A stretch of DNA of 64,000 nucleotides from Candidatus Pseudothioglobus singularis PS1. Lineage in GTDB: Bacteria > Pseudomonadota > Gammaproteobacteria > PS1 > Pseudothioglobaceae. Below are positions 1 through 64,000 of this stretch, piece by piece. The stretch is taken from positions 868,001 to 932,000 of the forward strand of contig NZ_CP006911.1 in the NCBI RefSeq assembly GCF_001281385.1. Direction: 5' to 3'. The position numbers and the translations under genes were made by a program. The notes beneath the pieces were generated by a model that had not been told where the DNA came from, searched no databases, and saw nothing but the letters and a program-made list of their open reading frames with translations. Positions within the stretch are counted from its first letter, which is position 1. Every line of letters begins with the position of its first letter.

Positions 1-2
1 AA

Positions 3-320
3 CAAGAGAAAAGAGTTCTTAAATTAACTCAAAACTCCTGTGAGCACATAAGTTGTAATCCACCCAAGGAGAAAGATGTTATCGTTTTTGATGATTATGT
101 TGGTCCAGGGTATGCAATGCCAACAGATGGAATGAGATATGCGCTATCTTTGATGGCAACGAAAGAGGCTATTTTGCTCGATCCAGTCTACACCGGAAAA
201 GCATTTGATGGGCTCATCAATTTAGTCAAAAAGAACTACTTCAACTCTTCAGACAGGGTGCTGTTTATTCATACTGGCGGGTCAGCTGCACTTCCGGCTT
301 TTGAGTGGGCTTTTAGCTAA
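3..320 (+). CDS. D-cysteine desulfhydrase / L-cysteate sulfo-lyase family protein, 3' part
   Basis: The frame is open from base 3, so this is the C-terminal 105 residues of a gene starting before the window; the ATG at 117 is internal. The DDYVGPGYAMPTDGM stretch and the C-terminal HTGGSAALPAF stretch are typical of the fold-type II PLP enzymes that include ACC deaminase, D-cysteine desulfhydrase and L-cysteate sulfo-lyase (CuyA). These release ammonia plus sulfide or sulfite from a sulfur amino acid. The PLP lysine lies upstream of the window, so substrate cannot be settled. It converges on proW with a 9-bp gap, so it is not in that operon. Confidence 0.75.
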   Translation, partial: QEKRVLKLTQNSCEHISCNPPKEKDVIVFDDYVGPGYAMPTDGMRYALSLMATKEAILLDPVYTGKAFDGLINLVKKNYFNSSDRVLFIHTGGSAALPAFEWAFS

Positions 321-329
321 ACCCATAGC

Positions 330-1826
330 TTAGTCCCTTTTTTTGCCTTGTATCACTCTGTCAAGGATTAGAGCGCAGAACAAGATTGCAATTCCAGCTA
401 GGATTCCTTGGCCAACATTGGCATATTGAAGGGCCTCTAAGACATCTTGGCCTAAGCCTTTTGCGCCAATAAGTGAGGCAACTACAACCATCGCAAGACT
501 CAGCATCACAGTTTGGTTAACACCTGCCAGTATTGTTGGCATCGCTAAAGGTAGATCAACCTTGGTCAATAGGTACCACTTCGAAGCGCCATAGGCTATA
601 GCGGCCTCCCTGATTGACTCAGGAACTCCTTTTAAGCCAAGGACGGTTAGTCTAACAACTGGGGTTCCACCAAAAATCATAGTAATAATAACTGCTGATA
701 CCTTTCCAGTGCCAAAAAAAGCGATCACAGGAATCATAAATACAAACGCTGGCATGGTCTGCATGAAATCCATAATGGGCCTAATAAAGGCATAGAATCT
801 CGGTCTTGTCGAGCAATAAATGCCCAAAGGTATGCCAATGGAAATGCTAAGAATTGCAGCAGTGCCAAGAAGAGCTAGAGTTGTCATCGCTTTAATCCAA
901 AACCCTAGTAATCCCATGTAAGCTAAAAATGAGAGTGAATATAGTGCTGCCCTTGGTCCTGCTGAAAGCCCTGTCATTAGAACGATCGCACTAATAACAA
1001 CAATCCAAGGTGTGGTTACAAAGAGCATTTCAAGAGAGTCAAGAACCGAGCGAATTCCGATAGTAATAGCACTAAAGAGGACATCTCCTTTAATTACAGC
1101 ATAGTCAAAGGTTCTTTCAACGCCATCGATTGATGCAAGTCTTATATCTGGGTGTGTTGGGAAGTCTGCAAACAGCTCTACAAGGTATGGGAAGCTGTAG
1201 TGTACTGAAGAGAAGACAATGATGATTAATGCAAAAGATATACTCAGTAGATAGTTCTTAAACTCCATTCCAGGGCTAATAAGCTTATTTGATAGCCATT
1301 CTGAGAATCGTCTTTCTAGAATTGAGTTTGCTAATACGCCTTGTATAAGTCTGATCAAGAGAAAAAGAATGATGCCACTGATGGCAATCCAAATCCCTGA
1401 CGCTTCAATATTTTGCGCCTCTTGAAGGTATCCCGCTATCGAGTCCTCTAAAGACTTAATAGTTCTTTTAAACATTTCAACTTTATCAGAGTTGCTTTCT
1501 ATGGCTGATTGAAGCTGTTTTTGTCTAAAGTCGATGGTCGACTGAATTTTATCAATCTTGGTATAGGCCTCTGCACTAATGTTTCCAAAAAAACCTCGAA
1601 TGATTTGGACAATAGCAAAGGTTTCAATAATTAGGAATGTCAGTGACCAATTCCATATGTTCCTTATGCCAAACCACATTGAGCCAAATAAGAAGGCAAA
1701 TAAATTGAACGATAATACAAACTTAGATGTATTGTTTATCTTTTCAAATTCGTGAATATAGTAATCAGGGCTTGTCTTTACAAAATCCTTGATTTGATCT
1801 GTATTGATATAGTTATCTTTACTCAT
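330..1826 (-). CDS. proW: ABC transporter permease, ProW/OpuAB family, with N-terminal extension
   Basis: Inner-membrane permease of a glycine betaine/proline/choline-type importer. The C-terminal 230 residues form the binding-protein-dependent transport domain, with the EAAxxYGAS-type coupling loop (REAAIAYGASKWYLLTKVDLP). At 498 residues it is much longer than E. coli ProW (about 354). The extra N-terminus has two hydrophobic segments (about residues 35-80), then a coiled-coil-like stretch (about 90-135), before the usual core. It overlaps the ATPase gene by 8 bp, indicating translational coupling. The family is clear; the substrate is inferred only from the family. Confidence 0.9.
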   Translation of the reverse strand: MSKDNYINTDQIKDFVKTSPDYYIHEFEKINNTSKFVLSFNLFAFLFGSMWFGIRNIWNWSLTFLIIETFAIVQIIRGFFGNISAEAYTKIDKIQSTIDFRQKQLQSAIESNSDKVEMFKRTIKSLEDSIAGYLQEAQNIEASGIWIAISGIILFLLIRLIQGVLANSILERRFSEWLSNKLISPGMEFKNYLLSISFALIIIVFSSVHYSFPYLVELFADFPTHPDIRLASIDGVERTFDYAVIKGDVLFSAITIGIRSVLDSLEMLFVTTPWIVVISAIVLMTGLSAGPRAALYSLSFLAYMGLLGFWIKAMTTLALLGTAAILSISIGIPLGIYCSTRPRFYAFIRPIMDFMQTMPAFVFMIPVIAFFGTGKVSAVIITMIFGGTPVVRLTVLGLKGVPESIREAAIAYGASKWYLLTKVDLPLAMPTILAGVNQTVMLSLAMVVVASLIGAKGLGQDVLEALQYANVGQGILAGIAILFCALILDRVIQGKKRD

Positions 1827-2883
1827 CTTGGCCCTCTACAATGGCGACCAGCAAGTCTTTTTGAGAGACAATACCTATTTCTTCATTGTTCGAATTATTG
1901 ATTATGATTGGCATGTCGCTTGAAACTGAAGTCTCAATCAGGCTACTTAAGTCATCATTTTCATTCATATTTAGAGCGCCCTTAGGAACTGCCCCGTATT
2001 CCTTTTTAAAGGCATCAACTGGCTTCATAATTGATTTAGCTTTTACGACTTCTAGTCTAGATATCCCTTTGACGAAATCAGCTACGTAATCATCCTCTGG
2101 ATTCATAACTATTTCTTCAGGGGTGCCAATCTGGATAACCATACCATCTCTCATGATTGCAATACGATGACCCACTTTAACGGCTTCATCTAGGTCATGA
2201 GTAATAAATACTGTCGTCTTCTTTAACTGTTTTGATAATTTTATAAATTCTTTTTGGAGTTGTCTCCTAATAAGAGGGTCCAGTGCACTAAAGGGCTCAT
2301 CCATTAGAAGTATCTCTGGATCAGCTGCTAATGCTCTTGCCAGTCCAACCCTTTGCTGCATTCCACCAGAGAGTTCATGGGCATACTTATTTCCCCATCC
2401 TTGCAACTCAACGATGTTTAATATTTCATTTGCTTTGCCATATCTCTTATTCTTGTTGACACCTCTAATCTCTAGGGGCATTGCAATATTGTCGATAACT
2501 GATCGATGAGGCATCAAGGCAAAGTTTTGAAAAACCATACCTATTTTTTTATTTCTAAAATCTTGAAGTTCTTGTTTTTCAAGAGCCATGACATCTTGGC
2601 CATCAATTAGTATTTGACCCATGGTAGGCTCTAATAATCGATTGATATGCCTTACAAGAGTAGATTTTCCACTTCCAGAAAGGCCCATTACGCAGAATAT
2701 CTCTCCTGGATTAATATTAAAGGATACATCTGACACGCCAATTACTGAGTTATATTCTTCTAAAGCAACTTGCTTTGAAATATGTTGTTTAGTAATTGCA
2801 TCTAATGCTTCTTTTGAGGTATTACCGAATATCTTAGAGATATTCTTAATTTCAATAAAGCTTCCTGAGTTTTGTTGAGGCAT
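1819..2883 (-). CDS. proV: ABC transporter ATP-binding protein, ProV/OpuAA family
   Basis: ATPase of the quaternary-amine importer, acting at the cytoplasmic face with ProW. Visible motifs are Walker A GLSGSGKST, signature LSGGMQQRV, Walker B ILLMDEPFSALD and the H-loop THD. The C-terminal 80 residues look like a shortened CBS region, which in OpuA/ProV proteins takes part in osmotic sensing. The usual ProV N-terminal region (IEIKNISKIFG through KQVALEEYNSVIGVSDV) is present. It lies between proX (65-bp gap holding a hairpin terminator) and proW (8-bp overlap). Confidence 0.93.
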   Translation of the reverse strand: MPQQNSGSFIEIKNISKIFGNTSKEALDAITKQHISKQVALEEYNSVIGVSDVSFNINPGEIFCVMGLSGSGKSTLVRHINRLLEPTMGQILIDGQDVMALEKQELQDFRNKKIGMVFQNFALMPHRSVIDNIAMPLEIRGVNKNKRYGKANEILNIVELQGWGNKYAHELSGGMQQRVGLARALAADPEILLMDEPFSALDPLIRRQLQKEFIKLSKQLKKTTVFITHDLDEAVKVGHRIAIMRDGMVIQIGTPEEIVMNPEDDYVADFVKGISRLEVVKAKSIMKPVDAFKKEYGAVPKGALNMNENDDLSSLIETSVSSDMPIIINNSNNEEIGIVSQKDLLVAIVEGQDE

Positions 2884-2900
2884 AACTTATAGAATTAATT

Positions 2901-2931
2901 AAAAAAAACCGGCGTATAAAACGCCGGTTTT
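2901..2931 (-). terminator. Intercistronic hairpin terminator between proX and proV
   Basis: A 10-bp perfect stem (2905-2914 with 2922-2931, core CCGGCG/CGCCGG) with a 7-base loop. Read on the minus strand it is followed by eight U residues (2908-2901). This is a textbook intrinsic terminator placed after the binding-protein gene and before the ATPase gene, so proX is probably made in excess of proVW through partial read-through. Confidence 0.85.
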
Positions 2932-2948
2932 AAGACGAACTAGCTAGA

Positions 2949-3911
2949 TTATAGACCTAACCAGCCATCAACTGTATCTTCATTTTGTGACATCCAGTCT
3001 CTTGCAACATCAGCTGGATCTCTTTTCATTACTGACACTTCATAAGCTAACCAAGAGACATCATCAGACGTTAGTTGGAAATTATTAAAGAACTCAACAA
3101 TTGCTGGTGACTTGCCTTCTAATGAAGTTCCCCAACCAATTTGAATATTCTTTAAAGCATCTTTAGAAGCTACATAAGAGTTTTTATACCAATCTGCATC
3201 TTCTTTAGGTTGAACCATTTTATATGCAGCTGGGTCATGAGTTGGCTCAGTAAGCATTACTACATCAGCCATTCCCCAAATAGCGTGTGGCTTATAGCAA
3301 TAGAATGCATAACCTTCACCCTTTTTAATTGAGTCTAGAACACGTGCATTTTTAACTGCTTCAGCAGCTCTAACTGGCTCAATACCTGCATCAAGAAGCT
3401 TATAGTCTCTAACCTTAACTTCGTTTACATTAGCAGAGGCCCAGCCATCAGCACCAATCCAAAATTCACCTTTACCATTACCGTCACTATCCATTGCAGC
3501 AACAACCTCAGGACGCCCTAAGTCAAAAATAGATGTAATATCCATTTCTGCAGCGAATGCCTGCGACACGCAATAACCTTGGTTTCCTTCGTAACTCTTA
3601 GAGCTTAATTTAAGAGTGCCCTTAGGAACTAGATCATTTGTATATGCTTGCTGGTTAGGTAACCAGACATCTGGATGAACTTCAATCTCACCCTTGCTTC
3701 TATCAATTGCTCCATAAATGGCAGTATTGTTGCCTGGGACCAGCTCAACTTCTCCACCCATTTTGTCAGTAATAACTGCAGATAAAAGGTTTGCAATAGC
3801 TGTTGCACCTGTCCAACCCGGATCGCCAATATTCACTTTTTCAGCGTATGTTGTCATAGAAGCAGACAACGCTACAACAGCTGCTATAGCTGTTTTCTTC
3901 ATCATTTTCAT
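2949..3911 (-). CDS. proX: Glycine betaine/choline-type substrate-binding protein
   Basis: Periplasmic receptor of the OpuAC/ProX family, 320 residues. The first 23 residues are a signal peptide (MKMMKKTAIAAVVAL then SMTTYA before EKVNIGD). No lipobox cysteine is seen, so it is probably soluble. The N-terminal GDPGWTGATA motif, a VHPDVWLPNQ stretch and a late Asp-Trp region match the quaternary-amine-binding family, whose ligands sit in a cage of aromatic residues. The upstream region has GAGGAG seven bases before ATG and a TATACT -10-like box. First gene of the proXVW operon. Confidence 0.9.
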   Translation of the reverse strand: MKMMKKTAIAAVVALSASMTTYAEKVNIGDPGWTGATAIANLLSAVITDKMGGEVELVPGNNTAIYGAIDRSKGEIEVHPDVWLPNQQAYTNDLVPKGTLKLSSKSYEGNQGYCVSQAFAAEMDITSIFDLGRPEVVAAMDSDGNGKGEFWIGADGWASANVNEVKVRDYKLLDAGIEPVRAAEAVKNARVLDSIKKGEGYAFYCYKPHAIWGMADVVMLTEPTHDPAAYKMVQPKEDADWYKNSYVASKDALKNIQIGWGTSLEGKSPAIVEFFNNFQLTSDDVSWLAYEVSVMKRDPADVARDWMSQNEDTVDGWLGL

Positions 3912-4062
3912 TATTTTCTCCTCAAATATTTAGATTTTTTTCAAACGATTTTGATATTAACTTTTTTGTTTGAAAAATTTAGTATACATCAATTAATATA
4001 TATCTTTTAAGCATATTTTCATATTATGAAAACTTATGTTTCATAATGAAACTAACTTGACC

Positions 4063-4812
4063 TTAAGAGAGGAACTCTTTAATAATTTTATTAACTAGCT
4101 CAGGTTTCTCCATATGAGAGTTGTGAGCGCAACCCTTTATAATTTCTAGCTTAGAGTTGTGAATGCCACGTTTAAGTATTTCTTGCTGATTCAAGTCATA
4201 TGAACGGTCCTTGTCCGACCATAGAATTAGTGTTGGTGATTGAATCTTATCTAGCTGCCCTCTCCCATCCCAAGAATCCCAAGCATCAAGGCTTGCCAAA
4301 GCTGCCTGAGTAGTGGCCTTAGCACCTTCATCCAAACACAATTGATAGCCGTCACCTAGTAAATAATCAACAAACCATGTCTTTGCGATATTTTCTCTAG
4401 TCTCTTTAATTCCCTTTTCTTTGATTTTGTTTCTGGATTCCTCGATCGTTTCAAATCGATTTGGCAAGACGCCAATTGAGCCAGTTCCAAAGCAGATCAA
4501 TTTTTTAACTCTCTCTGGGAATAATGCGGCCATCTCCTGAACTATCATTCCGCCCATAGAGTGACCCAATAGGTAAAAAGTTTCTACTCCTAATAAATCT
4601 AATAATTCGAAAACTTTGACTGCATTATCACGGATTGTTGAAGGTGCTCTCATAAATGCACTCTCTCCATAACCAGGGAGTGAAGGCATGATTAGCTCAA
4701 AGTGATCCTTTAGCTCTTCTTGAAACTTCCACATATCCTGACCACCTAAATAGCCATGAACTAATACTAATGGCTTACCCTTTCCAATTTTTTTATAAGA
4801 TAAAAGTTTCAT
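4063..4812 (-). CDS. Alpha/beta hydrolase
   Basis: 249-residue alpha/beta hydrolase fold protein. VLVHGYLGG near residue 17 is the oxyanion-hole strand, GHSMGG (about residue 84) is the nucleophile elbow with catalytic Ser, SDKD (about 198) carries the acid and CAHNSHMEKPE (about 228) carries the His. The catalytic triad is therefore complete. No signal peptide, so cytoplasmic. Substrate cannot be read from the sequence; relatives include meta-cleavage hydrolases and esterases. Stands alone with a 34-bp gap to the next minus-strand gene. Confidence 0.85.
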   Translation of the reverse strand: MKLLSYKKIGKGKPLVLVHGYLGGQDMWKFQEELKDHFELIMPSLPGYGESAFMRAPSTIRDNAVKVFELLDLLGVETFYLLGHSMGGMIVQEMAALFPERVKKLICFGTGSIGVLPNRFETIEESRNKIKEKGIKETRENIAKTWFVDYLLGDGYQLCLDEGAKATTQAALASLDAWDSWDGRGQLDKIQSPTLILWSDKDRSYDLNQQEILKRGIHNSKLEIIKGCAHNSHMEKPELVNKIIKEFLS

Positions 4813-4846
4813 GATTGAGAATGATAAAGTATTTAAAAGACTTTAA

Positions 4847-5224
4847 TTATAGTTGTGAAGTAATATTCCCATCTCCTGCAACAAAGTCGTATTGATCAAA
4901 ATCTTCTTTTACGACCCATTCGATTGCTTCGTGTTCAGAGAGTATCAATTCCCCTTGATTTATAGTGCAGACAAAGTAATGCAAGACAATGTCAATTTCG
5001 TCATCTTTATATTTTTCTTCAGCTATTTTGTTGTGAATAGTGATAGAGACATTGAGCTCTTCAAGAATTTCCCTAGACAGAGCCTCTTCAAAGGTTTCAG
5101 ACCCTTCAACCTTACCACCAGGGAACTCCCACATGAGACCCATATATTTGTCTCGATTTCTTTTAGCTATAAGGTAATGGTTGTTTTTTTTAATTATTGC
5201 AGCAACAACATGAGTAGCTTTCAT
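4847..5224 (-). CDS. Nudix hydrolase, MutT-like
   Basis: 125-residue single Nudix domain. The Nudix box is intact from GGKVEGSETFEEAL to REILEEL, with the catalytic REIxEE residues. The N-terminus (HVVAAIIKKNNHYLIAKR) and length match MutT-type 8-oxo-dGTP diphosphatases, which clear oxidised nucleotides from the pool. CTP pyrophosphohydrolase (NudG-like) is the main alternative. Cytoplasmic. It precedes the alpha/beta hydrolase gene on the same strand. Confidence 0.85.
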   Translation of the reverse strand: MKATHVVAAIIKKNNHYLIAKRNRDKYMGLMWEFPGGKVEGSETFEEALSREILEELNVSITIHNKIAEEKYKDDEIDIVLHYFVCTINQGELILSEHEAIEWVVKEDFDQYDFVAGDGNITSQL

Positions 5225-5261
5225 TGGAGCATCACATCATTAAATAATGATTCTAATTATA

Positions 5262-6041
5262 CTAGTTGGCACTAAATTTGATAATGAGTTTTTTTTTGAA
5301 ATCTGCTTGATTTTGAGGAAGTGGGAGCGGGGAAGATTTAAAAACCGCTCTTCTGATAGAGTTACCAAAGGCTTGCGATTTACTTTTTGCCGCTGAGGAG
5401 TCCTCAATACTGCCAACATCACACCCTAAAATTTTGACACCCTCTATTGCGCCGTTCATTGCTTGGTTTATTTGGACGTTACAACTCCAATTCGTATCGG
5501 CCTTATCGTACTTCCAAGAGGATTTTATTTTTGTAGTAATTGCTTTGACATAGGAAGAATTGCTATTAGTGACTTGAGTGGAATTTTTCATATTCAGAGC
5601 CTCTTTTCTTTGCCTTTCAAACTCTTCATTTCTTTTATTTAAAACCTCTATACGCTCTGCTTTTTCTTCTGAAGACAGCCTAGACATTTCACAAATGAAA
5701 CTCAATAAAACATCAAAGCCACTGTTAGGTGCGTAATATTCCCAGGCGCTCACTACTTCTTTCTCAACCCCTTCTCCTTCACCCATAGGAAAAGGAAATC
5801 TGGAGCGCTTATTGACTTTAAATCCCTTTAAGTTGCAATCGCCTTGTGCATAAGTCTTCTCACTTCCAGTGCTCCATGTGTCCATATACCACCAATAGAT
5901 AAAACCATCCTTCTCCTCTAACGTTTCAAAATCTATATACAAAGAAGCATTATTTCCTGGTAAGACATTTGTCCACTCAGAATGGGCACCAAGAGAGACG
6001 AAAAGAGAGATTAATAATAGTGATATTTTTTTCATGAGCAT
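5262..6041 (-). CDS. Secreted protein with TolA/TonB-like C-terminal domain
   Basis: 259 residues with a signal peptide (MKKISLLLISLFVS, cut near AHSEW). The N-terminal half (WTNVLPGN, SLYIDFETLEE, YWWYMDTWS) resembles the surface-adhesin-E-like family of periplasmic proteins. A charged helical stretch (about 120-150) follows. The last 85 residues (IKSSWKYDKAD, IRRAVFKSSPLP, KLIIKFSAN) match the TolA C-terminal fold seen in many proteobacterial hypothetical proteins. The same terminal domain ends the island gene at 16156-17817, so the gene belongs to the hotspot gene pool. Start may be 6041 or the second ATG at 6035. Confidence 0.7.
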   Translation of the reverse strand: MLMKKISLLLISLFVSLGAHSEWTNVLPGNNASLYIDFETLEEKDGFIYWWYMDTWSTGSEKTYAQGDCNLKGFKVNKRSRFPFPMGEGEGVEKEVVSAWEYYAPNSGFDVLLSFICEMSRLSSEEKAERIEVLNKRNEEFERQRKEALNMKNSTQVTNSNSSYVKAITTKIKSSWKYDKADTNWSCNVQINQAMNGAIEGVKILGCDVGSIEDSSAAKSKSQAFGNSIRRAVFKSSPLPLPQNQADFKKKLIIKFSAN

Positions 6042-6127
6042 ATTCTATTTAATGTGCATAAACAGAAGGTGAAGATTGTAAGTTGTTTAGATGTAGATTA
6101 TTTAAGCCTATTTTCAAAGTTTAAAAA

Positions 6128-6556
6128 TCAATTACACCAGCTTGATTTTTTACCACCACTGTATTTATAAGCTAATTCATTTTCAAGAAGTTCTTTTTCT
6201 AGGCTCATTCCATCTACTATTACATCAGCAACAATTCTAAAGTACTTGCCTCTATGAAGCTCCTGCAGTCTAATCTCTTTTGCATTCGCGAGTTTACTTC
6301 TGACGAAATCTCTCGCCTTGAGGGCTAAATCTCTCTCATATTGACACTTTCCTTGTATTTCAGGAGTATCTACACCCTTTAGCCGAATAGGTATGTTTTT
6401 GCCTACTAAAGGGGGCAGGGAGTCTATATTTACTCTAAAAGTATCTCCATCATAGACGCTGATCACTTTTGATACTGTTACTGTGCCATATACAGTGGCG
6501 GCTTGAACGATAAAAGCTCCAAGGCAAAGAGCAATAACTAGAAATATTTTTTTCAT
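6128..6556 (-). CDS. Secreted thermonuclease (SNase-like)
   Basis: 142-residue secreted nuclease starting at MKKIFLVIALCLGAF; the open frame extends upstream to 6709 only because it reads through the tRNA. SNase-fold residues are visible: VYDGDTFRV with metal-binding Asp, IRLKGVDTPE with catalytic Arg and Glu, and a later Arg in RGKYFRIVADV. The family cleaves DNA and RNA with calcium. The start codon is only 13 bp past the tRNA-Arg CCA end, with no clear ribosome binding site. Confidence 0.85.
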   Translation of the reverse strand: MKKIFLVIALCLGAFIVQAATVYGTVTVSKVISVYDGDTFRVNIDSLPPLVGKNIPIRLKGVDTPEIQGKCQYERDLALKARDFVRSKLANAKEIRLQELHRGKYFRIVADVIVDGMSLEKELLENELAYKYSGGKKSSWCN

Positions 6557-6568
6557 AATAATTTGATC

Positions 6569-6668
6569 TTGGTGCGCTCGAGGTGATTCGAACACCCGAC
6601 ATTCGGCTTCGGAGGCCGACACTCTATCCAGCTGAGCTACGAGCGCAATATTTAGTTGATACGCCGCA
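6569..6668. repeat. Left 100-bp direct repeat (att-type), contains tRNA-Arg
   Basis: Identical over 100 bases to 20205-20304. It covers the complete tRNA-Arg plus 22 bp of its 5' flank. Immediately beyond, the two copies still resemble each other (a one-base indel, then GTTCAGTG). The pair brackets the integrase and its cargo, as expected for attL/attR of a tRNA-targeting element. Confidence 0.9.
6570..6646 (-). tRNA. tRNA-Arg (CCG), left copy
   Basis: 77 nt including an encoded CCA end. The acceptor stem GCGCTCG pairs with CGAGCGC; the D arm (GCTCAGCTGGATAGAGT), the anticodon stem TCGGC/GCCGA with loop CTCCGAA giving anticodon CCG, and the T arm GGTTCGAATC-type loop (GTGTTCGAATCACC) are all present. 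Identical to the copy at 20206-20282, so both look functional. Confidence 0.93.
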
Positions 6669-6766
6669 AGTTCAGTGTTAGCAAGTGTTTCTCTCTTTTT
6701 AAATATCATATTTATATTTAATGCAAAACTGATTATAAGTAATATTAGTGCACTTTTTGACCTAAT

Positions 6767-6790
6767 TGCATTAAATTTGCACTAAATTTA
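6767..6790. repeat. Candidate arm-type integrase sites, left end
   Basis: Two tandem copies of an 11-base motif, TGCATTAAATT then TGCACTAAATT, about 100 bp inside the left repeat. The same tandem motif in the same orientation lies at 20116-20139, inside the right repeat. An inverted repeat TTTAGAC/GTCTAAA (6787-6793/6817-6823) with C-rich blocks between its arms follows directly. Confidence 0.45.
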
Positions 6791-6868
6791 GACCCCCGGG
6801 GACCCCCAAATAGACTGTCTAAATATTAATATTCACTCACTCACACATCAAACGAAATTTGGACTTTG

Positions 6869-6888
6869 GTTTCAGAATAAACTACAAT
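6869..6888 (+). promoter_or_regulatory. Shared promoter-like module
   Basis: A 20-bp block ending in the -10-like TACAAT (6883-6888), with TTGGAC 18 bases upstream (6859-6864). An exact inverted copy lies at 13889-13908, also just before a start codon. The -10-like box ends only 7 bases before the ATG at 6896, too close for a normal leader. Confidence 0.5.
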
Positions 6889-7261
6889 GTTTGTTATGGG
6901 ATTATTTAACAAATCTAAAGATGATAGTAATGCTTTTAAAAGGAAAGGAGAAGAAGCATACTACCACCAAGCACTAACTGAATTAGAATCAGGTAAAGTC
7001 AATAAAGGTGTTTACGCTAAAGCACTAGCTGAATCTTCGGGAGATGATGCTAAAACTCAATCGCTTTATCTTAAGTATAGAGTTCAATCGATTGCTGATG
7101 AAGGAGCAATAGAGGTTTTAAAACAGAAAGAGCGGGAAGAATATGAAGCAAGTCTTCCTCCAGAAGAAGATTGGTTGAGTAAATTTTTTAATATAATAGC
7201 GATGATAATTGGTGGGATAGGCGGGATATTTATAGTGTCTGCTATTTTGTCTTCATTATAG
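6887..7261 (+). CDS. Hypothetical protein with C-terminal membrane anchor
   Basis: Unrecognised protein of 124 residues, or 121 if the second ATG at 6896 is used, which the promoter spacing favours. The first 95 residues are charged, helical and soluble-looking (GEEAYYHQALTELESGK, then AKTQSLYLKYRVQSIADEG). The last 25 (FFNIIAMIIGGIGGIFIVSAIL) form one membrane helix, so the body probably sits in the cytoplasm attached to the inner membrane. It is the first gene inside the left island end, on the plus strand, 9 bp ahead of a small secreted-protein gene. Confidence 0.6.
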   Translation: MFVMGLFNKSKDDSNAFKRKGEEAYYHQALTELESGKVNKGVYAKALAESSGDDAKTQSLYLKYRVQSIADEGAIEVLKQKEREEYEASLPPEEDWLSKFFNIIAMIIGGIGGIFIVSAILSSL

Positions 7262-7270
7262 GTATGGTAT

Positions 7271-7666
7271 ATGAAAAAACTACTCCTACTGCTCTTCTCA
7301 CTGACACTTAGTTATAGTGCTCTTGCTGATAACATTGTGACAGGCACTTGTGTCGCTAATGTTCGTGAAGGTGGAATACAACTTCTTGGTGCCAGTAATA
7401 TTATTGAAGGTTCTGAGTTATTTTCTGTTTGTGAGGAGGGAGATATTTTGAATCTGAGTGGGTTTAGGTTTTATGACACACCAGAATATACAGATATTCT
7501 TGACGCTCTTGACTTCCCAGAATGGGAAAAAATTACAGAAAGAGAACTTAATAATAGTTCAGAAAAATTTAATCTATCACTTTATATGGCAAGATATTGT
7601 GACCTTAAAGAAACACACATTATAGGGAATGAAATCCTAGTTTGTAAATTAGTAGATAGAGATTAA
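7271..7666 (+). CDS. Small secreted hypothetical protein
   Basis: 131 residues with a clear signal peptide (MKKLLLLLFSLTLS, cut after SALA). Mature part of about 112 residues has five Cys, compatible with disulfides in the periplasm. No family recognised. The start ATGAAAAAACTACT is shared nearly letter for letter with several other cargo genes in the island. Follows the membrane-anchored gene by 9 bp, likely one transcript. Confidence 0.6.
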   Translation: MKKLLLLLFSLTLSYSALADNIVTGTCVANVREGGIQLLGASNIIEGSELFSVCEEGDILNLSGFRFYDTPEYTDILDALDFPEWEKITERELNNSSEKFNLSLYMARYCDLKETHIIGNEILVCKLVDRD

Positions 7667-7671
7667 TCATT

Positions 7672-7746
7672 ATGAAAAAAATACTATTAACTTTAAAAAA
7701 ATTCATTGACAACATTAGAAGTACAATTAACTCTTTTGAGAGATAG
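7672..7746 (+). CDS. Short ORF, possible decayed gene start
   Basis: 24-codon ORF beginning MKKILLTLKKF, five bases after the previous stop. It looks like the beginning of a signal peptide that loses hydrophobicity after six residues and stops. It may be a real peptide, but a truncated cargo-gene head is more likely, as also seen at 15943-15966. Confidence 0.25.
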   Translation: MKKILLTLKKFIDNIRSTINSFER

Positions 7747-7773
7747 AATTTCTTAAAACGAGTTGACCCCCTA

Positions 7774-7801
7774 TAGGTTTCTTGGGTCTCCCAAAGACCT
7801 A
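7774..7801. terminator. Hairpin between convergent genes
   Basis: Imperfect stem TAGGT..CTTGGG against CCCAAAG.ACCTA around a TCT loop, placed between the plus-strand genes ending at 7746 and the minus-strand gene ending at 7831. Probably terminates one or both; there is no strong T tract. Confidence 0.4.
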
Positions 7802-7830
7802 AAGAGCTAAGGACTTAAGATATATCCTTA

Positions 7831-9126
7831 TTAGTTATCATTATAGTTATCTATATTGAATACCTCTTCAGATAACACTCTTCTATTTATATAAGGTGTT
7901 ACATCCTTCATATTGTCTACTAACTCTTTATACTGAATTGGCACTATAAAAGAATCATAAATAGTGAGACAAGGTATTTCTCTCTTAGTAAGCTCCATTA
8001 CAACTTCGAAGACTATGTCAGATTCCCAGCAGCTTATGAAGTCGCCATAGATTTTTCCGTTGTTATAGTACTTAGCAATCTTTGGGTGTTTACTTAAGAT
8101 TGCTTTAGCTATGTCAGTAGACTTTACTTTCTTCTTAAATTCAATATATTCTTCGTGCTTTTTAATGTCTTTAGCTTTAGGATTTTTAACTTTAAGGGCT
8201 TCATATTTATAATGATTAATGACTGAATGAGCAGTTCCTAAAACTGAATTACTACCCTGCATAAATGTGGAGAAATTCTTAGCGATATGCCTTGGTACTG
8301 GATAACCATCAACAATAATATAGTAAGGGTCATCGTCATAAGGATATGGTGCTCCAGTGATCACTTGATACATAGCATTTAGATGTGATGCATCTCGGTC
8401 TAGCTCAATTGTTGGCTGACCATCAATAGTTATATTCTTTCTGAGCTCTGATGATAGATTAACCCAAGGACCGGGCATCCTTCCGCCATAGGCAAACTCA
8501 GTATTCTCACCTTGATGTTTATGCCTAATAAATTTCCTCTGAATGGTGAACTTCTTGAACTCTCTATCTTCAGTACCATCATCATTTAAAAGAACAATCC
8601 TACTATTGCTAAGAAGTTGGTCATACTGTTTAATTTCTTCACTTAGCCACTTGGAGTAGTCAGTGTCTTCATAATCGATATAAGATTGCTTTCCATTATC
8701 TTTTTTAGCTTTTCTGAGGGTGATATAAGTCCCAACTCTTTTGTCTATGCCCTCGTCTGACCATTCAGTGTTTTCAAACCACTGCAATAGCTTGTCAGTA
8801 GGCATCATAGTGGTTCGTTTATTCTCGTCAAAATCCCCTAATTCTTGAACGATATAGCCATTGCTCTCAAGAGCATCTAGTGACGAAATGATTGAACTAT
8901 AACCAATCCCCAATGGATTGTATCTTTTGCCTCCTAAGGGTTGCTTTTTACGAGAGACCATAACCTTTCTTTGACCTTGTATGAATAGATTACATAACAG
9001 CAGTTTTAGAGCCTTAAATTGACTCTTTTGCCTCATTCCAAGGTCTTTGCCTAGTTGGCTTGATAACTCCTCTAAATGAGGCATATTGACGTCTAGAAAG
9101 AGGTCTATTTTAGGTATATGAGCCAT
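7831..9126 (-). CDS. Putative replication protein with family-A-polymerase-like motifs
   Basis: 431-residue protein with no confident name. Residues 65-115 look like a winged helix (YSSIISSLDALESNGYIV). Further on, three motifs occur in the order and spacing of family A DNA polymerases: ELDRDASHLNAMY (241-253, motif A-like, Asp then S-x-L), RHIAKNFSTFMQGS (279-292, like the O-helix RxxAKxxxxxxxG) and TIYDSFIV (388-395, motif C-like, Asp-Ser in place of Asp-Glu). No exonuclease domain. Being in an integrase-bearing island, it may replicate or repair the element. An unrelated phage-type protein remains possible. Confidence 0.5.
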   Translation of the reverse strand: MAHIPKIDLFLDVNMPHLEELSSQLGKDLGMRQKSQFKALKLLLCNLFIQGQRKVMVSRKKQPLGGKRYNPLGIGYSSIISSLDALESNGYIVQELGDFDENKRTTMMPTDKLLQWFENTEWSDEGIDKRVGTYITLRKAKKDNGKQSYIDYEDTDYSKWLSEEIKQYDQLLSNSRIVLLNDDGTEDREFKKFTIQRKFIRHKHQGENTEFAYGGRMPGPWVNLSSELRKNITIDGQPTIELDRDASHLNAMYQVITGAPYPYDDDPYYIIVDGYPVPRHIAKNFSTFMQGSNSVLGTAHSVINHYKYEALKVKNPKAKDIKKHEEYIEFKKKVKSTDIAKAILSKHPKIAKYYNNGKIYGDFISCWESDIVFEVVMELTKREIPCLTIYDSFIVPIQYKELVDNMKDVTPYINRRVLSEEVFNIDNYNDN

Positions 9127-9186
9127 TATTCTAGATATTTAGTACTGTATTGATAATCACATTCACTTTTATTCATAAATTAAGAC

Positions 9187-9423
9187 TTAATCCACTTGTC
9201 CAGGTGTGTATGCCTCCCCACCCGGAAATACTCCGGGATTAGTCTCCATTAGCCATATCCCAAAAATCGTTGAGGCAACAATAAACAAAACAGGGATAGA
9301 GAATAGGATTAGGATAACTTTTCCTAACTTACGATATTTTGTGAGCTTTATGAAAAATAGCCCAAAGAAGAAGAGAAATAACCATCCTGGGTAAAGTGGA
9401 ACTGAATTGAGGAAGTTAATCAA
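9187..9423 (-). CDS. Small membrane protein, tandem copy 1
   Basis: 78 residues, two membrane helices separated by a basic loop with KLTKYRKLGK. It is a close paralogue of the next gene (9420-9644; identical first 15 residues MINFLNSVPLYPGWL) and of 21570-21791 outside the island (shared TKYRKLG). The start codon is TTG, overlapping the upstream TGA stop as TTGA. Relative to the tail remnant at 9645-9682, the stop has mutated and the protein runs on four residues. Function unknown. Confidence 0.6.
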   Translation of the reverse strand: MINFLNSVPLYPGWLFLFFFGLFFIKLTKYRKLGKVILILFSIPVLFIVASTIFGIWLMETNPGVFPGGEAYTPGQVD

Positions 9424-9644
9424 GGTGTATCCCAGAAACTATCTTGAAGACATACCCACATATCAGAGCACGAAGTAAGCCAAAAGGCAAGAGAAGCAGT
9501 CACTACAATAAATGGAACAAAAAATAGAATTATCAGCGTAATACCTGTCTTCTTATAATTGGTAAAGTAATGTAGAAGCATTCCATAGAAAGGAACAAAT
9601 AACCATCCTGGATAAAGTGGAACTGAATTGAGAAAGTTAATCAA
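9420..9644 (-). CDS. Small membrane protein, tandem copy 2
   Basis: 74 residues, two membrane helices, TTG start overlapping an upstream TGA. The N-terminal half is nearly identical to copy 1, while the C-terminal end diverges and has two Cys (SCSDMWVCLQ). The start/stop overlaps on both sides show that the unit was duplicated in tandem as a coupled gene. Function unknown; by form it could be an inner-membrane accessory, a small toxin or an immunity protein. Confidence 0.6.
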   Translation of the reverse strand: MINFLNSVPLYPGWLFVPFYGMLLHYFTNYKKTGITLIILFFVPFIVVTASLAFWLTSCSDMWVCLQDSFWDTP

Positions 9645-9682
9645 GGAGTGTATACCTCACCACCAGCGTATTGAGTATTATT
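9645..9682 (-). pseudogene. Tail of a third tandem copy
   Basis: On the minus strand, codons reading QYAGGEVYTP then TGA precede the TTG start of copy 2. They match the GGEAYTP tail of copy 1. The rest of this copy is missing; its place is taken by the Sel1-repeat gene, whose TGA (9689-9691) lies in the same frame a few codons upstream. Confidence 0.5.
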
Positions 9683-9688
9683 TTCATT

Positions 9689-10312
9689 TCAAAAGTTCTT
9701 CTCAAGCACCTCAATTGCATCTTTAAATCCTAGATTTGCTGACTTCTCAAACCAAGCCTCAGCAACATCGATATCTTGCATTAAGCCTTCAGAACTCATA
9801 AGCCCTCTTGCGTTAATCCATCCAAGATTAAACTGCGCCATAGCATTACCATTATTAGCAGCAACTTCCATCTCAGCTAATACATCTCTATGCTCATTTT
9901 CATAGAGTGTCGCTAAATTAGCATAAGCGTCATCACTTCCATTAAAGGTCGCTCTTTCAAACCAATATATCATTTCCACAATATCTTCTACTGTGTCATT
10001 CTTCCAACCAGCAGCCAGTCTCCAACCTAAATCATATTGAGCCTTGGCATTATTATTTTCAGCAGCCCTCATTAACCACATTTCACCTACTTCTGGAATG
10101 TTTAAAGCGTTAGGGTCTCTGAAGTACATTGAGAGCACATACTGTGCTGTGGAGTCACCATTATTAGCTAAATCAACAATTAGGTCTGCTGCGCGAACAA
10201 ATTCACCCTGTCTAGCCATTGCAAGACTATCATCGATAAGATAGCTGTCGTCCTCAGCGAAGACGGCTTGAGAACAAAGAACAAATAATATTAATAGTTT
10301 TCTATAAATAAT
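9689..10312 (-). CDS. Secreted Sel1-repeat protein with non-standard start
   Basis: The repeats (NAKAQYDLGWRLAAGWKND, AMAQFNLGWINARGL, about 36 residues each) are Sel1-like, a helical protein-binding scaffold. The first ATG is at 10219 and would give 176 residues without a signal peptide. The frame continues upstream through a perfect signal peptide (RKLLILFVLCSQAVFA, then EDD), preceded by AGAGGA. The only codons in place for a start are ATT at 10312-10310 or 10309-10307. Either a rare AUU start is used, helped by overlap with the upstream gene, or the start has been lost. Confidence 0.55.
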   Translation of the reverse strand: MIYRKLLILFVLCSQAVFAEDDSYLIDDSLAMARQGEFVRAADLIVDLANNGDSTAQYVLSMYFRDPNALNIPEVGEMWLMRAAENNNAKAQYDLGWRLAAGWKNDTVEDIVEMIYWFERATFNGSDDAYANLATLYENEHRDVLAEMEVAANNGNAMAQFNLGWINARGLMSSEGLMQDIDVAEAWFEKSANLGFKDAIEVLEKNF

Positions 10313-10482
10313 CTTTCCTCTTCAGTTAGCACCCACTTGCATATAGTGCCTTGAATTTTTTCTTCCAAATAATCCGCTGCTGTCATTTCAGCTTTTTTGT
10401 TGATAATAGACATCATCTGCTCCTGACTAGCGGATACGCTTAAGGAAGTGATGCAGAATAATAGTAGTAATAGTCGTTTCAT
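10291..10482 (-). CDS. Small secreted hypothetical protein
   Basis: 63 residues: signal peptide MKRLLLLLFCITSLSVSA, then a 45-residue acidic-helical part (MMSIINKKAEMTAADYLEEKI) with one Cys. No family recognised. Its stop overlaps the start region of the Sel1 gene, so the two are probably coupled. Confidence 0.5.
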   Translation of the reverse strand: MKRLLLLLFCITSLSVSASQEQMMSIINKKAEMTAADYLEEKIQGTICKWVLTEEERLFIENY

Positions 10483-10507
10483 CTATTAGAAAATTTATAG
10501 CGAACAG

Positions 10508-10643
10508 TCAAAGGAAATTAGGAGAGGCACCTTTGATGTGAGAATGCACGCTATTCCATCTAATCTCACTTTAGTGTTTTTAGGAGAACAACATTCATCA
10601 TTCTATTTACAGAATGCAATTGCTTTGTGTTGAAATGATGAAT
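10508..10643. other. Intergenic region with three successive hairpins
   Basis: Three perfect inverted repeats in a row: TCAAAGG/CCTTTGA (10508-10514/10530-10536), GTGAGA/TCTCAC (10538-10543/10564-10569) and ATTCATCATT/AATGATGAAT (10593-10602/10634-10643), the last with an inner ATTCT/AGAAT. It lies in the 194-bp gap between minus-strand genes. Could be an mRNA leader structure, a small RNA or a cargo junction. Confidence 0.4.
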
Positions 10644-10676
10644 TTATGGTGTAGATTAACCCATAATTTCTTATCA

Positions 10677-11255
10677 CTAAATAAAATAATATTTTTGAAT
10701 ATCATCCCATAACCCATATTCATCAAGTAATTCAGTTGCACGCTCACTGCCTTGCCTATGAGCTAAATTAATCCAATGTGCCGCCTCTAAATTCGATTTT
10801 GGAACGCCTTGACCTTTATAATGCATTATTCCTAAATTACATTGGGCATTAGCATTGCCTGGTCCTTTTCTGGAGTCACTACAAATACTTAATGAAGAGT
10901 TTGAAGCCATTAGAAACCACATAAAAGCCTCTTCATAATCTATATCAACTCCAAGCCCTTTGAGATATATCACTCCCAAGTTATTCTGTGCAGAATCGTA
11001 GCCTTGCTCAGCTGCTTTACGAAACCAAAAAATAGCTTTTTCAGAATCTTCGGAAGTGCCTTTGCCACTCGAATGCAAGAAACCTAGATTGAATTGACTA
11101 GTAATATGTCCTTGGAAAGCCGCCTTGGAAGTCCAATAAAAAGCTTTATCATCATCTTGGGTGACACCATCACCTTCATAATACATATTGCTTAAATCCC
11201 ACTGAGCTTTTAAATCACCTGCTTCAGCATCTTTTATTTTTTGTTGAATCTTCAT
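10677..11255 (-). CDS. Sel1-repeat protein
   Basis: 192 residues with at least four Sel1-like repeats of 36 residues (GDLKAQWDLSNMYYEGDGVTQD, HITSQFNLGFLHSSGKGTSED, YDSAQNNLGVIYLKGLGVDID, NAQCNLGIMHYKGQGVPKS). Unlike the Sel1 gene at 9689 it lacks a signal peptide, so it is probably a cytoplasmic protein-binding scaffold. ATGA overlap with the 49-residue gene upstream indicates coupled translation. Partner unknown. Confidence 0.75.
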   Translation of the reverse strand: MKIQQKIKDAEAGDLKAQWDLSNMYYEGDGVTQDDDKAFYWTSKAAFQGHITSQFNLGFLHSSGKGTSEDSEKAIFWFRKAAEQGYDSAQNNLGVIYLKGLGVDIDYEEAFMWFLMASNSSLSICSDSRKGPGNANAQCNLGIMHYKGQGVPKSNLEAAHWINLAHRQGSERATELLDEYGLWDDIQKYYFI

Positions 11256-11401
11256 TTGCCCTCCTTGTTTGAAAGGACAACATTTTTATTTTTGCTTGAG
11301 TTTTTATCTTTTTTGACTGGTCTTTTGACCGTTGCGATTAACCATCCACTCTTAAAAAGAGGGTGGTCCTCAGGTAACTCGCGATATATTACTTTACCCA
11401 T
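11252..11401 (-). CDS. Small basic protein, 49 residues
   Basis: ORF with a strong GGAGG seven bases before ATG and a TGA that overlaps the ATG of the Sel1 gene. The product begins MGKVIYRELPEDHPLFKSGW and ends in a Lys/Asn-rich tail; no Cys, no membrane helix. The ribosome binding site and coupling are the evidence that it is real. Function unknown. Confidence 0.55.
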   Translation of the reverse strand: MGKVIYRELPEDHPLFKSGWLIATVKRPVKKDKNSSKNKNVVLSNKEGK

Positions 11402-11426
11402 TTGACTACCTCCGTTTTAGTACTTT

Positions 11427-11487
11427 AAGGAAAATCCTAGGGCGACAATAGGAACAAATGCCCAGTTCGTGAGGTGAACTATTCCTT
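11427..11487 (-). promoter_or_regulatory. Candidate three-way-junction leader RNA
   Basis: Nested pairings: AAGGAA/TTCCTT (11427-11432/11482-11487) encloses GGGC/GCCC (11440-11443/11460-11463) and AGTTC/GAACT (11464-11468/11476-11480), the inner two abutting. It ends about 25 bases before the ORF at 11252-11401, so on the minus strand it would be a structured 5' leader. Not a class I recognise. Confidence 0.35.
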
Positions 11488-11542
11488 TAATTAAGAAGAA
11501 TTATATACCTATTTTCTATTGTAATATTTAACAGTAATGCTA

Positions 11543-12022
11543 TTATTTTTCTTTTGTTCTGTATATGAGTATGCCAGCAATAACAATACTCATAAGTAAT
11601 CCCGCAATGACTGGTCCCAAAGCATCAAACATCATTATGAGAAAAAATATTGCAAGAATAATTAAAATAACCTTGAATCCATCGCCACTCTGACTTTGTG
11701 CTGCAGAAACAAACTTTGAGTAATTTTTCTCAGATTCAATCCTCTCACCTGCAACTTCTCTAATTTTACTAATTGCCTCAGAGGGTGAAATTTTAAAAAA
11801 TTCCCTGTCTTCTCTATATCTAGAGCCTATTAATTGCCTATGCACTTCTAATTCAACATCCTCATAATCTTCTGTTAAAGCCCTGTATTCAAGAACAAAA
11901 TCTTCAAGAACTCCAGTTGTGCTAAGGTCACGCCTTCTTTTCTCTGGGTCTTTGCTTGATTGACCAATCTTTACAAGACCAGGGTGAGCAGGGTTTGACA
12001 TAACGTAGATAAAGCCAATCAT
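11543..12022 (-). CDS. T5orf172/GIY-YIG-type nuclease domain with two C-terminal membrane helices
   Basis: 159 residues. Residues 1-80 match the T5orf172 (Mug113) branch of the GIY-YIG superfamily: GFIYVMSNPAHPGLVKIGQS, PEKRRRDL, ELEVHRQL and REDREFFKI hold the expected Tyr, Lys-Ile-Gly, Arg, His and Glu positions. A linker follows, then two membrane helices (about 118-152). This is a nuclease-like head tethered to the inner membrane on the cytoplasmic side. It is the last gene of the 13881-11543 operon, two bases after the MORN gene. Confidence 0.75.
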   Translation of the reverse strand: MIGFIYVMSNPAHPGLVKIGQSSKDPEKRRRDLSTTGVLEDFVLEYRALTEDYEDVELEVHRQLIGSRYREDREFFKISPSEAISKIREVAGERIESEKNYSKFVSAAQSQSGDGFKVILIILAIFFLIMMFDALGPVIAGLLMSIVIAGILIYRTKEK

Positions 12023-12024
12023 AA

Positions 12025-12741
12025 TTAACCTTTAATTGAAGTACATTTACCATCTTCGCACATATACTCAGATGTTATCTCTCCTTTCTCATTCCATTCA
12101 ATATACTTTCCTGTAAATTTGCCCTCATCATTTCTATTTATCTCACTTTGCTTTTGGCCATTCTCATACCAATTAGTTTCTTTACCAATAGAGAGACTAT
12201 TTTTGTAATTGAACTCATATGCTTTATTACCATTTTCACGCCACAAAGTACTTTTCCCATCTAAATTACCATTCTTCCAATGCTCTTCTCGCCAAATCTG
12301 GCCATTTTTAAACCAAGTTATATATTTTCCATCTTTAATACCGTTTGGCCAATTTCCTTTCATTTTCATTTGGCCATCTGGATACCAGCTAGTTGATGTT
12401 CCAAATAACTTTCCATCCTTAAGATACTCTATTGTATCAAGTTGTCCATTCCTATACCACCAAGTTGATTTACCATCTAACTTACCATTTTTAAGATTTA
12501 CTTTGGTTGCATATTGACCATATGCATCTTTATAAACACAGATACTAGTGGCTGTAATTCCTACTTCTTGATTAGGAAAAAAATAAACATTGACAGAGTT
12601 ATATTCATCTATTTTTTCAATTCTTGTTTGGACATTTGGTTGCTCATAACAAAAGTCACTTAAAGAAAAATCTAAATGTGAGCTTCCATAAGAATTAAAA
12701 GAAAGCACTAGAGAGAAGAGTAGTAGCAGTAGTTTTTTCAA
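12025..12741 (-). CDS. Secreted MORN-variant (YwqK-like) repeat protein
   Basis: 238 residues: signal peptide (LKKLLLLLFSLVLS, TTG start), then six repeats of about 23 residues with W-Y/F-x-N/D-G-Q followed by G-x-x-x-G-K, the MORN-variant pattern annotated as YwqK-family antitoxin in other bacteria. The TTG start overlaps the preceding TGA stop. A paralogous repeat set makes up the first half of 16156-17817. The repeats form a beta-solenoid-like surface; partner unknown. Secretion argues against a cytoplasmic antitoxin role. Confidence 0.75.
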   Translation of the reverse strand: MKKLLLLLFSLVLSFNSYGSSHLDFSLSDFCYEQPNVQTRIEKIDEYNSVNVYFFPNQEVGITATSICVYKDAYGQYATKVNLKNGKLDGKSTWWYRNGQLDTIEYLKDGKLFGTSTSWYPDGQMKMKGNWPNGIKDGKYITWFKNGQIWREEHWKNGNLDGKSTLWRENGNKAYEFNYKNSLSIGKETNWYENGQKQSEINRNDEGKFTGKYIEWNEKGEITSEYMCEDGKCTSIKG

Positions 12742-13364
12742 CTTTCTAATTCTTTTTTAATTTTATTAGCTAGCTCATAGTTTTGATTTTTATTAGCCTT
12801 TATAAGCTCTTTCTGCAACATTAAAACTCTTTCATTTTCTTGTTCAAGTGCACTTTCCTCCTCTTCCTTTTTTTCTTCATCAGAGTCAAAAATGTCATAA
12901 GGATTAGGATATGACTTGCTAAGATAATCTGCAGCCCATTTTGGATATGGAAACAGTTCAGATGACTCCCACCTTAACTTTAAATAGAGTTTTCCTAGGG
13001 CTGTATTTCTAAATTTACTTTCCCCAATTCTATCACCTCTTGATTTTCCAAAAGGTAGCCAGGTAGAGGGTATATTCTCTTTCTTTTCCCATTCGGCTCT
13101 TCTTTTAAAAATTGCACATACATTCTTAGGCTCTTCGGGCTTGGAGTCTTTATTTGTAAATTCATCCCAAACAATATTCTCTGGAAAACAATATTCTTCA
13201 TATTCTTTATATAAAGACAAATCTAGAAAATAAATATCACTTTCTTCAAGAGCAGCTTGCTTATCCAATAAATTATCATTTTTTTCAGATATTTGGCTTA
13301 CTTTTTTTCTTAAGTCATCTAATTCTTTTCTTGCAGATGAAAGATTACTATATTGACTTATCAT
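12738..13364 (-). CDS. Coiled-coil hypothetical protein
   Basis: 208 residues, soluble. An N-terminal coiled coil (about 1-40), a central Trp/Tyr/Pro-rich globular part (about 45-165; TWLPFGKSRGDRIGESKFR, LKLRWESSELFPYPKWAADYL), then an acidic helix and a C-terminal UVR-like hairpin (LQKELIKANKNQNYELANKI). No family recognised. ATGA overlap with the upstream gene and TTGA overlap with the MORN gene place it firmly in the operon. Confidence 0.6.
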   Translation of the reverse strand: MISQYSNLSSARKELDDLRKKVSQISEKNDNLLDKQAALEESDIYFLDLSLYKEYEEYCFPENIVWDEFTNKDSKPEEPKNVCAIFKRRAEWEKKENIPSTWLPFGKSRGDRIGESKFRNTALGKLYLKLRWESSELFPYPKWAADYLSKSYPNPYDIFDSDEEKKEEEESALEQENERVLMLQKELIKANKNQNYELANKIKKELES

Positions 13365-13660
13365 TGCTCATCCTTTTCGAGATTGGGAGCTTGCTTTAAA
13401 AATTCATCCAAAACATCAAACATATGATGTTCTCTTGAGAGGTAAAGGTATTTGTTATATCTTTTTGCTTCAGCAAGCTTTTTTGCTATTGTTTTATTTG
13501 ACTTTTCAGTTATCTCAACCCAATTCTTTAAGCTTTTAAGGCCTTCTTCAAGATTTGATAGCTCAATACTCATAGTATCTGAATCGTTTTTCTTTCGCCA
13601 AGATGAGTATAAAAAAAAGGCAATCAATAAGAGAAGAATTAAAATGATATTTTCAGACAT
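13361..13660 (-). CDS. Membrane-anchored coiled-coil protein
   Basis: 99 residues: one N-terminal membrane helix (ENIILILLLLIAFFLYSSW), then about 75 charged residues with heptad-like spacing. Probably anchored with the helix pointing into the cytoplasm (positive residues RKK after the anchor). Two-base gap to the upstream gene and ATGA overlap with the next. Function unknown; likely a partner of the other coiled-coil operon products. Confidence 0.55.
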   Translation of the reverse strand: MSENIILILLLLIAFFLYSSWRKKNDSDTMSIELSNLEEGLKSLKNWVEITEKSNKTIAKKLAEAKRYNKYLYLSREHHMFDVLDEFLKQAPNLEKDEQ

Positions 13661-13662
13661 TT

Positions 13663-13881
13663 TTAATCTTTAAACCTCTCTGACAAACTTAATACTTTTT
13701 CTCTGTATTTAGAAATTTTGACTGAATGCTCATCAAACATTTTCTTGTCTTTTAAATTGTAATCATATATTTCTTTCTTTAAGCGTTCAAATTCTGCCTC
13801 AGCTGAATTGAGCCTGTTTAAATATATTTGAGATTCAGACTTGAGCTTTTGTATTTTTTCAAGTATTTCAATTAATTCCAT
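13663..13881 (-). CDS. Small coiled-coil protein
   Basis: 72 residues, almost entirely predicted coiled coil (EILEKIQKLKSESQIYLNRL through KYREKVLSLSERF). First gene of the five-gene operon 13881-11543. The start codon lies eight bases after the TACAAT of the promoter-like module at 13889-13908, so its message may be leaderless. Function unknown. Confidence 0.5.
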   Translation of the reverse strand: MELIEILEKIQKLKSESQIYLNRLNSAEAEFERLKKEIYDYNLKDKKMFDEHSVKISKYREKVLSLSERFKD

Positions 13882-13888
13882 ATTAACA

Positions 13889-13908
13889 ATTGTAGTTTAT
13901 TCTGAAAC
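13889..13908 (-). promoter_or_regulatory. Shared promoter-like module, inverted copy
   Basis: Exact inverted copy of 6869-6888. On the minus strand it ends in TACAAT eight bases from the ATG at 13881. A diverged version (19079-19098) lies between the integrase stop and the pilin gene. Confidence 0.5.
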
Positions 13909-13951
13909 TAAATACCACCCTTAACTAGATTAATAAGACTCGACTTATGCT
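13909..13951 (-). pseudogene. Partial copy of the integrase 3' end
   Basis: Matches the last 12 codons of the integrase plus its stop, in frame (KSSLINLVKGGI-stop against KSTLINRVMGGI-stop), and continues into the promoter-like module found after the real integrase. The upstream gene's own stop (GCA TAA) is formed at the join, so the copy begins exactly at the end of the macro-domain gene. Confidence 0.65.
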
Positions 13952-14550
13952 GTTAATAAACTTTGATGTGATTGATATATTTCTTCAAAGCTGGAAATCC
14001 TTGCAGGCTCTTTGATTAGCTTGTAAGCAGCCCTCATCTGTGCTGCACATTTAACAGGCTCCATAGAACCTATACCAGTCCCTAAACCAGAGCATATAAG
14101 AGACTTTATTGGTCTTTTGGGCTTAGACTCATTAAAGCTATTTATAGCAATCAGAATAGCTCTAAAGGCGATATACGCATTTAGAGTATAAGCAACATTC
14201 TCAGGTATTCTCATAGTCGGTGCTGCAATCAAGTAGCTCCATTTGTTATGGTTAGTATTTATAATCTCAGCTGAACCAATTGGCATCTCACCGTGGTATT
14301 TCTTAAGAATAACTTCTTGAATGTCTTTCTCAACTTGAAAACCTAATTCATTTCTGATGGCTAAATCAAGCCCACCATCCATTATTCCAAAGCTGTTTGC
14401 AGGGCTCACAATCGCATCTGCACTTTGTTGAAAGTAGTCACCTGTAAGAACTTCTACCTCAGGAAAGCCAGAGAATACTTGCCTCCACTTATCGCACAAT
14501 TCTAGTTTTGAATCAATTAAATATAGCTTCTCTAATTTTGTATTTATCAA
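13945..14550 (-). CDS. Macro-domain protein
   Basis: 201 residues, soluble. The macro fold is shown by VLTGDYFQQSADAIVSPANSFGIMDGGLDLAIR (residues about 36-68; AIVSPAN and the GGLD loop bind ADP-ribose) and CSGLGTGIGSM (about 152-162, phosphate-binding loop). Close to the phage-type macro-domain group. Likely binds or hydrolyses ADP-ribose or ADP-ribosyl groups. Start is TTG at 14550 with AAGGAG nine bases upstream. Its last codons run into the integrase remnant. Confidence 0.8.
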   Translation of the reverse strand: MINTKLEKLYLIDSKLELCDKWRQVFSGFPEVEVLTGDYFQQSADAIVSPANSFGIMDGGLDLAIRNELGFQVEKDIQEVILKKYHGEMPIGSAEIINTNHNKWSYLIAAPTMRIPENVAYTLNAYIAFRAILIAINSFNESKPKRPIKSLICSGLGTGIGSMEPVKCAAQMRAAYKLIKEPARISSFEEIYQSHQSLLTA

Positions 14551-14562
14551 TTGTTATTCTCC

Positions 14563-14832
14563 TTATGTTTTAGAGGCCCAAATGCCACGAACACCATTAT
14601 GTTCGACAAATAATTTAGTTAAATCTTCTGAATCTTTATGTCGGATAAATCCATCTGATTCTTTCAACTCTCCATCCCTGATTAATCGGTTGATAACCAG
14701 CTCATAGTCTATAGTCTGATAATCGAGATTTATATTCGCCAATAAATGCAAGAACATACTTTTTCTAATGACTCTTCCTTTTATTTTTGCTGTTATTAAA
14801 TCTTTAATGAAATCTATATCTAAGTAATGCAT
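14563..14832 (-). CDS. Small hypothetical protein
   Basis: 89 residues from ATG at 14832, chosen because GGAGG lies six bases upstream; the frame is open to 14874. The product (MHYLDIDFIKDLITAKIKG) looks helical and winged-helix-like in its middle (YELVINRLIRDGELKESDGFIR), which would suit a DNA-binding or anti-repressor role, but this is weak. Twelve bases ahead of the macro-domain gene, likely co-transcribed. Confidence 0.5.
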   Translation of the reverse strand: MHYLDIDFIKDLITAKIKGRVIRKSMFLHLLANINLDYQTIDYELVINRLIRDGELKESDGFIRHKDSEDLTKLFVEHNGVRGIWASKT

Positions 14833-14885
14833 AAATCCTCCATTTATATTAAATTTTCTTCTATACATCCGCATAACTCTATAAA

Positions 14886-14977
14886 CCCCTTTAAAGAGGG
14901 GGCTGCAGAGCGAAAAATGGATTTTATTTATGCCAATTAAAATGGCTTAGATTGGGCTGTAGGACACCCCTTTTTAA
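14886..14977 (-). promoter_or_regulatory. Leader with mutually exclusive pairings
   Basis: On the minus strand, segment 14977-14967 (TTAAAAAGGGG) can pair with 14901-14891 (CCCCTCTTTAA) over 11 positions. The same 3' segment can instead fold with 14890-14886 into a short local hairpin followed by TTTAT. A separate small hairpin (GCCA/TGGC) lies between. This resembles an attenuator-type switch ahead of the gene starting at 14832. Confidence 0.35.
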
Positions 14978-15021
14978 TGACTATTTAAATACAAATAGAG
15001 TATGGTTTATTAAGACCAGTT

Positions 15022-15927
15022 TTAACGCTTGTGTTCATTTAATTTGAAATCAACTTGATAAAGAAATACTTCGATATTAGGAGTCATTTCTTGCGCATAA
15101 TCAAGTTTCTCATCGAATTTACCAGCAACAATTATTCCTTTGACTTCAGGGTCACCCAGTTTTTTCTTTATCCAACCCATATATCTGGTTACCTGACCAA
15201 TAGTCTCATCACTTGTTTGTTTTCTTTTTAACTCAATAACTACATAACTTCCATCTTTCTTATCTTTAGCAAGAATATCCATTATTCCAATATCTGTACG
15301 ATACTGCTGACTTATTAATTCACCTTCTTCATAGATAAGGTCATATTTTTTTCCTAATTCTGTTTCCTCCCAATTTCGAATAATAAAATCCTCTAATTGC
15401 TGCTCCATATAAAAAAGTCCAGTGCTAATGACTGATGTTTCATCTTTTAAATCTATATCCATACACTCTTTGTAATAATCAACCAAAGAATCTAATTCTT
15501 CTGTCATTTGCTTCTTAGAGACCTCCTTCCCATCTCGAAGATAATTAACTTCCTCTCCATTAACAATCGGCTCATAATGCTCACAAACATATGAGTTTCC
15601 GTATCTGAAAGGATTATCTATAAACTCATCTATTCTTTGCTTAGATGAATGAATTTCAGAGTTCCAGCTGTCAGCTTCAACACTCTCACCTATCCCATAT
15701 GCAAGTATCAATATGTTTTCTTGCTTATAAAATAAATAAACTGGGTAATAGCCATTTGATGTGCCAACATCTGGAGCAACAACCTGTACCCAAGGGATTT
15801 TAGATAGAGTTCCCTGACCAAAAGAAACCCTTAACCTTAAGTTAGAATATTCTTTGGGGTAATGTTTCACTTTTTGACCACCAGTTTTGGTTTGTTTTAC
15901 AAAATCATCTAAGAAATCTATTGACAT
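15022..15927 (-). CDS. MrcB-N-like domain fused to NucS/EndoMS-like nuclease
   Basis: 301 residues. The N-terminal 120 residues (RLRVSFGQGTLSKIPWVQVV, YPVYLFYKQENILILAYG) resemble the MrcB/McrB N-terminal DNA-recognition domain (DUF3578). The C-terminal 130 residues match the NucS/EndoMS PD-(D/E)XK fold: Asp217 in GIMDILAKD, Glu232 and Lys234 in VVIELKR, then QVTRYMGWI. A recogniser plus a nuclease in one chain suggests a single-protein restriction or anti-phage factor. AAGGA precedes the ATG. Island context agrees. Confidence 0.75.
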   Translation of the reverse strand: MSIDFLDDFVKQTKTGGQKVKHYPKEYSNLRLRVSFGQGTLSKIPWVQVVAPDVGTSNGYYPVYLFYKQENILILAYGIGESVEADSWNSEIHSSKQRIDEFIDNPFRYGNSYVCEHYEPIVNGEEVNYLRDGKEVSKKQMTEELDSLVDYYKECMDIDLKDETSVISTGLFYMEQQLEDFIIRNWEETELGKKYDLIYEEGELISQQYRTDIGIMDILAKDKKDGSYVVIELKRKQTSDETIGQVTRYMGWIKKKLGDPEVKGIIVAGKFDEKLDYAQEMTPNIEVFLYQVDFKLNEHKR

Positions 15928-15942
15928 ATTTATCCTTATTTA

Positions 15943-15966
15943 TTAGGGTAGAAGTAGTTTTTTCAT
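15943..15966 (-). pseudogene. Seven-codon remnant of a cargo-gene head
   Basis: On the minus strand it reads ATGAAAAAACTACTT then CTACCCTAA, giving MKKLLLP-stop. The first 14 bases are those of the signal peptides at 7271, 12741 and 21567, but the frame stops at once. It looks like the left-over start of a deleted or replaced secreted-protein gene. Confidence 0.45.
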
Positions 15967-16033
15967 AATACTTAGCAAGTATCCATCATATCTGATGAGC
16001 CATTGAGCATACAGTTAAGGTACTCATAGTCCA

Positions 16034-16153
16034 TTAACAAATCCAAGCATCATTTTCATAGCAATACTCTTTCTCAATAGTCCATCGAGAATACGAAAAA
16101 AATGCAAGATAAACAAGGAAAAGGATTGAGCAAATAATGAGTATTTTTTTCAC
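16034..16153 (-). CDS. Possible small membrane peptide
   Basis: 39-residue ORF with a GTG start two bases after the stop of the MORN/TolA gene: one membrane helix (KKILIICSILFLVYLAFFSY), then a short tail with two Cys (EKEYCYENDAWIC). No good ribosome binding site; coupling to the upstream gene would be needed. Tentative. Confidence 0.35.
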   Translation of the reverse strand: MKKILIICSILFLVYLAFFSYSRWTIEKEYCYENDAWIC

Positions 16154-16155
16154 AA

Positions 16156-17817
16156 TCAATTCACACTAAAAATCAAGATTAACTCTTTGTTAAATATCTC
16201 TTCACTGGGAGCAGATGGAAGTGGTGATGACTTATATACTGCTCTTCTAATAGAGTCTTTAAATGCTTTGGCTCTAGTACTATCTCCAACATTGGCATTG
16301 CGAACATCTGCTGCTACAACAGTTCCATCTCTATCTTGAACAACATAGACTTCAGCTGTCCAACTATCATCAGCACCTTGATAACGCCAGTTAGATTTAA
16401 TTAATGCAGCAATATTATTAACCCAGGCAGTTACCAAGGTTGATCTTTGATCTTCAATAACTATTAGTCTTTCTTGATCTTGCTCAGCTTGTACTTCTTG
16501 AGTTAAAAGACGGTTGTATTGTTCATTTTCAAAGGCTAATTGTTGCTTAGCTCTCTCCGCTTCTAATTGATCTAGAAGTATTCGAGCCTTTTCAGCATCA
16601 TCTTCTACCTGCCTTTTTCTTTTTTCAGCTTCTTTTGTTTTAGCTTCCTCTTGCCTACGCCTTTTTTCAGCTTCTCTCGCTCTTTCCTCTTCAGCCTTCC
16701 TTTTTACCTCTGCGAAAACTGTTTGAGCCTTCTTTAAAAGAGCTTCTTGTTCAGCAGATTTTGAAACCTCATCTGAATTTAATTTTTCTTCTTTCGTTTT
16801 ATCTTCTTCAGCTTTTCTCTTCACCTCAGCGAAAACTTTTTGAGCTTTCTTTTTGAGAGCTTCTTTTTCTGCAGATGTTAAAGCCTCACCTGAATTTAAA
16901 TCTTCTTCTTTGTGTACTTGGCCACTCTCATACCAATAAATCCAATGACCATCTTTAATGCCTTTTTTAAAATATCCCTCTGTATGTTTGTTGCCATTTT
17001 CATACCAGTTAGTTACCTTTCCATCTAGCTCACCTTTTATATAATTTCCTGTTTCTTTAATTTGACCGCTCTCAAACCAATTAGTGTATTTCCCATTACT
17101 TACACCATTCTTATGATTACCCTCCGCTCTTATCTGACCATTCTCATACCAAACAGTTAACTTACCTTCTTTAAAGTCATCTTTGTAAACTCCTTCTGAC
17201 TTTATCTGACCACTTTCATACCATTCATTAAATTTACCCTTTAAGCGATCAACCTCAGTCTTTAGCTGACCATTGTCATACCACTCAGTAGCATTTTCCT
17301 GAATGTGATTAACCTTTTTCTTTATCTGTCCGTTTGAATAATATGTGTATTCAATTTCACTAACTTTCTCCTCGAGCTGGAATAATGCCTCCTTTTGTAT
17401 CCGACCATTTGGGTAATATTCGTATTTACTTTCAGCAATTAAATTATTATTCTGGTAGATTCTCTCTCTTTCTATGTATCCATTTTCATTTAAAGCAATC
17501 CTCTTATAACCTATCTTTTCTCCGTCCTCATATTCCTCTGTTCTGCTTAGCTCACCATTCACTTTCCACCAAGTCCACCAGCCGTCTTGTAGCCCATCAA
17601 TTAATTCTCCTTTAGAGTGATATTGTCCATTCTTAGCGTAAATACATAAGTTTTCTCCAGAAAATGGTTTAGACTCATTCGGCAAAAAATAACGGTTATT
17701 TCTAATTTGAGCTGTATTTGCCTGGTAACAAAATCCACCCTCTAAAGATTTAATGTGATCATTAGCAAAAGATGGAAAGCAAAATGAAAAAGATAAAATT
17801 AGTAATAGTTTTTTCAT
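16156..17817 (-). CDS. Secreted MORN-repeat / coiled-coil / TolA-C-like protein
   Basis: 553 residues: signal peptide (MKKLLLILSFSFCFPSFA), about nine MORN-variant repeats (about residues 60-315; WYENGQIRAEGNHKNGVSNG type), a highly charged coiled coil (about 320-460), and a TolA C-terminal-like domain (about 465-553; IKSNWRYQGADDSWT, IRRAVYKSSPLP, ELILIFSVN). The coiled coil holds a tandem duplication of about 38 residues (two copies of AQxVFAEVKRKAEE). By analogy with TolA the middle could span the periplasm, but there is a signal peptide, not a TolA anchor. Starts one base after the previous stop. Confidence 0.7.
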   Translation of the reverse strand: MKKLLLILSFSFCFPSFANDHIKSLEGGFCYQANTAQIRNNRYFLPNESKPFSGENLCIYAKNGQYHSKGELIDGLQDGWWTWWKVNGELSRTEEYEDGEKIGYKRIALNENGYIERERIYQNNNLIAESKYEYYPNGRIQKEALFQLEEKVSEIEYTYYSNGQIKKKVNHIQENATEWYDNGQLKTEVDRLKGKFNEWYESGQIKSEGVYKDDFKEGKLTVWYENGQIRAEGNHKNGVSNGKYTNWFESGQIKETGNYIKGELDGKVTNWYENGNKHTEGYFKKGIKDGHWIYWYESGQVHKEEDLNSGEALTSAEKEALKKKAQKVFAEVKRKAEEDKTKEEKLNSDEVSKSAEQEALLKKAQTVFAEVKRKAEEERAREAEKRRRQEEAKTKEAEKRKRQVEDDAEKARILLDQLEAERAKQQLAFENEQYNRLLTQEVQAEQDQERLIVIEDQRSTLVTAWVNNIAALIKSNWRYQGADDSWTAEVYVVQDRDGTVVAADVRNANVGDSTRAKAFKDSIRRAVYKSSPLPSAPSEEIFNKELILIFSVN

Positions 17818-17818
17818 A

Positions 17819-18346
17819 TTATTCCTTGACTATGATGTCATTTAAAACGACATCACCACCATCTTCATCACCAACATTTGTTTTTAGAGTGTATTTTTTT
17901 CCATCGACAGCAAGAAAAGATTGGCCTAAAGCTGGAGTGCCTCCACCTTCTAACATCGAGGCTAGAGTAACGTCATAAGGATTTTTATTTATGTCTTTAA
18001 AGTAGGCTATAAATGCGGGCTTTAATTTATCATCTTTACAATCTACATCAACATTGTTGATAGATACCTTTGCTGAACCTGAAGAACACTTTGTAAGCGA
18101 AGCAGCAATAAAGCTCTTATTTTTAGTGTGGTTTGAGTTTGTGACTTTAATCTGAACTTCTACCAAAGAAGACCCTTTATTAAAGTCGATAGCAACCCAA
18201 GCAAAAAGAATAGCAAAAGCATAAATCAAAATTAAAATTAATGTTACCCATCGATTCTTTTCCCTAATTGCACGATAAATAAAATAGGGTATACCAATAA
18301 ATACACCTATCAAAAAAATCCAAATGATTATTATCCAGAAGTACAC
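17819..18346 (-). CDS. Two-helix membrane protein with pilin-head-like C-terminus
   Basis: 175 residues, GTG start. Two membrane helices at the N-terminus (YFWIIIIWIFLIGVFIGIPYF, VTLILILIYAFAILFAWVAI), then a 115-residue outer domain. Its end (YFKDINKNPYD, LKTNVGDEDGGDVVLNDIIVKE) resembles that of the neighbouring pilin (YFSDYVDWFGGYENAYD, LKTNIGNESGQPDYLEEFIIKE). The prepilin leader is absent. It appears to be a pilin-type head on a different anchor. Coupled to the MORN/TolA gene. Confidence 0.55.
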   Translation of the reverse strand: MYFWIIIIWIFLIGVFIGIPYFIYRAIREKNRWVTLILILIYAFAILFAWVAIDFNKGSSLVEVQIKVTNSNHTKNKSFIAASLTKCSSGSAKVSINNVDVDCKDDKLKPAFIAYFKDINKNPYDVTLASMLEGGGTPALGQSFLAVDGKKYTLKTNVGDEDGGDVVLNDIIVKE

Positions 18347-18449
18347 AGCTATAATTTCATTTGAACAAAGAGTGTTGTTTCATAATAGAGCTATTACTGA
18401 AGTGAAACTTAGTATACGACCTATATGGTCTTAGGTCAAATTGAAACGA

Positions 18450-18545
18450 AATACCGCCTATCACTTGATTAATAAGTGTCGACTTATGCTCTATACATAG
18501 ATGAGCATAACTCTTAGTAACTCGATGAGGGTGAATCCCCTTTTT
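18450..18545 (-). pseudogene. Hybrid remnant: pilin start joined to integrase 3' end
   Basis: 18518-18545 copies the start of the pilin gene with one inserted G. 18450-18517 copies the last 23 integrase codons (VTKSYAHLCIEHKSTLINQVIGGI), with the stop codon changed. The open frame 18357-18557 covering it is therefore a junction artefact, not a gene. A TATACT box follows at 18411-18416. Confidence 0.65.
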
Positions 18546-18559
18546 TATTTTAAGCATAT

Positions 18560-19051
18560 CTACTCTTTAATTATGAACTCTTCGAGGTAATCTGGTTGTC
18601 CAGATTCATTACCAATATTCGTCTTAAGTAAAATTCCTGTCTTACCTGATTGACTTTTATACTTTATTACACATCTTCCAATATCAGGATTTCTAACGTT
18701 TCCTGCATTTGATGACTTATAGCAAAATGTTAGTGAGTCATCATAAGCATTCTCATAACCTCCAAACCAATCAACATAGTCTGAAAAATACCCATACCAA
18801 ACTCCCATTTGATTAGAATCACAAGGGACAGTGCTCATTTTTGGGTGTAATCTCATTTTTTTTGATGGATTTATGGAGCATTCAAGAAAAGTTCTTGATA
18901 TAAGATTTGCAATCTGCTTATGGTTTGCTTCAGAAGTATTTATTTTCGCTTGTATCATATACCCGTTGTACATAGGCACCCCTACACCAGCGAGAATACC
19001 AATGATGGCAACTACGATAAGTAACTCGATGAGGGTGAATCCCTTTTTCAT
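18560..19051 (-). CDS. Type IV pilin-like prepilin
   Basis: 163 residues with a class-III signal: MKKG cut before FTLIELLIVVAIIGILAGVGVP, with Glu at +5, recognised by prepilin peptidase PilD. A globular head with Cys residues follows (LECS, VPCD, FCYK, RCVI), the last pair probably forming the D-region disulfide. AGGAAG lies before the ATG. No assembly genes are nearby, so it would use machinery encoded elsewhere, either as a minor pilin or as a swapped major pilin. Confidence 0.85.
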   Translation of the reverse strand: MKKGFTLIELLIVVAIIGILAGVGVPMYNGYMIQAKINTSEANHKQIANLISRTFLECSINPSKKMRLHPKMSTVPCDSNQMGVWYGYFSDYVDWFGGYENAYDDSLTFCYKSSNAGNVRNPDIGRCVIKYKSQSGKTGILLKTNIGNESGQPDYLEEFIIKE

Positions 19052-19096
19052 TTTTACTTCCTGTAGATGTTTAATTTATTGTAGTTTATTATGATA

Positions 19097-20098
19097 CTAA
19101 ATGCCACCCATAACTCGATTAATAAGTGTTGACTTATGCTCTATACATAGATGAGCATAACGCTTAGTCACCTCTATTTGCTTATGACCTAAGACATCTG
19201 CTATCTCAAGAAGAGTTGCACCGTTCTGAGCTAAATAGGATGCTGTAGTGTGTCTTAAATCGTGGAATCTAAAGTCTTCGAGTTCTGCATCTTTAACTGC
19301 CCTTTTCCAAGGTTTATAAAAGACATAAGGTTTTGACGGGGTAATCTTGGATGCAAATATTAGAGAGCTATCATTCTGATTAAATAATTGAAGCTCATTA
19401 ATCACATCAATTGTTAGAGGCAGAACTTTAGCCTCTCCATTTTTAGTATTATTGATATATGCCACTTGTTTCTCAAAGTCTATGTCATTCCATCTTAAAT
19501 TCAGTAGCTCTCCCCTTCTCGCTCCTGTTGTAATTGCCATTAAGGCAAGTAAATAGAGCATCTCCCATTTTGAAGCTCTACAAGCTCTAAATAGGCGTTT
19601 TCTCTCATTATCTGATAGATATCTTGTCCTTCCCTTCTTTTCAGGCAGAGAGCGTATATATCGCGTTGGATTCTCAGTTAGACCCAGCTCTCTGATTCCA
19701 TAGTTAAAGACAACCGATGCGAGCTTCTTGTATTTATTAATGGTTGCGTTACTGAGCTCATTTGGCAGTTTGTCTAAACCTGAGTTAATATCATCTTTAC
19801 CAATATCATTGATGGGCATCTCTCCCATATGATTAAGCCAGTACTTCAGTCTACTTCTTTGCATCTGCGGCTTAGTCCCTAGGTACTCTTTACTTAGATA
19901 CATTTCTACAAGAGTACTAAAGGTTAGCTTAGAGCTATAGGCTCTATGAGCACTCTTACTCTCTTCTATCCTAAGAGCAAAGCGTCTTGCGTCTTGCTTA
20001 TGGGTAAAGGTTTTAAAGATGTTGGGAAGTCCTTTCCTGCGTATCTGGACGCGGTAAGAGACGCCCTTCTTGTTCATTAGTTTTTGTATTGTTGCCAT
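19097..20098 (-). CDS. int: Tyrosine recombinase (phage/island-type integrase)
   Basis: 333 residues. N-terminal arm-binding domain (SYRVQIRRKGLPNIFKTFTH), core-binding domain (about 60-150), catalytic domain with Arg194 (TGARRGELLNLRW), Lys about 224, His279-x-x-Arg282 (HDLRHTTASYL), His305 (VLGHKQ) and nucleophile Tyr314 (VTKRYAH). All catalytic residues are present, so it is probably active. Its start lies 107 bp from the CCA end of the right tRNA copy, the normal layout for a tRNA-integrating element. Confidence 0.93.
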   Translation of the reverse strand: MATIQKLMNKKGVSYRVQIRRKGLPNIFKTFTHKQDARRFALRIEESKSAHRAYSSKLTFSTLVEMYLSKEYLGTKPQMQRSRLKYWLNHMGEMPINDIGKDDINSGLDKLPNELSNATINKYKKLASVVFNYGIRELGLTENPTRYIRSLPEKKGRTRYLSDNERKRLFRACRASKWEMLYLLALMAITTGARRGELLNLRWNDIDFEKQVAYINNTKNGEAKVLPLTIDVINELQLFNQNDSSLIFASKITPSKPYVFYKPWKRAVKDAELEDFRFHDLRHTTASYLAQNGATLLEIADVLGHKQIEVTKRYAHLCIEHKSTLINRVMGGI

Positions 20099-20115
20099 CG
20101 CAAATCTCCATTTAA

Positions 20116-20139
20116 TGCATTAAATTTGCATTAAATTTA
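20116..20139. repeat. Candidate arm-type integrase sites, right end
   Basis: Two perfect tandem copies of TGCATTAAATT between the integrase start and the right repeat. They match 6767-6790 at the other end of the island in the same orientation. The position in the integrase leader also allows self-regulation. Confidence 0.45.
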
Positions 20140-20204
20140 AAGAGATGCTTAAAAAGAGAGGTTGGCGGTTACCGCTGAAAGCCTTATGCTAACTGGTAAA
20201 GTGT

Positions 20205-20304
20205 TTGGTGCGCTCGAGGTGATTCGAACACCCGACATTCGGCTTCGGAGGCCGACACTCTATCCAGCTGAGCTACGAGCGCAATATTTAGTTGATACGC
20301 CGCA
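20205..20304. repeat. Right 100-bp direct repeat (att-type), contains tRNA-Arg
   Basis: Identical to 6569-6668. The tRNA 5' flank continues into host sequence here, so this copy has the native promoter side, while its 3' side adjoins the integrase. Confidence 0.9.
20206..20282 (-). tRNA. tRNA-Arg (CCG), right copy
   Basis: 77 nt, identical to 6570-6646, CCA encoded, anticodon CCG in the loop CTCCGAA. Probably the original chromosomal gene position, rebuilt by the inserted element's own 3' part. Confidence 0.93.
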
Positions 20305-20427
20305 GTTCAGTGATACTAAAGGTTTTATGCTTTTTGCTCATATAAATCTCGCATTAAGTGCAAGTATGATTATATGTTAATTATAATCAGGGACATTTTT
20401 ATTTGAATAGATAATAGGAGATCAATT

Positions 20428-20529
20428 ATGGGTTTTTGGATTGAAATTGTAGTTATTGCGCTTTTGTTAGCTATGTTAATAAATTTACAGAGAATTTATT
20501 TATTGATGAAAAATAAAAATGGAATATAA
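20428..20529 (+). CDS. Small membrane protein, 33 residues
   Basis: ATG with GGAG upstream (AATAGGAGATCAATT). The product GFWIEIVVIALLLAMLINL is one membrane helix followed by a basic tail. Overlaps the next gene by 11 bases. Function unknown. Confidence 0.45.
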   Translation: MGFWIEIVVIALLLAMLINLQRIYLLMKNKNGI

Positions 20530-20710
20530 AGCAATCACTTGTTTTTTTTGTTTTGAGCAGTTTGAAGTTTCGTTGGAGGTTGGATCCTCTTTTGTTGGGA
20601 ACATCAGTGAGATTTATGATTGTGAGGTGTGTTGTAATCCAAATAAAATTGATTATGAAGTTTATGATGGAGAGATAAACATCAATAATGTTGGTAATGG
20701 AAATGAGTAA
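20519..20710 (+). CDS. CPXCG-motif cysteine-rich zinc-ribbon protein
   Basis: 63 residues with C-x-x-C (CFFC) near the N-terminus and DCEVCCNPNKIDYEV later, the arrangement of the small CPXCG-motif family. The four Cys would bind one zinc. The first motif is CFFC, not CPYC, so it is a divergent member. Family function is not known. Overlaps the 33-residue gene upstream. Confidence 0.65.
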   Translation: MEYKAITCFFCFEQFEVSLEVGSSFVGNISEIYDCEVCCNPNKIDYEVYDGEININNVGNGNE

Positions 20711-20742
20711 ATTTTTTCACAATGTTCGAGGCACTTTTGTAC

Positions 20743-21567
20743 TTAATCTACAGTTCCAGACTTGGCTTCATCTAGAATTTCTTTACCATCTACAACATCA
20801 TAAACATACTTAGTGCAAGGCATGTCATTCCCATCTTCATCCCAGGTCTCATAGTCAATTTTATGGATTAATTCGAAATTATAGTCTCTCAAAGGATAGT
20901 CACTAAAAACCCTTTTATAAGTCTCATAGGAGGAGCTACAAGCACCACCAGAATAATACAGCTGGATTGTCTTATTATCTGAATCAAACTCTGTCGTTGC
21001 ATCTATGTTGCTATATGGCAATGTATCGGTTAAATCCATGATATTAAAGTAGCTAGTATCTTTAATTTCCTGAATCAAATAGACCTCATAAGCATCGTGA
21101 TGTCTTTGACCTTGTCTCCTATTAGCTATGACTAACTCTTTAACCCCATCAAAGTTCATATCACCAAAAGCAAAGGGTTCATTAGCTATATCACTATACT
21201 TCATCTTGATGACCTCTTTATTAGCTATAGTATTGGCGTTTATCCTATACTTTGGAAAACTGAACATCCTATTCCCAATATTGAAAAAGTCTGTTTTAAT
21301 GGTGAATTTGACGTCTCTGTCAACCAGCTTGAAATTGATATTAGCAGGACCATTAAACATAGGCACTAACCCCCAGTCTGGAAACCATTCCACATCAACT
21401 ATATAACGCCCTTGAATAACATCAGTGAACTCAATATAAATGGGTGTTTTGCCATCTAATAACTCATAATGCTTTGGTAAGCCATTATCCATATACTCTA
21501 CTAAATCATCAGCAGCAGAGGCATTGAAGCTTATAGAGATAAATAAAAAAAGGAGTAGTTTTTTCAT
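20743..21567 (-). CDS. Secreted protein with FG-GAP/VCBS-like calcium site
   Basis: 274 residues from the ATG at 21567; the frame is also open to a TTG at 21573. Signal peptide MKKLLLFLFISISFNASA. The middle holds FAFGDMNFDGVKELVIANRR, a D-x-N-x-D-G calcium-binding loop as in XAC2610-like and FG-GAP-type proteins. Two Cys (GGACSSS, DMPCTK) may pair. Last gene of a run going back to 21946. Function unknown. Confidence 0.6.
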   Translation of the reverse strand: MKKLLLFLFISISFNASAADDLVEYMDNGLPKHYELLDGKTPIYIEFTDVIQGRYIVDVEWFPDWGLVPMFNGPANINFKLVDRDVKFTIKTDFFNIGNRMFSFPKYRINANTIANKEVIKMKYSDIANEPFAFGDMNFDGVKELVIANRRQGQRHHDAYEVYLIQEIKDTSYFNIMDLTDTLPYSNIDATTEFDSDNKTIQLYYSGGACSSSYETYKRVFSDYPLRDYNFELIHKIDYETWDEDGNDMPCTKYVYDVVDGKEILDEAKSGTVD

Positions 21568-21569
21568 AA

Positions 21570-21791
21570 TCAATTTATGAGGGATTCAGCCCCAGGATGA
21601 GCGCCCAATACTGAAACTGATAACCATAATAGAAGAAATCCCAAAACGGTATAAAGTAGAAAACCTACAAACACTATGATTAAACCAATACCTAATTTAC
21701 GATACTTAGTTCGCTTTAAAAAGAATAGCCCACAAAAAGGGACTAATAAAAATCCAATGGTAAGGGGAGTAGGAACCAGAAAATCTATCAT
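21570..21791 (-). CDS. Small membrane protein, paralogue of the island tandem genes
   Basis: 73 residues starting at MIDFLVPTPL; this ATG overlaps the upstream TGA as ATGA and aligns with MINFLNSVPL of 9187-9644. Two membrane helices with KRTKYRKLG between them. It lies outside the tRNA-bounded island, so the family was at this locus before, or was left by, an insertion. Confidence 0.6.
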   Translation of the reverse strand: MIDFLVPTPLTIGFLLVPFCGLFFLKRTKYRKLGIGLIIVFVGFLLYTVLGFLLLWLSVSVLGAHPGAESLIN

Positions 21792-21946
21792 AGTTTGTTT
21801 AAGTGAGAGCATTGTTCTGCAACAGATTGCTGGTTCTCAATCCCTGCAGTACAGATTATATAATTCATATTATAAAAAAATAAAGCCCCCTCTATGAGGC
21901 CCCAAATCAAGATTAATAAACCAATAATTTTGAGTGGTTTTTTCAT
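21788..21946 (-). CDS. Small membrane protein, 52 residues
   Basis: ORF starting one base after the MFS gene stop and ending in an ATGA overlap with the next gene. One N-terminal membrane helix (KPLKIIGLLILIWGLIEGALFFY), then about 25 polar residues with two Cys (ICTAG, EQCSH). The tight coupling on both sides is the evidence for it. Confidence 0.5.
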   Translation of the reverse strand: MKKPLKIIGLLILIWGLIEGALFFYNMNYIICTAGIENQQSVAEQCSHLNKL

Positions 21947-21947
21947 T

Positions 21948-23165
21948 TTAAATTGATTGAGGTTTTTTGTTGATAATTAAAAAGAAAATGTAAGACATCA
22001 AACTTAATAATAAGAAAGCTGAAAAGGACGTTTTAAATCCTATAATTTCACTATAGCCAAAACTTTTAACTAAGTCGATTACTAGGCCAATAAACCATTG
22101 CATTATAAAAGCTCCTAAAAAAATTAACAAATTAAATGACGTAAGCGCTTTACCTGCCAGGTGGCTTTGAAAAGTCAAGCCTACAGCTGGCTGTATTACA
22201 GATAAGAAGATTGAAGTTAGGATAAATAATGTTATATAAAATGCACCCGCTTTTGGCCCTAAAAGGATAATAGTTAACATTACCAAAAAACTTAATGGTA
22301 AGCCAAATTTTATTATTTTTAATGCACTAAAACCTAGATTTATAATCCTAGGTAAAAAATAACCCCATAAGAAAAATGAAACCAGCATTGTAATATTTAT
22401 CCAAAATAATCCTGTAGCGCTTTCAAGTGGAGAGTACCCTGCTACTCTAATCATCCAGGGCCCTGCCCACAAAGTTTGGATTGCCATTAAGCCGCCATAA
22501 TTAAACAAACCTAGCGGAATAACACTGATAAAGAATTTATTTTTCCATACATCAGCAAATGAGCCATCTAAAGACCTATCCTTTTGATGGCCCCACTTTG
22601 GAATAAAGGATAACATCAAAATTATGCTAAATAATATCAATGTCGCAACTCCTCCAAATATCCATCTCCATCCTAACGTAGGCAATAAAAGTTGAACAGG
22701 TAATGTCGATGATAAAAATCCTAACGAAGCAATCATTAACATCCATGAGTGGGCTCTTTGCTGTTGGTTTTTAGCAAACCAAATTCTGTATCCTGTTAAT
22801 GGTGCCATTAGGCAAGCACTCACCCCAACTCCAATTAATATCCTAGAAATTAGTAGACCTGAGAAGCTTTGAGCAAGGGCAAAAGAGACAGTTCCAATTA
22901 ATGCGATTAATGTAAATGAAGATACAATTTTTTTAGGTCCAAACTTATCTAACAAATACCCAAGAGGTATTTGCATGGATGCAAAACCTAAAAAATATCC
23001 ACCAGCAAGCAGCCCCAAATCTGCAGCCATTAAATCAAATTCAAGTGTTAATACTGGAGAAAGTGTAGCTGTGATAGCCCTTAGCAAGCACGATAAAAAA
23101 TAGCCAAAAGCAAAAACAAAAAAAACAATAATAGCTTGTTTTTTTGGAAGAATATAATTATCCAT
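21948..23165 (-). CDS. MFS transporter
   Basis: 405 residues, 12 membrane helices, cytoplasmic loop 2-3 motif GYLLDKFGPKK (G-x-x-x-D-x-x-G-x-+-+ type). Start set at ATG 23165 (MDNYILPKKQAI), since the longer frame to 23231 would overlap the thioesterase gene and lacks an ATG. The N-terminal six helices resemble nitrate/nitrite and hexuronate-type MFS proteins, but substrate is not readable. Follows the thioesterase gene by 16 bp. Confidence 0.85.
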   Translation of the reverse strand: MDNYILPKKQAIIVFFVFAFGYFLSCLLRAITATLSPVLTLEFDLMAADLGLLAGGYFLGFASMQIPLGYLLDKFGPKKIVSSFTLIALIGTVSFALAQSFSGLLISRILIGVGVSACLMAPLTGYRIWFAKNQQQRAHSWMLMIASLGFLSSTLPVQLLLPTLGWRWIFGGVATLILFSIILMLSFIPKWGHQKDRSLDGSFADVWKNKFFISVIPLGLFNYGGLMAIQTLWAGPWMIRVAGYSPLESATGLFWINITMLVSFFLWGYFLPRIINLGFSALKIIKFGLPLSFLVMLTIILLGPKAGAFYITLFILTSIFLSVIQPAVGLTFQSHLAGKALTSFNLLIFLGAFIMQWFIGLVIDLVKSFGYSEIIGFKTSFSAFLLLSLMSYIFFLIINKKPQSI

Positions 23166-23181
23166 TGTTAACTTTGAGTCA

Positions 23182-23640
23182 TCAGGAAGAACTTTTACCA
23201 AGAATTTGAACTTTAGTTTTTTCAAAGCCAATGATTGTATTTCTTACCTCATCAGGTATTGAAGTTTTTACATTATTGACGTAATCAAATGCAACCACTT
23301 TTGCATCACCAATAGCGACAAGCCTTTGATGATTATGACTCTTTACTTCATATTTCATAGTGAAATACTGATCTGCCATAGATTCGACTCTCACACCCAC
23401 TGAGATACTATCTGGATAAAACAGTGGATAAATAAACTTGCACTGGGTGGAGCCCAATATCGTTGAAATTCTCGACTCTGCAAATAGGTCACCAGAGTTT
23501 ATATTTTCAAAGTATGCAATTCGAGCCGTTTGAAAATATTTGAAATACTCAATATTATTGACATGCTGGAGTGCATCCATATCTCCCCAGTCAACTTTAA
23601 TGTCAATAATAAAATTAAAGTCTTTTAAAATTTTGTCCAT
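23182..23640 (-). CDS. Acyl-CoA thioesterase, hotdog fold (4HBT/YbgC-like)
   Basis: 152 residues, single hotdog domain: VDWGDMDALQHVNNIEYFKYFQTARIAYFE holds the Asp and the HVNNxxYFxYF signature of the 4-hydroxybenzoyl-CoA thioesterase family, which hydrolyses acyl-CoAs in the cytoplasm. Substrate not predictable. First gene of the minus-strand run with the MFS gene. Confidence 0.85.
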   Translation of the reverse strand: MDKILKDFNFIIDIKVDWGDMDALQHVNNIEYFKYFQTARIAYFENINSGDLFAESRISTILGSTQCKFIYPLFYPDSISVGVRVESMADQYFTMKYEVKSHNHQRLVAIGDAKVVAFDYVNNVKTSIPDEVRNTIIGFEKTKVQILGKSSS

Positions 23641-23816
23641 ATGAAATACCCTTAATCCATTTTCATTTTTAGATTTAAGCTGACAATTTTAGTTCAGCAT
23701 ACATCTTTATAAATTAAAAGTTAAAATGTTCTTCATAAAAACTATATTATTTCTTCATGCTATATTGTTTGTTTATTAGTACAATTTAATTTTTTTTGAG
23801 ACCTTCAGGTATCCTT

Positions 23817-25238
23817 ATGATTAACTTAAAGACTTTTTTTAAATCTTTTGCGCTTTCAGTTTTTATTTTATTTGCAACCTCAACTGTTGCAGATGATGAC
23901 AATTACTCACCCCTTGACTCCCCATCATTCTTCGAGGGGCTAAATACCTTTACTGCTGTATTCTCTCAAATCAAACAGATGTATGTTGATGACATTGATG
24001 ATGAAACACTTTTTAATAATGCTATAAGGGGGCTCATTGAAGGACTAGACCCTCATTCGAGTTTCTTAGAGCCAGTTGCTCAGTCTAAGGTCAGCGAGAG
24101 CACTATGGGTAAATTTGGAGGTCTTGGGATAGTCATTGGTACTAAAGGTGACTTTATAGAGGTAGTATCTCCAATTGATGATACCCCTGCTTACAGGGCT
24201 GGACTCAAAGCAGGAGATATTATTTTGCAAATCGGTGACCAAAATGTAAGTCAAATAAATCTCGAGGAGGGTGTCAAGCTTATGAGGGGTGCTCCTGGAA
24301 CAACCATTAAACTAACAATTGGTAGGCCTGAAATTGCCCCTTTTGTAGTCGAAATCACCAGAGAAGTTATCACAATAACTTCGGCTAAAGGTCTGATTGT
24401 CTCTGATGGTATTGGTTACCTTAGAATCGCACAGTTTCAAAGGCCAACAGCTGAGGTTGTAGAAAAAATTATTGCTAACTTAGTGAGGAAAAATGAAGGT
24501 GATCTTGATTCCCTGATTATCGATTTAAGAAATAATCCTGGCGGACTCCTTGACTCTTCAATTGATATTTCTAATTTATTTATTGACGAGCCAGGAATCG
24601 TTGTTTACACGGAAGGCAGAACTCCTACTTCAAATATGTCTTTTCCAACTAAACCGGGTGATATCTTGAATGGTGCGCCAATTGTTGTCCTCATGAATGT
24701 GGGCTCTGCATCAGCCTCTGAGATTGTTGCTGGCGCTCTGCAAGATCACAAACGCGCCATCATTATGGGTGAAGAATCCTTTGGTAAAGGCTCCGTCCAG
24801 TCCATGATGAGTCTTCAGGATGGTTACGGTCTTAAGCTCACAACTGCTAGATATTTCACTCCCTCAGGAAGATCTATTCAAGCGAAGGGAATATCTCCAG
24901 ATATTGCACTTGATAACATTTCATTGAAAGATGAAGATGAGGAAGAAGAGTCAATAGACTTTAGTTCGCAGGAAAAAGATCTTAAGAATGCCCTATCAGC
25001 GCAGGATGAAGATGAAACTAATACTGATGATATGTCAGACTCAGACTCTACTGAAGTTGACACTTCAGATTCGCAAGATGAAGTTAATCCGACTGAGCTA
25101 ACTGCAGAGGAAATCCTAGAGTCACAAGATAAGATTGCTGCTGAGCGTGATCAGGAATACATAGACCTTTTACTCGAAGACTACTATGTCCACGAAGCTG
25201 TGAACGTTCTTAAAGCTTTAAAGATTTACAATAAATAA
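23817..25238 (+). CDS. ctpA: S41-family carboxy-terminal processing peptidase
   Basis: 473 residues from ATG at 23817. Signal peptide or anchor (FFKSFALSVFILFATSTVA), then the S41 N-terminal region (NAIRGLIEGLDPHSSFLEP), a PDZ domain (about 85-170; GGLGIVIG, GLKAGDIILQIG) and the protease domain with Ser (GSASASEIVAGALQD) and Lys (FGKGSVQS) of the Ser-Lys dyad. A long acidic linker (DEDEEEESID, DSDSTEVDTSD) follows. Periplasmic; trims C-termini of envelope proteins. A RBS (AGG) is weak. Confidence 0.9.
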   Translation: MINLKTFFKSFALSVFILFATSTVADDDNYSPLDSPSFFEGLNTFTAVFSQIKQMYVDDIDDETLFNNAIRGLIEGLDPHSSFLEPVAQSKVSESTMGKFGGLGIVIGTKGDFIEVVSPIDDTPAYRAGLKAGDIILQIGDQNVSQINLEEGVKLMRGAPGTTIKLTIGRPEIAPFVVEITREVITITSAKGLIVSDGIGYLRIAQFQRPTAEVVEKIIANLVRKNEGDLDSLIIDLRNNPGGLLDSSIDISNLFIDEPGIVVYTEGRTPTSNMSFPTKPGDILNGAPIVVLMNVGSASASEIVAGALQDHKRAIIMGEESFGKGSVQSMMSLQDGYGLKLTTARYFTPSGRSIQAKGISPDIALDNISLKDEDEEEESIDFSSQEKDLKNALSAQDEDETNTDDMSDSDSTEVDTSDSQDEVNPTELTAEEILESQDKIAAERDQEYIDLLLEDYYVHEAVNVLKALKIYNK

Positions 25239-25245
25239 AACCAAG

Positions 25246-25273
25246 GTGCTCTCAATTATTGAATTGAGAGCAC
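25246..25273. terminator. Bidirectional hairpin terminator
   Basis: A perfect 12-bp stem (GTGCTCTCAATT with its complement) around ATTG, between the convergent ctpA and lepB genes. Followed by TTTC on the plus side. Confidence 0.75.
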
Positions 25274-25282
25274 TTTCAATCT

Positions 25283-26197
25283 TTAGTCAAACCCACCGAT
25301 CCTACTAAATTGCATGGTATTAAAGTTCCAGTCCCAGTGCATCCAGATTCCAATTGCACGCCCTATAATGTAATCCTCTGGGACGAAACCCCAAAACCTT
25401 GAATCACTACTGTGTGCACGATTATCCCCCATTACAAAATAGTGTCCCTCAGGGATCGTAATTTCAGGAAGCTCTTTTGAGTGCCCTTTGGGATTTAAAA
25501 GGATCTCATGAGGCATTGAGTCTATGAACTCTTGAACAAGTTTGTAGTTATTCATGGGTTTGCCTGAGTCGACACCGATATAAGGCCCAATTATCTTAAT
25601 ATCCATTGAATTATCGTTGATAGTCAATTGATCATTTTTATATGAAATTACATCTCCAGGACCAGCAACAATTCGTTTAATAAAATCAACCCCTGAATAG
25701 CCAGGGTTTTTTTCATAATTTGGATACCTAAATACAATGACATCACCCCTATTTGGTTTTGAGAATTCAACCAGTTTGGAGTTTGATATAGGGAGTCTGA
25801 AGCCATAATCAAATTTATTGACTAGAATAAAGTCACCCGTTAAAAGCGTCGGCATCATTGAGTTTGATGGAACACGAAAAGGTTCAAATATAAACCCCCT
25901 AAAGACTAACACTAGAAGTAAAACAGGGAACAACTCGATTGACCACTGAACAAGTTTAGGCCTGTGGCTATATTTTTCAGATTTTGAGAACTTTAAAAAA
26001 ATTAAAAAATAGGCAATTTTGCTAAATTTTGATTTTTCTACCATGGCATCTGATGCAGGCTCTTGATCACCCTTAGACAGAGCTAGATCAATCAAAACAA
26101 TAACAATTGCAAGTATCATTGCAACAAATAGCCATGAGAGAACATCCCAAGCAAAGAATGGTTCAGCGTTTTTTAATACTGCTTCGTATATAGACAT
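25283..26197 (-). CDS. lepB: Signal peptidase I
   Basis: 304 residues. Two N-terminal membrane helices (about 15-42 and 78-98) and the S26 catalytic domain with Ser in PSNSMMPTLLTGD (box B) and Lys in DFIKRIVAGPGD (box D), plus GDNRAHSSDSRFWG (box E). It removes signal peptides from exported preproteins at the periplasmic face of the inner membrane. The length and double anchor are those of gammaproteobacterial LepB. Not next to lepA or rnc here. Confidence 0.95.
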   Translation of the reverse strand: MSIYEAVLKNAEPFFAWDVLSWLFVAMILAIVIVLIDLALSKGDQEPASDAMVEKSKFSKIAYFLIFLKFSKSEKYSHRPKLVQWSIELFPVLLLVLVFRGFIFEPFRVPSNSMMPTLLTGDFILVNKFDYGFRLPISNSKLVEFSKPNRGDVIVFRYPNYEKNPGYSGVDFIKRIVAGPGDVISYKNDQLTINDNSMDIKIIGPYIGVDSGKPMNNYKLVQEFIDSMPHEILLNPKGHSKELPEITIPEGHYFVMGDNRAHSSDSRFWGFVPEDYIIGRAIGIWMHWDWNFNTMQFSRIGGFD

Positions 26198-26261
26198 AGA
26201 ATAGAGTTTTTTTTAAAGGGCGTATTATAACAACCTGATGGCTTTTTGCTTAACTTAGTAT

Positions 26262-27566
26262 CTAAGCGCTTTCAGTAATACTCATTCCGATTGAGTTGGC
26301 TAGTGCAATAAAATTAGGGAAAGATGTTTTTACATTATCAACCCCTTCAATCTTTATATCTGAATCTGAGCTGACCGATGCAATGGCAAATGCCATAGAG
26401 ATGCGATGGTCATGGTGAGACTCAATGGGTGCGGTTTGTTCTTTAAATTTGCCGCCTACTATCCTAATGCCATCTTCTAGCACATGATTTATAATACCCA
26501 GCGATGTCAATCCATCAGCCATCACTTGTATCCGGTCTGACTCTTTCACTCTAAGCTCTTTAGCGCCTGTCAGAAGGGTTTCACCATTAGCACAACTGGC
26601 AGCTATAAATATTGCAGGAAACTCATCAATGGCAAGTGGGACTAGTTTTTTTGGAATTTGAATCCCTTTAAGGTTTGAAGAGCGCACTCTAATATCTGCA
26701 ATTAATTCTCCAGCATCAACTCTTTCATTTGAGAGCTCTACATTGCCACCCATTAACTTAAGAATATCAATAACGCCTGTTCGAGTAGGATTGATGTTGA
26801 CCGCTTCTAAAATAATGTCAGCATCATCTGATATGCATGCTGCAACCATAAAAAAGGCGGCTGAAGAGATATCACTGGGCACTTCAATATTGCAAGCCTT
26901 TAAGGAACCTCCACCCTCAATCGATATTTTATTAGGTGAGGTTTGAACTTCATAACCAAAGCCTCTGAGCATACGCTCTGTGTGGTCTCTTGAAATGCCG
27001 TTCTCAATAACTGTTGTAGAGCCTTTGCTATAGAGGCCTGCTAATAAGATACAGGATTTAATCTGGGCTGATGCAACAGGCAAAGTATATTCGATAGCCG
27101 ACAAAGTCTTTCCGCCGTTAATCGAAAGAGGTGGCATTGAGTTTGGACCTGAGATGTCTGCACCCATTTGACGAAGAGGCTCAATGACTCTTCCCATTGG
27201 CCTTTTGGATAGTGATTTGTCTCCGCAAAGCTCTGAGTTAAATGATTGCGCACTCAGAAGGCCCGACATCAGTCGAATTGAGGTACCTGAATTTCCAAGA
27301 TTTAAAGAGTTTGTTGGCATTTTTAAGCCGTACATTCCAACACCCTGAATGATCACATCAGAGCCTTTTCGCTCAATAGAAACTCCCATTTCCTTGAATG
27401 CGTTCAAGGTCGCCAAACTATCCTCTCCCTGAAGGAATCCTGAGACCCTAGTTGTTCCCGTTGCAATTGAACCGAGCATGATAGATCTGTGGGAAATTGA
27501 TTTATCTCCAGGTACCCTGATTGATCCTGATAATGATTTAGAGTGGGATGTTACAAAGCTAGCCAT
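26262..27566 (-). CDS. aroA: 3-phosphoshikimate 1-carboxyvinyltransferase (EPSP synthase)
   Basis: 434 residues. Joins shikimate-3-phosphate and PEP to EPSP, the sixth step of the shikimate pathway. Visible: GDKSISHRSIMLGSIA (N-terminal Lys and Ser binding), LGNSGTSIRLMSGLL (PEP-binding loop), KRPMGRVIEPLRQMGADI, LRVKESDRIQVMADGL (catalytic Asp/Glu region) and DHRISMAFAIA. The NSGTS form, not NAGTA, suggests the class II type. Last gene of the pheA-hisC-tyrA-aroA operon; eight-base gap after tyrA. Confidence 0.96.
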   Translation of the reverse strand: MASFVTSHSKSLSGSIRVPGDKSISHRSIMLGSIATGTTRVSGFLQGEDSLATLNAFKEMGVSIERKGSDVIIQGVGMYGLKMPTNSLNLGNSGTSIRLMSGLLSAQSFNSELCGDKSLSKRPMGRVIEPLRQMGADISGPNSMPPLSINGGKTLSAIEYTLPVASAQIKSCILLAGLYSKGSTTVIENGISRDHTERMLRGFGYEVQTSPNKISIEGGGSLKACNIEVPSDISSAAFFMVAACISDDADIILEAVNINPTRTGVIDILKLMGGNVELSNERVDAGELIADIRVRSSNLKGIQIPKKLVPLAIDEFPAIFIAASCANGETLLTGAKELRVKESDRIQVMADGLTSLGIINHVLEDGIRIVGGKFKEQTAPIESHHDHRISMAFAIASVSSDSDIKIEGVDNVKTSFPNFIALANSIGMSITESA

Positions 27567-27574
27567 CGATTATC

Positions 27575-28426
27575 TTAACCTACCCATGAATCTCTTGTAT
27601 TTTTCGCAGTCCTGAATAGCAGCTCAAGTTTTTCACTGTTATCGCTATTGATAGCATCTTTAAGCTCACTAAGAGTTGCTTGATAGCCATTTATATGATC
27701 AGTGATTTGATCTTTGTTTTGTAGGCAAATATCTCTCCACATGACAGCATCGCCTGAGGCAATCCTTGAGAAGTCTTTAAACCCTCCACCTGCATAGATT
27801 GAAGCCGTTGGGTTTTGACTCACTAGATAATTGACAAGAGAGAAAGCAAGCATATGGGGCAAGTGGGAGGTCATACCAAGTAGCTCATCGTGAGACTCAG
27901 GACTCATAAAGTCTACATCAGCACCAACCGCACTCCACATGTCGTGAATGATTTTAGTGGACTCAGGTGCATTATTCTCTAAAGGGGTAATGATGACTTT
28001 CTTGTCTTCAAATAGATCCGGAACGCTGACCTCAAAGCCACTCTTTTCCTTTCCAGCTATGGGGTGAGCAGGTACAAAGCATTTAGATTTTTTAACTAAA
28101 ACTTCGTTCACAATTTTTACGATATTGGTTTTAGTGCTTCCAACATCAGTAATAATAACTTGATCAGAGATGAATGGCTCTATTTCTTTAAGAATTTGAT
28201 TAAAAGTTCCAACTGGAGTAGCAATAACAACGATATCAGCGTCTTTAATTGCCTCAGCCATATCAGTTGATAGCTCATCAATGATATTGCCTTTTTTAGC
28301 CTTCTCTAGTCGAGATTGATCTCTACCATATCCGCATACTATATTAGCTAATTTGGTAGCCTTTATGGCTTTTGCAAGAGAACCTCCAATAAGTCCCACA
28401 CCTATGATTGTAATTTTATTTAGCAT
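27575..28426 (-). CDS. tyrA: Prephenate / cyclohexadienyl dehydrogenase
   Basis: 283 residues. NAD-binding GVGLIGGSLAKAIKA at residue 8, DVGSTKTNIV, HPIAGKEKSGFE with the active-site His, and an all-alpha dimerisation domain at the C-terminus. Oxidatively decarboxylates prephenate (or arogenate) in tyrosine synthesis. Overlaps hisC by seven bases. No fused chorismate mutase, which fits PheA carrying that domain here. Confidence 0.93.
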   Translation of the reverse strand: MLNKITIIGVGLIGGSLAKAIKATKLANIVCGYGRDQSRLEKAKKGNIIDELSTDMAEAIKDADIVVIATPVGTFNQILKEIEPFISDQVIITDVGSTKTNIVKIVNEVLVKKSKCFVPAHPIAGKEKSGFEVSVPDLFEDKKVIITPLENNAPESTKIIHDMWSAVGADVDFMSPESHDELLGMTSHLPHMLAFSLVNYLVSQNPTASIYAGGGFKDFSRIASGDAVMWRDICLQNKDQITDHINGYQATLSELKDAINSDNSEKLELLFRTAKNTRDSWVG

Positions 28427-29487
28427 AGGATTTTATTAAGAGCAGCTATGAGATGTGCATTTTCTTCGAAAGTGCCAATTGAAATTCTAAGATATCCACT
28501 CATCTCAACAGGCCTAACAATGACTCCTTCTTTAAGAAGAGCGTTATATATGTCCATTGCATCATCAAACTCAACAGCAATAAAATTTGCATGCGATGGT
28601 ATAAAGTTTAAATGAAGCGATTTAAAACATTCGACCAACTGCTCGTATCCATCAGAATTGACCTTGATAGATTCTGACAAGTAGTCATCATCTTTCAAGG
28701 CAGCAATAGCCGCAACTTGCGCCGTGAAGTTCACATTGAATGGCTCTCTGACGCGATTAATGAAATCAGCAACTAGAGGACTACAAAGTGAATATCCAAC
28801 TCGAAGACCAGCTAGTCCATATGCCTTAGAGAAAGTACGAGTAATGATAAGGTTGCTAAATTCACTCAGCCATTGAATGGCAGAGTCATCAATATTTAAA
28901 TATTCAAAATAGGCTTGATCAAGAACCACTGGAAGGCCTTCAGGAACTTGTTTTAAAAAGTTATAAACCTCTTTATCAGTAAGAAGTGTGCCAGTTGGAT
29001 TGTTGGGATTAGCAACAAAAATAAGTTTAGTATACGTTGTAATCATACTCAGCATTGAATCTAAGTCGTGGCCAAAGTTTTTTGCAGGTGAGACAACAGC
29101 AGTTGCCCCTAAAGCCTGAGTGACAAGTGGATAAACTACAAATGCATACTGTGAAAAAATAACTTCATCAGTTTGTTTTGAGACAAAAACCCTTGCGATT
29201 AACTCTAATAGCTCATTCGACCCATTACCCAATGAGATCATCTCAGAGGTCACATTGTGTTTGGTTGCGATAGCCTTTTTAAGTTCGAAGCAATTACCAT
29301 CTGGGTAACGATTGATACTCGAAAGTGAGTCATTAATTGCCTTTTTAACCTTAATGCTAATCCCCAAAGGGTTCTCATTGGAGGCAAGCTTAGAAATTTT
29401 AGTTAAGCAAAGCTCTCTCGCAAGCTCTTCAATTGGCTTTCCTCCTTGATATGGACTCAAGCCAAGGATTGATTCACAGGCGTTCAT
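28420..29487 (-). CDS. hisC: Histidinol-phosphate / aromatic aminotransferase
   Basis: 355 residues, PLP fold-type I. SNENPLG (substrate loop), NPNNPTGTLL, DQAYFEY and TRTFSKAYGLAGLRVGY with the PLP Lys. In this operon position (between pheA and tyrA) such enzymes often act on phenylpyruvate and hydroxyphenylpyruvate as well as on imidazoleacetol phosphate. Overlaps both neighbours by a few bases, so translation is coupled. Confidence 0.9.
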   Translation of the reverse strand: MNACESILGLSPYQGGKPIEELARELCLTKISKLASNENPLGISIKVKKAINDSLSSINRYPDGNCFELKKAIATKHNVTSEMISLGNGSNELLELIARVFVSKQTDEVIFSQYAFVVYPLVTQALGATAVVSPAKNFGHDLDSMLSMITTYTKLIFVANPNNPTGTLLTDKEVYNFLKQVPEGLPVVLDQAYFEYLNIDDSAIQWLSEFSNLIITRTFSKAYGLAGLRVGYSLCSPLVADFINRVREPFNVNFTAQVAAIAALKDDDYLSESIKVNSDGYEQLVECFKSLHLNFIPSHANFIAVEFDDAMDIYNALLKEGVIVRPVEMSGYLRISIGTFEENAHLIAALNKILC

Positions 29488-30563
29488 AAGACTGCTATTG
29501 GGTATGAGCCAAGAATTTCCAACTTAGAGACTTTAGATTTGATCTTGGAGATCGCATCTTTAACATTATCATTATTTTGATGCCCATCTATATCAATAAA
29601 AAACAGATATTCCCACTTTATACCAGGTATGGGATGTCTTGCTAACTGGAGCATATTAATGTTGTTATCTTTAAAAGGCTCTAATAGATCAAAAAGAGCA
29701 CCAGATTCATGCTTTGTCACAACCAATAGTGAGGTTTTGTCATTCATTCCCATTGGCACTTCATCCTTTCCAATAACTATGAAGCGAGTGACATTTCCAG
29801 CATTATCTTCGATATTTTTAGCTACTCTTTGAAGGCCATAAATATTTAAAGCAACCTTTGAGGCAATTGCAGCAGCATTAGGCTCGTCTTTAACCATTCT
29901 AGCACCTAAAGCATTTGAAGCTACTGGCCTTAACTCTGTATTTGGATAATGGTTAGCTAGCCATCTATGGCACTGATCAAGTGCTTGTTGGTGCGCATAA
30001 ATTACCTTAATTTCTTGAGATTGATCCTGCATCATGAGGTGATGAGCAACAGCAATTTCAACCTCTCCACAAATATTTAAGTCATGACTATAAAGCATAT
30101 CAAGAGACGTTCCAATGACACCATTTGAGGAGTTTTCAATAGGAACAACGCCATATTGTGCATTATCAGTTTCAACTTGATGAAAGATTTCATCCACTGT
30201 TCCGCAGTCAAGTGGAGAGACTCCATGACCAAAATGCTTGAGCGCTGCTTCCTGAGTGAACGTACCTTCTGGTCCTAAAAAAGCAATTTTTAAGGGCTGT
30301 TCAAGTGCAAGACAGGCCGACATAATCTCTCTAAAAATGAGAGCGATGTCCTTATCTTTGAGTAAGCTTTTGTTCCTTTTAATCACTTTACTAAGAACCT
30401 CAGCCTCTCTTTCAGGGCGATAGAAGGCAGTCTGCGTCTTAGACTCTTGCTTGACTAAAGCGACCTTAGCTGCAAGATCAGCGCGTTCAGAGATTAAAAG
30501 CTGAATTTTTTGATCCAGGCTATCAATTTCTGATCTTAAATTTTCGAGAGAATTGCTCTTCAT
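29484..30563 (-). CDS. pheA: Chorismate mutase / prephenate dehydratase
   Basis: 359 residues in three parts: AroQ chorismate mutase (1-90; LRSEIDSLDQKIQLLISERADLA), prephenate dehydratase (about 95-270; IAFLGPEGTFTQEAA, VPIENSSNGVIGTSLDML, NVTRFIVIG) and a C-terminal ACT domain (TSLLVVTKHESGALFDLL, then NMLQLARHPIPGIKWEY), where phenylalanine feedback inhibition acts. First gene of the aromatic operon; overlaps hisC by four bases. Confidence 0.95.
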   Translation of the reverse strand: MKSNSLENLRSEIDSLDQKIQLLISERADLAAKVALVKQESKTQTAFYRPEREAEVLSKVIKRNKSLLKDKDIALIFREIMSACLALEQPLKIAFLGPEGTFTQEAALKHFGHGVSPLDCGTVDEIFHQVETDNAQYGVVPIENSSNGVIGTSLDMLYSHDLNICGEVEIAVAHHLMMQDQSQEIKVIYAHQQALDQCHRWLANHYPNTELRPVASNALGARMVKDEPNAAAIASKVALNIYGLQRVAKNIEDNAGNVTRFIVIGKDEVPMGMNDKTSLLVVTKHESGALFDLLEPFKDNNINMLQLARHPIPGIKWEYLFFIDIDGHQNNDNVKDAISKIKSKVSKLEILGSYPIAVL

Positions 30564-30699
30564 TTAGATATAGTTATAAATCAATCTTTTGAAGTATTTT
30601 ACCTAAGACTTATAGCTCTTCAAAGTATTGTTAAATTATGTATTCTTTTTATTTTTTAATATCTATTACACCTGTATTAAAAAAAGATATAATTTCCTC

Positions 30700-30790
30700 A
30701 AAATTGGTTATGGAAGTTGGTGAGAATCCAACACTGCCCTCGCAACGGTATTTCTTTGATTAGTCCGATACATCTCAATTTTTTTTTACT
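30700..30790 (+). promoter_or_regulatory. Cobalamin riboswitch
   Basis: The conserved core is visible: GGTGAGAATCC (30719-30729), then CACTGCCCTCGCAACGGTA and AGTCCGATAC (30762-30771), as in the cobalamin family (GGTGAAAATCC, CCCGCAACGGT, AGTCCGAATAC), followed by a T-rich run. It fills the 320-bp gap between pheA and the BtuB-type gene, which it should switch off when B12 is plentiful. The rest of this gap shows only AT-rich promoter-type sequence. Confidence 0.88.
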
Positions 30791-30883
30791 TAAAGCTACG
30801 ATGGGTGGTGAGTTAATGTATTGTGTTTCTGCAATTATTTACCTCTAAATCCCTCTTTAATAATATTTTATTAAGGGGTTATT

Positions 30884-32653
30884 ATGTTTACTAAAAAATT
30901 AATTCTTGCTGCTTCTCTATCAGCAATTCTAGTGTCTCAAGCAGCATATGCTGTTATTGGACCAATTAAAATTACTCTCAATACAGAATACAGAACATCT
31001 AATCCAGTCATTGGAGATATTGCAACTACCATTAAGCTTGATAAATCGGAAATTAGAGCTACTGGTGCAAGAACATTTACAGGACTTCTTCAAAGTATCC
31101 CTTCCGTCTCTTTTGAAGGTGGACAAGGGAACCTAAGAGCCCTTAGATTGAGAGGAAATGAAGCTAGTCATACATTATTATTACTTGATGGTCACAAAGT
31201 CACAATTACTGGTTCACAGCCAAATTTAGATGTGATTCCTCTTGATCAAATTGAGCGAATTGAAATTTCTAAAGGACCATTTTCTTCTTTATATGGTCCA
31301 GGAGCTATAGGAGGAGTAATACATGTTTTTACTGATAAAGATATTAATTCAATTACAAGCAGCAAGATTGATGTTTCATCAGGCTCTAAAGGAACTGTTA
31401 AAGTAAACCTTAATACCTATTTTAAAAATGAAAATAGCTATTTTGACTTTGCTGCAACTGATTTTCATACCGACGGTATTGATGCTTTAGGAAATGGCGA
31501 CTTGGACCCAATTGATAGGACAACTTATGGCTTGAATCTGGGTGGTCAAATTACTGAAAATACCTCTATTAGTGTAAATCTTCTTGATACAAAAGCTATT
31601 ATCCAATATGATGATCCCTATGGTTCTCCAGTTTTGCCAGATAATAACTTAAAACAAATGAACCTTGGAATTACTCATAATTATGGCAAAAGATCAAAGG
31701 TTTCTTTTGACATAATGAACCAAGATATCCAAAGAAGGACGGCAAAATATGAGTTAAATACAATTACTGTTATTAATGAAATAGATCTCGATAACAGTAA
31801 ATTATCCCTTGGTTTATCAAATTCTGTGGACAAAGACCTTAACAACCTTTCTACTCCGTCAGTTGCTAAGAAAATTAAACATACTGATTTATTTGGGCAG
31901 TGGCAAGGTTTAGTTGCTGATAATGAAATATCAGTGGGTGCAAGGCTTATTGATCATGATAAGTTTAATTCTCATATTACTTATAACCTGAATTGGGCAA
32001 AAGATTTAACTTTAACTACTAGAGTAAATGCCTCTTTTGGAAGTGCAACTAATTTGCCTGATCACTATAAAAACAATGCAAATATTGTTGCAGGCAAAAC
32101 TAGCCTCAATCCTGAGAGATCAAAGAATATTGAATTAGGTTTTACTAATAATTTCAAATGGGGAGATGCTGGTATTAAGTTATATAAAAGTAGAGTGGCT
32201 GACGCTTTTAAATGGCAATCTGGAAGTCCTGCATACTATATAAATGATGGCACTGTAAACATTCAAGGTGCTGAACTGTCAATTGGAACAGAGTTATTTG
32301 GCTGGGAATTAGATTCAAGTATTGACTTCAATAAGGCTATTGCAGCTTCAACTGACCTTCAAAAAGGTAGAAGACCTAATCGATCTATTTCATTAAATCT
32401 TAATAAGTCTTCTGAAAAGTGGAAACGAAATATTAACTGGACCGCTCATTCTTGGGTTTGGGATAAAGATAATCACTCTAATGGAAAGAATGGTGGGTAT
32501 GGTTTACTTAATTTGAGTACGAGCTATGATTTTACTGAAAATCTGAGTGCTTATTTAAACCGCAATAATGTATTAGACAAAAACTATGAGATGGCTAAAG
32601 GTTATGATACTCTTGGAAAAACAACTACTTTAGGTTTAACATATAATTTCTAG
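30884..32653 (+). CDS. btuB: TonB-dependent outer-membrane receptor, BtuB-like
   Basis: 589 residues: signal peptide (MFTKKLILAASLSAILVSQAAYA), plug domain (about 35-150; LRALRLRGNEASHTLLLLDGHKV, IERIEISKGPFSSLYGPGAIGGVI), then a 22-strand barrel ending TTLGLTYNF with the terminal Phe needed for BAM insertion. The riboswitch in the leader points to cobalamin or a precursor as ligand. A conventional TonB box is not obvious. AAGGGG precedes the ATG. Followed by cobO, 28 bp on. Confidence 0.9.
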   Translation: MFTKKLILAASLSAILVSQAAYAVIGPIKITLNTEYRTSNPVIGDIATTIKLDKSEIRATGARTFTGLLQSIPSVSFEGGQGNLRALRLRGNEASHTLLLLDGHKVTITGSQPNLDVIPLDQIERIEISKGPFSSLYGPGAIGGVIHVFTDKDINSITSSKIDVSSGSKGTVKVNLNTYFKNENSYFDFAATDFHTDGIDALGNGDLDPIDRTTYGLNLGGQITENTSISVNLLDTKAIIQYDDPYGSPVLPDNNLKQMNLGITHNYGKRSKVSFDIMNQDIQRRTAKYELNTITVINEIDLDNSKLSLGLSNSVDKDLNNLSTPSVAKKIKHTDLFGQWQGLVADNEISVGARLIDHDKFNSHITYNLNWAKDLTLTTRVNASFGSATNLPDHYKNNANIVAGKTSLNPERSKNIELGFTNNFKWGDAGIKLYKSRVADAFKWQSGSPAYYINDGTVNIQGAELSIGTELFGWELDSSIDFNKAIAASTDLQKGRRPNRSISLNLNKSSEKWKRNINWTAHSWVWDKDNHSNGKNGGYGLLNLSTSYDFTENLSAYLNRNNVLDKNYEMAKGYDTLGKTTTLGLTYNF

Positions 32654-32681
32654 TAATTTGCTTAAAGGGGTTTAATAGATT

Positions 32682-33272
32682 ATGAGCACGACCTATAAAA
32701 AACGCATGCAGCGTAAAAAGGAATATATTGATTCCCGTATTGATGAAGCTAATATTGATACTGGAATCATTGTCCTTTTGACTGGCAATGGTAAAGGTAA
32801 ATCATCCTCAGCCATGGGAATGATTTGTCGTGCACTTGGTTATGATATGAAAGTTGGTTTAGTTCGTTTTTTAAAGGGTGAACAGCAGACTGGAGAGGAT
32901 CTTTTTTTAGATAATCACTCAAATATTTTTTCTGCCCATATGGAAAGTGGTTTTACATGGAACACTCAAGATCAAGAACTGGATAAGAAAAGAGCCATGG
33001 AAACTTGGCTTGAGGCAAAAAAATTTCTTTCTGACTCTAAGATTTCCGTAGTTGTTTTAGATGAAATTACTTACATGATCAATTACAACTATCTTGATGA
33101 AGCTGAAATTTTGAATACACTATCAAACAGACCTGAGAATCAACATGTCGTTATAACTGGGAGAGCTGCTAGTAAAGGCTTAATAGATGCTTCGGACACT
33201 GTGAGCGAGGTTGAGGATGTAAAACACGCTTTTAGAGCTAATATTAGAGCTCAAAAAGGGATTGACTTATAA
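32682..33272 (+). CDS. cobO: Cob(I)yrinic acid a,c-diamide adenosyltransferase
   Basis: 196 residues. P-loop GNGKGKSSSAMGMICRALGY, the CobA/CobO/BtuR signature, then VVLDEITYMINYNYL (Walker B) and VVITGRAASKGLIDASDTVSEV. Transfers the adenosyl group of ATP to cobalt(I) corrinoids, producing the coenzyme form. With the upstream receptor it forms a B12 salvage pair under one riboswitch; no de novo corrin genes are seen here. Confidence 0.93.
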   Translation: MSTTYKKRMQRKKEYIDSRIDEANIDTGIIVLLTGNGKGKSSSAMGMICRALGYDMKVGLVRFLKGEQQTGEDLFLDNHSNIFSAHMESGFTWNTQDQELDKKRAMETWLEAKKFLSDSKISVVVLDEITYMINYNYLDEAEILNTLSNRPENQHVVITGRAASKGLIDASDTVSEVEDVKHAFRANIRAQKGIDL

Positions 33273-33276
33273 ATAA

Positions 33277-34638
33277 TTAACTGTTTTCTAAAAGGTATTG
33301 AATCGCTTGGTATAAATACCCAACAGGAATCACTTGCATACCCTTAATGGACTTTTTAGGCTCATTACCTTTCGGGATGATAGCTAGCTCAAATCCTTGT
33401 TTTTGAGCCTCAGATAGCCTTTCCTGGGCATTGTATACTGGCCTTACTTCACCAGTTAATCCAACCTCGCCAAACGCAATCCATTTACTTGGGATTACTT
33501 TATCTCTAAGACTTGAGACAATTGAGAGCATCACTACTAAATCTGATGCAGTTTCGCTCACTTTAATACCACCAACTACATTGATAAAGACATCTTGATC
33601 AAACGTTGCAATTCCTGAATGTTTATGAAGAATAGCAAGCTGAAGAGCGAGTCGATTCTGATCTAGCCCTACGCTGACTCTTTTTGGTGTTCCATTCGAT
33701 TGATCAACCAGTGCTTGTATTTCGACCAAAAGCGGTCTGGTGGCTTCTCTAGTAACCATGACCATTGATCCAGATGAAGGATTCTCTTGATTAGAAAGGA
33801 ATATAGAGGATGGATTGCTGACTTGTTGAAGCCCCTTTTCACCCATCGCGAATACGCTTATCTCATTCACTGCACCAAAACGATTTTTTACAGCCCTAAT
33901 AATTCGATAACGACCCCCAGCATCCCCCTCAAAATATAGGACTGCATCCACCATATGTTCAAGAATTCTTGGTCCCGCAAGCGCTCCACCCTTTGTTACA
34001 TGGCCAATCATCAGTAAAATAGTATTAGTTTGCTTAGCGTACTGAGTAAGCTGAGCTGCGCAGTCTCTGACCTGAGTTACAGACCCAGGTGCTGACGCTG
34101 AAAGATCAGTAACCATCGTTTGAATAGAGTCAATAACAATTACTTTTGGTTTTATGTCTTTTGATAGCTTGATTATTTTCTCTAAGTGAGTTTCACCTAT
34201 AAAAAGGATATCTTCCTTGATGCCCAATCTTATTGCCCTTTCACTAACCTGCTCAGCAGACTCCTCCCCGCTGACATACAAAGTTGTATTGTCACTATTG
34301 AGTTTAGCCAAAGCTTGAAGAATTAGAGTAGATTTGCCAATTCCAGGGTCACCCCCTATCAGAACTACTGATCCATCAACAAGACCGCCACCAAGTGTTC
34401 GATCTAGCTCCGATAGGCCAGTTGAAAGGCGATCTTTATTTTGTGCTTTAATCTCAGTCAGATTTTGAACTTTTGAAGCTGGAAGGTCCTTTAAACTCTC
34501 TGGCTTGGATGATGTTGCTTGCGATATGACAATTTCTTCAAGTGTATTCCATTCTTTGCAGTCTAAACACTGGCCAGCCCATTGATGGTGAGACGCCCCA
34601 CACTCTCGGCATACAAACTCTACTTTTGTCTTAGCCAT
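33277..34638 (-). CDS. radA: DNA repair protein RadA
   Basis: 453 residues. N-terminal zinc finger (C-x-x-C, then C-x-x-C: FVCRECGASHHQWAGQCLDCKEW), RecA-like ATPase with Walker A GGDPGIGKSTL, the RadA-specific KNRFGA motif and a Lon-like C-terminal domain (about 290-453). Acts in branch migration of recombination intermediates. Ends four bases from cobO (convergent) and starts four bases after nrdR. Confidence 0.96.
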   Translation of the reverse strand: MAKTKVEFVCRECGASHHQWAGQCLDCKEWNTLEEIVISQATSSKPESLKDLPASKVQNLTEIKAQNKDRLSTGLSELDRTLGGGLVDGSVVLIGGDPGIGKSTLILQALAKLNSDNTTLYVSGEESAEQVSERAIRLGIKEDILFIGETHLEKIIKLSKDIKPKVIVIDSIQTMVTDLSASAPGSVTQVRDCAAQLTQYAKQTNTILLMIGHVTKGGALAGPRILEHMVDAVLYFEGDAGGRYRIIRAVKNRFGAVNEISVFAMGEKGLQQVSNPSSIFLSNQENPSSGSMVMVTREATRPLLVEIQALVDQSNGTPKRVSVGLDQNRLALQLAILHKHSGIATFDQDVFINVVGGIKVSETASDLVVMLSIVSSLRDKVIPSKWIAFGEVGLTGEVRPVYNAQERLSEAQKQGFELAIIPKGNEPKKSIKGMQVIPVGYLYQAIQYLLENS

Positions 34639-34642
34639 AAGA

Positions 34643-35095
34643 TTACTTATTGATTAACTTGTCAATTTCACTCTTGAATTCTTCAATATCTTGGAACTGC
34701 CTATAAACAGAGGCAAAACGAATATAGGCGACCTCATCAAGCGCTCTAAGCTCCTCCATAACCCACTCACCTAACATCGAAGAAGGAACCTCTCTATCAT
34801 TTTGCGCCATCAATTTTCTTTGAATTTTTTGAATGGCCATTTCAATTTTTGAAGTCTCAACAGGCCTTTTTTCAAGCGCCTTTAGCAAACCTGAACGTAA
34901 CTTATTTTCACTGAAGCTCTGCCTAGAGTCATCACTTTTAATTAACCTTGGAAGGTTAAGGTCAACAGTCTCTCGAGTTGAGTGTCTCTCTCCGCATGCA
35001 ATACATTCCCTTCTCCGGCGAACTTGTGAGCCATCATCCAGTAGTCGAGTATCTAAAACCTTGGTGTCATCTGATTGACAAAAAGGGCAGCGCAT
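34643..35095 (-). CDS. nrdR: Transcriptional repressor NrdR
   Basis: 150 residues. Zinc ribbon MRCPFCQSDDTKVLDTR, then RRRRECIACGERHSTRE, followed by an ATP-cone domain (LIKSDDSRQSFSENKLRSGLLKALEKRPV). Represses ribonucleotide reductase genes according to ATP/dATP level. Immediately downstream of glyA (five bases), an arrangement common in gammaproteobacteria. Confidence 0.96.
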   Translation of the reverse strand: MRCPFCQSDDTKVLDTRLLDDGSQVRRRRECIACGERHSTRETVDLNLPRLIKSDDSRQSFSENKLRSGLLKALEKRPVETSKIEMAIQKIQRKLMAQNDREVPSSMLGEWVMEELRALDEVAYIRFASVYRQFQDIEEFKSEIDKLINK

Positions 35096-35100
35096 CTGAG

Positions 35101-36366
35101 TTACTTATAAACTGGAAATCTAGAGCAAAGCTCTTCAACCTTTGCCCTAACTTCATTTATGACTTCATTGTTTTCAATATCATCACAGATGTCACAAATC
35201 CAGTTAGTGATATCTCTACACTCGGATTCACCAAAACCACGCGTCGTAGCGGCGGGAGTTCCAATTCTAATTCCGCTAGTTACAAATGGAGATTGAGGGT
35301 CATTTGGTACCGAATTCTTATTAACAGTAATATGTGCTGAACCGAGAGTTGCATCAACCAGCTTTCCAGTCAATCCTTGCTCAATAAAGCTAACTAGAAA
35401 TACATGGTTATCAGTTCCGCCTGAAACAACATCATAACCTCTTTCCATAAAGACACCAGCCATCGCTCTTGAATTTTTAACGACTTGCTTCTGATAAGAC
35501 TTAAAGTCCTCACTCATCGCCTCTTTAAAGGCAATAGCTTTAGCTGCAATAATATGCATTAATGGGCCACCCTGGATTCCAGGAAAAATGGCAGAATTAA
35601 GTTTTTTTTCTATTTCTTCGTTGGCTCTGGCAACAATTAAACCGCCACGAGGCCCCCTTAAAGTTTTATGAGTTGTTGTCGTACAGACGTCAGCTATATT
35701 TATTGGTGAAGGATAGTCACCTGTGGCAACTAGACCTGCGACATGAGCCATATCTACGAGTAGGTAGGCATCAACCATATCCGCAATATCCCTGAAACGC
35801 TGCCAATCAATAATTCTTGAGTAAGCTGAGAATCCAGCAATAACCATTTTTGGTTTGTGCTCTAGAGCAAGTCTCTCAACCTCATCATAATCAATTTCAC
35901 CAGTAGACTCATCAAGCCCATACTGAAAAGCTTTGTAATGCTTTCCCGAAAATGATGGCCCCGCGCCATGAGTCAAGTGCCCACCATGAGCAAGACTCAT
36001 GCCTAATATTGTATCACCCGGAACTAACAGCGCTTGAAAGACTGCTGCATTAGCCGTTGAGCCTGAATGTGGCTGAACATTGGCAAAGGCCGCTCCAAAA
36101 AGCTTTTTTGCTCTGCTGATAGCAAGAGTTTCTGCAACATCAACATGCTCACAACCGCCATAGTAACGCTTACCAGGATAACCTTCTGCATATTTATTAG
36201 TCATTTGACAGCCTTGAGCGTACATAACAGCAGGTGAAGTATAGTTCTCAGATGCAATTAATTCAATATGAGCCTCTTGCCTAGCTTCCTCAGCACTTAT
36301 GACCTTAGCGATATCGGGATCAACATCATTTAATGTAAGATTTTTATCAAACATAACTGGCTCCAA
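35101..36366 (-). CDS. glyA: Serine hydroxymethyltransferase
   Basis: 421 residues from ATG at 36366, though MFDKNLTL four codons in is an equally good start. [41 protein letters not shown] and [14 protein letters not shown] with the PLP Lys are all present. Interconverts serine and glycine with tetrahydrofolate, feeding one-carbon units. Leads the glyA-nrdR-radA run. The 211-bp gap upstream separates it from the divergent dadA. Confidence 0.97.
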
Positions 36367-36577
36367 AAATAGATAATTAATATGATGATTTTAAACGCTT
36401 TATTTCAAAAAGCATAGAGATAATTATTCTTTTTTTACAAGCATTTATAGTATGATTTTTATATGGTTGTTATTTAAAAATATTAAAAATATATCCTTCA
36501 ATAAATTACTCAATTTCAAGAACAAATAATCCATATTTCAAAGTGGTAAAATTAACATTTTTAATTCCCATAAAAGA

Positions 36578-37864
36578 ATGAAAGTTCTCGTTTTAGGTGC
36601 TGGAGTAATTGGTACAACTTCAGCCTATTTCCTTGCTAAACAAGGGCATGATGTTACTGTCATTGACAGGCAAGAAAGTGTTGCTATGGAGGCTAGCCAT
36701 GCGAATGCTGGTTGCTTATCCTATGGCTTTACATCCCCTTTAGCGTCTCCTGGACTTCCCTTTAATATTTTAAAATGGGCTTTGTCAGGGCGATCACCTC
36801 TTGTTGTTAACCCAAACATGAGCATTGAGACTATTAAGTTCATGTATCGATTGTATAAAAACTGTAATTCAAAAAGCTATGAAGTTAATAAAAGTCGTAT
36901 GCTTAGAATTGCTAATTACTCTCAAAAAGCACTACTTCAAATTGAGGCAGATTTTGATATCAATTATGTGCAGAGAAAACAAGGCTCTCTTCAACTTTTT
37001 TGGGATTCCAAGGAGATTGATAAAGCAAAGAAAGATATTTCAATTTTAGAAAAATTTAATATTAAATCTGAGCTACTTGATCCTGAGGGTTGTTTAAAGA
37101 TTGAGCCCGGCCTTAGATATGTAAAAAATCAAATTGCTGGGGGGATTCAATTTACAGATGACTTTACCGGAAATTGTTATTTATTTTCAAATGAGATCTA
37201 TAAAAAATGTTTAGAAATGGGCGTTAATTTTGAGTTCAAGACTGAAATTAATGCCATTGAAACACACAATAATGCAGTTTCTGCAGTTTTAACCAGTAAA
37301 GGGGAATTTAAAGCGGATTGCTATTCTGTTTCTCTTGGTAGTCACTCCAATAATATCCTCTCTCAAATTGGCATTCAAACTCCTATTTATCCTGTCAAGG
37401 GATACTCCATCACTCTCCCTGTTTTGGCTGATAAAGATGCCCCTCAATCTACAATAATGGATGAGAGGAATAAAATTGCAATCACCAGGCTAGGAGATAC
37501 AATACGTGTTGCTGGAATTGCTCACTTAACTGACTTTAATAAGGAATTAAGAGCCAAATCACTCGAGTCTCTAAAGCAAGGTATAGATAGATTATTTCCC
37601 AACTCATATGAACAGACAAATGATTTAAATTTTTGGACGGGCTTTAGACCAAGTACGCCGGATAGCACTCCGATCATTGGGCCTACACCATACAGTAATT
37701 TATATCTAAATACAGGGCATGGGACCCTTGGATGGACAATGTCAGCAGGTTCTGGCAAACTATTAGCTAATTTAATTTCTGGAAGTGAGCCTGAAATATC
37801 TTTAGAAGGAATAGATATGAGCCGTTATAGCTTTGCTAATAGAACACCCCAAAATTATGGCTAG
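36578..37864 (+). CDS. dadA: D-amino acid dehydrogenase
   Basis: 428 residues, FAD-dependent oxidoreductase of the DAO family: VLGAGVIGTTSAYFLAKQGHDVTVIDR (Rossmann fold), EASHANAGCLSYGF (the DadA-specific SxxNAG loop) and a C-terminal GHGTLGWTMSAGSGKLLA. Oxidises D-alanine and other D-amino acids to keto acids, passing electrons to the respiratory chain at the inner membrane. Overlaps alr by eight bases, forming the classical dadAX-type pair for alanine use. Confidence 0.93.
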   Translation: MKVLVLGAGVIGTTSAYFLAKQGHDVTVIDRQESVAMEASHANAGCLSYGFTSPLASPGLPFNILKWALSGRSPLVVNPNMSIETIKFMYRLYKNCNSKSYEVNKSRMLRIANYSQKALLQIEADFDINYVQRKQGSLQLFWDSKEIDKAKKDISILEKFNIKSELLDPEGCLKIEPGLRYVKNQIAGGIQFTDDFTGNCYLFSNEIYKKCLEMGVNFEFKTEINAIETHNNAVSAVLTSKGEFKADCYSVSLGSHSNNILSQIGIQTPIYPVKGYSITLPVLADKDAPQSTIMDERNKIAITRLGDTIRVAGIAHLTDFNKELRAKSLESLKQGIDRLFPNSYEQTNDLNFWTGFRPSTPDSTPIIGPTPYSNLYLNTGHGTLGWTMSAGSGKLLANLISGSEPEISLEGIDMSRYSFANRTPQNYG

Positions 37865-38936
37865 AAAATGCATTGCCTCGATCAATCTTAGTGCAATTAA
37901 AAAAAACTATCTCTATGCTAAATCATTAGCGCCTCAATCCCAGGTGATAGCTGTTGTTAAGGCAAATGCCTATGGCCACGGCGCTATAAAGGTTGCCCAC
38001 CAACTTGAGGGAGATGCTGACTGTTATGGTGTTGCTTGCTCTGAAGAAGCCCAGGAGCTTAGAAATTCAGGAATTCTCTCCACACCTATACTTCTTATGG
38101 AGGGAATTTTTGAAGAGTCTGAGATAGAACTGGTAAGCCAATTAAACCTTTGGCTGGTTGTCTGTAATTCCCTTCAAGTGCAATGGGTGCTTAATAATAA
38201 GTCAAACTTCAAATTTAATATTTTTATTAAAATTGACTCTGGTATGGGACGCTTAGGGTTCCAAGAGGATGAATTTATAAAAGTTTCTCAACTGCTTGAA
38301 AATAGTAAAAATGTTGAGAGCATAACATTAATGTCACACTTTTCCAGCGCAGATAACCTAGAAAGTAACTCAACAGACAAACAATTATCTAAATTTAATA
38401 GTCTACTAGGTTATAACAAAAAACAAACTTCGCTCGCAAATTCAGCTGCAATAATTGCTCATGGAGATTCACATAGAGACTTTATAAGACCAGGAATTAT
38501 GCTTTATGGCTCTTCTCCTTTTCCATTCAGTGAGAATTTCAAGGACCTGCTGCCAGTCATGACACTCTCTTCGACAGTTATTTCTATTAAACGCTTTAAA
38601 AAAGGACAAACTATTGGCTATGGCGATAGATTTTCCTGCAAAAAAGATACTACTATTGGCGTAGTTGCAATTGGTTACGGCGATGGATACCCCAGAAGCG
38701 CTAGAGATGGTACACCTGTTTTTATTAATGGCTCTGTTGCCAAACTAGCAGGCAAAGTCTCTATGGATATGATCACAATTGACTTGGATGGGGTTCTAAA
38801 TCCTCAAATAGGCGATCGCGTGGAGCTTTTTGGAGATAATATCCCTATTGACGTGGTTGCTGAAAACTCCAATACAATTTCTTATGAGATATTCACAAAA
38901 ATTACAAATAGGGTTTACAAAACTTATATCTCTTAA
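37857..38936 (+). CDS. alr: Alanine racemase
   Basis: 359 residues from ATG at 37857 (MARKCIASINLSAIKKNY). PLP Lys in VIAVVKANAYGHGA, substrate-side IDSGMGRLGF, catalytic Tyr in the GYGDGYPRSARDG region and VSMDMITID. Interconverts L- and D-alanine; paired with dadA it acts as the catabolic DadX-type racemase, but it may also supply D-Ala to peptidoglycan. Start chosen by family alignment and overlap; the longer frame begins with TTG. Confidence 0.93.
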   Translation: MARKCIASINLSAIKKNYLYAKSLAPQSQVIAVVKANAYGHGAIKVAHQLEGDADCYGVACSEEAQELRNSGILSTPILLMEGIFEESEIELVSQLNLWLVVCNSLQVQWVLNNKSNFKFNIFIKIDSGMGRLGFQEDEFIKVSQLLENSKNVESITLMSHFSSADNLESNSTDKQLSKFNSLLGYNKKQTSLANSAAIIAHGDSHRDFIRPGIMLYGSSPFPFSENFKDLLPVMTLSSTVISIKRFKKGQTIGYGDRFSCKKDTTIGVVAIGYGDGYPRSARDGTPVFINGSVAKLAGKVSMDMITIDLDGVLNPQIGDRVELFGDNIPIDVVAENSNTISYEIFTKITNRVYKTYIS

Positions 38937-38986
38937 ACTTTAAAGCTAATATAATCTCCAATCTATATTTTTAACATTCTTTAATC

Positions 38987-39802
38987 ATGTTAACCTCAAC
39001 TCAAATTTCATCCTACAATAAAAATGGCTACCTCGTTGTCAAAGACTTTCTTAGTGACACCCAAAGAAAACTTCTAATGGAACGTGCTGAAGTGTTAATT
39101 GATGATTTTGATCCCTCCTCATCGCATTCAATTTTTACAACCAACGAACAAGAAAGGTCAAGTGATGATTACTTTTTAAGCTCAGGAGACCAAATTCGAT
39201 TCTTCTTTGAAGAAAAGGCGATTGATAGCAAGGGTAACTTTACTGTTCCAAAGCAAAAATCAATTAATAAAATAGGTCACGCACAGCATGAATTAGATCC
39301 AATTTATAAAAAGGTGATTAATTCGCTTGATATTCCGGAGATTGGTAAGCAATTAGGAATTCAAAAACCTCGAAAACTTCAATCAATGCATATCTTTAAA
39401 CAGCCTAATATTGGGGGTGAAGTCGGTCTTCATCAGGACTCAACCTTTTTGTATACTTCTCCAAAGAGCTGTATTGGATTTTGGGTAGCACTAGAGGATG
39501 CTAATATTGAAAATGGTTGCCTTCAAGCGATTACAGGTGGTCATACAATACCGTTAAAAAAGCGTTTTAAGTTGGCTAAGTCTGGTGGCACAGAGTTTGA
39601 AATTTTAGACGAATCCCCCTGGCCTAATACTGCTCTTGATCTTTTGGAAGTGAAGGCTGGAACCCTCATTATTCTGCATGGTCAGCTTCCTCACTATAGC
39701 GCAGAAAATACATCTAACAAATCGAGGCAAGCTTTTAGCATTCATTTAGTTGATGATAATTGTCATTATGCTGAAGACAATTGGTTACAATCATCCATCT
39801 GA
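38987..39802 (+). CDS. Phytanoyl-CoA dioxygenase family protein
   Basis: 271 residues, Fe(II)/2-oxoglutarate dioxygenase of the PhyH family. GGEVGLHQDSTFLYTSP holds the metal-binding H-x-D; LIILHGQLPHYS and NKSRQAFSIHLVD hold the distal His and the 2-oxoglutarate Arg. The C-terminal HSAENTSxxSR region resembles the eukaryotic PHYHD1 group. Substrate unknown. 50 bp after alr and 24 bp before the cupin gene. Confidence 0.85.
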   Translation: MLTSTQISSYNKNGYLVVKDFLSDTQRKLLMERAEVLIDDFDPSSSHSIFTTNEQERSSDDYFLSSGDQIRFFFEEKAIDSKGNFTVPKQKSINKIGHAQHELDPIYKKVINSLDIPEIGKQLGIQKPRKLQSMHIFKQPNIGGEVGLHQDSTFLYTSPKSCIGFWVALEDANIENGCLQAITGGHTIPLKKRFKLAKSGGTEFEILDESPWPNTALDLLEVKAGTLIILHGQLPHYSAENTSNKSRQAFSIHLVDDNCHYAEDNWLQSSI

Positions 39803-39826
39803 CCGTACTTATTTATCAATATAACT

Positions 39827-40180
39827 ATGCACGATAGACACGTCGTTGATATACACAACATCGAGTTCATGCCCTTTGATCGATACGGATCGCCCGTCCC
39901 AAAGATGAGTTGGCATATTATCAGTTATGACCAAATATCAGGACAAGGAAGCTACGTCTTAAAAATGGATCCAGGCGCCCAAACCGTTCCCCATATGCAC
40001 ATGGGCTTTGAAGAATTTATTATGATAGAAGGCGAACTCATTGATTCAGATGGCACTGTATTTCGAAAAGGAGAATTTGTTTCTTTTGAGCCTGGTAGTG
40101 AGCACTCATCATTTTCTGAGACTGGCGCTTTAATTATTGTTTTTCAAAGAGGCCTTAATAAAGCCTCTAATTCAGAATGA
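39827..40180 (+). CDS. Cupin-domain protein
   Basis: 117 residues, single cupin barrel. Metal ligands visible in TVPHMHMGFEEFIMIEGEL (two His, Glu) and GSEHSS (His). Resembles ChrR-like and anti-sigma-type cupins, but without a zinc-anti-sigma N-terminus. Likely an enzyme or metabolite-binding protein working with the neighbouring dioxygenase or DUF1185 protein. 15 bp ahead of the next gene, so operonic. Confidence 0.75.
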   Translation: MHDRHVVDIHNIEFMPFDRYGSPVPKMSWHIISYDQISGQGSYVLKMDPGAQTVPHMHMGFEEFIMIEGELIDSDGTVFRKGEFVSFEPGSEHSSFSETGALIIVFQRGLNKASNSE

Positions 40181-40195
40181 AGTAAGGAAATTAAT

Positions 40196-40810
40196 ATGTC
40201 AGCACAAATAAGAAAAACTTTGTTACACGTTGAAAAAACCTATATTGAGGGAAACAAAGAAGCCCCAAAACCCCTTACCCTTATAGCGGCAGTTGCAGTC
40301 ATTAAAAACCCTTGGATTGACTTACAAAAAGGTGATCAATTTATAGACGATCTGAAGCCTGGTATTCTTGATGTGGCTCCAGGCCTCGGTGAGAAACTAA
40401 CCGAGATGATCATTAATGAGGCTGGTTCGGGTGAAAATGTGGAAGGCTATGGCAAATCAGCAATTGTCGGCCTAAAAGGTGAAATTGAACACGCTTCAGG
40501 GATCATTCACACCCTTCGTTTTGGTAACTTTTACCGAGAAGCAGTGGGTGCTAAATCCTATCTCTCTTTTTGTAATATACGAGGAGGCGCAAATGCGCCT
40601 ATCATGATTCCACTCATGGACAAAAATGATGCAGGGCGTCGATCTCATTATCTAACCATTCAGCTCTCTATCCCTGACGCTCCAGCTGATGACGAAATTG
40701 TAGTGGCGTTGGGCGCCTCAATTGGAGGCAGACCTCACCATCGAATTGGTGATCGATACCAGGACCTCAAAGATCTGGGGCATGATTTAGACAATCCTGC
40801 TAGCGTTTAG
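40196..40810 (+). CDS. DUF1185 (amino acid synthesis) family protein
   Basis: 204 residues covering the whole AA_synth family length: LLHVEKTYIEGNKEAPKPL at the start, EGYGKSAIVGLKGEIEHASG and GGRPHHRIGDR at the end. The family name comes from distant similarity only; biochemical role is not established. It often sits with catabolic genes for organic acids in marine bacteria. Overlaps the convergent MFS gene by four bases. Confidence 0.8.
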   Translation: MSAQIRKTLLHVEKTYIEGNKEAPKPLTLIAAVAVIKNPWIDLQKGDQFIDDLKPGILDVAPGLGEKLTEMIINEAGSGENVEGYGKSAIVGLKGEIEHASGIIHTLRFGNFYREAVGAKSYLSFCNIRGGANAPIMIPLMDKNDAGRRSHYLTIQLSIPDAPADDEIVVALGASIGGRPHHRIGDRYQDLKDLGHDLDNPASV

Positions 40811-42057
40811 TCTGAATCTAGCTGAGACTCTAATGCTTCCTCAGCAATAACCTCCATTCCAACAACGCTTGGTCTTTGAGCCATGACCTGGAAGTTTGCT
40901 TGGTCAGACTCATCAACGTCATCAGTAATAAACATCATGCCAAACACAATGATTGCAATGAGCACATGAACACCTGCCAAATAAAGCAAGAATCCAAACT
41001 CATCAAATAAGTTAATAAAGTAACTCATCGAAAATGGACCTAATGCAGCAAAAAGACTATATACAAAAATAATGGTTCCACTGGCACTAACCATTTGGCT
41101 GGGCTTTAAACGATCATTCGTTTGAGCAACGCCCAGAGAGTATAGCGGTAGAGTAAATGCTCCAATCAAGCCATTTAATACTAAAAAGACTGTTTTTGAA
41201 AATTCAAACAATGACAGCAAGACGCAAATACTAGTTACCACTAGACAACACAACAGAATAACCTTACGTCGATCAATCTTATCTGATAACCATCCTAATG
41301 GCCACTGAGAGGCTGCGCCAAAACCAATAAAGAGGGTCATAAATAAGGCGGTTTCAGAAACACTTAGCCCAGACTTAATCGCATAAATAGTGCCTACTCC
41401 AAAAAAACCAGCAGAAGCCAATCCAGAAACTCCTAATGTTATAACGCCCGATGGAGATGACTTCCATAGCGCCTTGATGCCCAAAGATTCTTGTATTTCG
41501 GTATCGGGCGCTTTAATTTCAGTCAGTAGAATGGGTATGAGTGAAACAGACAATAGGATCGATGCCAACAAAAATAAACTGACGCCTGCAGGATTATCTA
41601 CAACAAAAAGCCCCTGCCCCATTGCTAGTCCTCCCCAAACCACGACCATATGGATTGAGAATAGTTGCCCCCTATTCTCGTTAGAGGAGATGGAATTAAG
41701 CCACCCCTCTACAATAATCATTATGCCTGCAATACAAAAACCAGACAGAAATCTGGAAATAAACCAGACAGGCGGCTCGATAAACAATATTTGTATTAAT
41801 ATCGCCGTTGAAGCGATCGACGCATATGCGGCATAAGTTCTGATTTGGCCCGTTTTTTTGATTTGAGCTGGTGAAAGCATTGAGCTTGCAAATGCCCCTA
41901 AAAAATAACCAGACATGACTAATCCAGTCGTAATGACTGAAAAGCCCTCATAGTCTGCTCTCCAGCTACTGAGGGTTCCCTGTAGGCCGTTTCCTAGGCT
42001 GATAAATAATATGCCTAAAAATATAGGCCATATAGAGCGCATGACAATTGTCAACAT
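40807..42057 (-). CDS. MFS transporter, YcaD-like
   Basis: 416 residues, 12 membrane helices with a long acidic cytoplasmic tail (about 380-416). YFLGAFASSMLSPAQIKKTGQIR replaces the usual loop 2-3 motif, GWLNSISSNENRGQLFSIHMVV is the helix 4-5 motif of the YcaD/UhpC-like branch, and GWLSDKIDRRKV is loop 8-9. Substrate unknown. Monocistronic on the minus strand. Confidence 0.85.
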   Translation of the reverse strand: MLTIVMRSIWPIFLGILFISLGNGLQGTLSSWRADYEGFSVITTGLVMSGYFLGAFASSMLSPAQIKKTGQIRTYAAYASIASTAILIQILFIEPPVWFISRFLSGFCIAGIMIIVEGWLNSISSNENRGQLFSIHMVVVWGGLAMGQGLFVVDNPAGVSLFLLASILLSVSLIPILLTEIKAPDTEIQESLGIKALWKSSPSGVITLGVSGLASAGFFGVGTIYAIKSGLSVSETALFMTLFIGFGAASQWPLGWLSDKIDRRKVILLCCLVVTSICVLLSLFEFSKTVFLVLNGLIGAFTLPLYSLGVAQTNDRLKPSQMVSASGTIIFVYSLFAALGPFSMSYFINLFDEFGFLLYLAGVHVLIAIIVFGMMFITDDVDESDQANFQVMAQRPSVVGMEVIAEEALESQLDSD

Positions 42058-42146
42058 AATCGTTTATATAATCAAATAATCTTAAAAAAGCGCGAATTAT
42101 AGTGTAATTTAATATTGTATTTGATAAATATGGTAAAAAGTTTTTA

Positions 42147-42425
42147 ATGATTGATATCCCTACAAAAATTTGGACAGTATATCTCCTTGAGTGTAGAGAT
42201 AAAACGCTCTATTGTGGAATCACGAATGACCTAGAAAATCGCCTTAAACAGCATGCAGGAGAATTGACTGGAGGCGCCAAATATACAAGAGCTCGTAGGC
42301 CATTAAAATTAGTCTATCAGGAAAAAGTTAGATCAAGAAGTGATGCCCTTAAAAGGGAACTCATTATTAAGAAAATGAGCAGAGAAACTAAACTGAGTTT
42401 AGTTAATAGTTTTCAATCACTTTAA
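42147..42425 (+). CDS. GIY-YIG nuclease-domain protein, YhbQ/UPF0213-like
   Basis: 92 residues: TVYLLECRDKTLYCGITNDLENRLKQH carries the divergent GIY-YIG pair (VYLL, YCGIT) and Arg; ALKRELIIKKMSR carries the Glu. This is the UPF0213 (YhbQ) family of small stand-alone GIY-YIG proteins, some with DNA-damage-linked nuclease activity. Overlaps the convergent peroxiredoxin gene by four bases. Confidence 0.85.
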   Translation: MIDIPTKIWTVYLLECRDKTLYCGITNDLENRLKQHAGELTGGAKYTRARRPLKLVYQEKVRSRSDALKRELIIKKMSRETKLSLVNSFQSL

Positions 42426-42946
42426 TTTTGAAGTTGATTCAAATCATTGAGCACCATCTGAGAGTGAGTGCTTGGCTTGACAGAAAGATAAATCTTTGCA
42501 ACTTTTCCATCTGGATCGATAATAAACGTGTTTCTTTTAGCACTCTTAAAACTCATAAAATTATTAAGAGAGTCGTAAGCCTCAGAGACCTCTCCGGACT
42601 CATCAGAGAGTAGTGAAAATGGGAGGTTATTTTTATCAGCAAAACGCTTATGAGACTCAACACTATCAAGACTAACACCAAAGACATTTGACTTGCTTGC
42701 AATAATTCTTTTGACTGCATCTCTAAAGTCACAGGCCTGAGTTGTACAACCTGGGGTGTCATCCTTTGGATAGAAGTACAATATAACCCAGCTTCCTTCA
42801 TAATCACTGAGTTGGTGCTGAATACTGTTTTGATCACTAAGAGTAAAATTTGGAGCTTTACTGCCAACCTTGATCTGTGCTAGCGAAGCTAATGAAATAG
42901 GCAATAGTAGTGCAACAAATATGAATTGTTTGAATAATCTAGTCAT
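42422..42946 (-). CDS. Exported peroxiredoxin, Bcp/PrxQ-like
   Basis: 174 residues. Signal peptide (FKQFIFVALLLPISLASLA), then the AhpC/TSA fold: APNFTLSD, FYPKDDTPGCTTQACDFRD with peroxidatic Cys and resolving Cys five residues on (PrxQ type), and RNTFIIDPDGKVAKIY. Reduces hydrogen or organic peroxides in the periplasm, using a thioredoxin-like donor. Export is unusual compared with cytoplasmic E. coli Bcp. Confidence 0.88.
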   Translation of the reverse strand: MTRLFKQFIFVALLLPISLASLAQIKVGSKAPNFTLSDQNSIQHQLSDYEGSWVILYFYPKDDTPGCTTQACDFRDAVKRIIASKSNVFGVSLDSVESHKRFADKNNLPFSLLSDESGEVSEAYDSLNNFMSFKSAKRNTFIIDPDGKVAKIYLSVKPSTHSQMVLNDLNQLQN

Positions 42947-42969
42947 TTACAAAAATTAAGAAATAGTAT

Positions 42970-43134
42970 CTAAGGCTTTAAAAAGGAATCAATATTTGAG
43001 TAGTCTTTCGCACCACGTTTAGCACTAAGATACCAATTCATAGCTTTGATAAGCTGCTTTTCATCAATGTTATTTCTTTTGCAATATGAAACAGTAGATC
43101 TTTTAAGCGAATTGTTAGGCATTGTTTTTTGCAT
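42970..43134 (-). CDS. Possible small protein, 54 residues
   Basis: ATG at 43134, product MQKTMPNNSLKRSTVSYCKR then NNIDEKQLIKAMNWYLSAKRG. Soluble, basic, one Cys. No clear ribosome binding site and no recognised family; supported only by its plausible amino acid composition and position directly upstream of the peroxiredoxin gene. Confidence 0.35.
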   Translation of the reverse strand: MQKTMPNNSLKRSTVSYCKRNNIDEKQLIKAMNWYLSAKRGAKDYSNIDSFLKP

Positions 43135-43159
43135 TTAATATTGTTAGTTAAGAAAAGTA

Positions 43160-43196
43160 CTTTAGTTGGCCGGTAGGAGTAACCTGCCAACTAAAG
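43160..43196. other. Strong hairpin in a gene-free stretch
   Basis: CTTTAGTTGGC pairs with G.CCAACTAAAG (43160-43170 with 43186-43196, 11 bp), then after a four-base bulge AGG/CCT closes a five-base loop. It lies at the left of the 419-bp gene-free stretch 43135-43553 and has no T tract on either side. Confidence 0.5.
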
Positions 43197-43280
43197 CGGG
43201 TACCTCAGTTGTCAAACGGAGAGAGAATGACATAGGTATTCGAGGTTCTTTAAAAACTGATACATAAACTAAATATCTAA

Positions 43281-43418
43281 ATATTGTTTTTAGCTATTAG
43301 AGACTTACAAAATGGTATGTATAATCTAACCTAAAGATTAGAGTATTAACGATTTGTTTAATCTGTAACTTAAAGGGGTAGTAGTTACAGAAAAATCTCT
43401 AATAAACTAAAAACAATG
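43281..43418. ncRNA. Candidate structured RNA element
   Basis: A long closing stem: ATTGTTTTTAG.TATTAGAGA at 43282-43303 is repeated inverted at 43396-43417, about 20 pairs. Inside are two further perfect stems, TAATCT/AGATTA (43322-43327/43335-43340) and CTGTAAC/GTTACAG (43363-43369/43384-43390), giving a three-way junction of about 138 nt. Strand is undecided. It lies 136 bp ahead of the response regulator gene, so it may be its leader or a separate small RNA. No known family recognised; the remainder of 43135-43553 shows nothing else clear. Confidence 0.5.
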
Positions 43419-43553
43419 TATACATAATAGTCTCCAACACTTGTTGTCAAATGTTGAATATATGGAGTTTTGATGAAGACTTTATGAAGATTCTTTCTTT
43501 TGTTTGGTTTTAATTTACAATGCCACTTTTCTTAAATAATTAATGACTTAAAT

Positions 43554-44222
43554 ATGGAAACAATTTTAATAGTTGAAGATGATAAAACAATCGCTGAAAG
43601 TATCTGTTTTATTTTAGAAAAAGATTCTTTTAATTGCAAATGGTTTGACAATGGAAAGGAAGCACTCGAGTTTCATAAAGACAATGAGGTTGATTTAATC
43701 TTACTCGATGTCGGCTTGCCTGACATGAGTGGATTTGATTTACTAAGAAAAGTTCGTGAGAAGTCTAACTTGCCAGTGATTATTATCTCTGCAAGGGATG
43801 ATGAATCAGACCAGGTTCTGGGCCTCGAGGGACTAGGTGCCAACGCCTACGTTACAAAACCGCTAAGCCCAAGACTGGTTGTCGCACATGTTCGCGCCCA
43901 ACTTAGAATGGTTAAACCTGAGGTTAAAAGTGGTGACTCTAAATTTAGTATTAATCACGCTATGCAAAGAGTCGTGTTCATGGATCAGGACCTTACACTG
44001 ACACCCGCTGAATTCAAGATACTCTCGCATTTAGTTAAAAACCCTAACAGGGTCCACTCAAGGGAGTACTTAATGAGTATTATTTGGGATCGTCCTCATG
44101 GCTCAGATATTAAAACTATTAACACGCACATCAAATCAATACGCAAACGTCTTCATGAGATGGATGAAACTAATGAATACATTGAAACTCATAGAGGTAT
44201 TGGATACAGCCTTATTGAATGA
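43554..44222 (+). CDS. creB: OmpR-family response regulator, CreB-like
   Basis: 222 residues. Receiver domain with acidic pair (VEDDKT), phospho-acceptor Asp in LILLDVGLPD, Lys in VTKPL; winged-helix DNA-binding domain (LTPAEFKILSHLVKNPNRVHSREYL, IRKRLHEMD, ETHRGIGYSL). Overlaps the sensor gene by four bases. Assigned to CreB because its partner has the CreC-type sensor region; the regulated genes are unknown here. Confidence 0.85.
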   Translation: METILIVEDDKTIAESICFILEKDSFNCKWFDNGKEALEFHKDNEVDLILLDVGLPDMSGFDLLRKVREKSNLPVIIISARDDESDQVLGLEGLGANAYVTKPLSPRLVVAHVRAQLRMVKPEVKSGDSKFSINHAMQRVVFMDQDLTLTPAEFKILSHLVKNPNRVHSREYLMSIIWDRPHGSDIKTINTHIKSIRKRLHEMDETNEYIETHRGIGYSLIE

Positions 44223-45679
44223 AGCGATTCAAGCTTAATATTGGCACAAAACTCTTTCTTCTTTACTTTATTGTAAGTTCAAGCCTTTTATGGTTATTTG
44301 CTCAAAGAACAACCTTTGAGTCTGCAAAATCGATTATGGTTGAGGTTTCAAGCCTTATGAGCCGTGTTGCCTCTCAAAACAACAAGGATGGTGAAATTGA
44401 TCTAGAAACCTTTGAAACTTTGATTGTTAATTACCTTCGATCTCAAAGAAATACGATTAATACTAACAGCCCCCAAAAACTTGAAAACTTAGCGATTTAT
44501 GTCACTGACAAAGATGGTCTTTTAGTTCTGGATTCAAGAGGACTTACTCTAGGCACAGACATGCGAGATGCAAATGAGGTTGAATCTGCTCTGAGCGGCA
44601 TGATAGATTCAACAAGTGTGGTAACAGAAAAAGTAGCTGGAACTCAAAAAGCCAGAGGCATGGTCATAGAATACTTTCTGAAATCAAGATTTTTAAATGC
44701 CTCAAATCCTATTTATGGAAATAATGGGGAAATAATTGGAACCGTTGTGGTGGTTGCTCCGCTCATTGAATTAATGGGTGAGAGCTATCTCCTAAGATTT
44801 ATCTTTTATATTTTTGTTATCTCCTTACTCTTTGGCTTTTTGGGAAGTTATCGTATATCTAGAAATATTAACCGCGTTCAAAAATATACGGCCAACCTCT
44901 TTAGCGGTGAAGATGTTTTGATGCCTGACCTTAATAATCAGTTCAATAAGCTTGCAACAACAATTAAAGATGCTAGAGCAGACGTTGAACTGAAAGATGA
45001 TGTTGAGCAATATATAGACACTCTCGCTCATGAGCTCAGAACACCTATAACAGGTATACAACTGACTGCTGAAAACCTTTTAAGTCCGATGAGTGATGCT
45101 CAAAGAAAGCGCTTTGTAAAGAATATCCTAGAGTCGAACAAGCATATGGATCTTCTGGTCAATAGATTACTTGACTTATCAAGAATTGAAAGGCGTGAAG
45201 CACTTAAAAACGTCGAATCGCTGAGCATTAAAGAGGCTGTTAATACGGTTTTAAAGGAGCCCAGTCGAGTTAAAAAAATACTAGATAAGGACCTCAACAT
45301 CGATATTCAAATCAGTAGTAATGCAACACTTAAGGCTGAAAAAATACTTTTAGTTCAGGCCATTGGAAATATCGTCAATAACGCGTTAGATTTCACACCT
45401 GCTTCTGGAAAAATTACTATTAAAGCCTCTCAAACGAACTCTGCTATTTCTATCATTGTTCTTGATGATGGGCCCGGAATACCTCCTCAAGTTATCAATA
45501 AACTGTTTACACGGTTTTTCTCAGTGACAAGGCCAGATACAGGCGTTAGGGGGAATGGTTTAGGGTTGAGGTTTGTTAGAAAAATAATGAAGCTCCATGG
45601 AGGAGAAATTAGCTTGCAAAATCGCTTTATTCAGCAGGGCGCTGAAGCGAGACTAAGATTTCCACTCAACGTTAAATAG
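44219..45679 (+). CDS. creC: Sensor histidine kinase, CreC-like
   Basis: 486 residues. Helix 1 (about 10-28), a periplasmic region of about 160 residues with LAIYVTDKDGLLVLDSRGLTLG (the CreC-type PAS/Cache signature), helix 2 (about 190-210), HAMP-like linker, H-box HELRTPITGIQLTAEN, N-box NIVNNALDF, G1 DDGPGIP and G2 GNGLGLRFV. Complete kinase. In enterics CreC responds to carbon-source status; that role is only inferred here. Confidence 0.85.
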   Translation: MKRFKLNIGTKLFLLYFIVSSSLLWLFAQRTTFESAKSIMVEVSSLMSRVASQNNKDGEIDLETFETLIVNYLRSQRNTINTNSPQKLENLAIYVTDKDGLLVLDSRGLTLGTDMRDANEVESALSGMIDSTSVVTEKVAGTQKARGMVIEYFLKSRFLNASNPIYGNNGEIIGTVVVVAPLIELMGESYLLRFIFYIFVISLLFGFLGSYRISRNINRVQKYTANLFSGEDVLMPDLNNQFNKLATTIKDARADVELKDDVEQYIDTLAHELRTPITGIQLTAENLLSPMSDAQRKRFVKNILESNKHMDLLVNRLLDLSRIERREALKNVESLSIKEAVNTVLKEPSRVKKILDKDLNIDIQISSNATLKAEKILLVQAIGNIVNNALDFTPASGKITIKASQTNSAISIIVLDDGPGIPPQVINKLFTRFFSVTRPDTGVRGNGLGLRFVRKIMKLHGGEISLQNRFIQQGAEARLRFPLNVK

Positions 45680-45802
45680 TGGATATTGAAATGTCTATAA
45701 AAGTTGATTTTATTGCGTCTAAAAAATTGTAATTTGTAATGATAGACAAATCTTATTTATATGGTATTATTCGCGAGTTTTTAATGAATTTTTTAATCTA
45801 AT

Positions 45803-46564
45803 ATGAAAATAATTATTCCAGTTAAAAGAGTTCTCGATCCTTACACGCAAGCTCGAGTAAATAAGCAGACTCAGCAGGTCGATTTATCGAATGCAAAAAT
45901 GGCGATGAATCCTTTTTGTGAGATTGCAGTTGAGGAGGCGTTAACTTTAAAAGAAGGTGGCGCTGCTACTGAGACCATTGCTGTGAGTATAGGTACCGAT
46001 AAAACGGTTGACACGCTCAGAACTGCTCTGGCTATGGGCGTTGATCGCGCTATATTTATTAAGACTGATTCAGAGCTTGATCTTCAGCCGCTTCATGTTG
46101 GCAAAATTCTAGCTAATATCATTCAGCGTGAGGAAGCGCAGCTTATCATTATGGGTAAGCAAGCTGTTGACAATGACAATAACCAGACTGGTCAAATATT
46201 ATCTGGTTTATTAAATTATTCACTGGGCACATTTATCTCTAAATTTGATTTAAGTTCTGACTCTAATAGTGTAGAAGTCAGCCGTGAAATTGACTCAGGT
46301 ATTGAAACTCGAAAACTTAACTTGCCTGCCATCGTAACCGTTGATCTTAGATTAAACGAGCCAAGATATGCCTCACTTCCAAACATTATGAAGGCAAGAT
46401 CTAAGCCATTAGAGACGATTGAATTATCGAGTCTTGGAATTGACACATCTCCTCGTATTAAGGTCGTCAGTGTAGAGGAGTCAGGCACTAAAGATAGAGC
46501 CTCAAAGCAGATTAGTTCTGCTGAAGAGCTATTCACTGAGTTAAATCAAATGGGAGTTCTATAA
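45803..46564 (+). CDS. etfB: Electron transfer flavoprotein beta subunit
   Basis: 253 residues. KIIIPVKRVLDPYTQARVN at the start, MNPFCEIAVEEALTLKE, and MGKQAVDNDNNQTGQILSGLL (AMP/FAD-binding) are classic EtfB. With EtfA it takes electrons from acyl-CoA, dimethylglycine or sarcosine-type dehydrogenases. Directly followed by etfA and then ETF-QO, so the complete route to ubiquinone is encoded here. Confidence 0.95.
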   Translation: MKIIIPVKRVLDPYTQARVNKQTQQVDLSNAKMAMNPFCEIAVEEALTLKEGGAATETIAVSIGTDKTVDTLRTALAMGVDRAIFIKTDSELDLQPLHVGKILANIIQREEAQLIIMGKQAVDNDNNQTGQILSGLLNYSLGTFISKFDLSSDSNSVEVSREIDSGIETRKLNLPAIVTVDLRLNEPRYASLPNIMKARSKPLETIELSSLGIDTSPRIKVVSVEESGTKDRASKQISSAEELFTELNQMGVL

Positions 46565-47491
46565 ATGTCAGCACTTATATTAATCGAACTAAATGGTTCA
46601 GAGGTTAGCGCAAATAGCAGAGCAGCATTAACTGCAGCCCTTCAGCTTTCTGATAGTGTTGATGCACTAGTTCTTACTAACGATTCAGCTAACGCAAGCT
46701 CAGCCGCTTCGATGAGTGGAATTAACACTGTCAAAACAATCGTTGATGATTCACTTGAGCATGCCAATGTAGAAGTTGCAAGCAAACTGATTGCTGATGT
46801 CATGTCTGATTACAAATTCTTGGTTTCAGGCTCATCTACTTACAGTAAAAATATATTGCCGCGCGTTGGTGCCCTCCTTGATGTTCAGCCTATCTCGGAT
46901 GTCTGTGAGATTAAATCATCAAACACATTTGTCAGACCTTTGTATGCTGGCAATGTTATGGCAACTGTTGAGACTTCTGATGATACGATTGTCATGACGG
47001 TCAGAGCAACTGCCTTTGAGCATGCTGAAGATGGCGGTTCTGCTGCTTTAGAAGCCTTGTCTCCTGCAATGCCAGAATCAAACTCCACGTTTATCTCTCT
47101 TCAAGAGTCACAATCAGAGCGTCCAGAACTAACTACTGCAGAGCGCATTGTATCTGGCGGTAGAGGGCTTGGGTCTAAAGATAACTTTGCAATGATTGAG
47201 CAGTTAGCAGATAAATTAGACGCCGCAGTTGGTGCCTCAAGGGCAGCAGTTGACGCCGGGTTTATTTCTAATGACTATCAAGTTGGACAAACTGGAAAGG
47301 TTGTTGCGCCTAAGCTTTACCTTGCTGTTGGAATTTCTGGAGCGATTCAGCATCTTGCTGGAATGAAAGATTCTCAAGTTATTGTCGTGATAAACAACGA
47401 TCCAGACGCACCAATGTCAAGGATGGCTGATATAGTCTGGCAGGTCGACTTATTTGATGCACTTAATGAATTAAACGCTTATCAGGTATAA
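46565..47491 (+). CDS. etfA: Electron transfer flavoprotein alpha subunit
   Basis: 308 residues. The C-terminal FAD domain is intact: GGRGLGSKDNFAMIEQLADKL, GASRAAVDAGFISNDYQVGQTG, YLAVGISGAIQHLAGM and VVINNDPDAPMSRMADI. Starts directly after the etfB stop. Partner dehydrogenases are not in this window. Confidence 0.95.
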   Translation: MSALILIELNGSEVSANSRAALTAALQLSDSVDALVLTNDSANASSAASMSGINTVKTIVDDSLEHANVEVASKLIADVMSDYKFLVSGSSTYSKNILPRVGALLDVQPISDVCEIKSSNTFVRPLYAGNVMATVETSDDTIVMTVRATAFEHAEDGGSAALEALSPAMPESNSTFISLQESQSERPELTTAERIVSGGRGLGSKDNFAMIEQLADKLDAAVGASRAAVDAGFISNDYQVGQTGKVVAPKLYLAVGISGAIQHLAGMKDSQVIVVINNDPDAPMSRMADIVWQVDLFDALNELNAYQV

Positions 47492-47502
47492 AATAGTAAT
47501 TA

Positions 47503-49122
47503 ATGGATAGAGAATCGATTGAATATGATGTTGTAATAGTGGGTGGCGGTCCATCAGGGCTCGCTTCCGCTTGCAAACTCAAGCAGCTCAATCCAAACCT
47601 CTCTGTCTGTCTCCTAGAAAAAGGATCTGAAATAGGCTCCCATATTCTCTCAGGTGCAGTTTTTGAGCCTAAAACGCTCTTTGATTTGTTTCCTGAGGAT
47701 GCTAAAGATTGTCCAACACTCAAAACCAAGGTTGCCAAAGATGAGCTGTTCTGGTTAACAGGAGAAAATAAGAGTATTAAAGTACCCTCTTGGTTAATGC
47801 CAAAGAGTCTTCATAACAAGGGCAACTACATTATTTCTTTGGGTGAACTCTGTCAGTGGATCTCTGAAAAGGCTATGGAGCTTGGTGTAGATATCTTTCC
47901 AGGCTTTCCAGCTCAAAGCTACATTAAAGATGAAAGCGGAAGAGTTATTGGTATTTCAACCGGTGACATGGGGATTGATAAAGAAGGCAACCAAAAAGGT
48001 ACCTACACACCTGGCATGGACATTCTTGCAAAACAGACCATTTTTGCTGAAGGCGCACGGGGTCACCTAGGTAAGCAGCTTATCAAAGAGTTCAATCTCG
48101 ATGAAGGCAAAACGCCGCAACACTTTGCAATTGGATTTAAAGAAGTCTGGGAAGTTGAGAACGACATGTATAGTGCTGGAGATGTTGTCCATACAATGGG
48201 TTGGCCGCTCAACGAAGGAACAACCGGAGGCGGCTTCCTTTACCATTTTGATAACAATCGTATTGCTGTAGGCCTGATTGTTGACCTCAACTATACTAAT
48301 CCAAGTCACAGCCCTTTCCAAGAATTTCAACAGTTTAAAAAACACCCAAAAATTAAACAATTTTTAGAGTCAGGTAAGCGTGTTTCATACGGCGCTAGAG
48401 CGATCACTAAAGGCGGTATAAATTCACTTGTGAAGATGGACTTTAATGGTGGAATGATTATTGGTTGTGACGCTGGGACTCTTAATCCAAGTAAGATTAA
48501 GGGAAGCCATTGCGCGCTGCAGTCAGGCATTTTAGCTGCTGAATATATTAACAAAATACTTTCAGAAGAGATATGTGAATTTGATGATTTATTTAAAAGT
48601 AGTGCACTCTATAATGAGCTTTACAAGTCACGAAACTTCAGTGCAGCAATGCATAAGTTTGGCTTTTATATAGGTGCTGCCTATAACTTTATAGAGTCAA
48701 ATATCTTTAGAAATTCATTGCCAGTCACTATCAAAGATGAGCAAAGGGATTGCGACTCGCTAAACTTAAATAATCCACTCTATTCCAAAGAGTACCCTGC
48801 CCCAGACAATGTTTTAAGTTTTGATATCACTTCATCACTATTTCTCTCAGGTACAAATCACGAGGAAGATCAGCCCGTTCACCTTAAATTAACTGACCCT
48901 TCTATCCCGTTGAATCGTAATAAAGAGCTGTTTGATGAACCAGCACAAAGGTACTGCCCTGCTGGCGTCTATGAGATTGTTGACAAAGAAGGTGAGGACT
49001 ATTTTCAAATCAACGCACAAAATTGTCTTCACTGTAAGACCTGTGACATAAAAGATCCATCACAAAACATTAATTGGGTACCGCCAGAAGGCGGAGGCGG
49101 ACCAAACTACATAGGAATGTAG
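47503..49122 (+). CDS. Electron transfer flavoprotein-ubiquinone oxidoreductase
   Basis: 539 residues, inner-membrane-associated flavoprotein. FAD-binding VVIVGGGPSGLASACKL, the GxxxGWPLNEGTTGGGFLYH quinone/FAD region, and a C-terminal 4Fe-4S site (CPAGVYEI, then NCLHCKTCDIKDPSQNINWVPPEGG). Passes electrons from reduced ETF to ubiquinone. Eleven bases after etfA. Codes for a complete protein of normal length. Confidence 0.95.
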   Translation: MDRESIEYDVVIVGGGPSGLASACKLKQLNPNLSVCLLEKGSEIGSHILSGAVFEPKTLFDLFPEDAKDCPTLKTKVAKDELFWLTGENKSIKVPSWLMPKSLHNKGNYIISLGELCQWISEKAMELGVDIFPGFPAQSYIKDESGRVIGISTGDMGIDKEGNQKGTYTPGMDILAKQTIFAEGARGHLGKQLIKEFNLDEGKTPQHFAIGFKEVWEVENDMYSAGDVVHTMGWPLNEGTTGGGFLYHFDNNRIAVGLIVDLNYTNPSHSPFQEFQQFKKHPKIKQFLESGKRVSYGARAITKGGINSLVKMDFNGGMIIGCDAGTLNPSKIKGSHCALQSGILAAEYINKILSEEICEFDDLFKSSALYNELYKSRNFSAAMHKFGFYIGAAYNFIESNIFRNSLPVTIKDEQRDCDSLNLNNPLYSKEYPAPDNVLSFDITSSLFLSGTNHEEDQPVHLKLTDPSIPLNRNKELFDEPAQRYCPAGVYEIVDKEGEDYFQINAQNCLHCKTCDIKDPSQNINWVPPEGGGGPNYIGM

Positions 49123-49124
49123 AG

Positions 49125-50087
49125 CTACTTACACTGATTTGCTGTTACAACCACCGTATTAATGATTTCATCAACGCTGCAACCTCTAGATAAGTCATTG
49201 ACTGGCTTTGAGAGCCCTTGAAGGATTGGGCCAATCGCTCTAGCGCCAGAGAATCGCTGGACTAATTTATAGCCTATATTCCCAGCATCTAGATTCGGGA
49301 AGATAAACACATTAGCAGGTGGCAAGAAAGAGGAATCTGGATCTTTGATTTTTAATACATTTGGATCTAGTGCAGCATCCAGCTGAACATTACCGATAAC
49401 ATTAATATCTGGAAGTGATGATCTTAGAAGCTCAGTTGCCACTCTTACCTTATCCACCTCAGCATGCTTAGCACTCTGATTAGTAGAAAATGAAAGCATA
49501 GCGAGTTTAGGGCTCTGTGTTAGAAAAGATTGCGCCGTCTCGTAAGCACTTTTAGCAATCTCAGCCAACTCTTCAGAATTTGGATTAATATTCATTGCGC
49601 AGTCAGAAAAAATCAAGTTGTCACCATACATACTATGATTATCGTCAAAAACCATTAAGAACAAGCTTGAAACCAGCTTACTGCCTTCTGCAACTCCTAT
49701 AAGCCTTAGCGCGCTGCTCAGTACTTCTTGGCTCGGTGTTATTGCGCCAGTAACAACCCCATCAACATCTCCCCTTTGAAGAGCCATCATAGCAAAGACA
49801 CTTTTATTTGAAAGCATCTCTAATGCAGATTCGATTGTCACACCTTTATGTTTTCGAAGCTCAAATAATGTCTGCGCATATTGTGCTTTCAAATCTTCGT
49901 TTTTTGGGTTGATTGACTCTAGCCCCAAAGAAGATGCAGGCTCTTCATCAAAAAGGACTATTTGAGCTATTTTTTGATCTTTAATTGACTTGGCTGCCGC
50001 AATGATTCTGGAGTCAGTCGATTCAGGTAATAAAATTCGAGGATATTTGCTTTTAGCCTTGCTGGTTAAATCATCAAGTAATGCCAT
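49125..50087 (-). CDS. pta: Phosphate acetyltransferase
   Basis: 320 residues, the short form without the N-terminal DRTGG extension. RILLPESTDSRIIAAA at the start, GDVDGVVTGAITPSQEVL, FSDCAMNINPNSEEL and NVFIFPNLDAGNIGYKL are Pta signatures. Converts acetyl phosphate to acetyl-CoA or the reverse. ackA is not adjacent; instead it follows the aldehyde dehydrogenase-ligase gene in the same direction, as in organosulfonate loci where Pta handles acetyl phosphate made by Xsc. Confidence 0.92.
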   Translation of the reverse strand: MALLDDLTSKAKSKYPRILLPESTDSRIIAAAKSIKDQKIAQIVLFDEEPASSLGLESINPKNEDLKAQYAQTLFELRKHKGVTIESALEMLSNKSVFAMMALQRGDVDGVVTGAITPSQEVLSSALRLIGVAEGSKLVSSLFLMVFDDNHSMYGDNLIFSDCAMNINPNSEELAEIAKSAYETAQSFLTQSPKLAMLSFSTNQSAKHAEVDKVRVATELLRSSLPDINVIGNVQLDAALDPNVLKIKDPDSSFLPPANVFIFPNLDAGNIGYKLVQRFSGARAIGPILQGLSKPVNDLSRGCSVDEIINTVVVTANQCK

Positions 50088-50169
50088 AAATGAGTCTCTT
50101 TAAGGATAGACATAGTTTACCCGAAAATGGTAAATTTTTTATATCTTGAGAATTAAACTCAATTCTAAT

Positions 50170-53079
50170 TTAAGCCCTGCTGTATTGACTTGCAATTTTA
50201 AGTCTTTGAATTTTTCCTGAAGGACCTTTGGGTAAAGGCTCATCTACAAAAATAATCTGTCTGGGAGTTTTATATTCGCCAAGGTCAGCCTTACATAGGT
50301 CAAGAAGTTCCTTCTCATTCGCAACAAGATCGTCCTTTAAAAAGACACAGGCTGATATTTCTTCACCATAATTGTCATCCTTAATCCCAAAGGTGCACGC
50401 TTCTAATACAGCGTTATGCTTATATAAAGTATCATCAATCTCTCTTGGTGAGATGTTTTCACCACCCTTTATGATAAGCTCTTTCTTTCTTCCTGTTATG
50501 AAGAAGAACCCATCTTCATCTTCAACACCAAGGTCGCCTGTTAAAAAATAGCCATCCTCATTGAAGGCTCCAGAAGTTGCCTCTTCATTCTTAAAATATT
50601 CTAATAAAACGTTGTCACCTTTAATGACTAACTCTCCTGTATTTCCATGAGAAAGGTAACTACCGTTATCTGCAATGACTCTGACTTCATTGCCGTAAGG
50701 TTTTCCAGCAGAACCATGCTTTCCGTTGGTAGGTGGGTTGGATAGTATTTGAGCGGCTGTCTCAGTTAGTCCCATCGTTTCAATAATCTTCACACCAAAC
50801 GTTTTTTCAAACTTCTTGTGAACCTCTGGTGAAAGAGGTGCTGAAGCAGAGCGACCAAATCGCAAATTTTTCAGTTCTAATGCTTTAACATTAAAATTAT
50901 CATTTAATAAGTAATTAATAATCGTTGGAACAACACTAAACCAGCTGCATTCATATTTTTCAATTATTTGCCAAAAATTCTTAACGCTGAACTTGCCAAC
51001 CGTCACCACGCAGCTATTACTAACTAGTGCACTTGCAATGGATACCATTTCAGCATTAATATGATAGAGCGGTAATACACAAAACGAAATATCACTCGAA
51101 CTGATCTCGTGAGCGATGACCGTGTTCCTACCCCCAGCAATTACATTTTTATGAGATAAAAGAGCGCCTTTTGGAACGCCTGTTGTCCCAGATGTATAAA
51201 TTAAAACTGCTGGTGTATCTGGATGAGTTAAGGTCATTGCCTCATCTAATGAATCTTCATCAGCAATCTTTAGACTATCAATTTGACTATACTCTACAAC
51301 ACTTGCATCTGAAGCACTCAAAATATCTTTGAACTTATCAGTGTAGAAGCGTGATGCAAAGATGATTTTGCACTCTGAGTGATCAATTGTATATTTGATT
51401 TGTTTAGAGCCTGCTAAGACGTTCAAAGGAACGATGACAACGCCATGGTACATTGCACCAACAAAAAGCAGTGTTGAGGCGTAACCATTATCAAGCATAA
51501 ATCCAACCTTGTCATTTGAATGAATGTTGTTTGCTTTAAAGTAAGCGCCTAAAGCGAGTATATCTTTTTGAAGCTGACTGTATGACACCTGAAGATTTAG
51601 ATCTGCATCAATTAGGTAATTTTTCTCAGGTGTATCAGAAGCATACTGATCAACTAACTTTGTCACTGTTGAGCTTTTCAAGGAGTACTTTTCCCAGTAA
51701 TCCGAGAAAATATCTTTTTCAGATGGCTCATCAGGTTCAATAGTTTTGACAATTTTGGTAATGTTTAGATAGTGCTTGTAATTTAAATTTTCATCAGTGA
51801 CATTGTTGCCCCAGGTTCCGCAGCCCATTGATAAAGAAAATGGAAGTGCATTATCAAAATTACCGCCAGTCGCAAAGCAGTGAGCTTGGTTGACAATAAC
51901 TCTACACACTGGAAGCTCCATTCCAAGCCTTTCTATGTTGTCTTCGTTTTGGCTATGAATGCCGCACGAGTGTCCTTTACCTTGATTTTTTAAAATCAGT
52001 GTTGCAATTTCAACTGCATGACTAAAGTCTTTTGCTTTATATACTGCCAAAACAGGGGACAGCTTTTCCATTGAAAATGGATAGTCTAGACCTACATTTT
52101 GCTCCTCTACCATGAGGAATTTTGAGCTCAAATGCTTACCTTTAAGGCCAACAAGTGTAGCTATTTCGTTTGACTTCTTAGCTATGATGTCTCTATTGAT
52201 AATGCCATTATCACTCCACATGCCTTGCTGGAGTATTTTTTTCTCTTGGATGTCTAAGAGGGAGCCACCCTCTTCCTCTAGAGAATTAATTAGTTCTTCA
52301 TAAACACTCTTTAGAACTATGATGCTATTCTCAGAGGAGCAGCTAGTTGCATTATCAAACGTTTTTGAAGTCATAATTTTGTGAGACGCATCATTAAGAT
52401 TAGCGCTCTCATCAATAATGGAGGGGACATTGCCAACTCCTACTCCAAGCGTTGGAGTCCCACTCTGAAGAGCCCTTTGAATATTGTTTTGAGAACCTGT
52501 TGCGACAATTAAATCTACAAGTCTAGATAGCTCATTGGTGTCTTCCTTGCTGATCGGCTCAGGCAGGGACTGAACAATGTTTTTTGGAGCTCCAGTTCGA
52601 GTAAGTGCTATTTGGATAAGCTCGACAACACGCGTACAAACTTTAGCACCTTTTGGTGATGGCGCAAGAATAATTGCATTTCTACACTTTAAAGCATTGA
52701 TGACTTTATTAAGGGGAGTTGCAACTGGGTTTGTAGAGGGCACAACTGCCCCAATAACGCCAACAGGCCTTGCTATTTCAATGATGCCTTTTTGAACATT
52801 TTGATCAATAATGCCAACCGTTTTAACGCCCTTTAAATCTCTTAAAAGTCCCAGTGTTTTACGTCGATTTTTGCGTTTTTTATCTTCAATATTCCCAAGA
52901 CCCGTATCTTTAACTGCCATCTCGGAGAGTTCTTGGTTATTTTCTGGCTGAATAATCTCCCAGGCTACCGCTAATATTAATTCATCAACTTGCTCTTGGG
53001 AGTAGTTATTGATTGTTTCTTGAGCTTTTTTCGCATTAGCGACTAGCTTTTCAATTAATGTGTTGTGTTGGATCGTCAT
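50170..53079 (-). CDS. Fusion: acylating aldehyde dehydrogenase + AMP-forming acyl-CoA ligase
   Basis: 969 residues. Residues 1-465 are a CoA-acylating aldehyde dehydrogenase with catalytic Cys247 (NATSCSSENS), ARPVGVIGAVVPSTNPVATP and GVGVGNVPSIID, closest in pattern to sulfoacetaldehyde dehydrogenase SauS and related EutE-like enzymes. Residues about 480-969 are an ANL-family ligase: LIYTSGTTGVPKGALLSHKN, GRSASAPLSPE, LTGDLGVEDEDGFFFITGRKKELI and GPSGKIQR with the catalytic Lys. Joined, they could turn an acid into its acyl-CoA and then aldehyde, as SauT plus SauS do with sulfoacetate. Substrate is inference. Confidence 0.8.
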   Translation of the reverse strand: MTIQHNTLIEKLVANAKKAQETINNYSQEQVDELILAVAWEIIQPENNQELSEMAVKDTGLGNIEDKKRKNRRKTLGLLRDLKGVKTVGIIDQNVQKGIIEIARPVGVIGAVVPSTNPVATPLNKVINALKCRNAIILAPSPKGAKVCTRVVELIQIALTRTGAPKNIVQSLPEPISKEDTNELSRLVDLIVATGSQNNIQRALQSGTPTLGVGVGNVPSIIDESANLNDASHKIMTSKTFDNATSCSSENSIIVLKSVYEELINSLEEEGGSLLDIQEKKILQQGMWSDNGIINRDIIAKKSNEIATLVGLKGKHLSSKFLMVEEQNVGLDYPFSMEKLSPVLAVYKAKDFSHAVEIATLILKNQGKGHSCGIHSQNEDNIERLGMELPVCRVIVNQAHCFATGGNFDNALPFSLSMGCGTWGNNVTDENLNYKHYLNITKIVKTIEPDEPSEKDIFSDYWEKYSLKSSTVTKLVDQYASDTPEKNYLIDADLNLQVSYSQLQKDILALGAYFKANNIHSNDKVGFMLDNGYASTLLFVGAMYHGVVIVPLNVLAGSKQIKYTIDHSECKIIFASRFYTDKFKDILSASDASVVEYSQIDSLKIADEDSLDEAMTLTHPDTPAVLIYTSGTTGVPKGALLSHKNVIAGGRNTVIAHEISSSDISFCVLPLYHINAEMVSIASALVSNSCVVTVGKFSVKNFWQIIEKYECSWFSVVPTIINYLLNDNFNVKALELKNLRFGRSASAPLSPEVHKKFEKTFGVKIIETMGLTETAAQILSNPPTNGKHGSAGKPYGNEVRVIADNGSYLSHGNTGELVIKGDNVLLEYFKNEEATSGAFNEDGYFLTGDLGVEDEDGFFFITGRKKELIIKGGENISPREIDDTLYKHNAVLEACTFGIKDDNYGEEISACVFLKDDLVANEKELLDLCKADLGEYKTPRQIIFVDEPLPKGPSGKIQRLKIASQYSRA

Positions 53080-53100
53080 TTTGAATTATTGTTAATAAGA

Positions 53101-53129
53101 TTTGCTAGGGAGCAAAACTCCCTAGCAAA
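53101..53129 (-). terminator. Intercistronic hairpin after tctC
   Basis: Perfect 12-bp stem (TTTGCTAGGGAG with its complement) around CAAAA, between tctC and the fusion gene. On the minus strand it follows the receptor gene's stop. There is no long T tract, so it probably protects the tctC message or weakens read-through, like the hairpin after proX. Confidence 0.7.
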
Positions 53130-53152
53130 ATTAATTTTCAATAGATTTTACT

Positions 53153-54112
53153 TTATTGAAGACCAGCTAAAAGATCTGTTAAATAAGCCTGTCTTTCATT
53201 CCACATGCTTATAACCTCATCTCTATTCATTATTCTTGCAGGCGAGTTAGTTGACTTCATTTTTCCTACAGTCTTATTTTCACCAAACATATTTGGCACT
53301 TTACTTGCAAGATAGTCTATAACATCCTGTGGAGTCCCTGCTGGAACCATCAATCCACGGAAGTTAACACTTGAATCATCAACGTCAACACCGCTCTCCT
53401 GAAGTGTAGGTACGTCAGGCAAGTACTCATGTCTTGATAGGTCTGCAACTGCTAATATCTTAAGATCAGCTGCACTTCTAGCCGAGTCAGAAAGGTTATT
53501 AAATCCAGCTACTGTTTCTCCAGCCTTGACCATTCTTAATGCGTCTACACCACCCGAAGCTGGGATATAAGTTAAGTTAGCACCTGAAGCCTTAGCAAAC
53601 TGCAAAAATGCAATATGGTGACCAACAAACTTTCCAGCACCACTTATTGTGACAGCACCAGGATTTGCTTCTGCGTGAGCTAATAGCTCTCCAACTGTAT
53701 TGAATGGGCTGTCCTTGCCAACAATTAATACCGCAGGATCTGCACCCCAGTTTCCGATTGGCTCTAGGTTGTTAATATTGTATTTTGTATCAAATACAAT
53801 TGACTGAGCTATAAAGTGAGGGACATTATATGCACCTAGCATATATCCATCCTGTGAGGCTTCACTGGCAAACCAGTTCCAACCCTTTCTACCACCAGCA
53901 CCAGGCTTATTAAGAATATAGATCGGCTGACCAATAAGATCCTCTTTGCCAGACGCAAGTGTTGCGATTCTAGCTTGGAAGTCTGTGGCACCACCAGGGC
54001 CATAAGCTACCATGACGCCAATAGGCTTATCAGGGTAGTCAGCCTGAGCTGGCATTAGCATCAATGATGCTATAGCAAGCAGGGCTACTTTTGTTATATT
54101 TATAATTTTCAT
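53153..54112 (-). CDS. tctC: Tripartite tricarboxylate transporter receptor (TctC/Bug family)
   Basis: 319 residues with signal peptide (MKIINITKVALLAIASLMLMPAQA). Mature protein has the Bug-family start DYPDKPIGVMVAYGPGGATDFQARI, NKPGAGGRKGWNWFA and NPGAVTISGAGKFVGHHIAFLQF. Periplasmic receptor that hands a carboxylate-type ligand to TctAB. The ligand cannot be read from the sequence; context suggests the substrate of the fused ligase-dehydrogenase. Confidence 0.92.
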   Translation of the reverse strand: MKIINITKVALLAIASLMLMPAQADYPDKPIGVMVAYGPGGATDFQARIATLASGKEDLIGQPIYILNKPGAGGRKGWNWFASEASQDGYMLGAYNVPHFIAQSIVFDTKYNINNLEPIGNWGADPAVLIVGKDSPFNTVGELLAHAEANPGAVTISGAGKFVGHHIAFLQFAKASGANLTYIPASGGVDALRMVKAGETVAGFNNLSDSARSAADLKILAVADLSRHEYLPDVPTLQESGVDVDDSSVNFRGLMVPAGTPQDVIDYLASKVPNMFGENKTVGKMKSTNSPARIMNRDEVISMWNERQAYLTDLLAGLQ

Positions 54113-54133
54113 TACTTCTCCTTTTTTTTATTA

Positions 54134-54565
54134 TTAAAACAAACCTTCTGGAGTGCGAACCTGTAAAAGTAGTGTAAATAACCCATAAAGCGTCATAGTG
54201 AACACAATAGTGATACCCAGTTTTATGAGCAACACACGCCAAAAGTCTTTTGATTCTGAAGGCTTGCTGTAATACATCACAAGCGAAAAGAATACGATCA
54301 TTGAGGCCAAATAAAAGCCTAGTATTTTGAGTAATAAGATAAATGCTGTGGCAATCGCAATGCCAGGCATTAAGTCTTTGAAATTAGTGGATTTGTCGGC
54401 ATCCCCTTTCTCAAACCACAGCATCAGAGATAACACTGCAATCATCGATGAAATGAGTCTTGGGAATAGATAGTCTTCCGAGTTCCCAAGAACAAATGAA
54501 GCATAAACCAGAAATGCACTTACGAGAGTAACAAGGACAGTAGAAATTTTGATTTGTTTGTTCAT
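54134..54565 (-). CDS. tctB: Tripartite tricarboxylate transporter small subunit
   Basis: 143 residues with four membrane helices (about 7-25, 33-50, 68-100, 115-138), the normal size and layout of TctB, with the typical YLFPRLISS motif near the start. Small membrane subunit partnering TctA. Three bases downstream of tctA. Confidence 0.88.
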   Translation of the reverse strand: MNKQIKISTVLVTLVSAFLVYASFVLGNSEDYLFPRLISSMIAVLSLMLWFEKGDADKSTNFKDLMPGIAIATAFILLLKILGFYLASMIVFFSLVMYYSKPSESKDFWRVLLIKLGITIVFTMTLYGLFTLLLQVRTPEGLF

Positions 54566-54568
54566 ATA

Positions 54569-56056
54569 TTAGCTCTGTTTAGATTTTCGGCTTGAGTAAA
54601 TACCATATGCGATAGAAACAAAGCACAAGGTAATTAACACAATGTTGATTGTTCCAGAGGTAAAGTGCTGAAAAGAGCTACCCTTTGCATTACCAATCAT
54701 ATTTCCAAGAAGGAACTTTTCTTCCGTCATCGTTCCTAAAATCAAACCTAAAACGACTGGAACTGGGCTAAAACCAGCTTTACTTCCAAAGTACATTAAA
54801 GTACCTAGCGTAAACATAATGAGCACATCAGAGTAATCATTTTGAATGCTGTAGGTTCCAAAAACAGCAAGCAACAAAATGCCTGCAGCCATATAGTTAT
54901 CTGGAACCTTCATAATCCATTTACTATGGCGACTCAAAAAGAGTCCAATAATGAGCATCAAAACTTGAGCAATGATGAGAGAGTCAATAAAGGTCCAAAC
55001 CACTTCAGTGTTTTTAGTAAAGATATCATGGCCTGGAAAAATGCCATGAATTAGCAGACCGCCCAACAAGACAGCAGCCGTAGGACTCCCAGGAATACTG
55101 AGCGTTAAAAGTGGTATTAATGAAGGCCCAACCATTGAGTTATTAGCACTCTCAGCTGCAATAATCGCTTCAGGCTCTCCCTTTCCATAGTTCGCTCGGT
55201 TAGAGCTAATTTTTTTAGACTGGTCGTAGGCAACGATGCCTGCTATTTGACCGCCTGCTCCAGGAATAATTCCAATGATTGAACCAATCAAAGAGCCAAC
55301 TGATAATGCCTTGACTTTGCTAGAAACAAGTCTAAATGATTGCATCAGGGTTGAGTCCCCCGTTGCTGAAAACACTTCATTCTTCTTGCCATAAAAATTC
55401 TCTAAAAGATTCCAGACTTGGGGCATCGCAAAAAGCCCAATAAGGCCAACAACAATATGAACACCGCCTTCCAAATGATCAGTAAATACGAAGCGCTCCA
55501 TCGCACTGGTTGGGTGCTCACCAATGGTTGCAAGCATGAGTCCAAATAGACCTGACATCAAACCTTTGATAACGGACTTAGAGTCTAAGGTTGCTATTAT
55601 TGTAATTCCCAAAATCGCAACCCAGAAGAGTTCAGTTGACATAAATTTGAGTGAAAGTGCTGCCAAGGGTGGAGTGAAGAAAATCAGAATTAGAACGCCA
55701 AATATACCGCCAACAAAGGAACTCATGAAACAGTAGTGAAGTGCATCTTTGGCTTTACCACTTTGTGCCATTTTGTGGCCATCCATTGCTGTTGCAATAT
55801 TGGCTGGTGCACCGGGCACGTTGACAAGAATTGCACTAATAGCGCCGCCAGCAACTGTTGCGGTATACATAGCGCCAAGAAGTATCAAGCCACTTTCAGG
55901 CTTCATATGAAAAGTAAAAGGAATAAGGAGTGCGACTGACATCGTTGGGCTCAGCCCAGGAAGTGCCCCTAGTATTATCCCTGCAAATGTCCCGCCAACG
56001 AGAAGCGCGATATGATAAACGGTAAATACGTTATCAAAATAGTTTAAAAATTCCAT
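54569..56056 (-). CDS. tctA: Tripartite tricarboxylate transporter large subunit
   Basis: 495 residues, about 12 membrane helices. GALPGLSPTMSVALLIPFTF near the start and the second GIIPGAGGQIAGIVAYDQSKK are the two conserved TctA motifs; GSPTAAVLLGGLLIHGIFPGH is also typical. Sodium- or proton-coupled permease. First gene of the tctA-tctB-tctC-fusion-pta run, opposite the GntR gene. Confidence 0.93.
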   Translation of the reverse strand: MEFLNYFDNVFTVYHIALLVGGTFAGIILGALPGLSPTMSVALLIPFTFHMKPESGLILLGAMYTATVAGGAISAILVNVPGAPANIATAMDGHKMAQSGKAKDALHYCFMSSFVGGIFGVLILIFFTPPLAALSLKFMSTELFWVAILGITIIATLDSKSVIKGLMSGLFGLMLATIGEHPTSAMERFVFTDHLEGGVHIVVGLIGLFAMPQVWNLLENFYGKKNEVFSATGDSTLMQSFRLVSSKVKALSVGSLIGSIIGIIPGAGGQIAGIVAYDQSKKISSNRANYGKGEPEAIIAAESANNSMVGPSLIPLLTLSIPGSPTAAVLLGGLLIHGIFPGHDIFTKNTEVVWTFIDSLIIAQVLMLIIGLFLSRHSKWIMKVPDNYMAAGILLLAVFGTYSIQNDYSDVLIMFTLGTLMYFGSKAGFSPVPVVLGLILGTMTEEKFLLGNMIGNAKGSSFQHFTSGTINIVLITLCFVSIAYGIYSSRKSKQS

Positions 56057-56080
56057 TGTGACCCCTACTCACTAATATTA

Positions 56081-56096
56081 ATTCATATATATGAAT
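56081..56096. promoter_or_regulatory. Palindromic operator candidate 1
   Basis: Perfect 16-bp palindrome ATTCATATATATGAAT just upstream of tctA. Shares TCATxTATATGA with the second site, centre to centre 22 bp, two helical turns. Probably bound by the divergent GntR-family regulator. Confidence 0.6.
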
Positions 56097-56103
56097 ATAA
56101 AAA

Positions 56104-56117
56104 CTCATGTATATGAG
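56104..56117. promoter_or_regulatory. Palindromic operator candidate 2
   Basis: 14-bp near-perfect palindrome CTCATGTATATGAG, matching site 1 in TCATxTATATGA. Both lie on the tctA side of the 219-bp divergent gap. Confidence 0.6.
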
Positions 56118-56275
56118 TAAAGCATGCTACACTTGCATTATTTAATTGTCAATAAATAAAATTTACCTATCAGAAAAAAATAAGTTACATTTTGATTAAG
56201 CACTTGCTAAATCAATACTTAATTAAACAAAATAATATTTAAAATAAATACCTAATAGTTAAATCCAAAAGATTT

Positions 56276-56998
56276 ATGACACAAAAACTCTATCAAAAAG
56301 TAATCGACCTTATCAACAATCAAATTAATAGTGGTGAGCTTATTATTGGAGATTTAATTCCTTCAGAATCACAACTCTCAAAAAAGCTTAATGTGAGTAT
56401 CGGAACCGTTAGAAAGGCTATTGATAAACTTGAAAATAGAAAAGTGCTCTATAGGCACCATGGTAAAGGCACCTATGTATCTGATCATGGTTTTGACAAT
56501 AGTATCTTTAATTTCTTTAGCTATGGAAAACAAGACGGCTCTTCTATTCGTATATACAAAACAACACCCATTAGGCTCAAAGAGAAAGCTTCTGCGGAAA
56601 TTGCTTTTCAACTAGGAATTAATCAAGGTGATGATGTTATATATCTTGAAAGACTTGGATACATTGATAAAAAAAGCCCAATCATTGTTGAAAAATCATG
56701 GTGGGTTGCTGAAGCTGTAGAAGGCCTTCAAGACCCTTCAGTTCATATACCAGATCTCTTGTATGCTGTCATCTTTAAACAGTTTAACACTCAAATCACT
56801 TCTTCTCAGGAGGTTCTAACAGCAGGTATTACGAACGCTGAGATTGCTGAAAAACTTCATATCAATAAGGGTGATCCTGTTGTAATCTTAAATAGACATT
56901 CTTACGCAAAAGGTAAAGGCTTAGTTGAATTTAGAATTACAACGGGAAGGGCTGATATGTTTAGCTACACAACCACCATCGGAAATCCTGACGCCTAG
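56276..56998 (+). CDS. GntR-family regulator, HutC subfamily
   Basis: 240 residues. N-terminal winged helix (ESQLSKKLNVSIGTVRKAIDKLENRKVLYRHHGKGTYV), then a UTRA effector domain (about 75-235; ERLGYIDKKSPIIVEKSWW, VILNRHSYAKGKGLVEFR). UTRA domains bind small organic ligands. Divergent from tctA and ahead of the aldolase and desulfurase genes, so it probably controls both arms by binding the palindromes at 56081-56117. Confidence 0.88.
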   Translation: MTQKLYQKVIDLINNQINSGELIIGDLIPSESQLSKKLNVSIGTVRKAIDKLENRKVLYRHHGKGTYVSDHGFDNSIFNFFSYGKQDGSSIRIYKTTPIRLKEKASAEIAFQLGINQGDDVIYLERLGYIDKKSPIIVEKSWWVAEAVEGLQDPSVHIPDLLYAVIFKQFNTQITSSQEVLTAGITNAEIAEKLHINKGDPVVILNRHSYAKGKGLVEFRITTGRADMFSYTTTIGNPDA

Positions 56999-57041
56999 TT
57001 CATATTTATTTTGCCTTCGTTAATTGTAGAGGTTAAACTTA

Positions 57042-57773
57042 GTGAATATGAACACTCAATATAATCAAGAACGCGAAGATCTAGCCGCCGCTTTTAGGTG
57101 GACTGCAAGGCTGAATATGCATGAGGCAGTCGCCAATCATTTCAGTTTAGCGGTTAATGAGAGTGGGTCCAAGTTCCTTTTAAACCCAATTGGTATGCAT
57201 TTTTCAGAGATTTGTGCGAGCGACTTAATTCTAATTGACGCGAATGACACAGAAACGATGTTACAGCATAATGCACCCGACCCAACCGCTTGGGCTATTC
57301 ACAGCGCCCTACATCGTAACAATCCCCAAGCTAGATGCATTCTTCATGTTCATCCAAAATATGCCACCATCTTATCCTCTCTTGATGACAAAGAGATGAA
57401 GCCTATTGATCAAAATACAATGCGTTTCTATGAGAGGGTTTCAATAGACAGGGACTTTAGCGGAATGGGGCTAGGTAAAGAGGCAGAAAGATTGAGTACT
57501 CTTTTGGGGAATAACCCAGTTCTGCTAATGGGTAACCATGGCGTTTTGACTGCTGCTAAAACGGTAGCAAGTGCCTTTGATGAATTGTATTACTTCGAGA
57601 GATCATGCCAAACTCTAATTGGAGCATACCAAACAGGAAAAAAACTTCATGTTGTAAGTCATAAAGTTGCTAAAAAGACTGCTCAGCAGTGGATAGATTA
57701 TGATGCCTCTGAAATGCATTTTGAAGCCTTAAAGCGGATCCTAGATAAAGAAGAGCCAGATTACAAAAACTAA
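57042..57773 (+). CDS. Class II aldolase/adducin family protein
   Basis: 243 residues. Zinc-site residues visible: Glu of NMHEAVANHFS, HVHPKYATIL (two His) and the later NHGVLTAAKTV (His). Members act as sugar-phosphate aldolases, decarboxylases or dehydratases. This one has the NP-x-GMHFSEI stretch of the short-chain group found in marine bacteria with amino-acid or organic-acid genes. Start is GTG at 57042 or ATG at 57048. 43 bp after the GntR gene. Confidence 0.82.
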   Translation: MNMNTQYNQEREDLAAAFRWTARLNMHEAVANHFSLAVNESGSKFLLNPIGMHFSEICASDLILIDANDTETMLQHNAPDPTAWAIHSALHRNNPQARCILHVHPKYATILSSLDDKEMKPIDQNTMRFYERVSIDRDFSGMGLGKEAERLSTLLGNNPVLLMGNHGVLTAAKTVASAFDELYYFERSCQTLIGAYQTGKKLHVVSHKVAKKTAQQWIDYDASEMHFEALKRILDKEEPDYKN

Positions 57774-57795
57774 ACTACCTAATAAAGGAGATATC

Positions 57796-59031
57796 ATGCC
57801 AAAACTTGACACTGATTATGTAAGAGAACAATTCCCAGCTTTTAGTGACCCGCTAAGCTCTAAATGGTCGTTCTTTGAGAATGCAGGTGGTAGTTATGTC
57901 CCATCAAATGTGATTGAACGCTTAAATCACTTCATGACCTCTACTAAGGTTCAGCCTTATGCAGAGTTTGATACCTCAGCTATAGCCGGCGATAACATGG
58001 ATAAGGCGACCAATTTTTTTGCTGAGATGATTAATGCTGATAATGATGAAATCATAATTGGTGGCTCAACCACAATGAACATGTATGTTCTCTCGAATGC
58101 TATGAAAAGCCTTTTAAAGCCAGGTGATGAAGTAATTGTCACTAACCAGGACCATGAAGCAAATGTAGGCGCCTGGAGAAGGCTTGCTGATCATGGAATG
58201 ATAGTCAAGGAGTGGCAAATCAATAATGATACTGCTGAACTTGAAATAGATGACTTAAAAGCACTTTTATCTGAAAAAACAAAAATTGTTGCTGTGACTC
58301 ACTGCTCAAATATTGTTGGATCTATCAACGACCTAAAATCGATTGCTGAGCTTGTCCATCAATACGATGCATACATTGTTGGAGATGGAGTCTCTTATGC
58401 TCCCCATGGATTCCCAGATGTAAAGAGCCTAGACGTTGATTTTTATGCTTTTAGTCTTTATAAGACGTATGGACCTCATTTAGGTCTTTTGTATGGAAAA
58501 AAAGAGATTCTTAATCAACTACCTAATCAAAATCATGAGTTTTTAGAGGGTGATGTGCCCTACACTCTTAATCCAGGTGGTCCAAATCATGAGGAGCTCT
58601 CATGCTTAGTTGGAGTTTATGAATACTTTATGAACCTCTTTGAGCACCACTATCCTGGTGAAAACCTTCCTATTAGAGAGAAAATTCATAAGGTAAATGA
58701 ATTAATTGCAGAACATGAAAAGGAGATTGCAAATCCACTTCTTGATTACTTGAGTAATAGAAGTGACATAAGACTCATCGGCAAGAAAACAATCACTGAC
58801 AAAGACAGAGCGCCAACAATTGCATTTACCATGAAAAACAAGTCATCCAAAGATTTAAGTAGTGAGCTTGTAAAGCATGGGATTGCAACAAGGAATGATA
58901 ATTTCTATGCCTGGAGATGCCTAATGTCCCTTGGCATAGATGTGGATGATGGTGTGGTAAGAACCAGCATGGTTCACTACAACACTCATGATGATGTCAG
59001 TAATCTAATTAAAGCTTTAAAACAGATTTAG
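57796..59031 (+). CDS. Class V aminotransferase, cysteine desulfurase-like (VC1184 type)
   Basis: 411 residues. YVREQFPAFSD then FFENAGGSYVPSNVIERL is the start of the VC1184-type subfamily; VTNQDHEANVGAWRRL, THCSNIVGSINDL, VGDGVSYAPHGFPDVKSLDVDFYAFSLYKTYGPHLG holds the PLP Lys (SLYKTYG). A Cys-bearing loop of true desulfurases is not obvious, so a lyase or aminotransferase role is as likely. AAAGGAG before ATG. Operonic with the aldolase gene. Confidence 0.82.
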   Translation: MPKLDTDYVREQFPAFSDPLSSKWSFFENAGGSYVPSNVIERLNHFMTSTKVQPYAEFDTSAIAGDNMDKATNFFAEMINADNDEIIIGGSTTMNMYVLSNAMKSLLKPGDEVIVTNQDHEANVGAWRRLADHGMIVKEWQINNDTAELEIDDLKALLSEKTKIVAVTHCSNIVGSINDLKSIAELVHQYDAYIVGDGVSYAPHGFPDVKSLDVDFYAFSLYKTYGPHLGLLYGKKEILNQLPNQNHEFLEGDVPYTLNPGGPNHEELSCLVGVYEYFMNLFEHHYPGENLPIREKIHKVNELIAEHEKEIANPLLDYLSNRSDIRLIGKKTITDKDRAPTIAFTMKNKSSKDLSSELVKHGIATRNDNFYAWRCLMSLGIDVDDGVVRTSMVHYNTHDDVSNLIKALKQI

Positions 59032-59039
59032 ATTGAAAA

Positions 59040-59065
59040 AGCCTTCCTTAAAGTAATGGAAGGCT
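59040..59065 (-). terminator. Hairpin terminator of the DoxX operon
   Basis: Stem AGCCTTCC/GGAAGGCT (8 bp) with a 10-base loop; on the minus strand it is followed by TTTTTC. Lies after doxX and also serves the convergent desulfurase-like gene as a boundary. Confidence 0.7.
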
Positions 59066-59080
59066 AATAAAAAAAACTAA

Positions 59081-59446
59081 TTAAATCTTTGCAGAGTCGC
59101 CTAACTGATCTCTATAAAAATAAAGAATATAGGCAGCTAAAACCCCAAGCACGACAGGTGCAAATGCTCCAGGCATGCTTAACGCAATGTGAGTAATAAA
59201 ACCTCCTATCATGGTACATACAAGAAGTACTGATCCAAAAACTTGTTTATTTGGCAGCCATATCAATACAACTGCAGTAACTTCGATTAAACCTGTTACA
59301 TACCTGAACCATTGACCCCACCCGATCAGCTCATACATGCCAACCATTTGCTCAGCGCCTATAATTTTGAAAGCGCCTGCACTTAAAAAAGCCAGCGACA
59401 AAAGAATTTTTACAAGCGGTATTAAATATTTATTTAGTTTATTCAT
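59081..59446 (-). CDS. DoxX family membrane protein
   Basis: 121 residues, four membrane helices (about 8-25, 42-62, 68-86, 92-112), with FLSAGAFKIIG and GWGQWFRYVTGLIEVTAVVLIW as in the DoxX-like family. Members are associated with quinone or thiosulfate electron transfer or envelope stress, but roles are uneven. Last gene of the minus-strand run 59988-59081, separated from the others by small hairpins. Confidence 0.8.
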   Translation of the reverse strand: MNKLNKYLIPLVKILLSLAFLSAGAFKIIGAEQMVGMYELIGWGQWFRYVTGLIEVTAVVLIWLPNKQVFGSVLLVCTMIGGFITHIALSMPGAFAPVVLGVLAAYILYFYRDQLGDSAKI

Positions 59447-59474
59447 AATTTACTCCTATGATTTATAGAAAAAA

Positions 59475-59490
59475 CTCTCTAAAAAGAGAG
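59475..59490 (-). terminator. Small intercistronic hairpin
   Basis: Stem CTCTCT/AGAGAG with four-base loop; on the minus strand it is followed by six T residues. Lies between the 87-residue gene and doxX, so doxX is probably expressed less. Confidence 0.5.
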
Positions 59491-59514
59491 CAGTGTTATT
59501 ATTGATTAGCGCCT

Positions 59515-59778
59515 TTATTCAGACAGTGATGTGATTTTTAACGAAGCGTGATTAACCCCGGCATTCTCTCTACTTTCAATCATATTAGGCTCTTTTAATT
59601 TCTTATCCTCGATTGAATTCATTTCGACAACTGTATATACATTACTTTCGTTACCCTTTTCATGGCCATAGGCTATAACTTTAACGTTATTTTTTTGTCT
59701 CATAGCCTCATTAGATTCGAATGCTTTCTTCCAGACCTCGTAACCTTTAGTAACTTCAAAATTTGATATTACTATCAT
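59515..59778 (-). CDS. Small hypothetical protein, dimeric-barrel-like
   Basis: 87 residues: VISNFEVTKGYEVWKKAFESNEAMRQKNNVKV then a strand-rich second half (YTVVEMNSIEDKK) looks like a ferredoxin-like alpha+beta (ABM/DUF3764-type) fold. No catalytic motif. Lies between the CDGSH-like and DoxX genes with hairpins on both sides. Function unknown. Confidence 0.6.
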   Translation of the reverse strand: MIVISNFEVTKGYEVWKKAFESNEAMRQKNNVKVIAYGHEKGNESNVYTVVEMNSIEDKKLKEPNMIESRENAGVNHASLKITSLSE

Positions 59779-59799
59779 TTTTCTCCTTTATTTTGAATA

Positions 59800-59822
59800 G
59801 CAGCTCCTTGAATAGGAGCTGC
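59800..59822. other. Intercistronic hairpin
   Basis: Perfect stem GCAGCTCC/GGAGCTGC with a seven-base loop, between the CDGSH-like gene and the 87-residue gene. No T tract; probably an mRNA-processing or stability hairpin. Confidence 0.5.
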
Positions 59823-59835
59823 ATGTATAAAGACT

Positions 59836-59988
59836 TTAATTTTCACTTTTTTCAAACATCGCCGCTTTGTCAGCATCAGTTTTTGCCGCATACTCTTCTT
59901 CCGTTAACATATGCCATCCAATACAATCTCCAGTAGGTGATCTACCACAACCACATGTACCATTTTCTTTTTTAACGTTATCCATCAT
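59836..59988 (-). CDS. CDGSH-like small metal-binding protein
   Basis: 50 residues. TCGCGRSPTGDCIGWH (residues 11-26) has C-x-C-x2-S-x4-C-x-G-x-H, very close to the CDGSH iron-sulfur motif (three Cys, one His) but with one residue fewer and CIGWH in place of CDGSH. It could bind a 2Fe-2S cluster or zinc. AAAGGA precedes ATG. First gene of the DoxX operon, opposite the LysR gene. Family not otherwise recognised. Confidence 0.65.
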   Translation of the reverse strand: MMDNVKKENGTCGCGRSPTGDCIGWHMLTEEEYAAKTDADKAAMFEKSEN

Positions 59989-60151
59989 TTTTTCCTTTGA
60001 GTTGTTAGATTATTGCCAGCTTTTGACTTCAGTGCTGGCGACTGATTAAATAACGCCTCTGCAGATTATTAGCGTTTAGTCATTGAAATAAAATTATAAT
60101 CATTTATAATTTGCAATAAAGTCACTATTAAACAAATTACTATTACATATT

Positions 60152-61027
60152 ATGAAACAATACTCTTTAATCGAATTAGAAACTTATCAGGCTGTTGTTG
60201 AAGCCGGAAGCTTTAACCTAGCTGCCGACAGATTGAGCACAAGCGCTGCAACTGTGAGTCGTCGCATAAGCACCCTAGAATCAGCTTTAGGTGTTAGATT
60301 GCTGAATCGTACGACTAGAAATATAAATCTAACAGAAGCTGGTGAGCAATATCTTGATGATGTTAAAAATATCTTAGAAAGCGTAGAGATCTCAGAAGAA
60401 AGAATTGGGGAAGGTAAAGCAGAAGCAAAGGGTGAGTTACGAATTGCAGCCCCGCTTAGTTTTGGCATAAAACACTTATCCCCAGTACTACCCTCATTCA
60501 TGAAGAGTCATCCAAATATAATCATCAACTTAAAACTAGAAGACAGCCAGACTGATCTTCAAGCTGAAGGAATAGATATAGCGCTTCGGGTTACTCAAAA
60601 TATTAAGGATTCATCCCTTATTGCAACTCCCTTATGCTCAATTCCCATTGTAATTTGCGCCTCACCAGACTATATCAATAAACATGGCAAACCTAAATCT
60701 ATAAATGATATTCAAAAGTATAATTTTCTTGGATATAGCTTAGCTTCGAATAACCTTAAAACTCGACTTGGTTCAAATTCTGATCCTCGAATTGGCTTTG
60801 TGGCAAACAATGGTGACGTCATAAGAGAGGCTGCAATTAATGGTTTTGGTATTACTGCACTACCATTATTCTTGATTGAAGACGATTTAAAAAATGGAAA
60901 ATTAGTAACGATAATCGACAATCAAGTTAAACCTGAAACATTATATGCCGTTAGATTGTCTCGAAGGTTTACCCCAACAAAGGTCAAAGTGATGGTTGAT
61001 TATTTAAGAGATACCTTTAAAGACTAA
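60152..61027 (+). CDS. LysR-family regulator
   Basis: 291 residues. N-terminal winged helix (LETYQAVVEAGSFNLAADRLSTSAATVSRRISTLESALGVRLLNRTTR), then a two-lobed effector domain. The CrgA/DsdC-like pattern (RTTRNINLTEAGEQYLDDVK) is common in regulators of divergent stress or redox genes. The 163-bp gap to the CDGSH-like gene should hold its operator; no clear T-N11-A repeat could be fixed by eye. Confidence 0.9.
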   Translation: MKQYSLIELETYQAVVEAGSFNLAADRLSTSAATVSRRISTLESALGVRLLNRTTRNINLTEAGEQYLDDVKNILESVEISEERIGEGKAEAKGELRIAAPLSFGIKHLSPVLPSFMKSHPNIIINLKLEDSQTDLQAEGIDIALRVTQNIKDSSLIATPLCSIPIVICASPDYINKHGKPKSINDIQKYNFLGYSLASNNLKTRLGSNSDPRIGFVANNGDVIREAAINGFGITALPLFLIEDDLKNGKLVTIIDNQVKPETLYAVRLSRRFTPTKVKVMVDYLRDTFKD

Positions 61028-61040
61028 AACAATTAAAAAA

Positions 61041-61874
61041 CTAAACTTCTTGATATAAGGTTGGAAACATTTTTCCAGATAAATCGTCTCCATTTTTATA
61101 GCCATTCGACTCCATTATGGTTCTTTCAGCTTGGGCCCAATCCCCTCGATATTCAATCTTAGAGCCTTCTTTAGCCATTCTAAGGGTATATCGATGTATA
61201 GTACTCTTTGGTATAGACTGGCTTAAGCTTCCGTGCAGTGTTCGAATATCAAAAAAAACGCAATCACCAACTTCTAAGTCCCACTGAAGGAAGTCATAGT
61301 CCTCTTTGTTATTAAGAATATCAGGGGTGATGTCGTAGCTTTTTTCATTTACCACTCCAGCTTTTCCATCGTCGGGATGTCCCTCTTGAAATCGAGTACG
61401 AATATAAAGCTTATTCCAAAGGTGTGAACCCTTAATCCACGCAATTGCCTCCTCTTTTGGGACTGGCTCAAGTGGAAGCCATAAAACACACATCGAGCCT
61501 TCAAAGTCAAAGTATGAAATGTCATGATGAAATGGTGCCCCAGATTTAGATCCTGCTTCCCTAAGAAACCAATTATCCATGACTAGATTGACTTGACTTG
61601 CACCCATCAGCTCTGAGGCAATTTGAGCTGTTGGAGAGTTGTGAACGAAGTCTGTGAACTCATCAAAAAGATCCCAAGTCCAAAAATCTTCGAAGTAACC
61701 AGGCACGTCATCATCCTTGGTGTGTCTAACAAATCGTGGACTAGGGTTTTGAAAATCCTTAGAAATGCCCTTTCTGAGGTTTTCAATCCAGGCTCTATCG
61801 AACTTTCCTTTAATTAAGACGGCACCATCTTTCTTATACTGATCAATCTGATGAGCCTTAAGAAGTCTACTCAT
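61041..61874 (-). CDS. Phytanoyl-CoA dioxygenase family protein
   Basis: 277 residues, second PhyH-type Fe(II)/2-oxoglutarate enzyme in the window. PFHHDISYFDFEG holds the metal His-x-Asp; DCVFFDIRTLHGSLSQS holds the distal His, and the Arg is in STIHRYTLRM. It is not a close relative of 38987-39802. Marine members are often annotated as small-molecule hydroxylases; substrate unknown. Converges with the LysR gene and follows the zinc-ribbon gene by 12 bp. Confidence 0.88.
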   Translation of the reverse strand: MSRLLKAHQIDQYKKDGAVLIKGKFDRAWIENLRKGISKDFQNPSPRFVRHTKDDDVPGYFEDFWTWDLFDEFTDFVHNSPTAQIASELMGASQVNLVMDNWFLREAGSKSGAPFHHDISYFDFEGSMCVLWLPLEPVPKEEAIAWIKGSHLWNKLYIRTRFQEGHPDDGKAGVVNEKSYDITPDILNNKEDYDFLQWDLEVGDCVFFDIRTLHGSLSQSIPKSTIHRYTLRMAKEGSKIEYRGDWAQAERTIMESNGYKNGDDLSGKMFPTLYQEV

Positions 61875-61886
61875 ATTGAATAAATT

Positions 61887-62078
61887 TTAAATAGCGCAGC
61901 GCATGTCACTTCCACAACACATTGGCGATTTGATTTTCCCGTGGCCATTTGGACATTTTGAGATTTGGACTGAACTTCCATCATCAAGTTTGAGTGAATC
62001 ATCCTTGAGGGGTTCATCACACTTAGCGCAGGTCGCATTTACACCCATTCCACAATTATCACATTCATAAGTTGCCAT
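61887..62078 (-). CDS. Small double zinc-ribbon protein
   Basis: 63 residues with paired cysteine knuckles: ECDNCGMG, TCAKCDEPL, KCPNGHGKI and MCCGSDMRC. Probably binds one or two zinc or iron ions, rubredoxin-like in form. Lies between a PhyH gene and a divergent gene, with 12-bp spacing to the former, so perhaps an accessory of the dioxygenase. Function unknown. Confidence 0.65.
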   Translation of the reverse strand: MATYECDNCGMGVNATCAKCDEPLKDDSLKLDDGSSVQISKCPNGHGKIKSPMCCGSDMRCAI

Positions 62079-62192
62079 AAGTATTCTCCGATTAATGTAT
62101 TAATATAGTAACAGAATTAGACCAATATTTCTCCAATATCTAAATCAGATATCGTGATAATTTTTCAGTAAAGGTATATCATTATATGACTC

Positions 62193-62603
62193 ATGAAAAA
62201 TGCTTTATTAATCTCAATTCTTTTACTAGGGATAAACTCTTTAGCCTTTGCAGGCGGTGATGATAGGGATCAACAGTTACCCCTTAATTCATTGAATACT
62301 GAGCAAATTAATGAGGATGAGACGCCTCGCTTTTTGGATGAGGATGAGGTCATCGTGCAGGATGAGGCCACTCAAAAGGCTCAGGAAGAAATTGAAGAAC
62401 TCATTCAAACCAAACTCGCCTCTCCAGATTCTGATGTTTCAAATGGCGATGACGGCATTAATAATGATGAGTCAAACTTAAAAACGAAAACACAGTTATT
62501 TGTTAATCAGTACGTTAAATCTGACCAAGGCATTCTGATCATGCTAATCCTTTTCGTGATTGGACTGATATTAATGTTTAATTTTTTCGTTAGAGAGAAG
62601 TAA
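62193..62603 (+). CDS. Exported acidic protein with C-terminal membrane helix
   Basis: 136 residues. Signal peptide or first helix (KNALLISILLLGINSLAFA), a long acidic, Asp/Glu/Asn-rich middle (about 24-100), then one membrane helix near the end (GILIMLILFVIGLILMFNFFV). Topology suggests an acidic periplasmic loop held to the inner membrane. Family not recognised. Ends one base from the convergent psuG. Confidence 0.55.
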   Translation: MKNALLISILLLGINSLAFAGGDDRDQQLPLNSLNTEQINEDETPRFLDEDEVIVQDEATQKAQEEIEELIQTKLASPDSDVSNGDDGINNDESNLKTKTQLFVNQYVKSDQGILIMLILFVIGLILMFNFFVREK

Positions 62604-63524
62604 CTAATCTTGTTTCGAGTAATGGAGCGCTATTTTGGCAGCTAAATTAGCGTTATTTTGAATTAATTTAATGTTGGCATCCAAACTCTTACCCTCAGTA
62701 ATTTCACTAACTTTTGAAAGAAGGAACGGTGTAATCTTTTTTCCTGTTATATGTTCTTTTTCTGCCTCAATAATAGCCTGATTTATAGCCTCATTCATGA
62801 TGCTTGATTCAAGCTCGTAGCCAACTGGAATAGGATTAGTTACAAGAACCCCACCATCAATACCCAGGCTCCATTTAGTCCTTAATATTTCAGCAATCTC
62901 AAGAGCAGAGTCAATCTTATAATCAACATCAAAGCCTGACTCTGATGAATAAAAAGCAGGCAATTCAGTCGTTTTATATCCAATAACAGGAACGCCTTTA
63001 GTTTCAAGATACTCAAGTGTGAGACCTATGTCTAAAATTGCTTTAGCGCCAGCACACACTACACAAACGTTTGTATTGGCCAGCTCTTCAAGGTCAGCTG
63101 AAATATCTAATGTTTTTTCAGCGCCTCTATGAACACCTCCAATTCCACCAGTAGCAAATACTGCTATCTCAGCAAGCTTTGCGATGATCATTGTCGCTGC
63201 AACGGTCGTTGAGCCAGACTGCTTTTGAGAGACTGTGATTGCAAGATCTCTTCGAGATACTTTTCTAACCTCATCATTAGTCGCTAAAAACTCAATCTCT
63301 TCGTGAGTAAGGCCAACCTTCAGCCTGCCATTAATAATTGCAATTGTTGCTGGCACAGCTTTGTTAGATCGAACTGTCTCTTCAACCATCATGGCAGTTT
63401 CAATATTCTTAGGGTAAGGCATTCCATGAGAAATAATAGTCGACTCGAGTGCGACAATTGGCTCTCCATTTTTAATTGCCTCTTCTACATCTGGGTGAAA
63501 ATCAAGATAGTCACTGAATTTCAT
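62604..63524 (-). CDS. psuG: Pseudouridine-5'-phosphate glycosidase
   Basis: 306 residues. PIVALESTIISHGMPYPKNIETA at the start, GSTTVAATMIIAKLAEI, FATGGIGGVHRGAEKTLDISADL and GVLVTNPIPVGYE are hallmark PsuG stretches. Splits pseudouridine 5'-phosphate into uracil and ribose 5-phosphate, recycling modified RNA nucleosides. Overlaps the kinase gene by one base (TAATG), so coupled. Confidence 0.95.
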   Translation of the reverse strand: MKFSDYLDFHPDVEEAIKNGEPIVALESTIISHGMPYPKNIETAMMVEETVRSNKAVPATIAIINGRLKVGLTHEEIEFLATNDEVRKVSRRDLAITVSQKQSGSTTVAATMIIAKLAEIAVFATGGIGGVHRGAEKTLDISADLEELANTNVCVVCAGAKAILDIGLTLEYLETKGVPVIGYKTTELPAFYSSESGFDVDYKIDSALEIAEILRTKWSLGIDGGVLVTNPIPVGYELESSIMNEAINQAIIEAEKEHITGKKITPFLLSKVSEITEGKSLDANIKLIQNNANLAAKIALHYSKQD

Positions 63525-64000
63525 TACATTTCGTCCTTTAATAGTAATTTAATATTATGCTCCGATAAGTTCTCACTTATCGTATTTTTGCTTTGTAAAG
63601 CAATTACTGCAGCCGCAGAGGCAAACTTTGCTGTTTCTTTAACACTATTAAGATATAAAAAACCATAAATAACCCCCGCTGTAAAAGCATCTCCAGCACC
63701 ATTAGCACTTTTTACATTGACCCCTTCATGCAAATAATGTCCATACTCCTCTCCATCAAAATAAAAAACACCATCCTTTCCCAGCGTAATAAAAATTTGC
63801 TTACAGCCTTTTTCAAATATTTTTTGAGCAGCATCCAACATGCTCTCGTCGTCCTTGATGGAAATACCAGAGATAAGCTCAGCCTCTAATTTATTAGGCT
63901 TAATAGTGTGAAATTTTCCGATAATATGAAGAACTTTGGAGGTTTTAGCAAAGGAAACTGGATCTAAAAATAACGGTATATGGTTATATTTTTCAACAAT
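63524..64000 (-). CDS. psuK: Pseudouridine kinase, C-terminal part
   Basis: Frame open to the window edge; 158 codons of the C-terminal half of a PfkB-family kinase. The anion-hole and catalytic-base motif NGAGDAFTAGVIYGFL is present, and the upstream stretch LDPVSFAKTSKV then TIKPNKLEAELISG matches PsuK. Phosphorylates pseudouridine for PsuG. The N-terminal half lies beyond the window; the ATG at 63841 is internal. Confidence 0.9.
   Translation of the reverse strand: MVEKYNHIPLFLDPVSFAKTSKVLHIIGKFHTIKPNKLEAELISGISIKDDESMLDAAQKIFEKGCKQIFITLGKDGVFYFDGEEYGHYLHEGVNVKSANGAGDAFTAGVIYGFLYLNSVKETAKFASAAAVIALQSKNTISENLSEHNIKLLLKDEM

Follow-up and report, generated by a model that had tools for sequence, protein, structure and literature searches.

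SNIPE, also known as PD-lambda-1, was reported to cut phage DNA during injection (Nature 2026, PMC13190303), and PD-lambda-1 was the subject of an earlier paper (Nat Microbiol 2022, PMC9519451). As outlined in the 2026 report, its chain consists of an N-terminal membrane anchor, DUF4041, a helix and a C-terminal nuclease; DUF4041 was required both for defense and for DNA binding, the E414A substitution abolished defense, and the view put forward there is that place, not sequence, can separate phage DNA from self (PMC13190303). The T5orf172 genes of phage ICP1, as presented in PMC10448857, are read as homing endonucleases that are often located near essential phage genes, e.g., terminase, and in their proteins the nuclease domain and a predicted DNA-binding part occupy opposite ends, such parts being described for the Gp88/Odn type (PMC10448857, PMC8263062). 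Among the papers listed in literature searches, none besides those on SNIPE and the 2022 paper (PMC9519451) was seen to describe a membrane-tethered T5orf172 protein.

The protein compared here is the product of the last gene (gene 5) of a five-gene operon, located in a 64,000-nucleotide stretch of Candidatus Pseudothioglobus singularis PS1, a marine bacterium of the SUP05 type; the stretch is called the window below. It resembles SNIPE in having a GIY-YIG head with an apparent equivalent of E414, together with a membrane segment and a predicted cytoplasmic location of the head. However, gene 5 is without DUF4041, its head comes first and its anchor last, which is the reverse of SNIPE, its 159 aa compare with PADLOC models of 491-496 positions, and its head is far from the SNIPE heads in a tree. 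Given the absence of DUF4041 and the anchor at the opposite end, gene 5 is not SNIPE, but it may work like SNIPE, i.e., as a membrane-located, cytoplasm-facing nuclease cutting incoming DNA. DUF4041 (PF13250) was not found in any of the five operon proteins down to an E value of 1; the same model found the domain at loci L065, L066, L129, and L131 and missed it at L070 and L128, both of which are PD-Lambda-1 by PADLOC. Because the head and the hydrophobic tail fill gene 5, the protein has no room for DUF4041. A DUF4041 search of 29 genomes of the genus gave no match, yet it detected none of 14 controls and is therefore uninformative.

The best PADLOC match of gene 5 is PDC-S57, a T5orf172 type that we take to be only a candidate family in PADLOC; gene 5, however, covers just part of this model, and soluble phage proteins match it equally. 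With the phage genes (ICP1 Gp88/Odn) gene 5 has the T5orf172 domain in common, but it possesses a hydrophobic tail, whereas the ICP1 proteins have DNA-binding parts. A Pmp3-T5orf172 fusion from a Salinibacter ruber plasmid (L089) is likewise small (163 aa) with two hydrophobic segments, although its anchor is N-terminal and belongs to the Pmp3 family.

Operon, island and upstream element

The five minus-strand ORFs (Table 1) are joined, from gene 1 to gene 5, by a 2-nt gap, two successive 4-nt overlaps and another 2-nt gap, in agreement with the coupled operon described in the first-pass annotation. Codon usage favors the annotated frame for genes 2-5 (for gene 5, 0.175 in frame versus at most 0.018 in the other frames). 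For gene 1 it does not decide between the annotated frame (0.070) and another one (0.073).

Table 1. Features of the operon and of the element that carries it, in coordinates of the window
Feature	Position	Strand	Description
Left 100-bp direct repeat with tRNA-Arg(CCG)	6569..6668	minus	one element boundary
Gene 5	11543-12022	minus	159 aa; T5orf172/GIY-YIG head (~1-100) and C-terminal hydrophobic stretch 110-157
Gene 4	12025-12741	minus	238 aa; TTG start; apparent signal peptide and MORN_2 repeats
Gene 3	12738-13364	minus	208 aa; helical ends; orphan
Gene 2	13361-13660	minus	99 aa; N-terminal membrane anchor, then charged segment; orphan
Gene 1	13663-13881	minus	72 aa; orphan rich in charged residues; coiled coil possible; weakly supported as coding
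TCAGAATAAACTACAAT promoter-like conserved element	13889..13905	minus	TACAAT ends 7 nt before gene 1 ATG
Older integrase 3' end, remnant	13911..13952	minus	matches integrase residues 320-333; also DNA repeat family D2
Tyrosine recombinase	19097..20098	minus	Phage_integrase PF00589, E 5.9e-32
Right 100-bp direct repeat with tRNA-Arg(CCG)	20205..20304	minus	other element boundary

Coiled coils are possible in genes 1-3 on the basis of composition and, for gene 3, also of a low-confidence single-sequence fold (mean pLDDT 55) with long helices at both ends. The UVR-like tail once proposed for gene 3 was dropped, as a Pfam search down to E 1 gave no UVR domain. Hydropathy assigns a single anchor to residues 1-19 of gene 2. 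For the secreted MORN protein that had been proposed as gene 4, the repeats are confirmed by profile (MORN_2, PF07661, E 1.6e-16, 58.9 bits versus a cutoff of 29.6, in 5 stretches), and the apparent signal peptide was assigned from the sequence itself. PHROGs returned "Rz-like spanin" for gene 2 (E 9.3e-4) and for gene 1 (E 0.077), matches that are read as likeness to an anchor-plus-helix arrangement and are no proof of a spanin.

All five genes are carried by a 13.6 kb element that lies between identical 100-bp tRNA-Arg repeats, with the integrase starting 106 bp inward from the right copy. With an integrase beside one tRNA copy and the tRNA repeated at the far end, this has the layout of a tRNA-targeted integrative element, so that the island setting suggested earlier is borne out by both repeats and integrase. 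Also encoded in the island are a macro-domain protein and a protein of the McrB_N/NucS type (PDC-S02, E 2.2e-46).

The operon is preceded, in this order, by the decayed 3' end of an integrase and a TACAAT element, after which gene 1 begins. The integrase remnant, at 71% identity and E 0.29 alone, is weak by itself. The element, which may function as a promoter, was matched in 17 of 58 genomes (28 places), compared with 9 (10 places) for a reversed control. A promoter scan of positions 11200-14700 gave 12 promoter-like sites versus 13.7 in shuffles, the element before gene 1 not being among them, and a scan of the same interval for minus-strand terminators found none. A TACAAT or TATAAT located 5-8 nt before an in-frame ATG occurs in 1 of 16 island ORFs and 0 of 48 outside, where ORFs of at least 90 aa were taken and gene 1 was thus left out; because other TATAAT permutations score equally (maxima of 1 in the island and 2 outside), this count alone is uninformative.

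Head and tail of gene 5

The head of gene 5 matches T5orf172 (PF10544) with E 3.5e-13 and 50.4 bits versus a cutoff of 20, as well as MUG113 (E 1.6e-9). Alignment of gene 5 with 13 homologues (14 rows) gave 13 invariant columns, which include Y6, K18, G20, R29, E57, E74, F75, and F76; the catalytic assignment among these residues is presumed from SNIPE and from general knowledge of the fold. E57 aligns with residue 414 of the SNIPE homologue L066 and with E363 of L070, and hence is the apparent equivalent of SNIPE E414. Gene 5 would thus be predicted to be an active nuclease.

In PADLOC, residues 3-102 of gene 5 match positions 6-105 of the 212-position PDC-S57 model (E 1.9e-26), and PD-Lambda-1 is matched at positions 356-455 of the profile only (E 2.6e-4); two relatives from the genus, L051 and L052, match PD-Lambda-1 at 1.1e-9 and 1.0e-8, respectively. 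These matches indicate the domain rather than defense, because the soluble phage homologue L054 scores as well, equaling gene 5 on PDC-S57 (6.6e-26) and surpassing it on PD-Lambda-1 (1.1e-8). Comparison of the modeled head with known structures placed GIY-YIG first (VIA Z 7.2; At-HIGLE, Slx1), a modest score within the range that the tool calls common. With Foldseek, the 11 best rows were Slx1, At-HIGLE, or UPF0213 (E 0.09 to 0.8), none of the rows for the gene 5 model reaching E 0.001. A profile of the homologues searched against PDB sequences gave kinase rows only, at E 0.18 or worse, which are attributed to chance.

The tail consists of a 48-residue hydrophobic stretch (residues 110-157) with two hydropathy peaks, followed by RTKEK, and is probably a membrane hairpin, by which the head would face the cytoplasm at the inner membrane. 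In the structure model, by contrast, residues 115-158 form an unbroken helix of low confidence (50-70 in blocks of ten), and a hairpin is not resolved. The nuclease head claimed at the outset is upheld by the T5orf172 match and the conserved residues, and of the claimed membrane helices hydropathy supports a hydrophobic tail; a similarity to anti-phage nucleases (PDC-S57, PD-Lambda-1) stands as well.

Hydropathy was likewise the sole measure in a survey of membrane tails. An ORF was obtained at 25 of 30 T5orf172 loci, and four had a hydrophobic segment, three of the SNIPE type (L065, L066, L070) and one head-first (L081). Among 21 further loci other than the present one, the head-first order is seen in L125, with two segments, and in L133, with one, and the SNIPE type in L128, L129, and L131; the ORF at L136 is doubtful. 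The relatives L051 and L052 have one C-terminal hydrophobic segment each.

Recurrence and competing explanations

Each of the five genes was searched singly in 58 genomes. Genes 1, 2, and 3 were found in 0 of the 57 other genomes; gene 3 was also not found in the 368 other genomes of the class (369 searched) and gave no match in plasmids or phages. Relatives of gene 5 (43-44% identity) occur in two further genomes, at loci L051 and L052, among 29 of the genus, neither of which has genes 1-4 beside the nuclease, and the neighbors of gene 5 differ across the three SUP05 loci. The absences are provisional, because genome searches can miss relatives; a PF10544 query returned 0 candidates for gene 5 in its own genome despite an hmmscan value of 3.5e-13. 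The recurrence expected of five genes acting as one conserved system was thus looked for and not found in the searched genomes, which, within that scope, is the outcome that the first-pass annotation had named as refuting. Of the new five-gene module that had been suggested, the nuclease and the island stand, whereas a conserved five-part system is not supported by the searched genomes; the remark that it matched no recognized system finds a partial answer in SNIPE, which was published in 2026 (PMC13190303).

In viral contigs, genes 2, 3, and 5 gave no match as single queries. The three-row alignment of gene 5, used as the query, matched six phage contigs and two genome contigs. The closest heads found, at 46-49% identity, are encoded on contigs of marine phages, where they precede terminase genes. 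The phage-contig homologues have no hydrophobic segment. Although 291 phage and 44 plasmid records matched gene 5, none covers 80% of it. In the head tree, the three SUP05 heads group with five heads from phage contigs at a support of 80/88, and the SNIPE heads lie far off; supports of 91/93 and 80/88 are below the star level of the tool.

The explanation preferred here, tentatively and with a confidence somewhat short of even, is a cargo operon centered on gene 5 that is carried by the tRNA-Arg island and supplies a SNIPE-like membrane nuclease against entering DNA. The five genes would form a single coupled cargo operon behind the decayed integrase 3' end, and the working part would be gene 5, a phage-type T5orf172 nuclease in which a membrane hairpin replaces the soluble tail of the phage relatives. 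The hairpin would place the cutting head on the cytoplasmic side of the inner membrane, with the tether keeping it away from the host chromosome. We infer a defensive role with foreign DNA as the target, in that gene 5, like SNIPE, would most likely cut such DNA on entry and so protect either the cell or the island. Because the shared operon is their sole tie to the nuclease, genes 1-3 and the exported MORN_2 protein would be at most accessory, or unrelated cargo.

It seems somewhat unlikely that the whole operon is accidental cargo, i.e., unrelated orphans without joint function behind an integrase end and a promoter, gene 5 being perhaps a homing-type nuclease with a chance hydrophobic tail. 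The lack of detected relatives of genes 1-3 is consistent with this possibility, as is the finding that other genomes (L034, L040, L044) have an integrase end followed by this element too, but with different cargo behind it; moreover, gene 4 comes from a type common in the genus, a large and shifting set of apparent exported proteins. Gene 5 itself, however, does not look decayed, because its relatives in the two other genomes carry a hydrophobic segment at the C terminus, its codon usage is good, and its active-site columns are intact. A self-spreading homing endonuclease with an incidental tail would accord with the position of the nearest heads upstream of phage terminase genes and with the reading of the ICP1 genes, often near terminase, in PMC10448857; nevertheless, it is quite improbable, as gene 5 consists, beyond its head, of a short linker and the hydrophobic stretch, and a Pfam search at E 1 gave no DNA-binding domain.

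The tight coupling of all five genes could also reflect a five-part membrane complex, in which genes 1-3 form a scaffold anchored by gene 2, the MORN_2 protein is a periplasmic sensor and gene 5 is the cutter, that is, a split and extended SNIPE-like nuclease at the injection site. SNIPE is described as holding its parts on one chain (PMC13190303), and parts of similar kinds occur here on separate chains. At each of the 3 SUP05 loci, moreover, a gene that overlaps the nuclease gene or lies no more than 2 nt from it encodes a product starting with an apparent signal peptide. This complex is judged improbable. Genes 1-3 are absent beside gene 5 in both relatives and show no detected similarity to SNIPE parts, although a divergent DUF4041 could escape detection because the Pfam model misses the clear SNIPE homologues L070 and L128; the pairing with exported proteins may be due to chance, because such genes are common in these genomes. 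MORN_2 proteins are elsewhere annotated as YwqK-type antitoxins, a label that would suit interbacterial conflict waged with an exported MORN_2 protein and a nuclease toxin. This alternative is highly improbable, given that gene 4 is apparently exported and the nuclease apparently not, that no export or delivery signature was seen on gene 5, and that the nuclease in L051 and L052 stands beside non-MORN genes.

A 159-residue protein of head and hydrophobic tail, with relatives on mobile islands and a similar protein beside terminase genes, would offer a way to ask whether tethering alone suffices, in contrast to the DUF4041-needing SNIPE. It also suggests phages' own genes as a possible source of such nucleases, and the operon illustrates a way in which cargo may collect on the small islands of a streamlined marine lineage, behind an integrase end that bears a promoter-like element. 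A broader proposal, which we regard as unlikely, is that gene 5 represents a minimal class of entry-blocking nucleases that combine a phage-derived T5orf172 head with a C-terminal hairpin, lack DUF4041, arose separately from SNIPE, and occur on SUP05 tRNA islands and beside terminase genes of a probable prophage, where they would act in superinfection exclusion. If true, this proposal would mean that membrane tethering of a phage nuclease alone can tell self from incoming DNA. In favor of the gene 5-centered explanation, the relative of gene 5 in L052 has its ATG 51 nt after a tRNA-Arg(CCG), a tRNA cluster is 0.8 kb away from the end of that in L051, and in another Pseudomonadota genome (L125/L137) a head with two C-terminal segments is adjoined by small- and large-terminase genes.

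Coupling of the operon and spread of its genes

We regard the nuclease encoded by gene 5 as a small variant, deserving attention, of a type of defence that was described only recently. The five ORFs of its operon, which lies in a single-contig genome of 1.71 Mb, were found where the first-pass annotation had placed them and are coupled: genes 1 and 2, like genes 4 and 5, are separated by 2 nt, and gene 3 overlaps each of its neighbours by 4 nt; codon usage backs genes 2 to 5 and leaves gene 1 undecided. Lossy searches of 58 genomes returned genes 1, 2 and 3 from their own genome only, as did those of 369 class genomes for gene 3; likewise lossy searches found neither gene 2 in viral contigs nor gene 3 in viral contigs, plasmids or phages. 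Gene 4 has matches in 30 of the 58 genomes, its own among them; many of these rest on MORN_2 repeats, and some cover the signal peptide alone.

Gene 5 has matches in five of the 58 genomes, namely its own, two others among the 29 of the genus (G024 and G004) and two distant ones; the genus relatives belong to a SUP05-cluster bacterium (family Pseudothioglobaceae) and an uncultured gamma proteobacterium. The G024 relative (locus L051) begins 1 nt after an Adhesin_E/TonB_2-type gene with a signal peptide of the gene-4 kind. In G004 (locus L052), the ATG of the relative lies 51 nt past the end of a tRNA-Arg(CCG); at its 3' end the relative shares 4 nt with a small gene whose product apparently carries a signal peptide. 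Genes 1 to 4 were not found beside either relative by lossy search of 10.9 and 16.4 kb, respectively, the neighbour check being limited in L051 by a contig that starts 2.5 kb before the gene. The suggestion that all five genes form one system, possibly a new defence or conflict module, is thus not upheld on present evidence; the searches behind the negative results are lossy, and the absences are provisional.

The gene 5 protein compared with SNIPE

The T5orf172 head of gene 5 keeps the usual residues. Its AlphaFold model (residues 1-100) scores 79-93 in blocks of ten, with one block at 51, and GIY-YIG structures rank first against it with modest scores. The tail is hydrophobic over residues 110-157, with peaks of 2.83 and 2.53, a G-P between them and a following RTKEK, a pattern suggesting a hairpin with both ends cytoplasmic. 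In a tree of 19 heads built without L056, the sixth phage head, the three SUP05 heads form a group (support 91/93) whose closest partners are five phage heads (80/88); neither support reaches the tool's star level.

Hydrophobic segments are absent from all six phage-contig proteins with a gene 5-like head. A small-terminase-like ORF follows downstream on the same strand in all six contigs, at short distance in L053-L056 and at 1.3 to 2.4 kb from the head gene in L058 and L057; PHROG 309 (small terminase) matches were obtained in the four contigs tested, L053, L056, L057 and L058 (E 9.1e-13 to 1.8e-15; 4.8e-15; 1.7e-12), and the large terminases of L053 and L054 match Pfam Terminase_6N (E 3.6e-19 and 8.1e-24). 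Another Pseudomonadota genome encodes a 200-aa protein made of the head and two C-terminal segments, about 0.4 kb from a PHROG 309 small terminase (E 2.9e-18) and near a Terminase_3 large terminase (E 2.2e-34), both on the opposite strand; the locus is probably a prophage.

The SNIPE report describes a GIY-YIG nuclease of the inner membrane that cuts phage DNA during injection, whose defence is abolished by E414A or by loss of DUF4041, and which becomes toxic when its anchor is removed (PMC13190303). Gene 5 shares with SNIPE the nuclease, an apparent equivalent of the glutamate E414 and a membrane segment, but it lacks DUF4041 and its parts are in another order. We refuse to call gene 5 a SNIPE; the reading we favour, at somewhat less than even chances, is that it would work like one. 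Genes 1 to 4 could conceivably stand in for DUF4041. Separately, a Salinibacter plasmid (L089, 2782-3273) carries a Pmp3 membrane domain fused to a T5orf172 head, probably another small tethered nuclease.

The tRNA-Arg element and its cargo

Because tRNA-Arg repeats bound the element and an integrase lies at the right copy, we take the element to be tRNA-targeted and the operon to be part of its cargo.

Features of the element and its surroundings
Feature	Position (strand)	Remark
Perfect 100-bp repeat with tRNA-Arg(CCG)	6569-6668; 20205-20304	two copies, 13.6 kb apart
Integrase	19097-20098	start 106 bp inside right repeat copy
Conserved motif ending in TACAAT	6872-6888; 13889-13905; 19078-19094	window copies
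Integrase residues 310-333, repeated	18521-18450	inside element; E 5.4e-9
Integrase residues 320-333, repeated	13952-13911	just before gene 1; E 0.29 alone, yet a DNA repeat
Pilin-like gene start fused to integrase 3' end	18442-18552 (-)	
Shared gene start	12691-12741 (-); 7271-7321 (+)	near-identical
McrB_N-like and NucS-type protein	15022-15927 (-)	PADLOC candidate PDC-S02, E 2.2e-46
Macro-domain protein	13945-14550 (-)	close to PHROG 2613, E 3.6e-53
431-aa protein	7831-9126 (-)	PHROG 4756, E 1.4e-33
Small hydrophobic ORF pair	9187-9644 (-)	adjacent

The McrB_N-like protein is a possible restriction-type defence gene of the same island, and the macro-domain protein stands immediately upstream of the operon. 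The PHROG of the 431-aa protein has no assigned function; for the protein itself Pfam returned no hit at E 0.01 and the PDB none that was convincing. It is perhaps, as a guess, the element's replication protein. The small hydrophobic ORFs share identical first 16 residues (a DNA repeat family).

Recurring gene starts

Between the integrase remnant and gene 1 lies TCAGAATAAACTACAAT, with TACAAT 7 nt ahead of the gene 1 start. The same arrangement, with an ATG after 6-7 nt, recurs in three loci that differ in their cargo gene: in L040 and L044 it follows complete integrases (about 56% identity), in L034 an integrase tail. There are exceptions: 26 nt separate the motif behind the intact integrase of the window from the following gene start; L049 has tail and motif, yet its first 40 nt hold no ATG; L042 matches the tail weakly (E 0.37) and no tail match was found in L043, where, as in L042, the first ATG opens few codons (5 in L042 and 9 in L043); L039 has motif and cargo, with an ATG after 5 nt, and no integrase match; and the copy at 6872 precedes a gene start by 7 nt without an integrase tail. 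The motif pattern matched 17 of the 58 genomes versus 9 for the reversed control, and its exact matches, nine places in that search, all fall within the genus. Our reading is that cargo accumulates behind an integrase end with a promoter; both the promoter, possibly carried by the integrase end, and the leaderless start are inferred. The pilin-integrase fusion is apparently a deletion scar from a duplicated integrase-pilin pair.

A further, near-identical start, ATGAAAAAACTACT...CTCTTCTC, encodes a signal peptide like MKKLLLLLFSL. It occurs at 25 places in 13 of the 29 genus genomes (L017 and L091-L114; none for the reversed control), before various genes whose products seem to be exported, MORN_2 and Adhesin_E types among them (some of these assignments were made by eye), and looks like a signal-peptide start that is reused.
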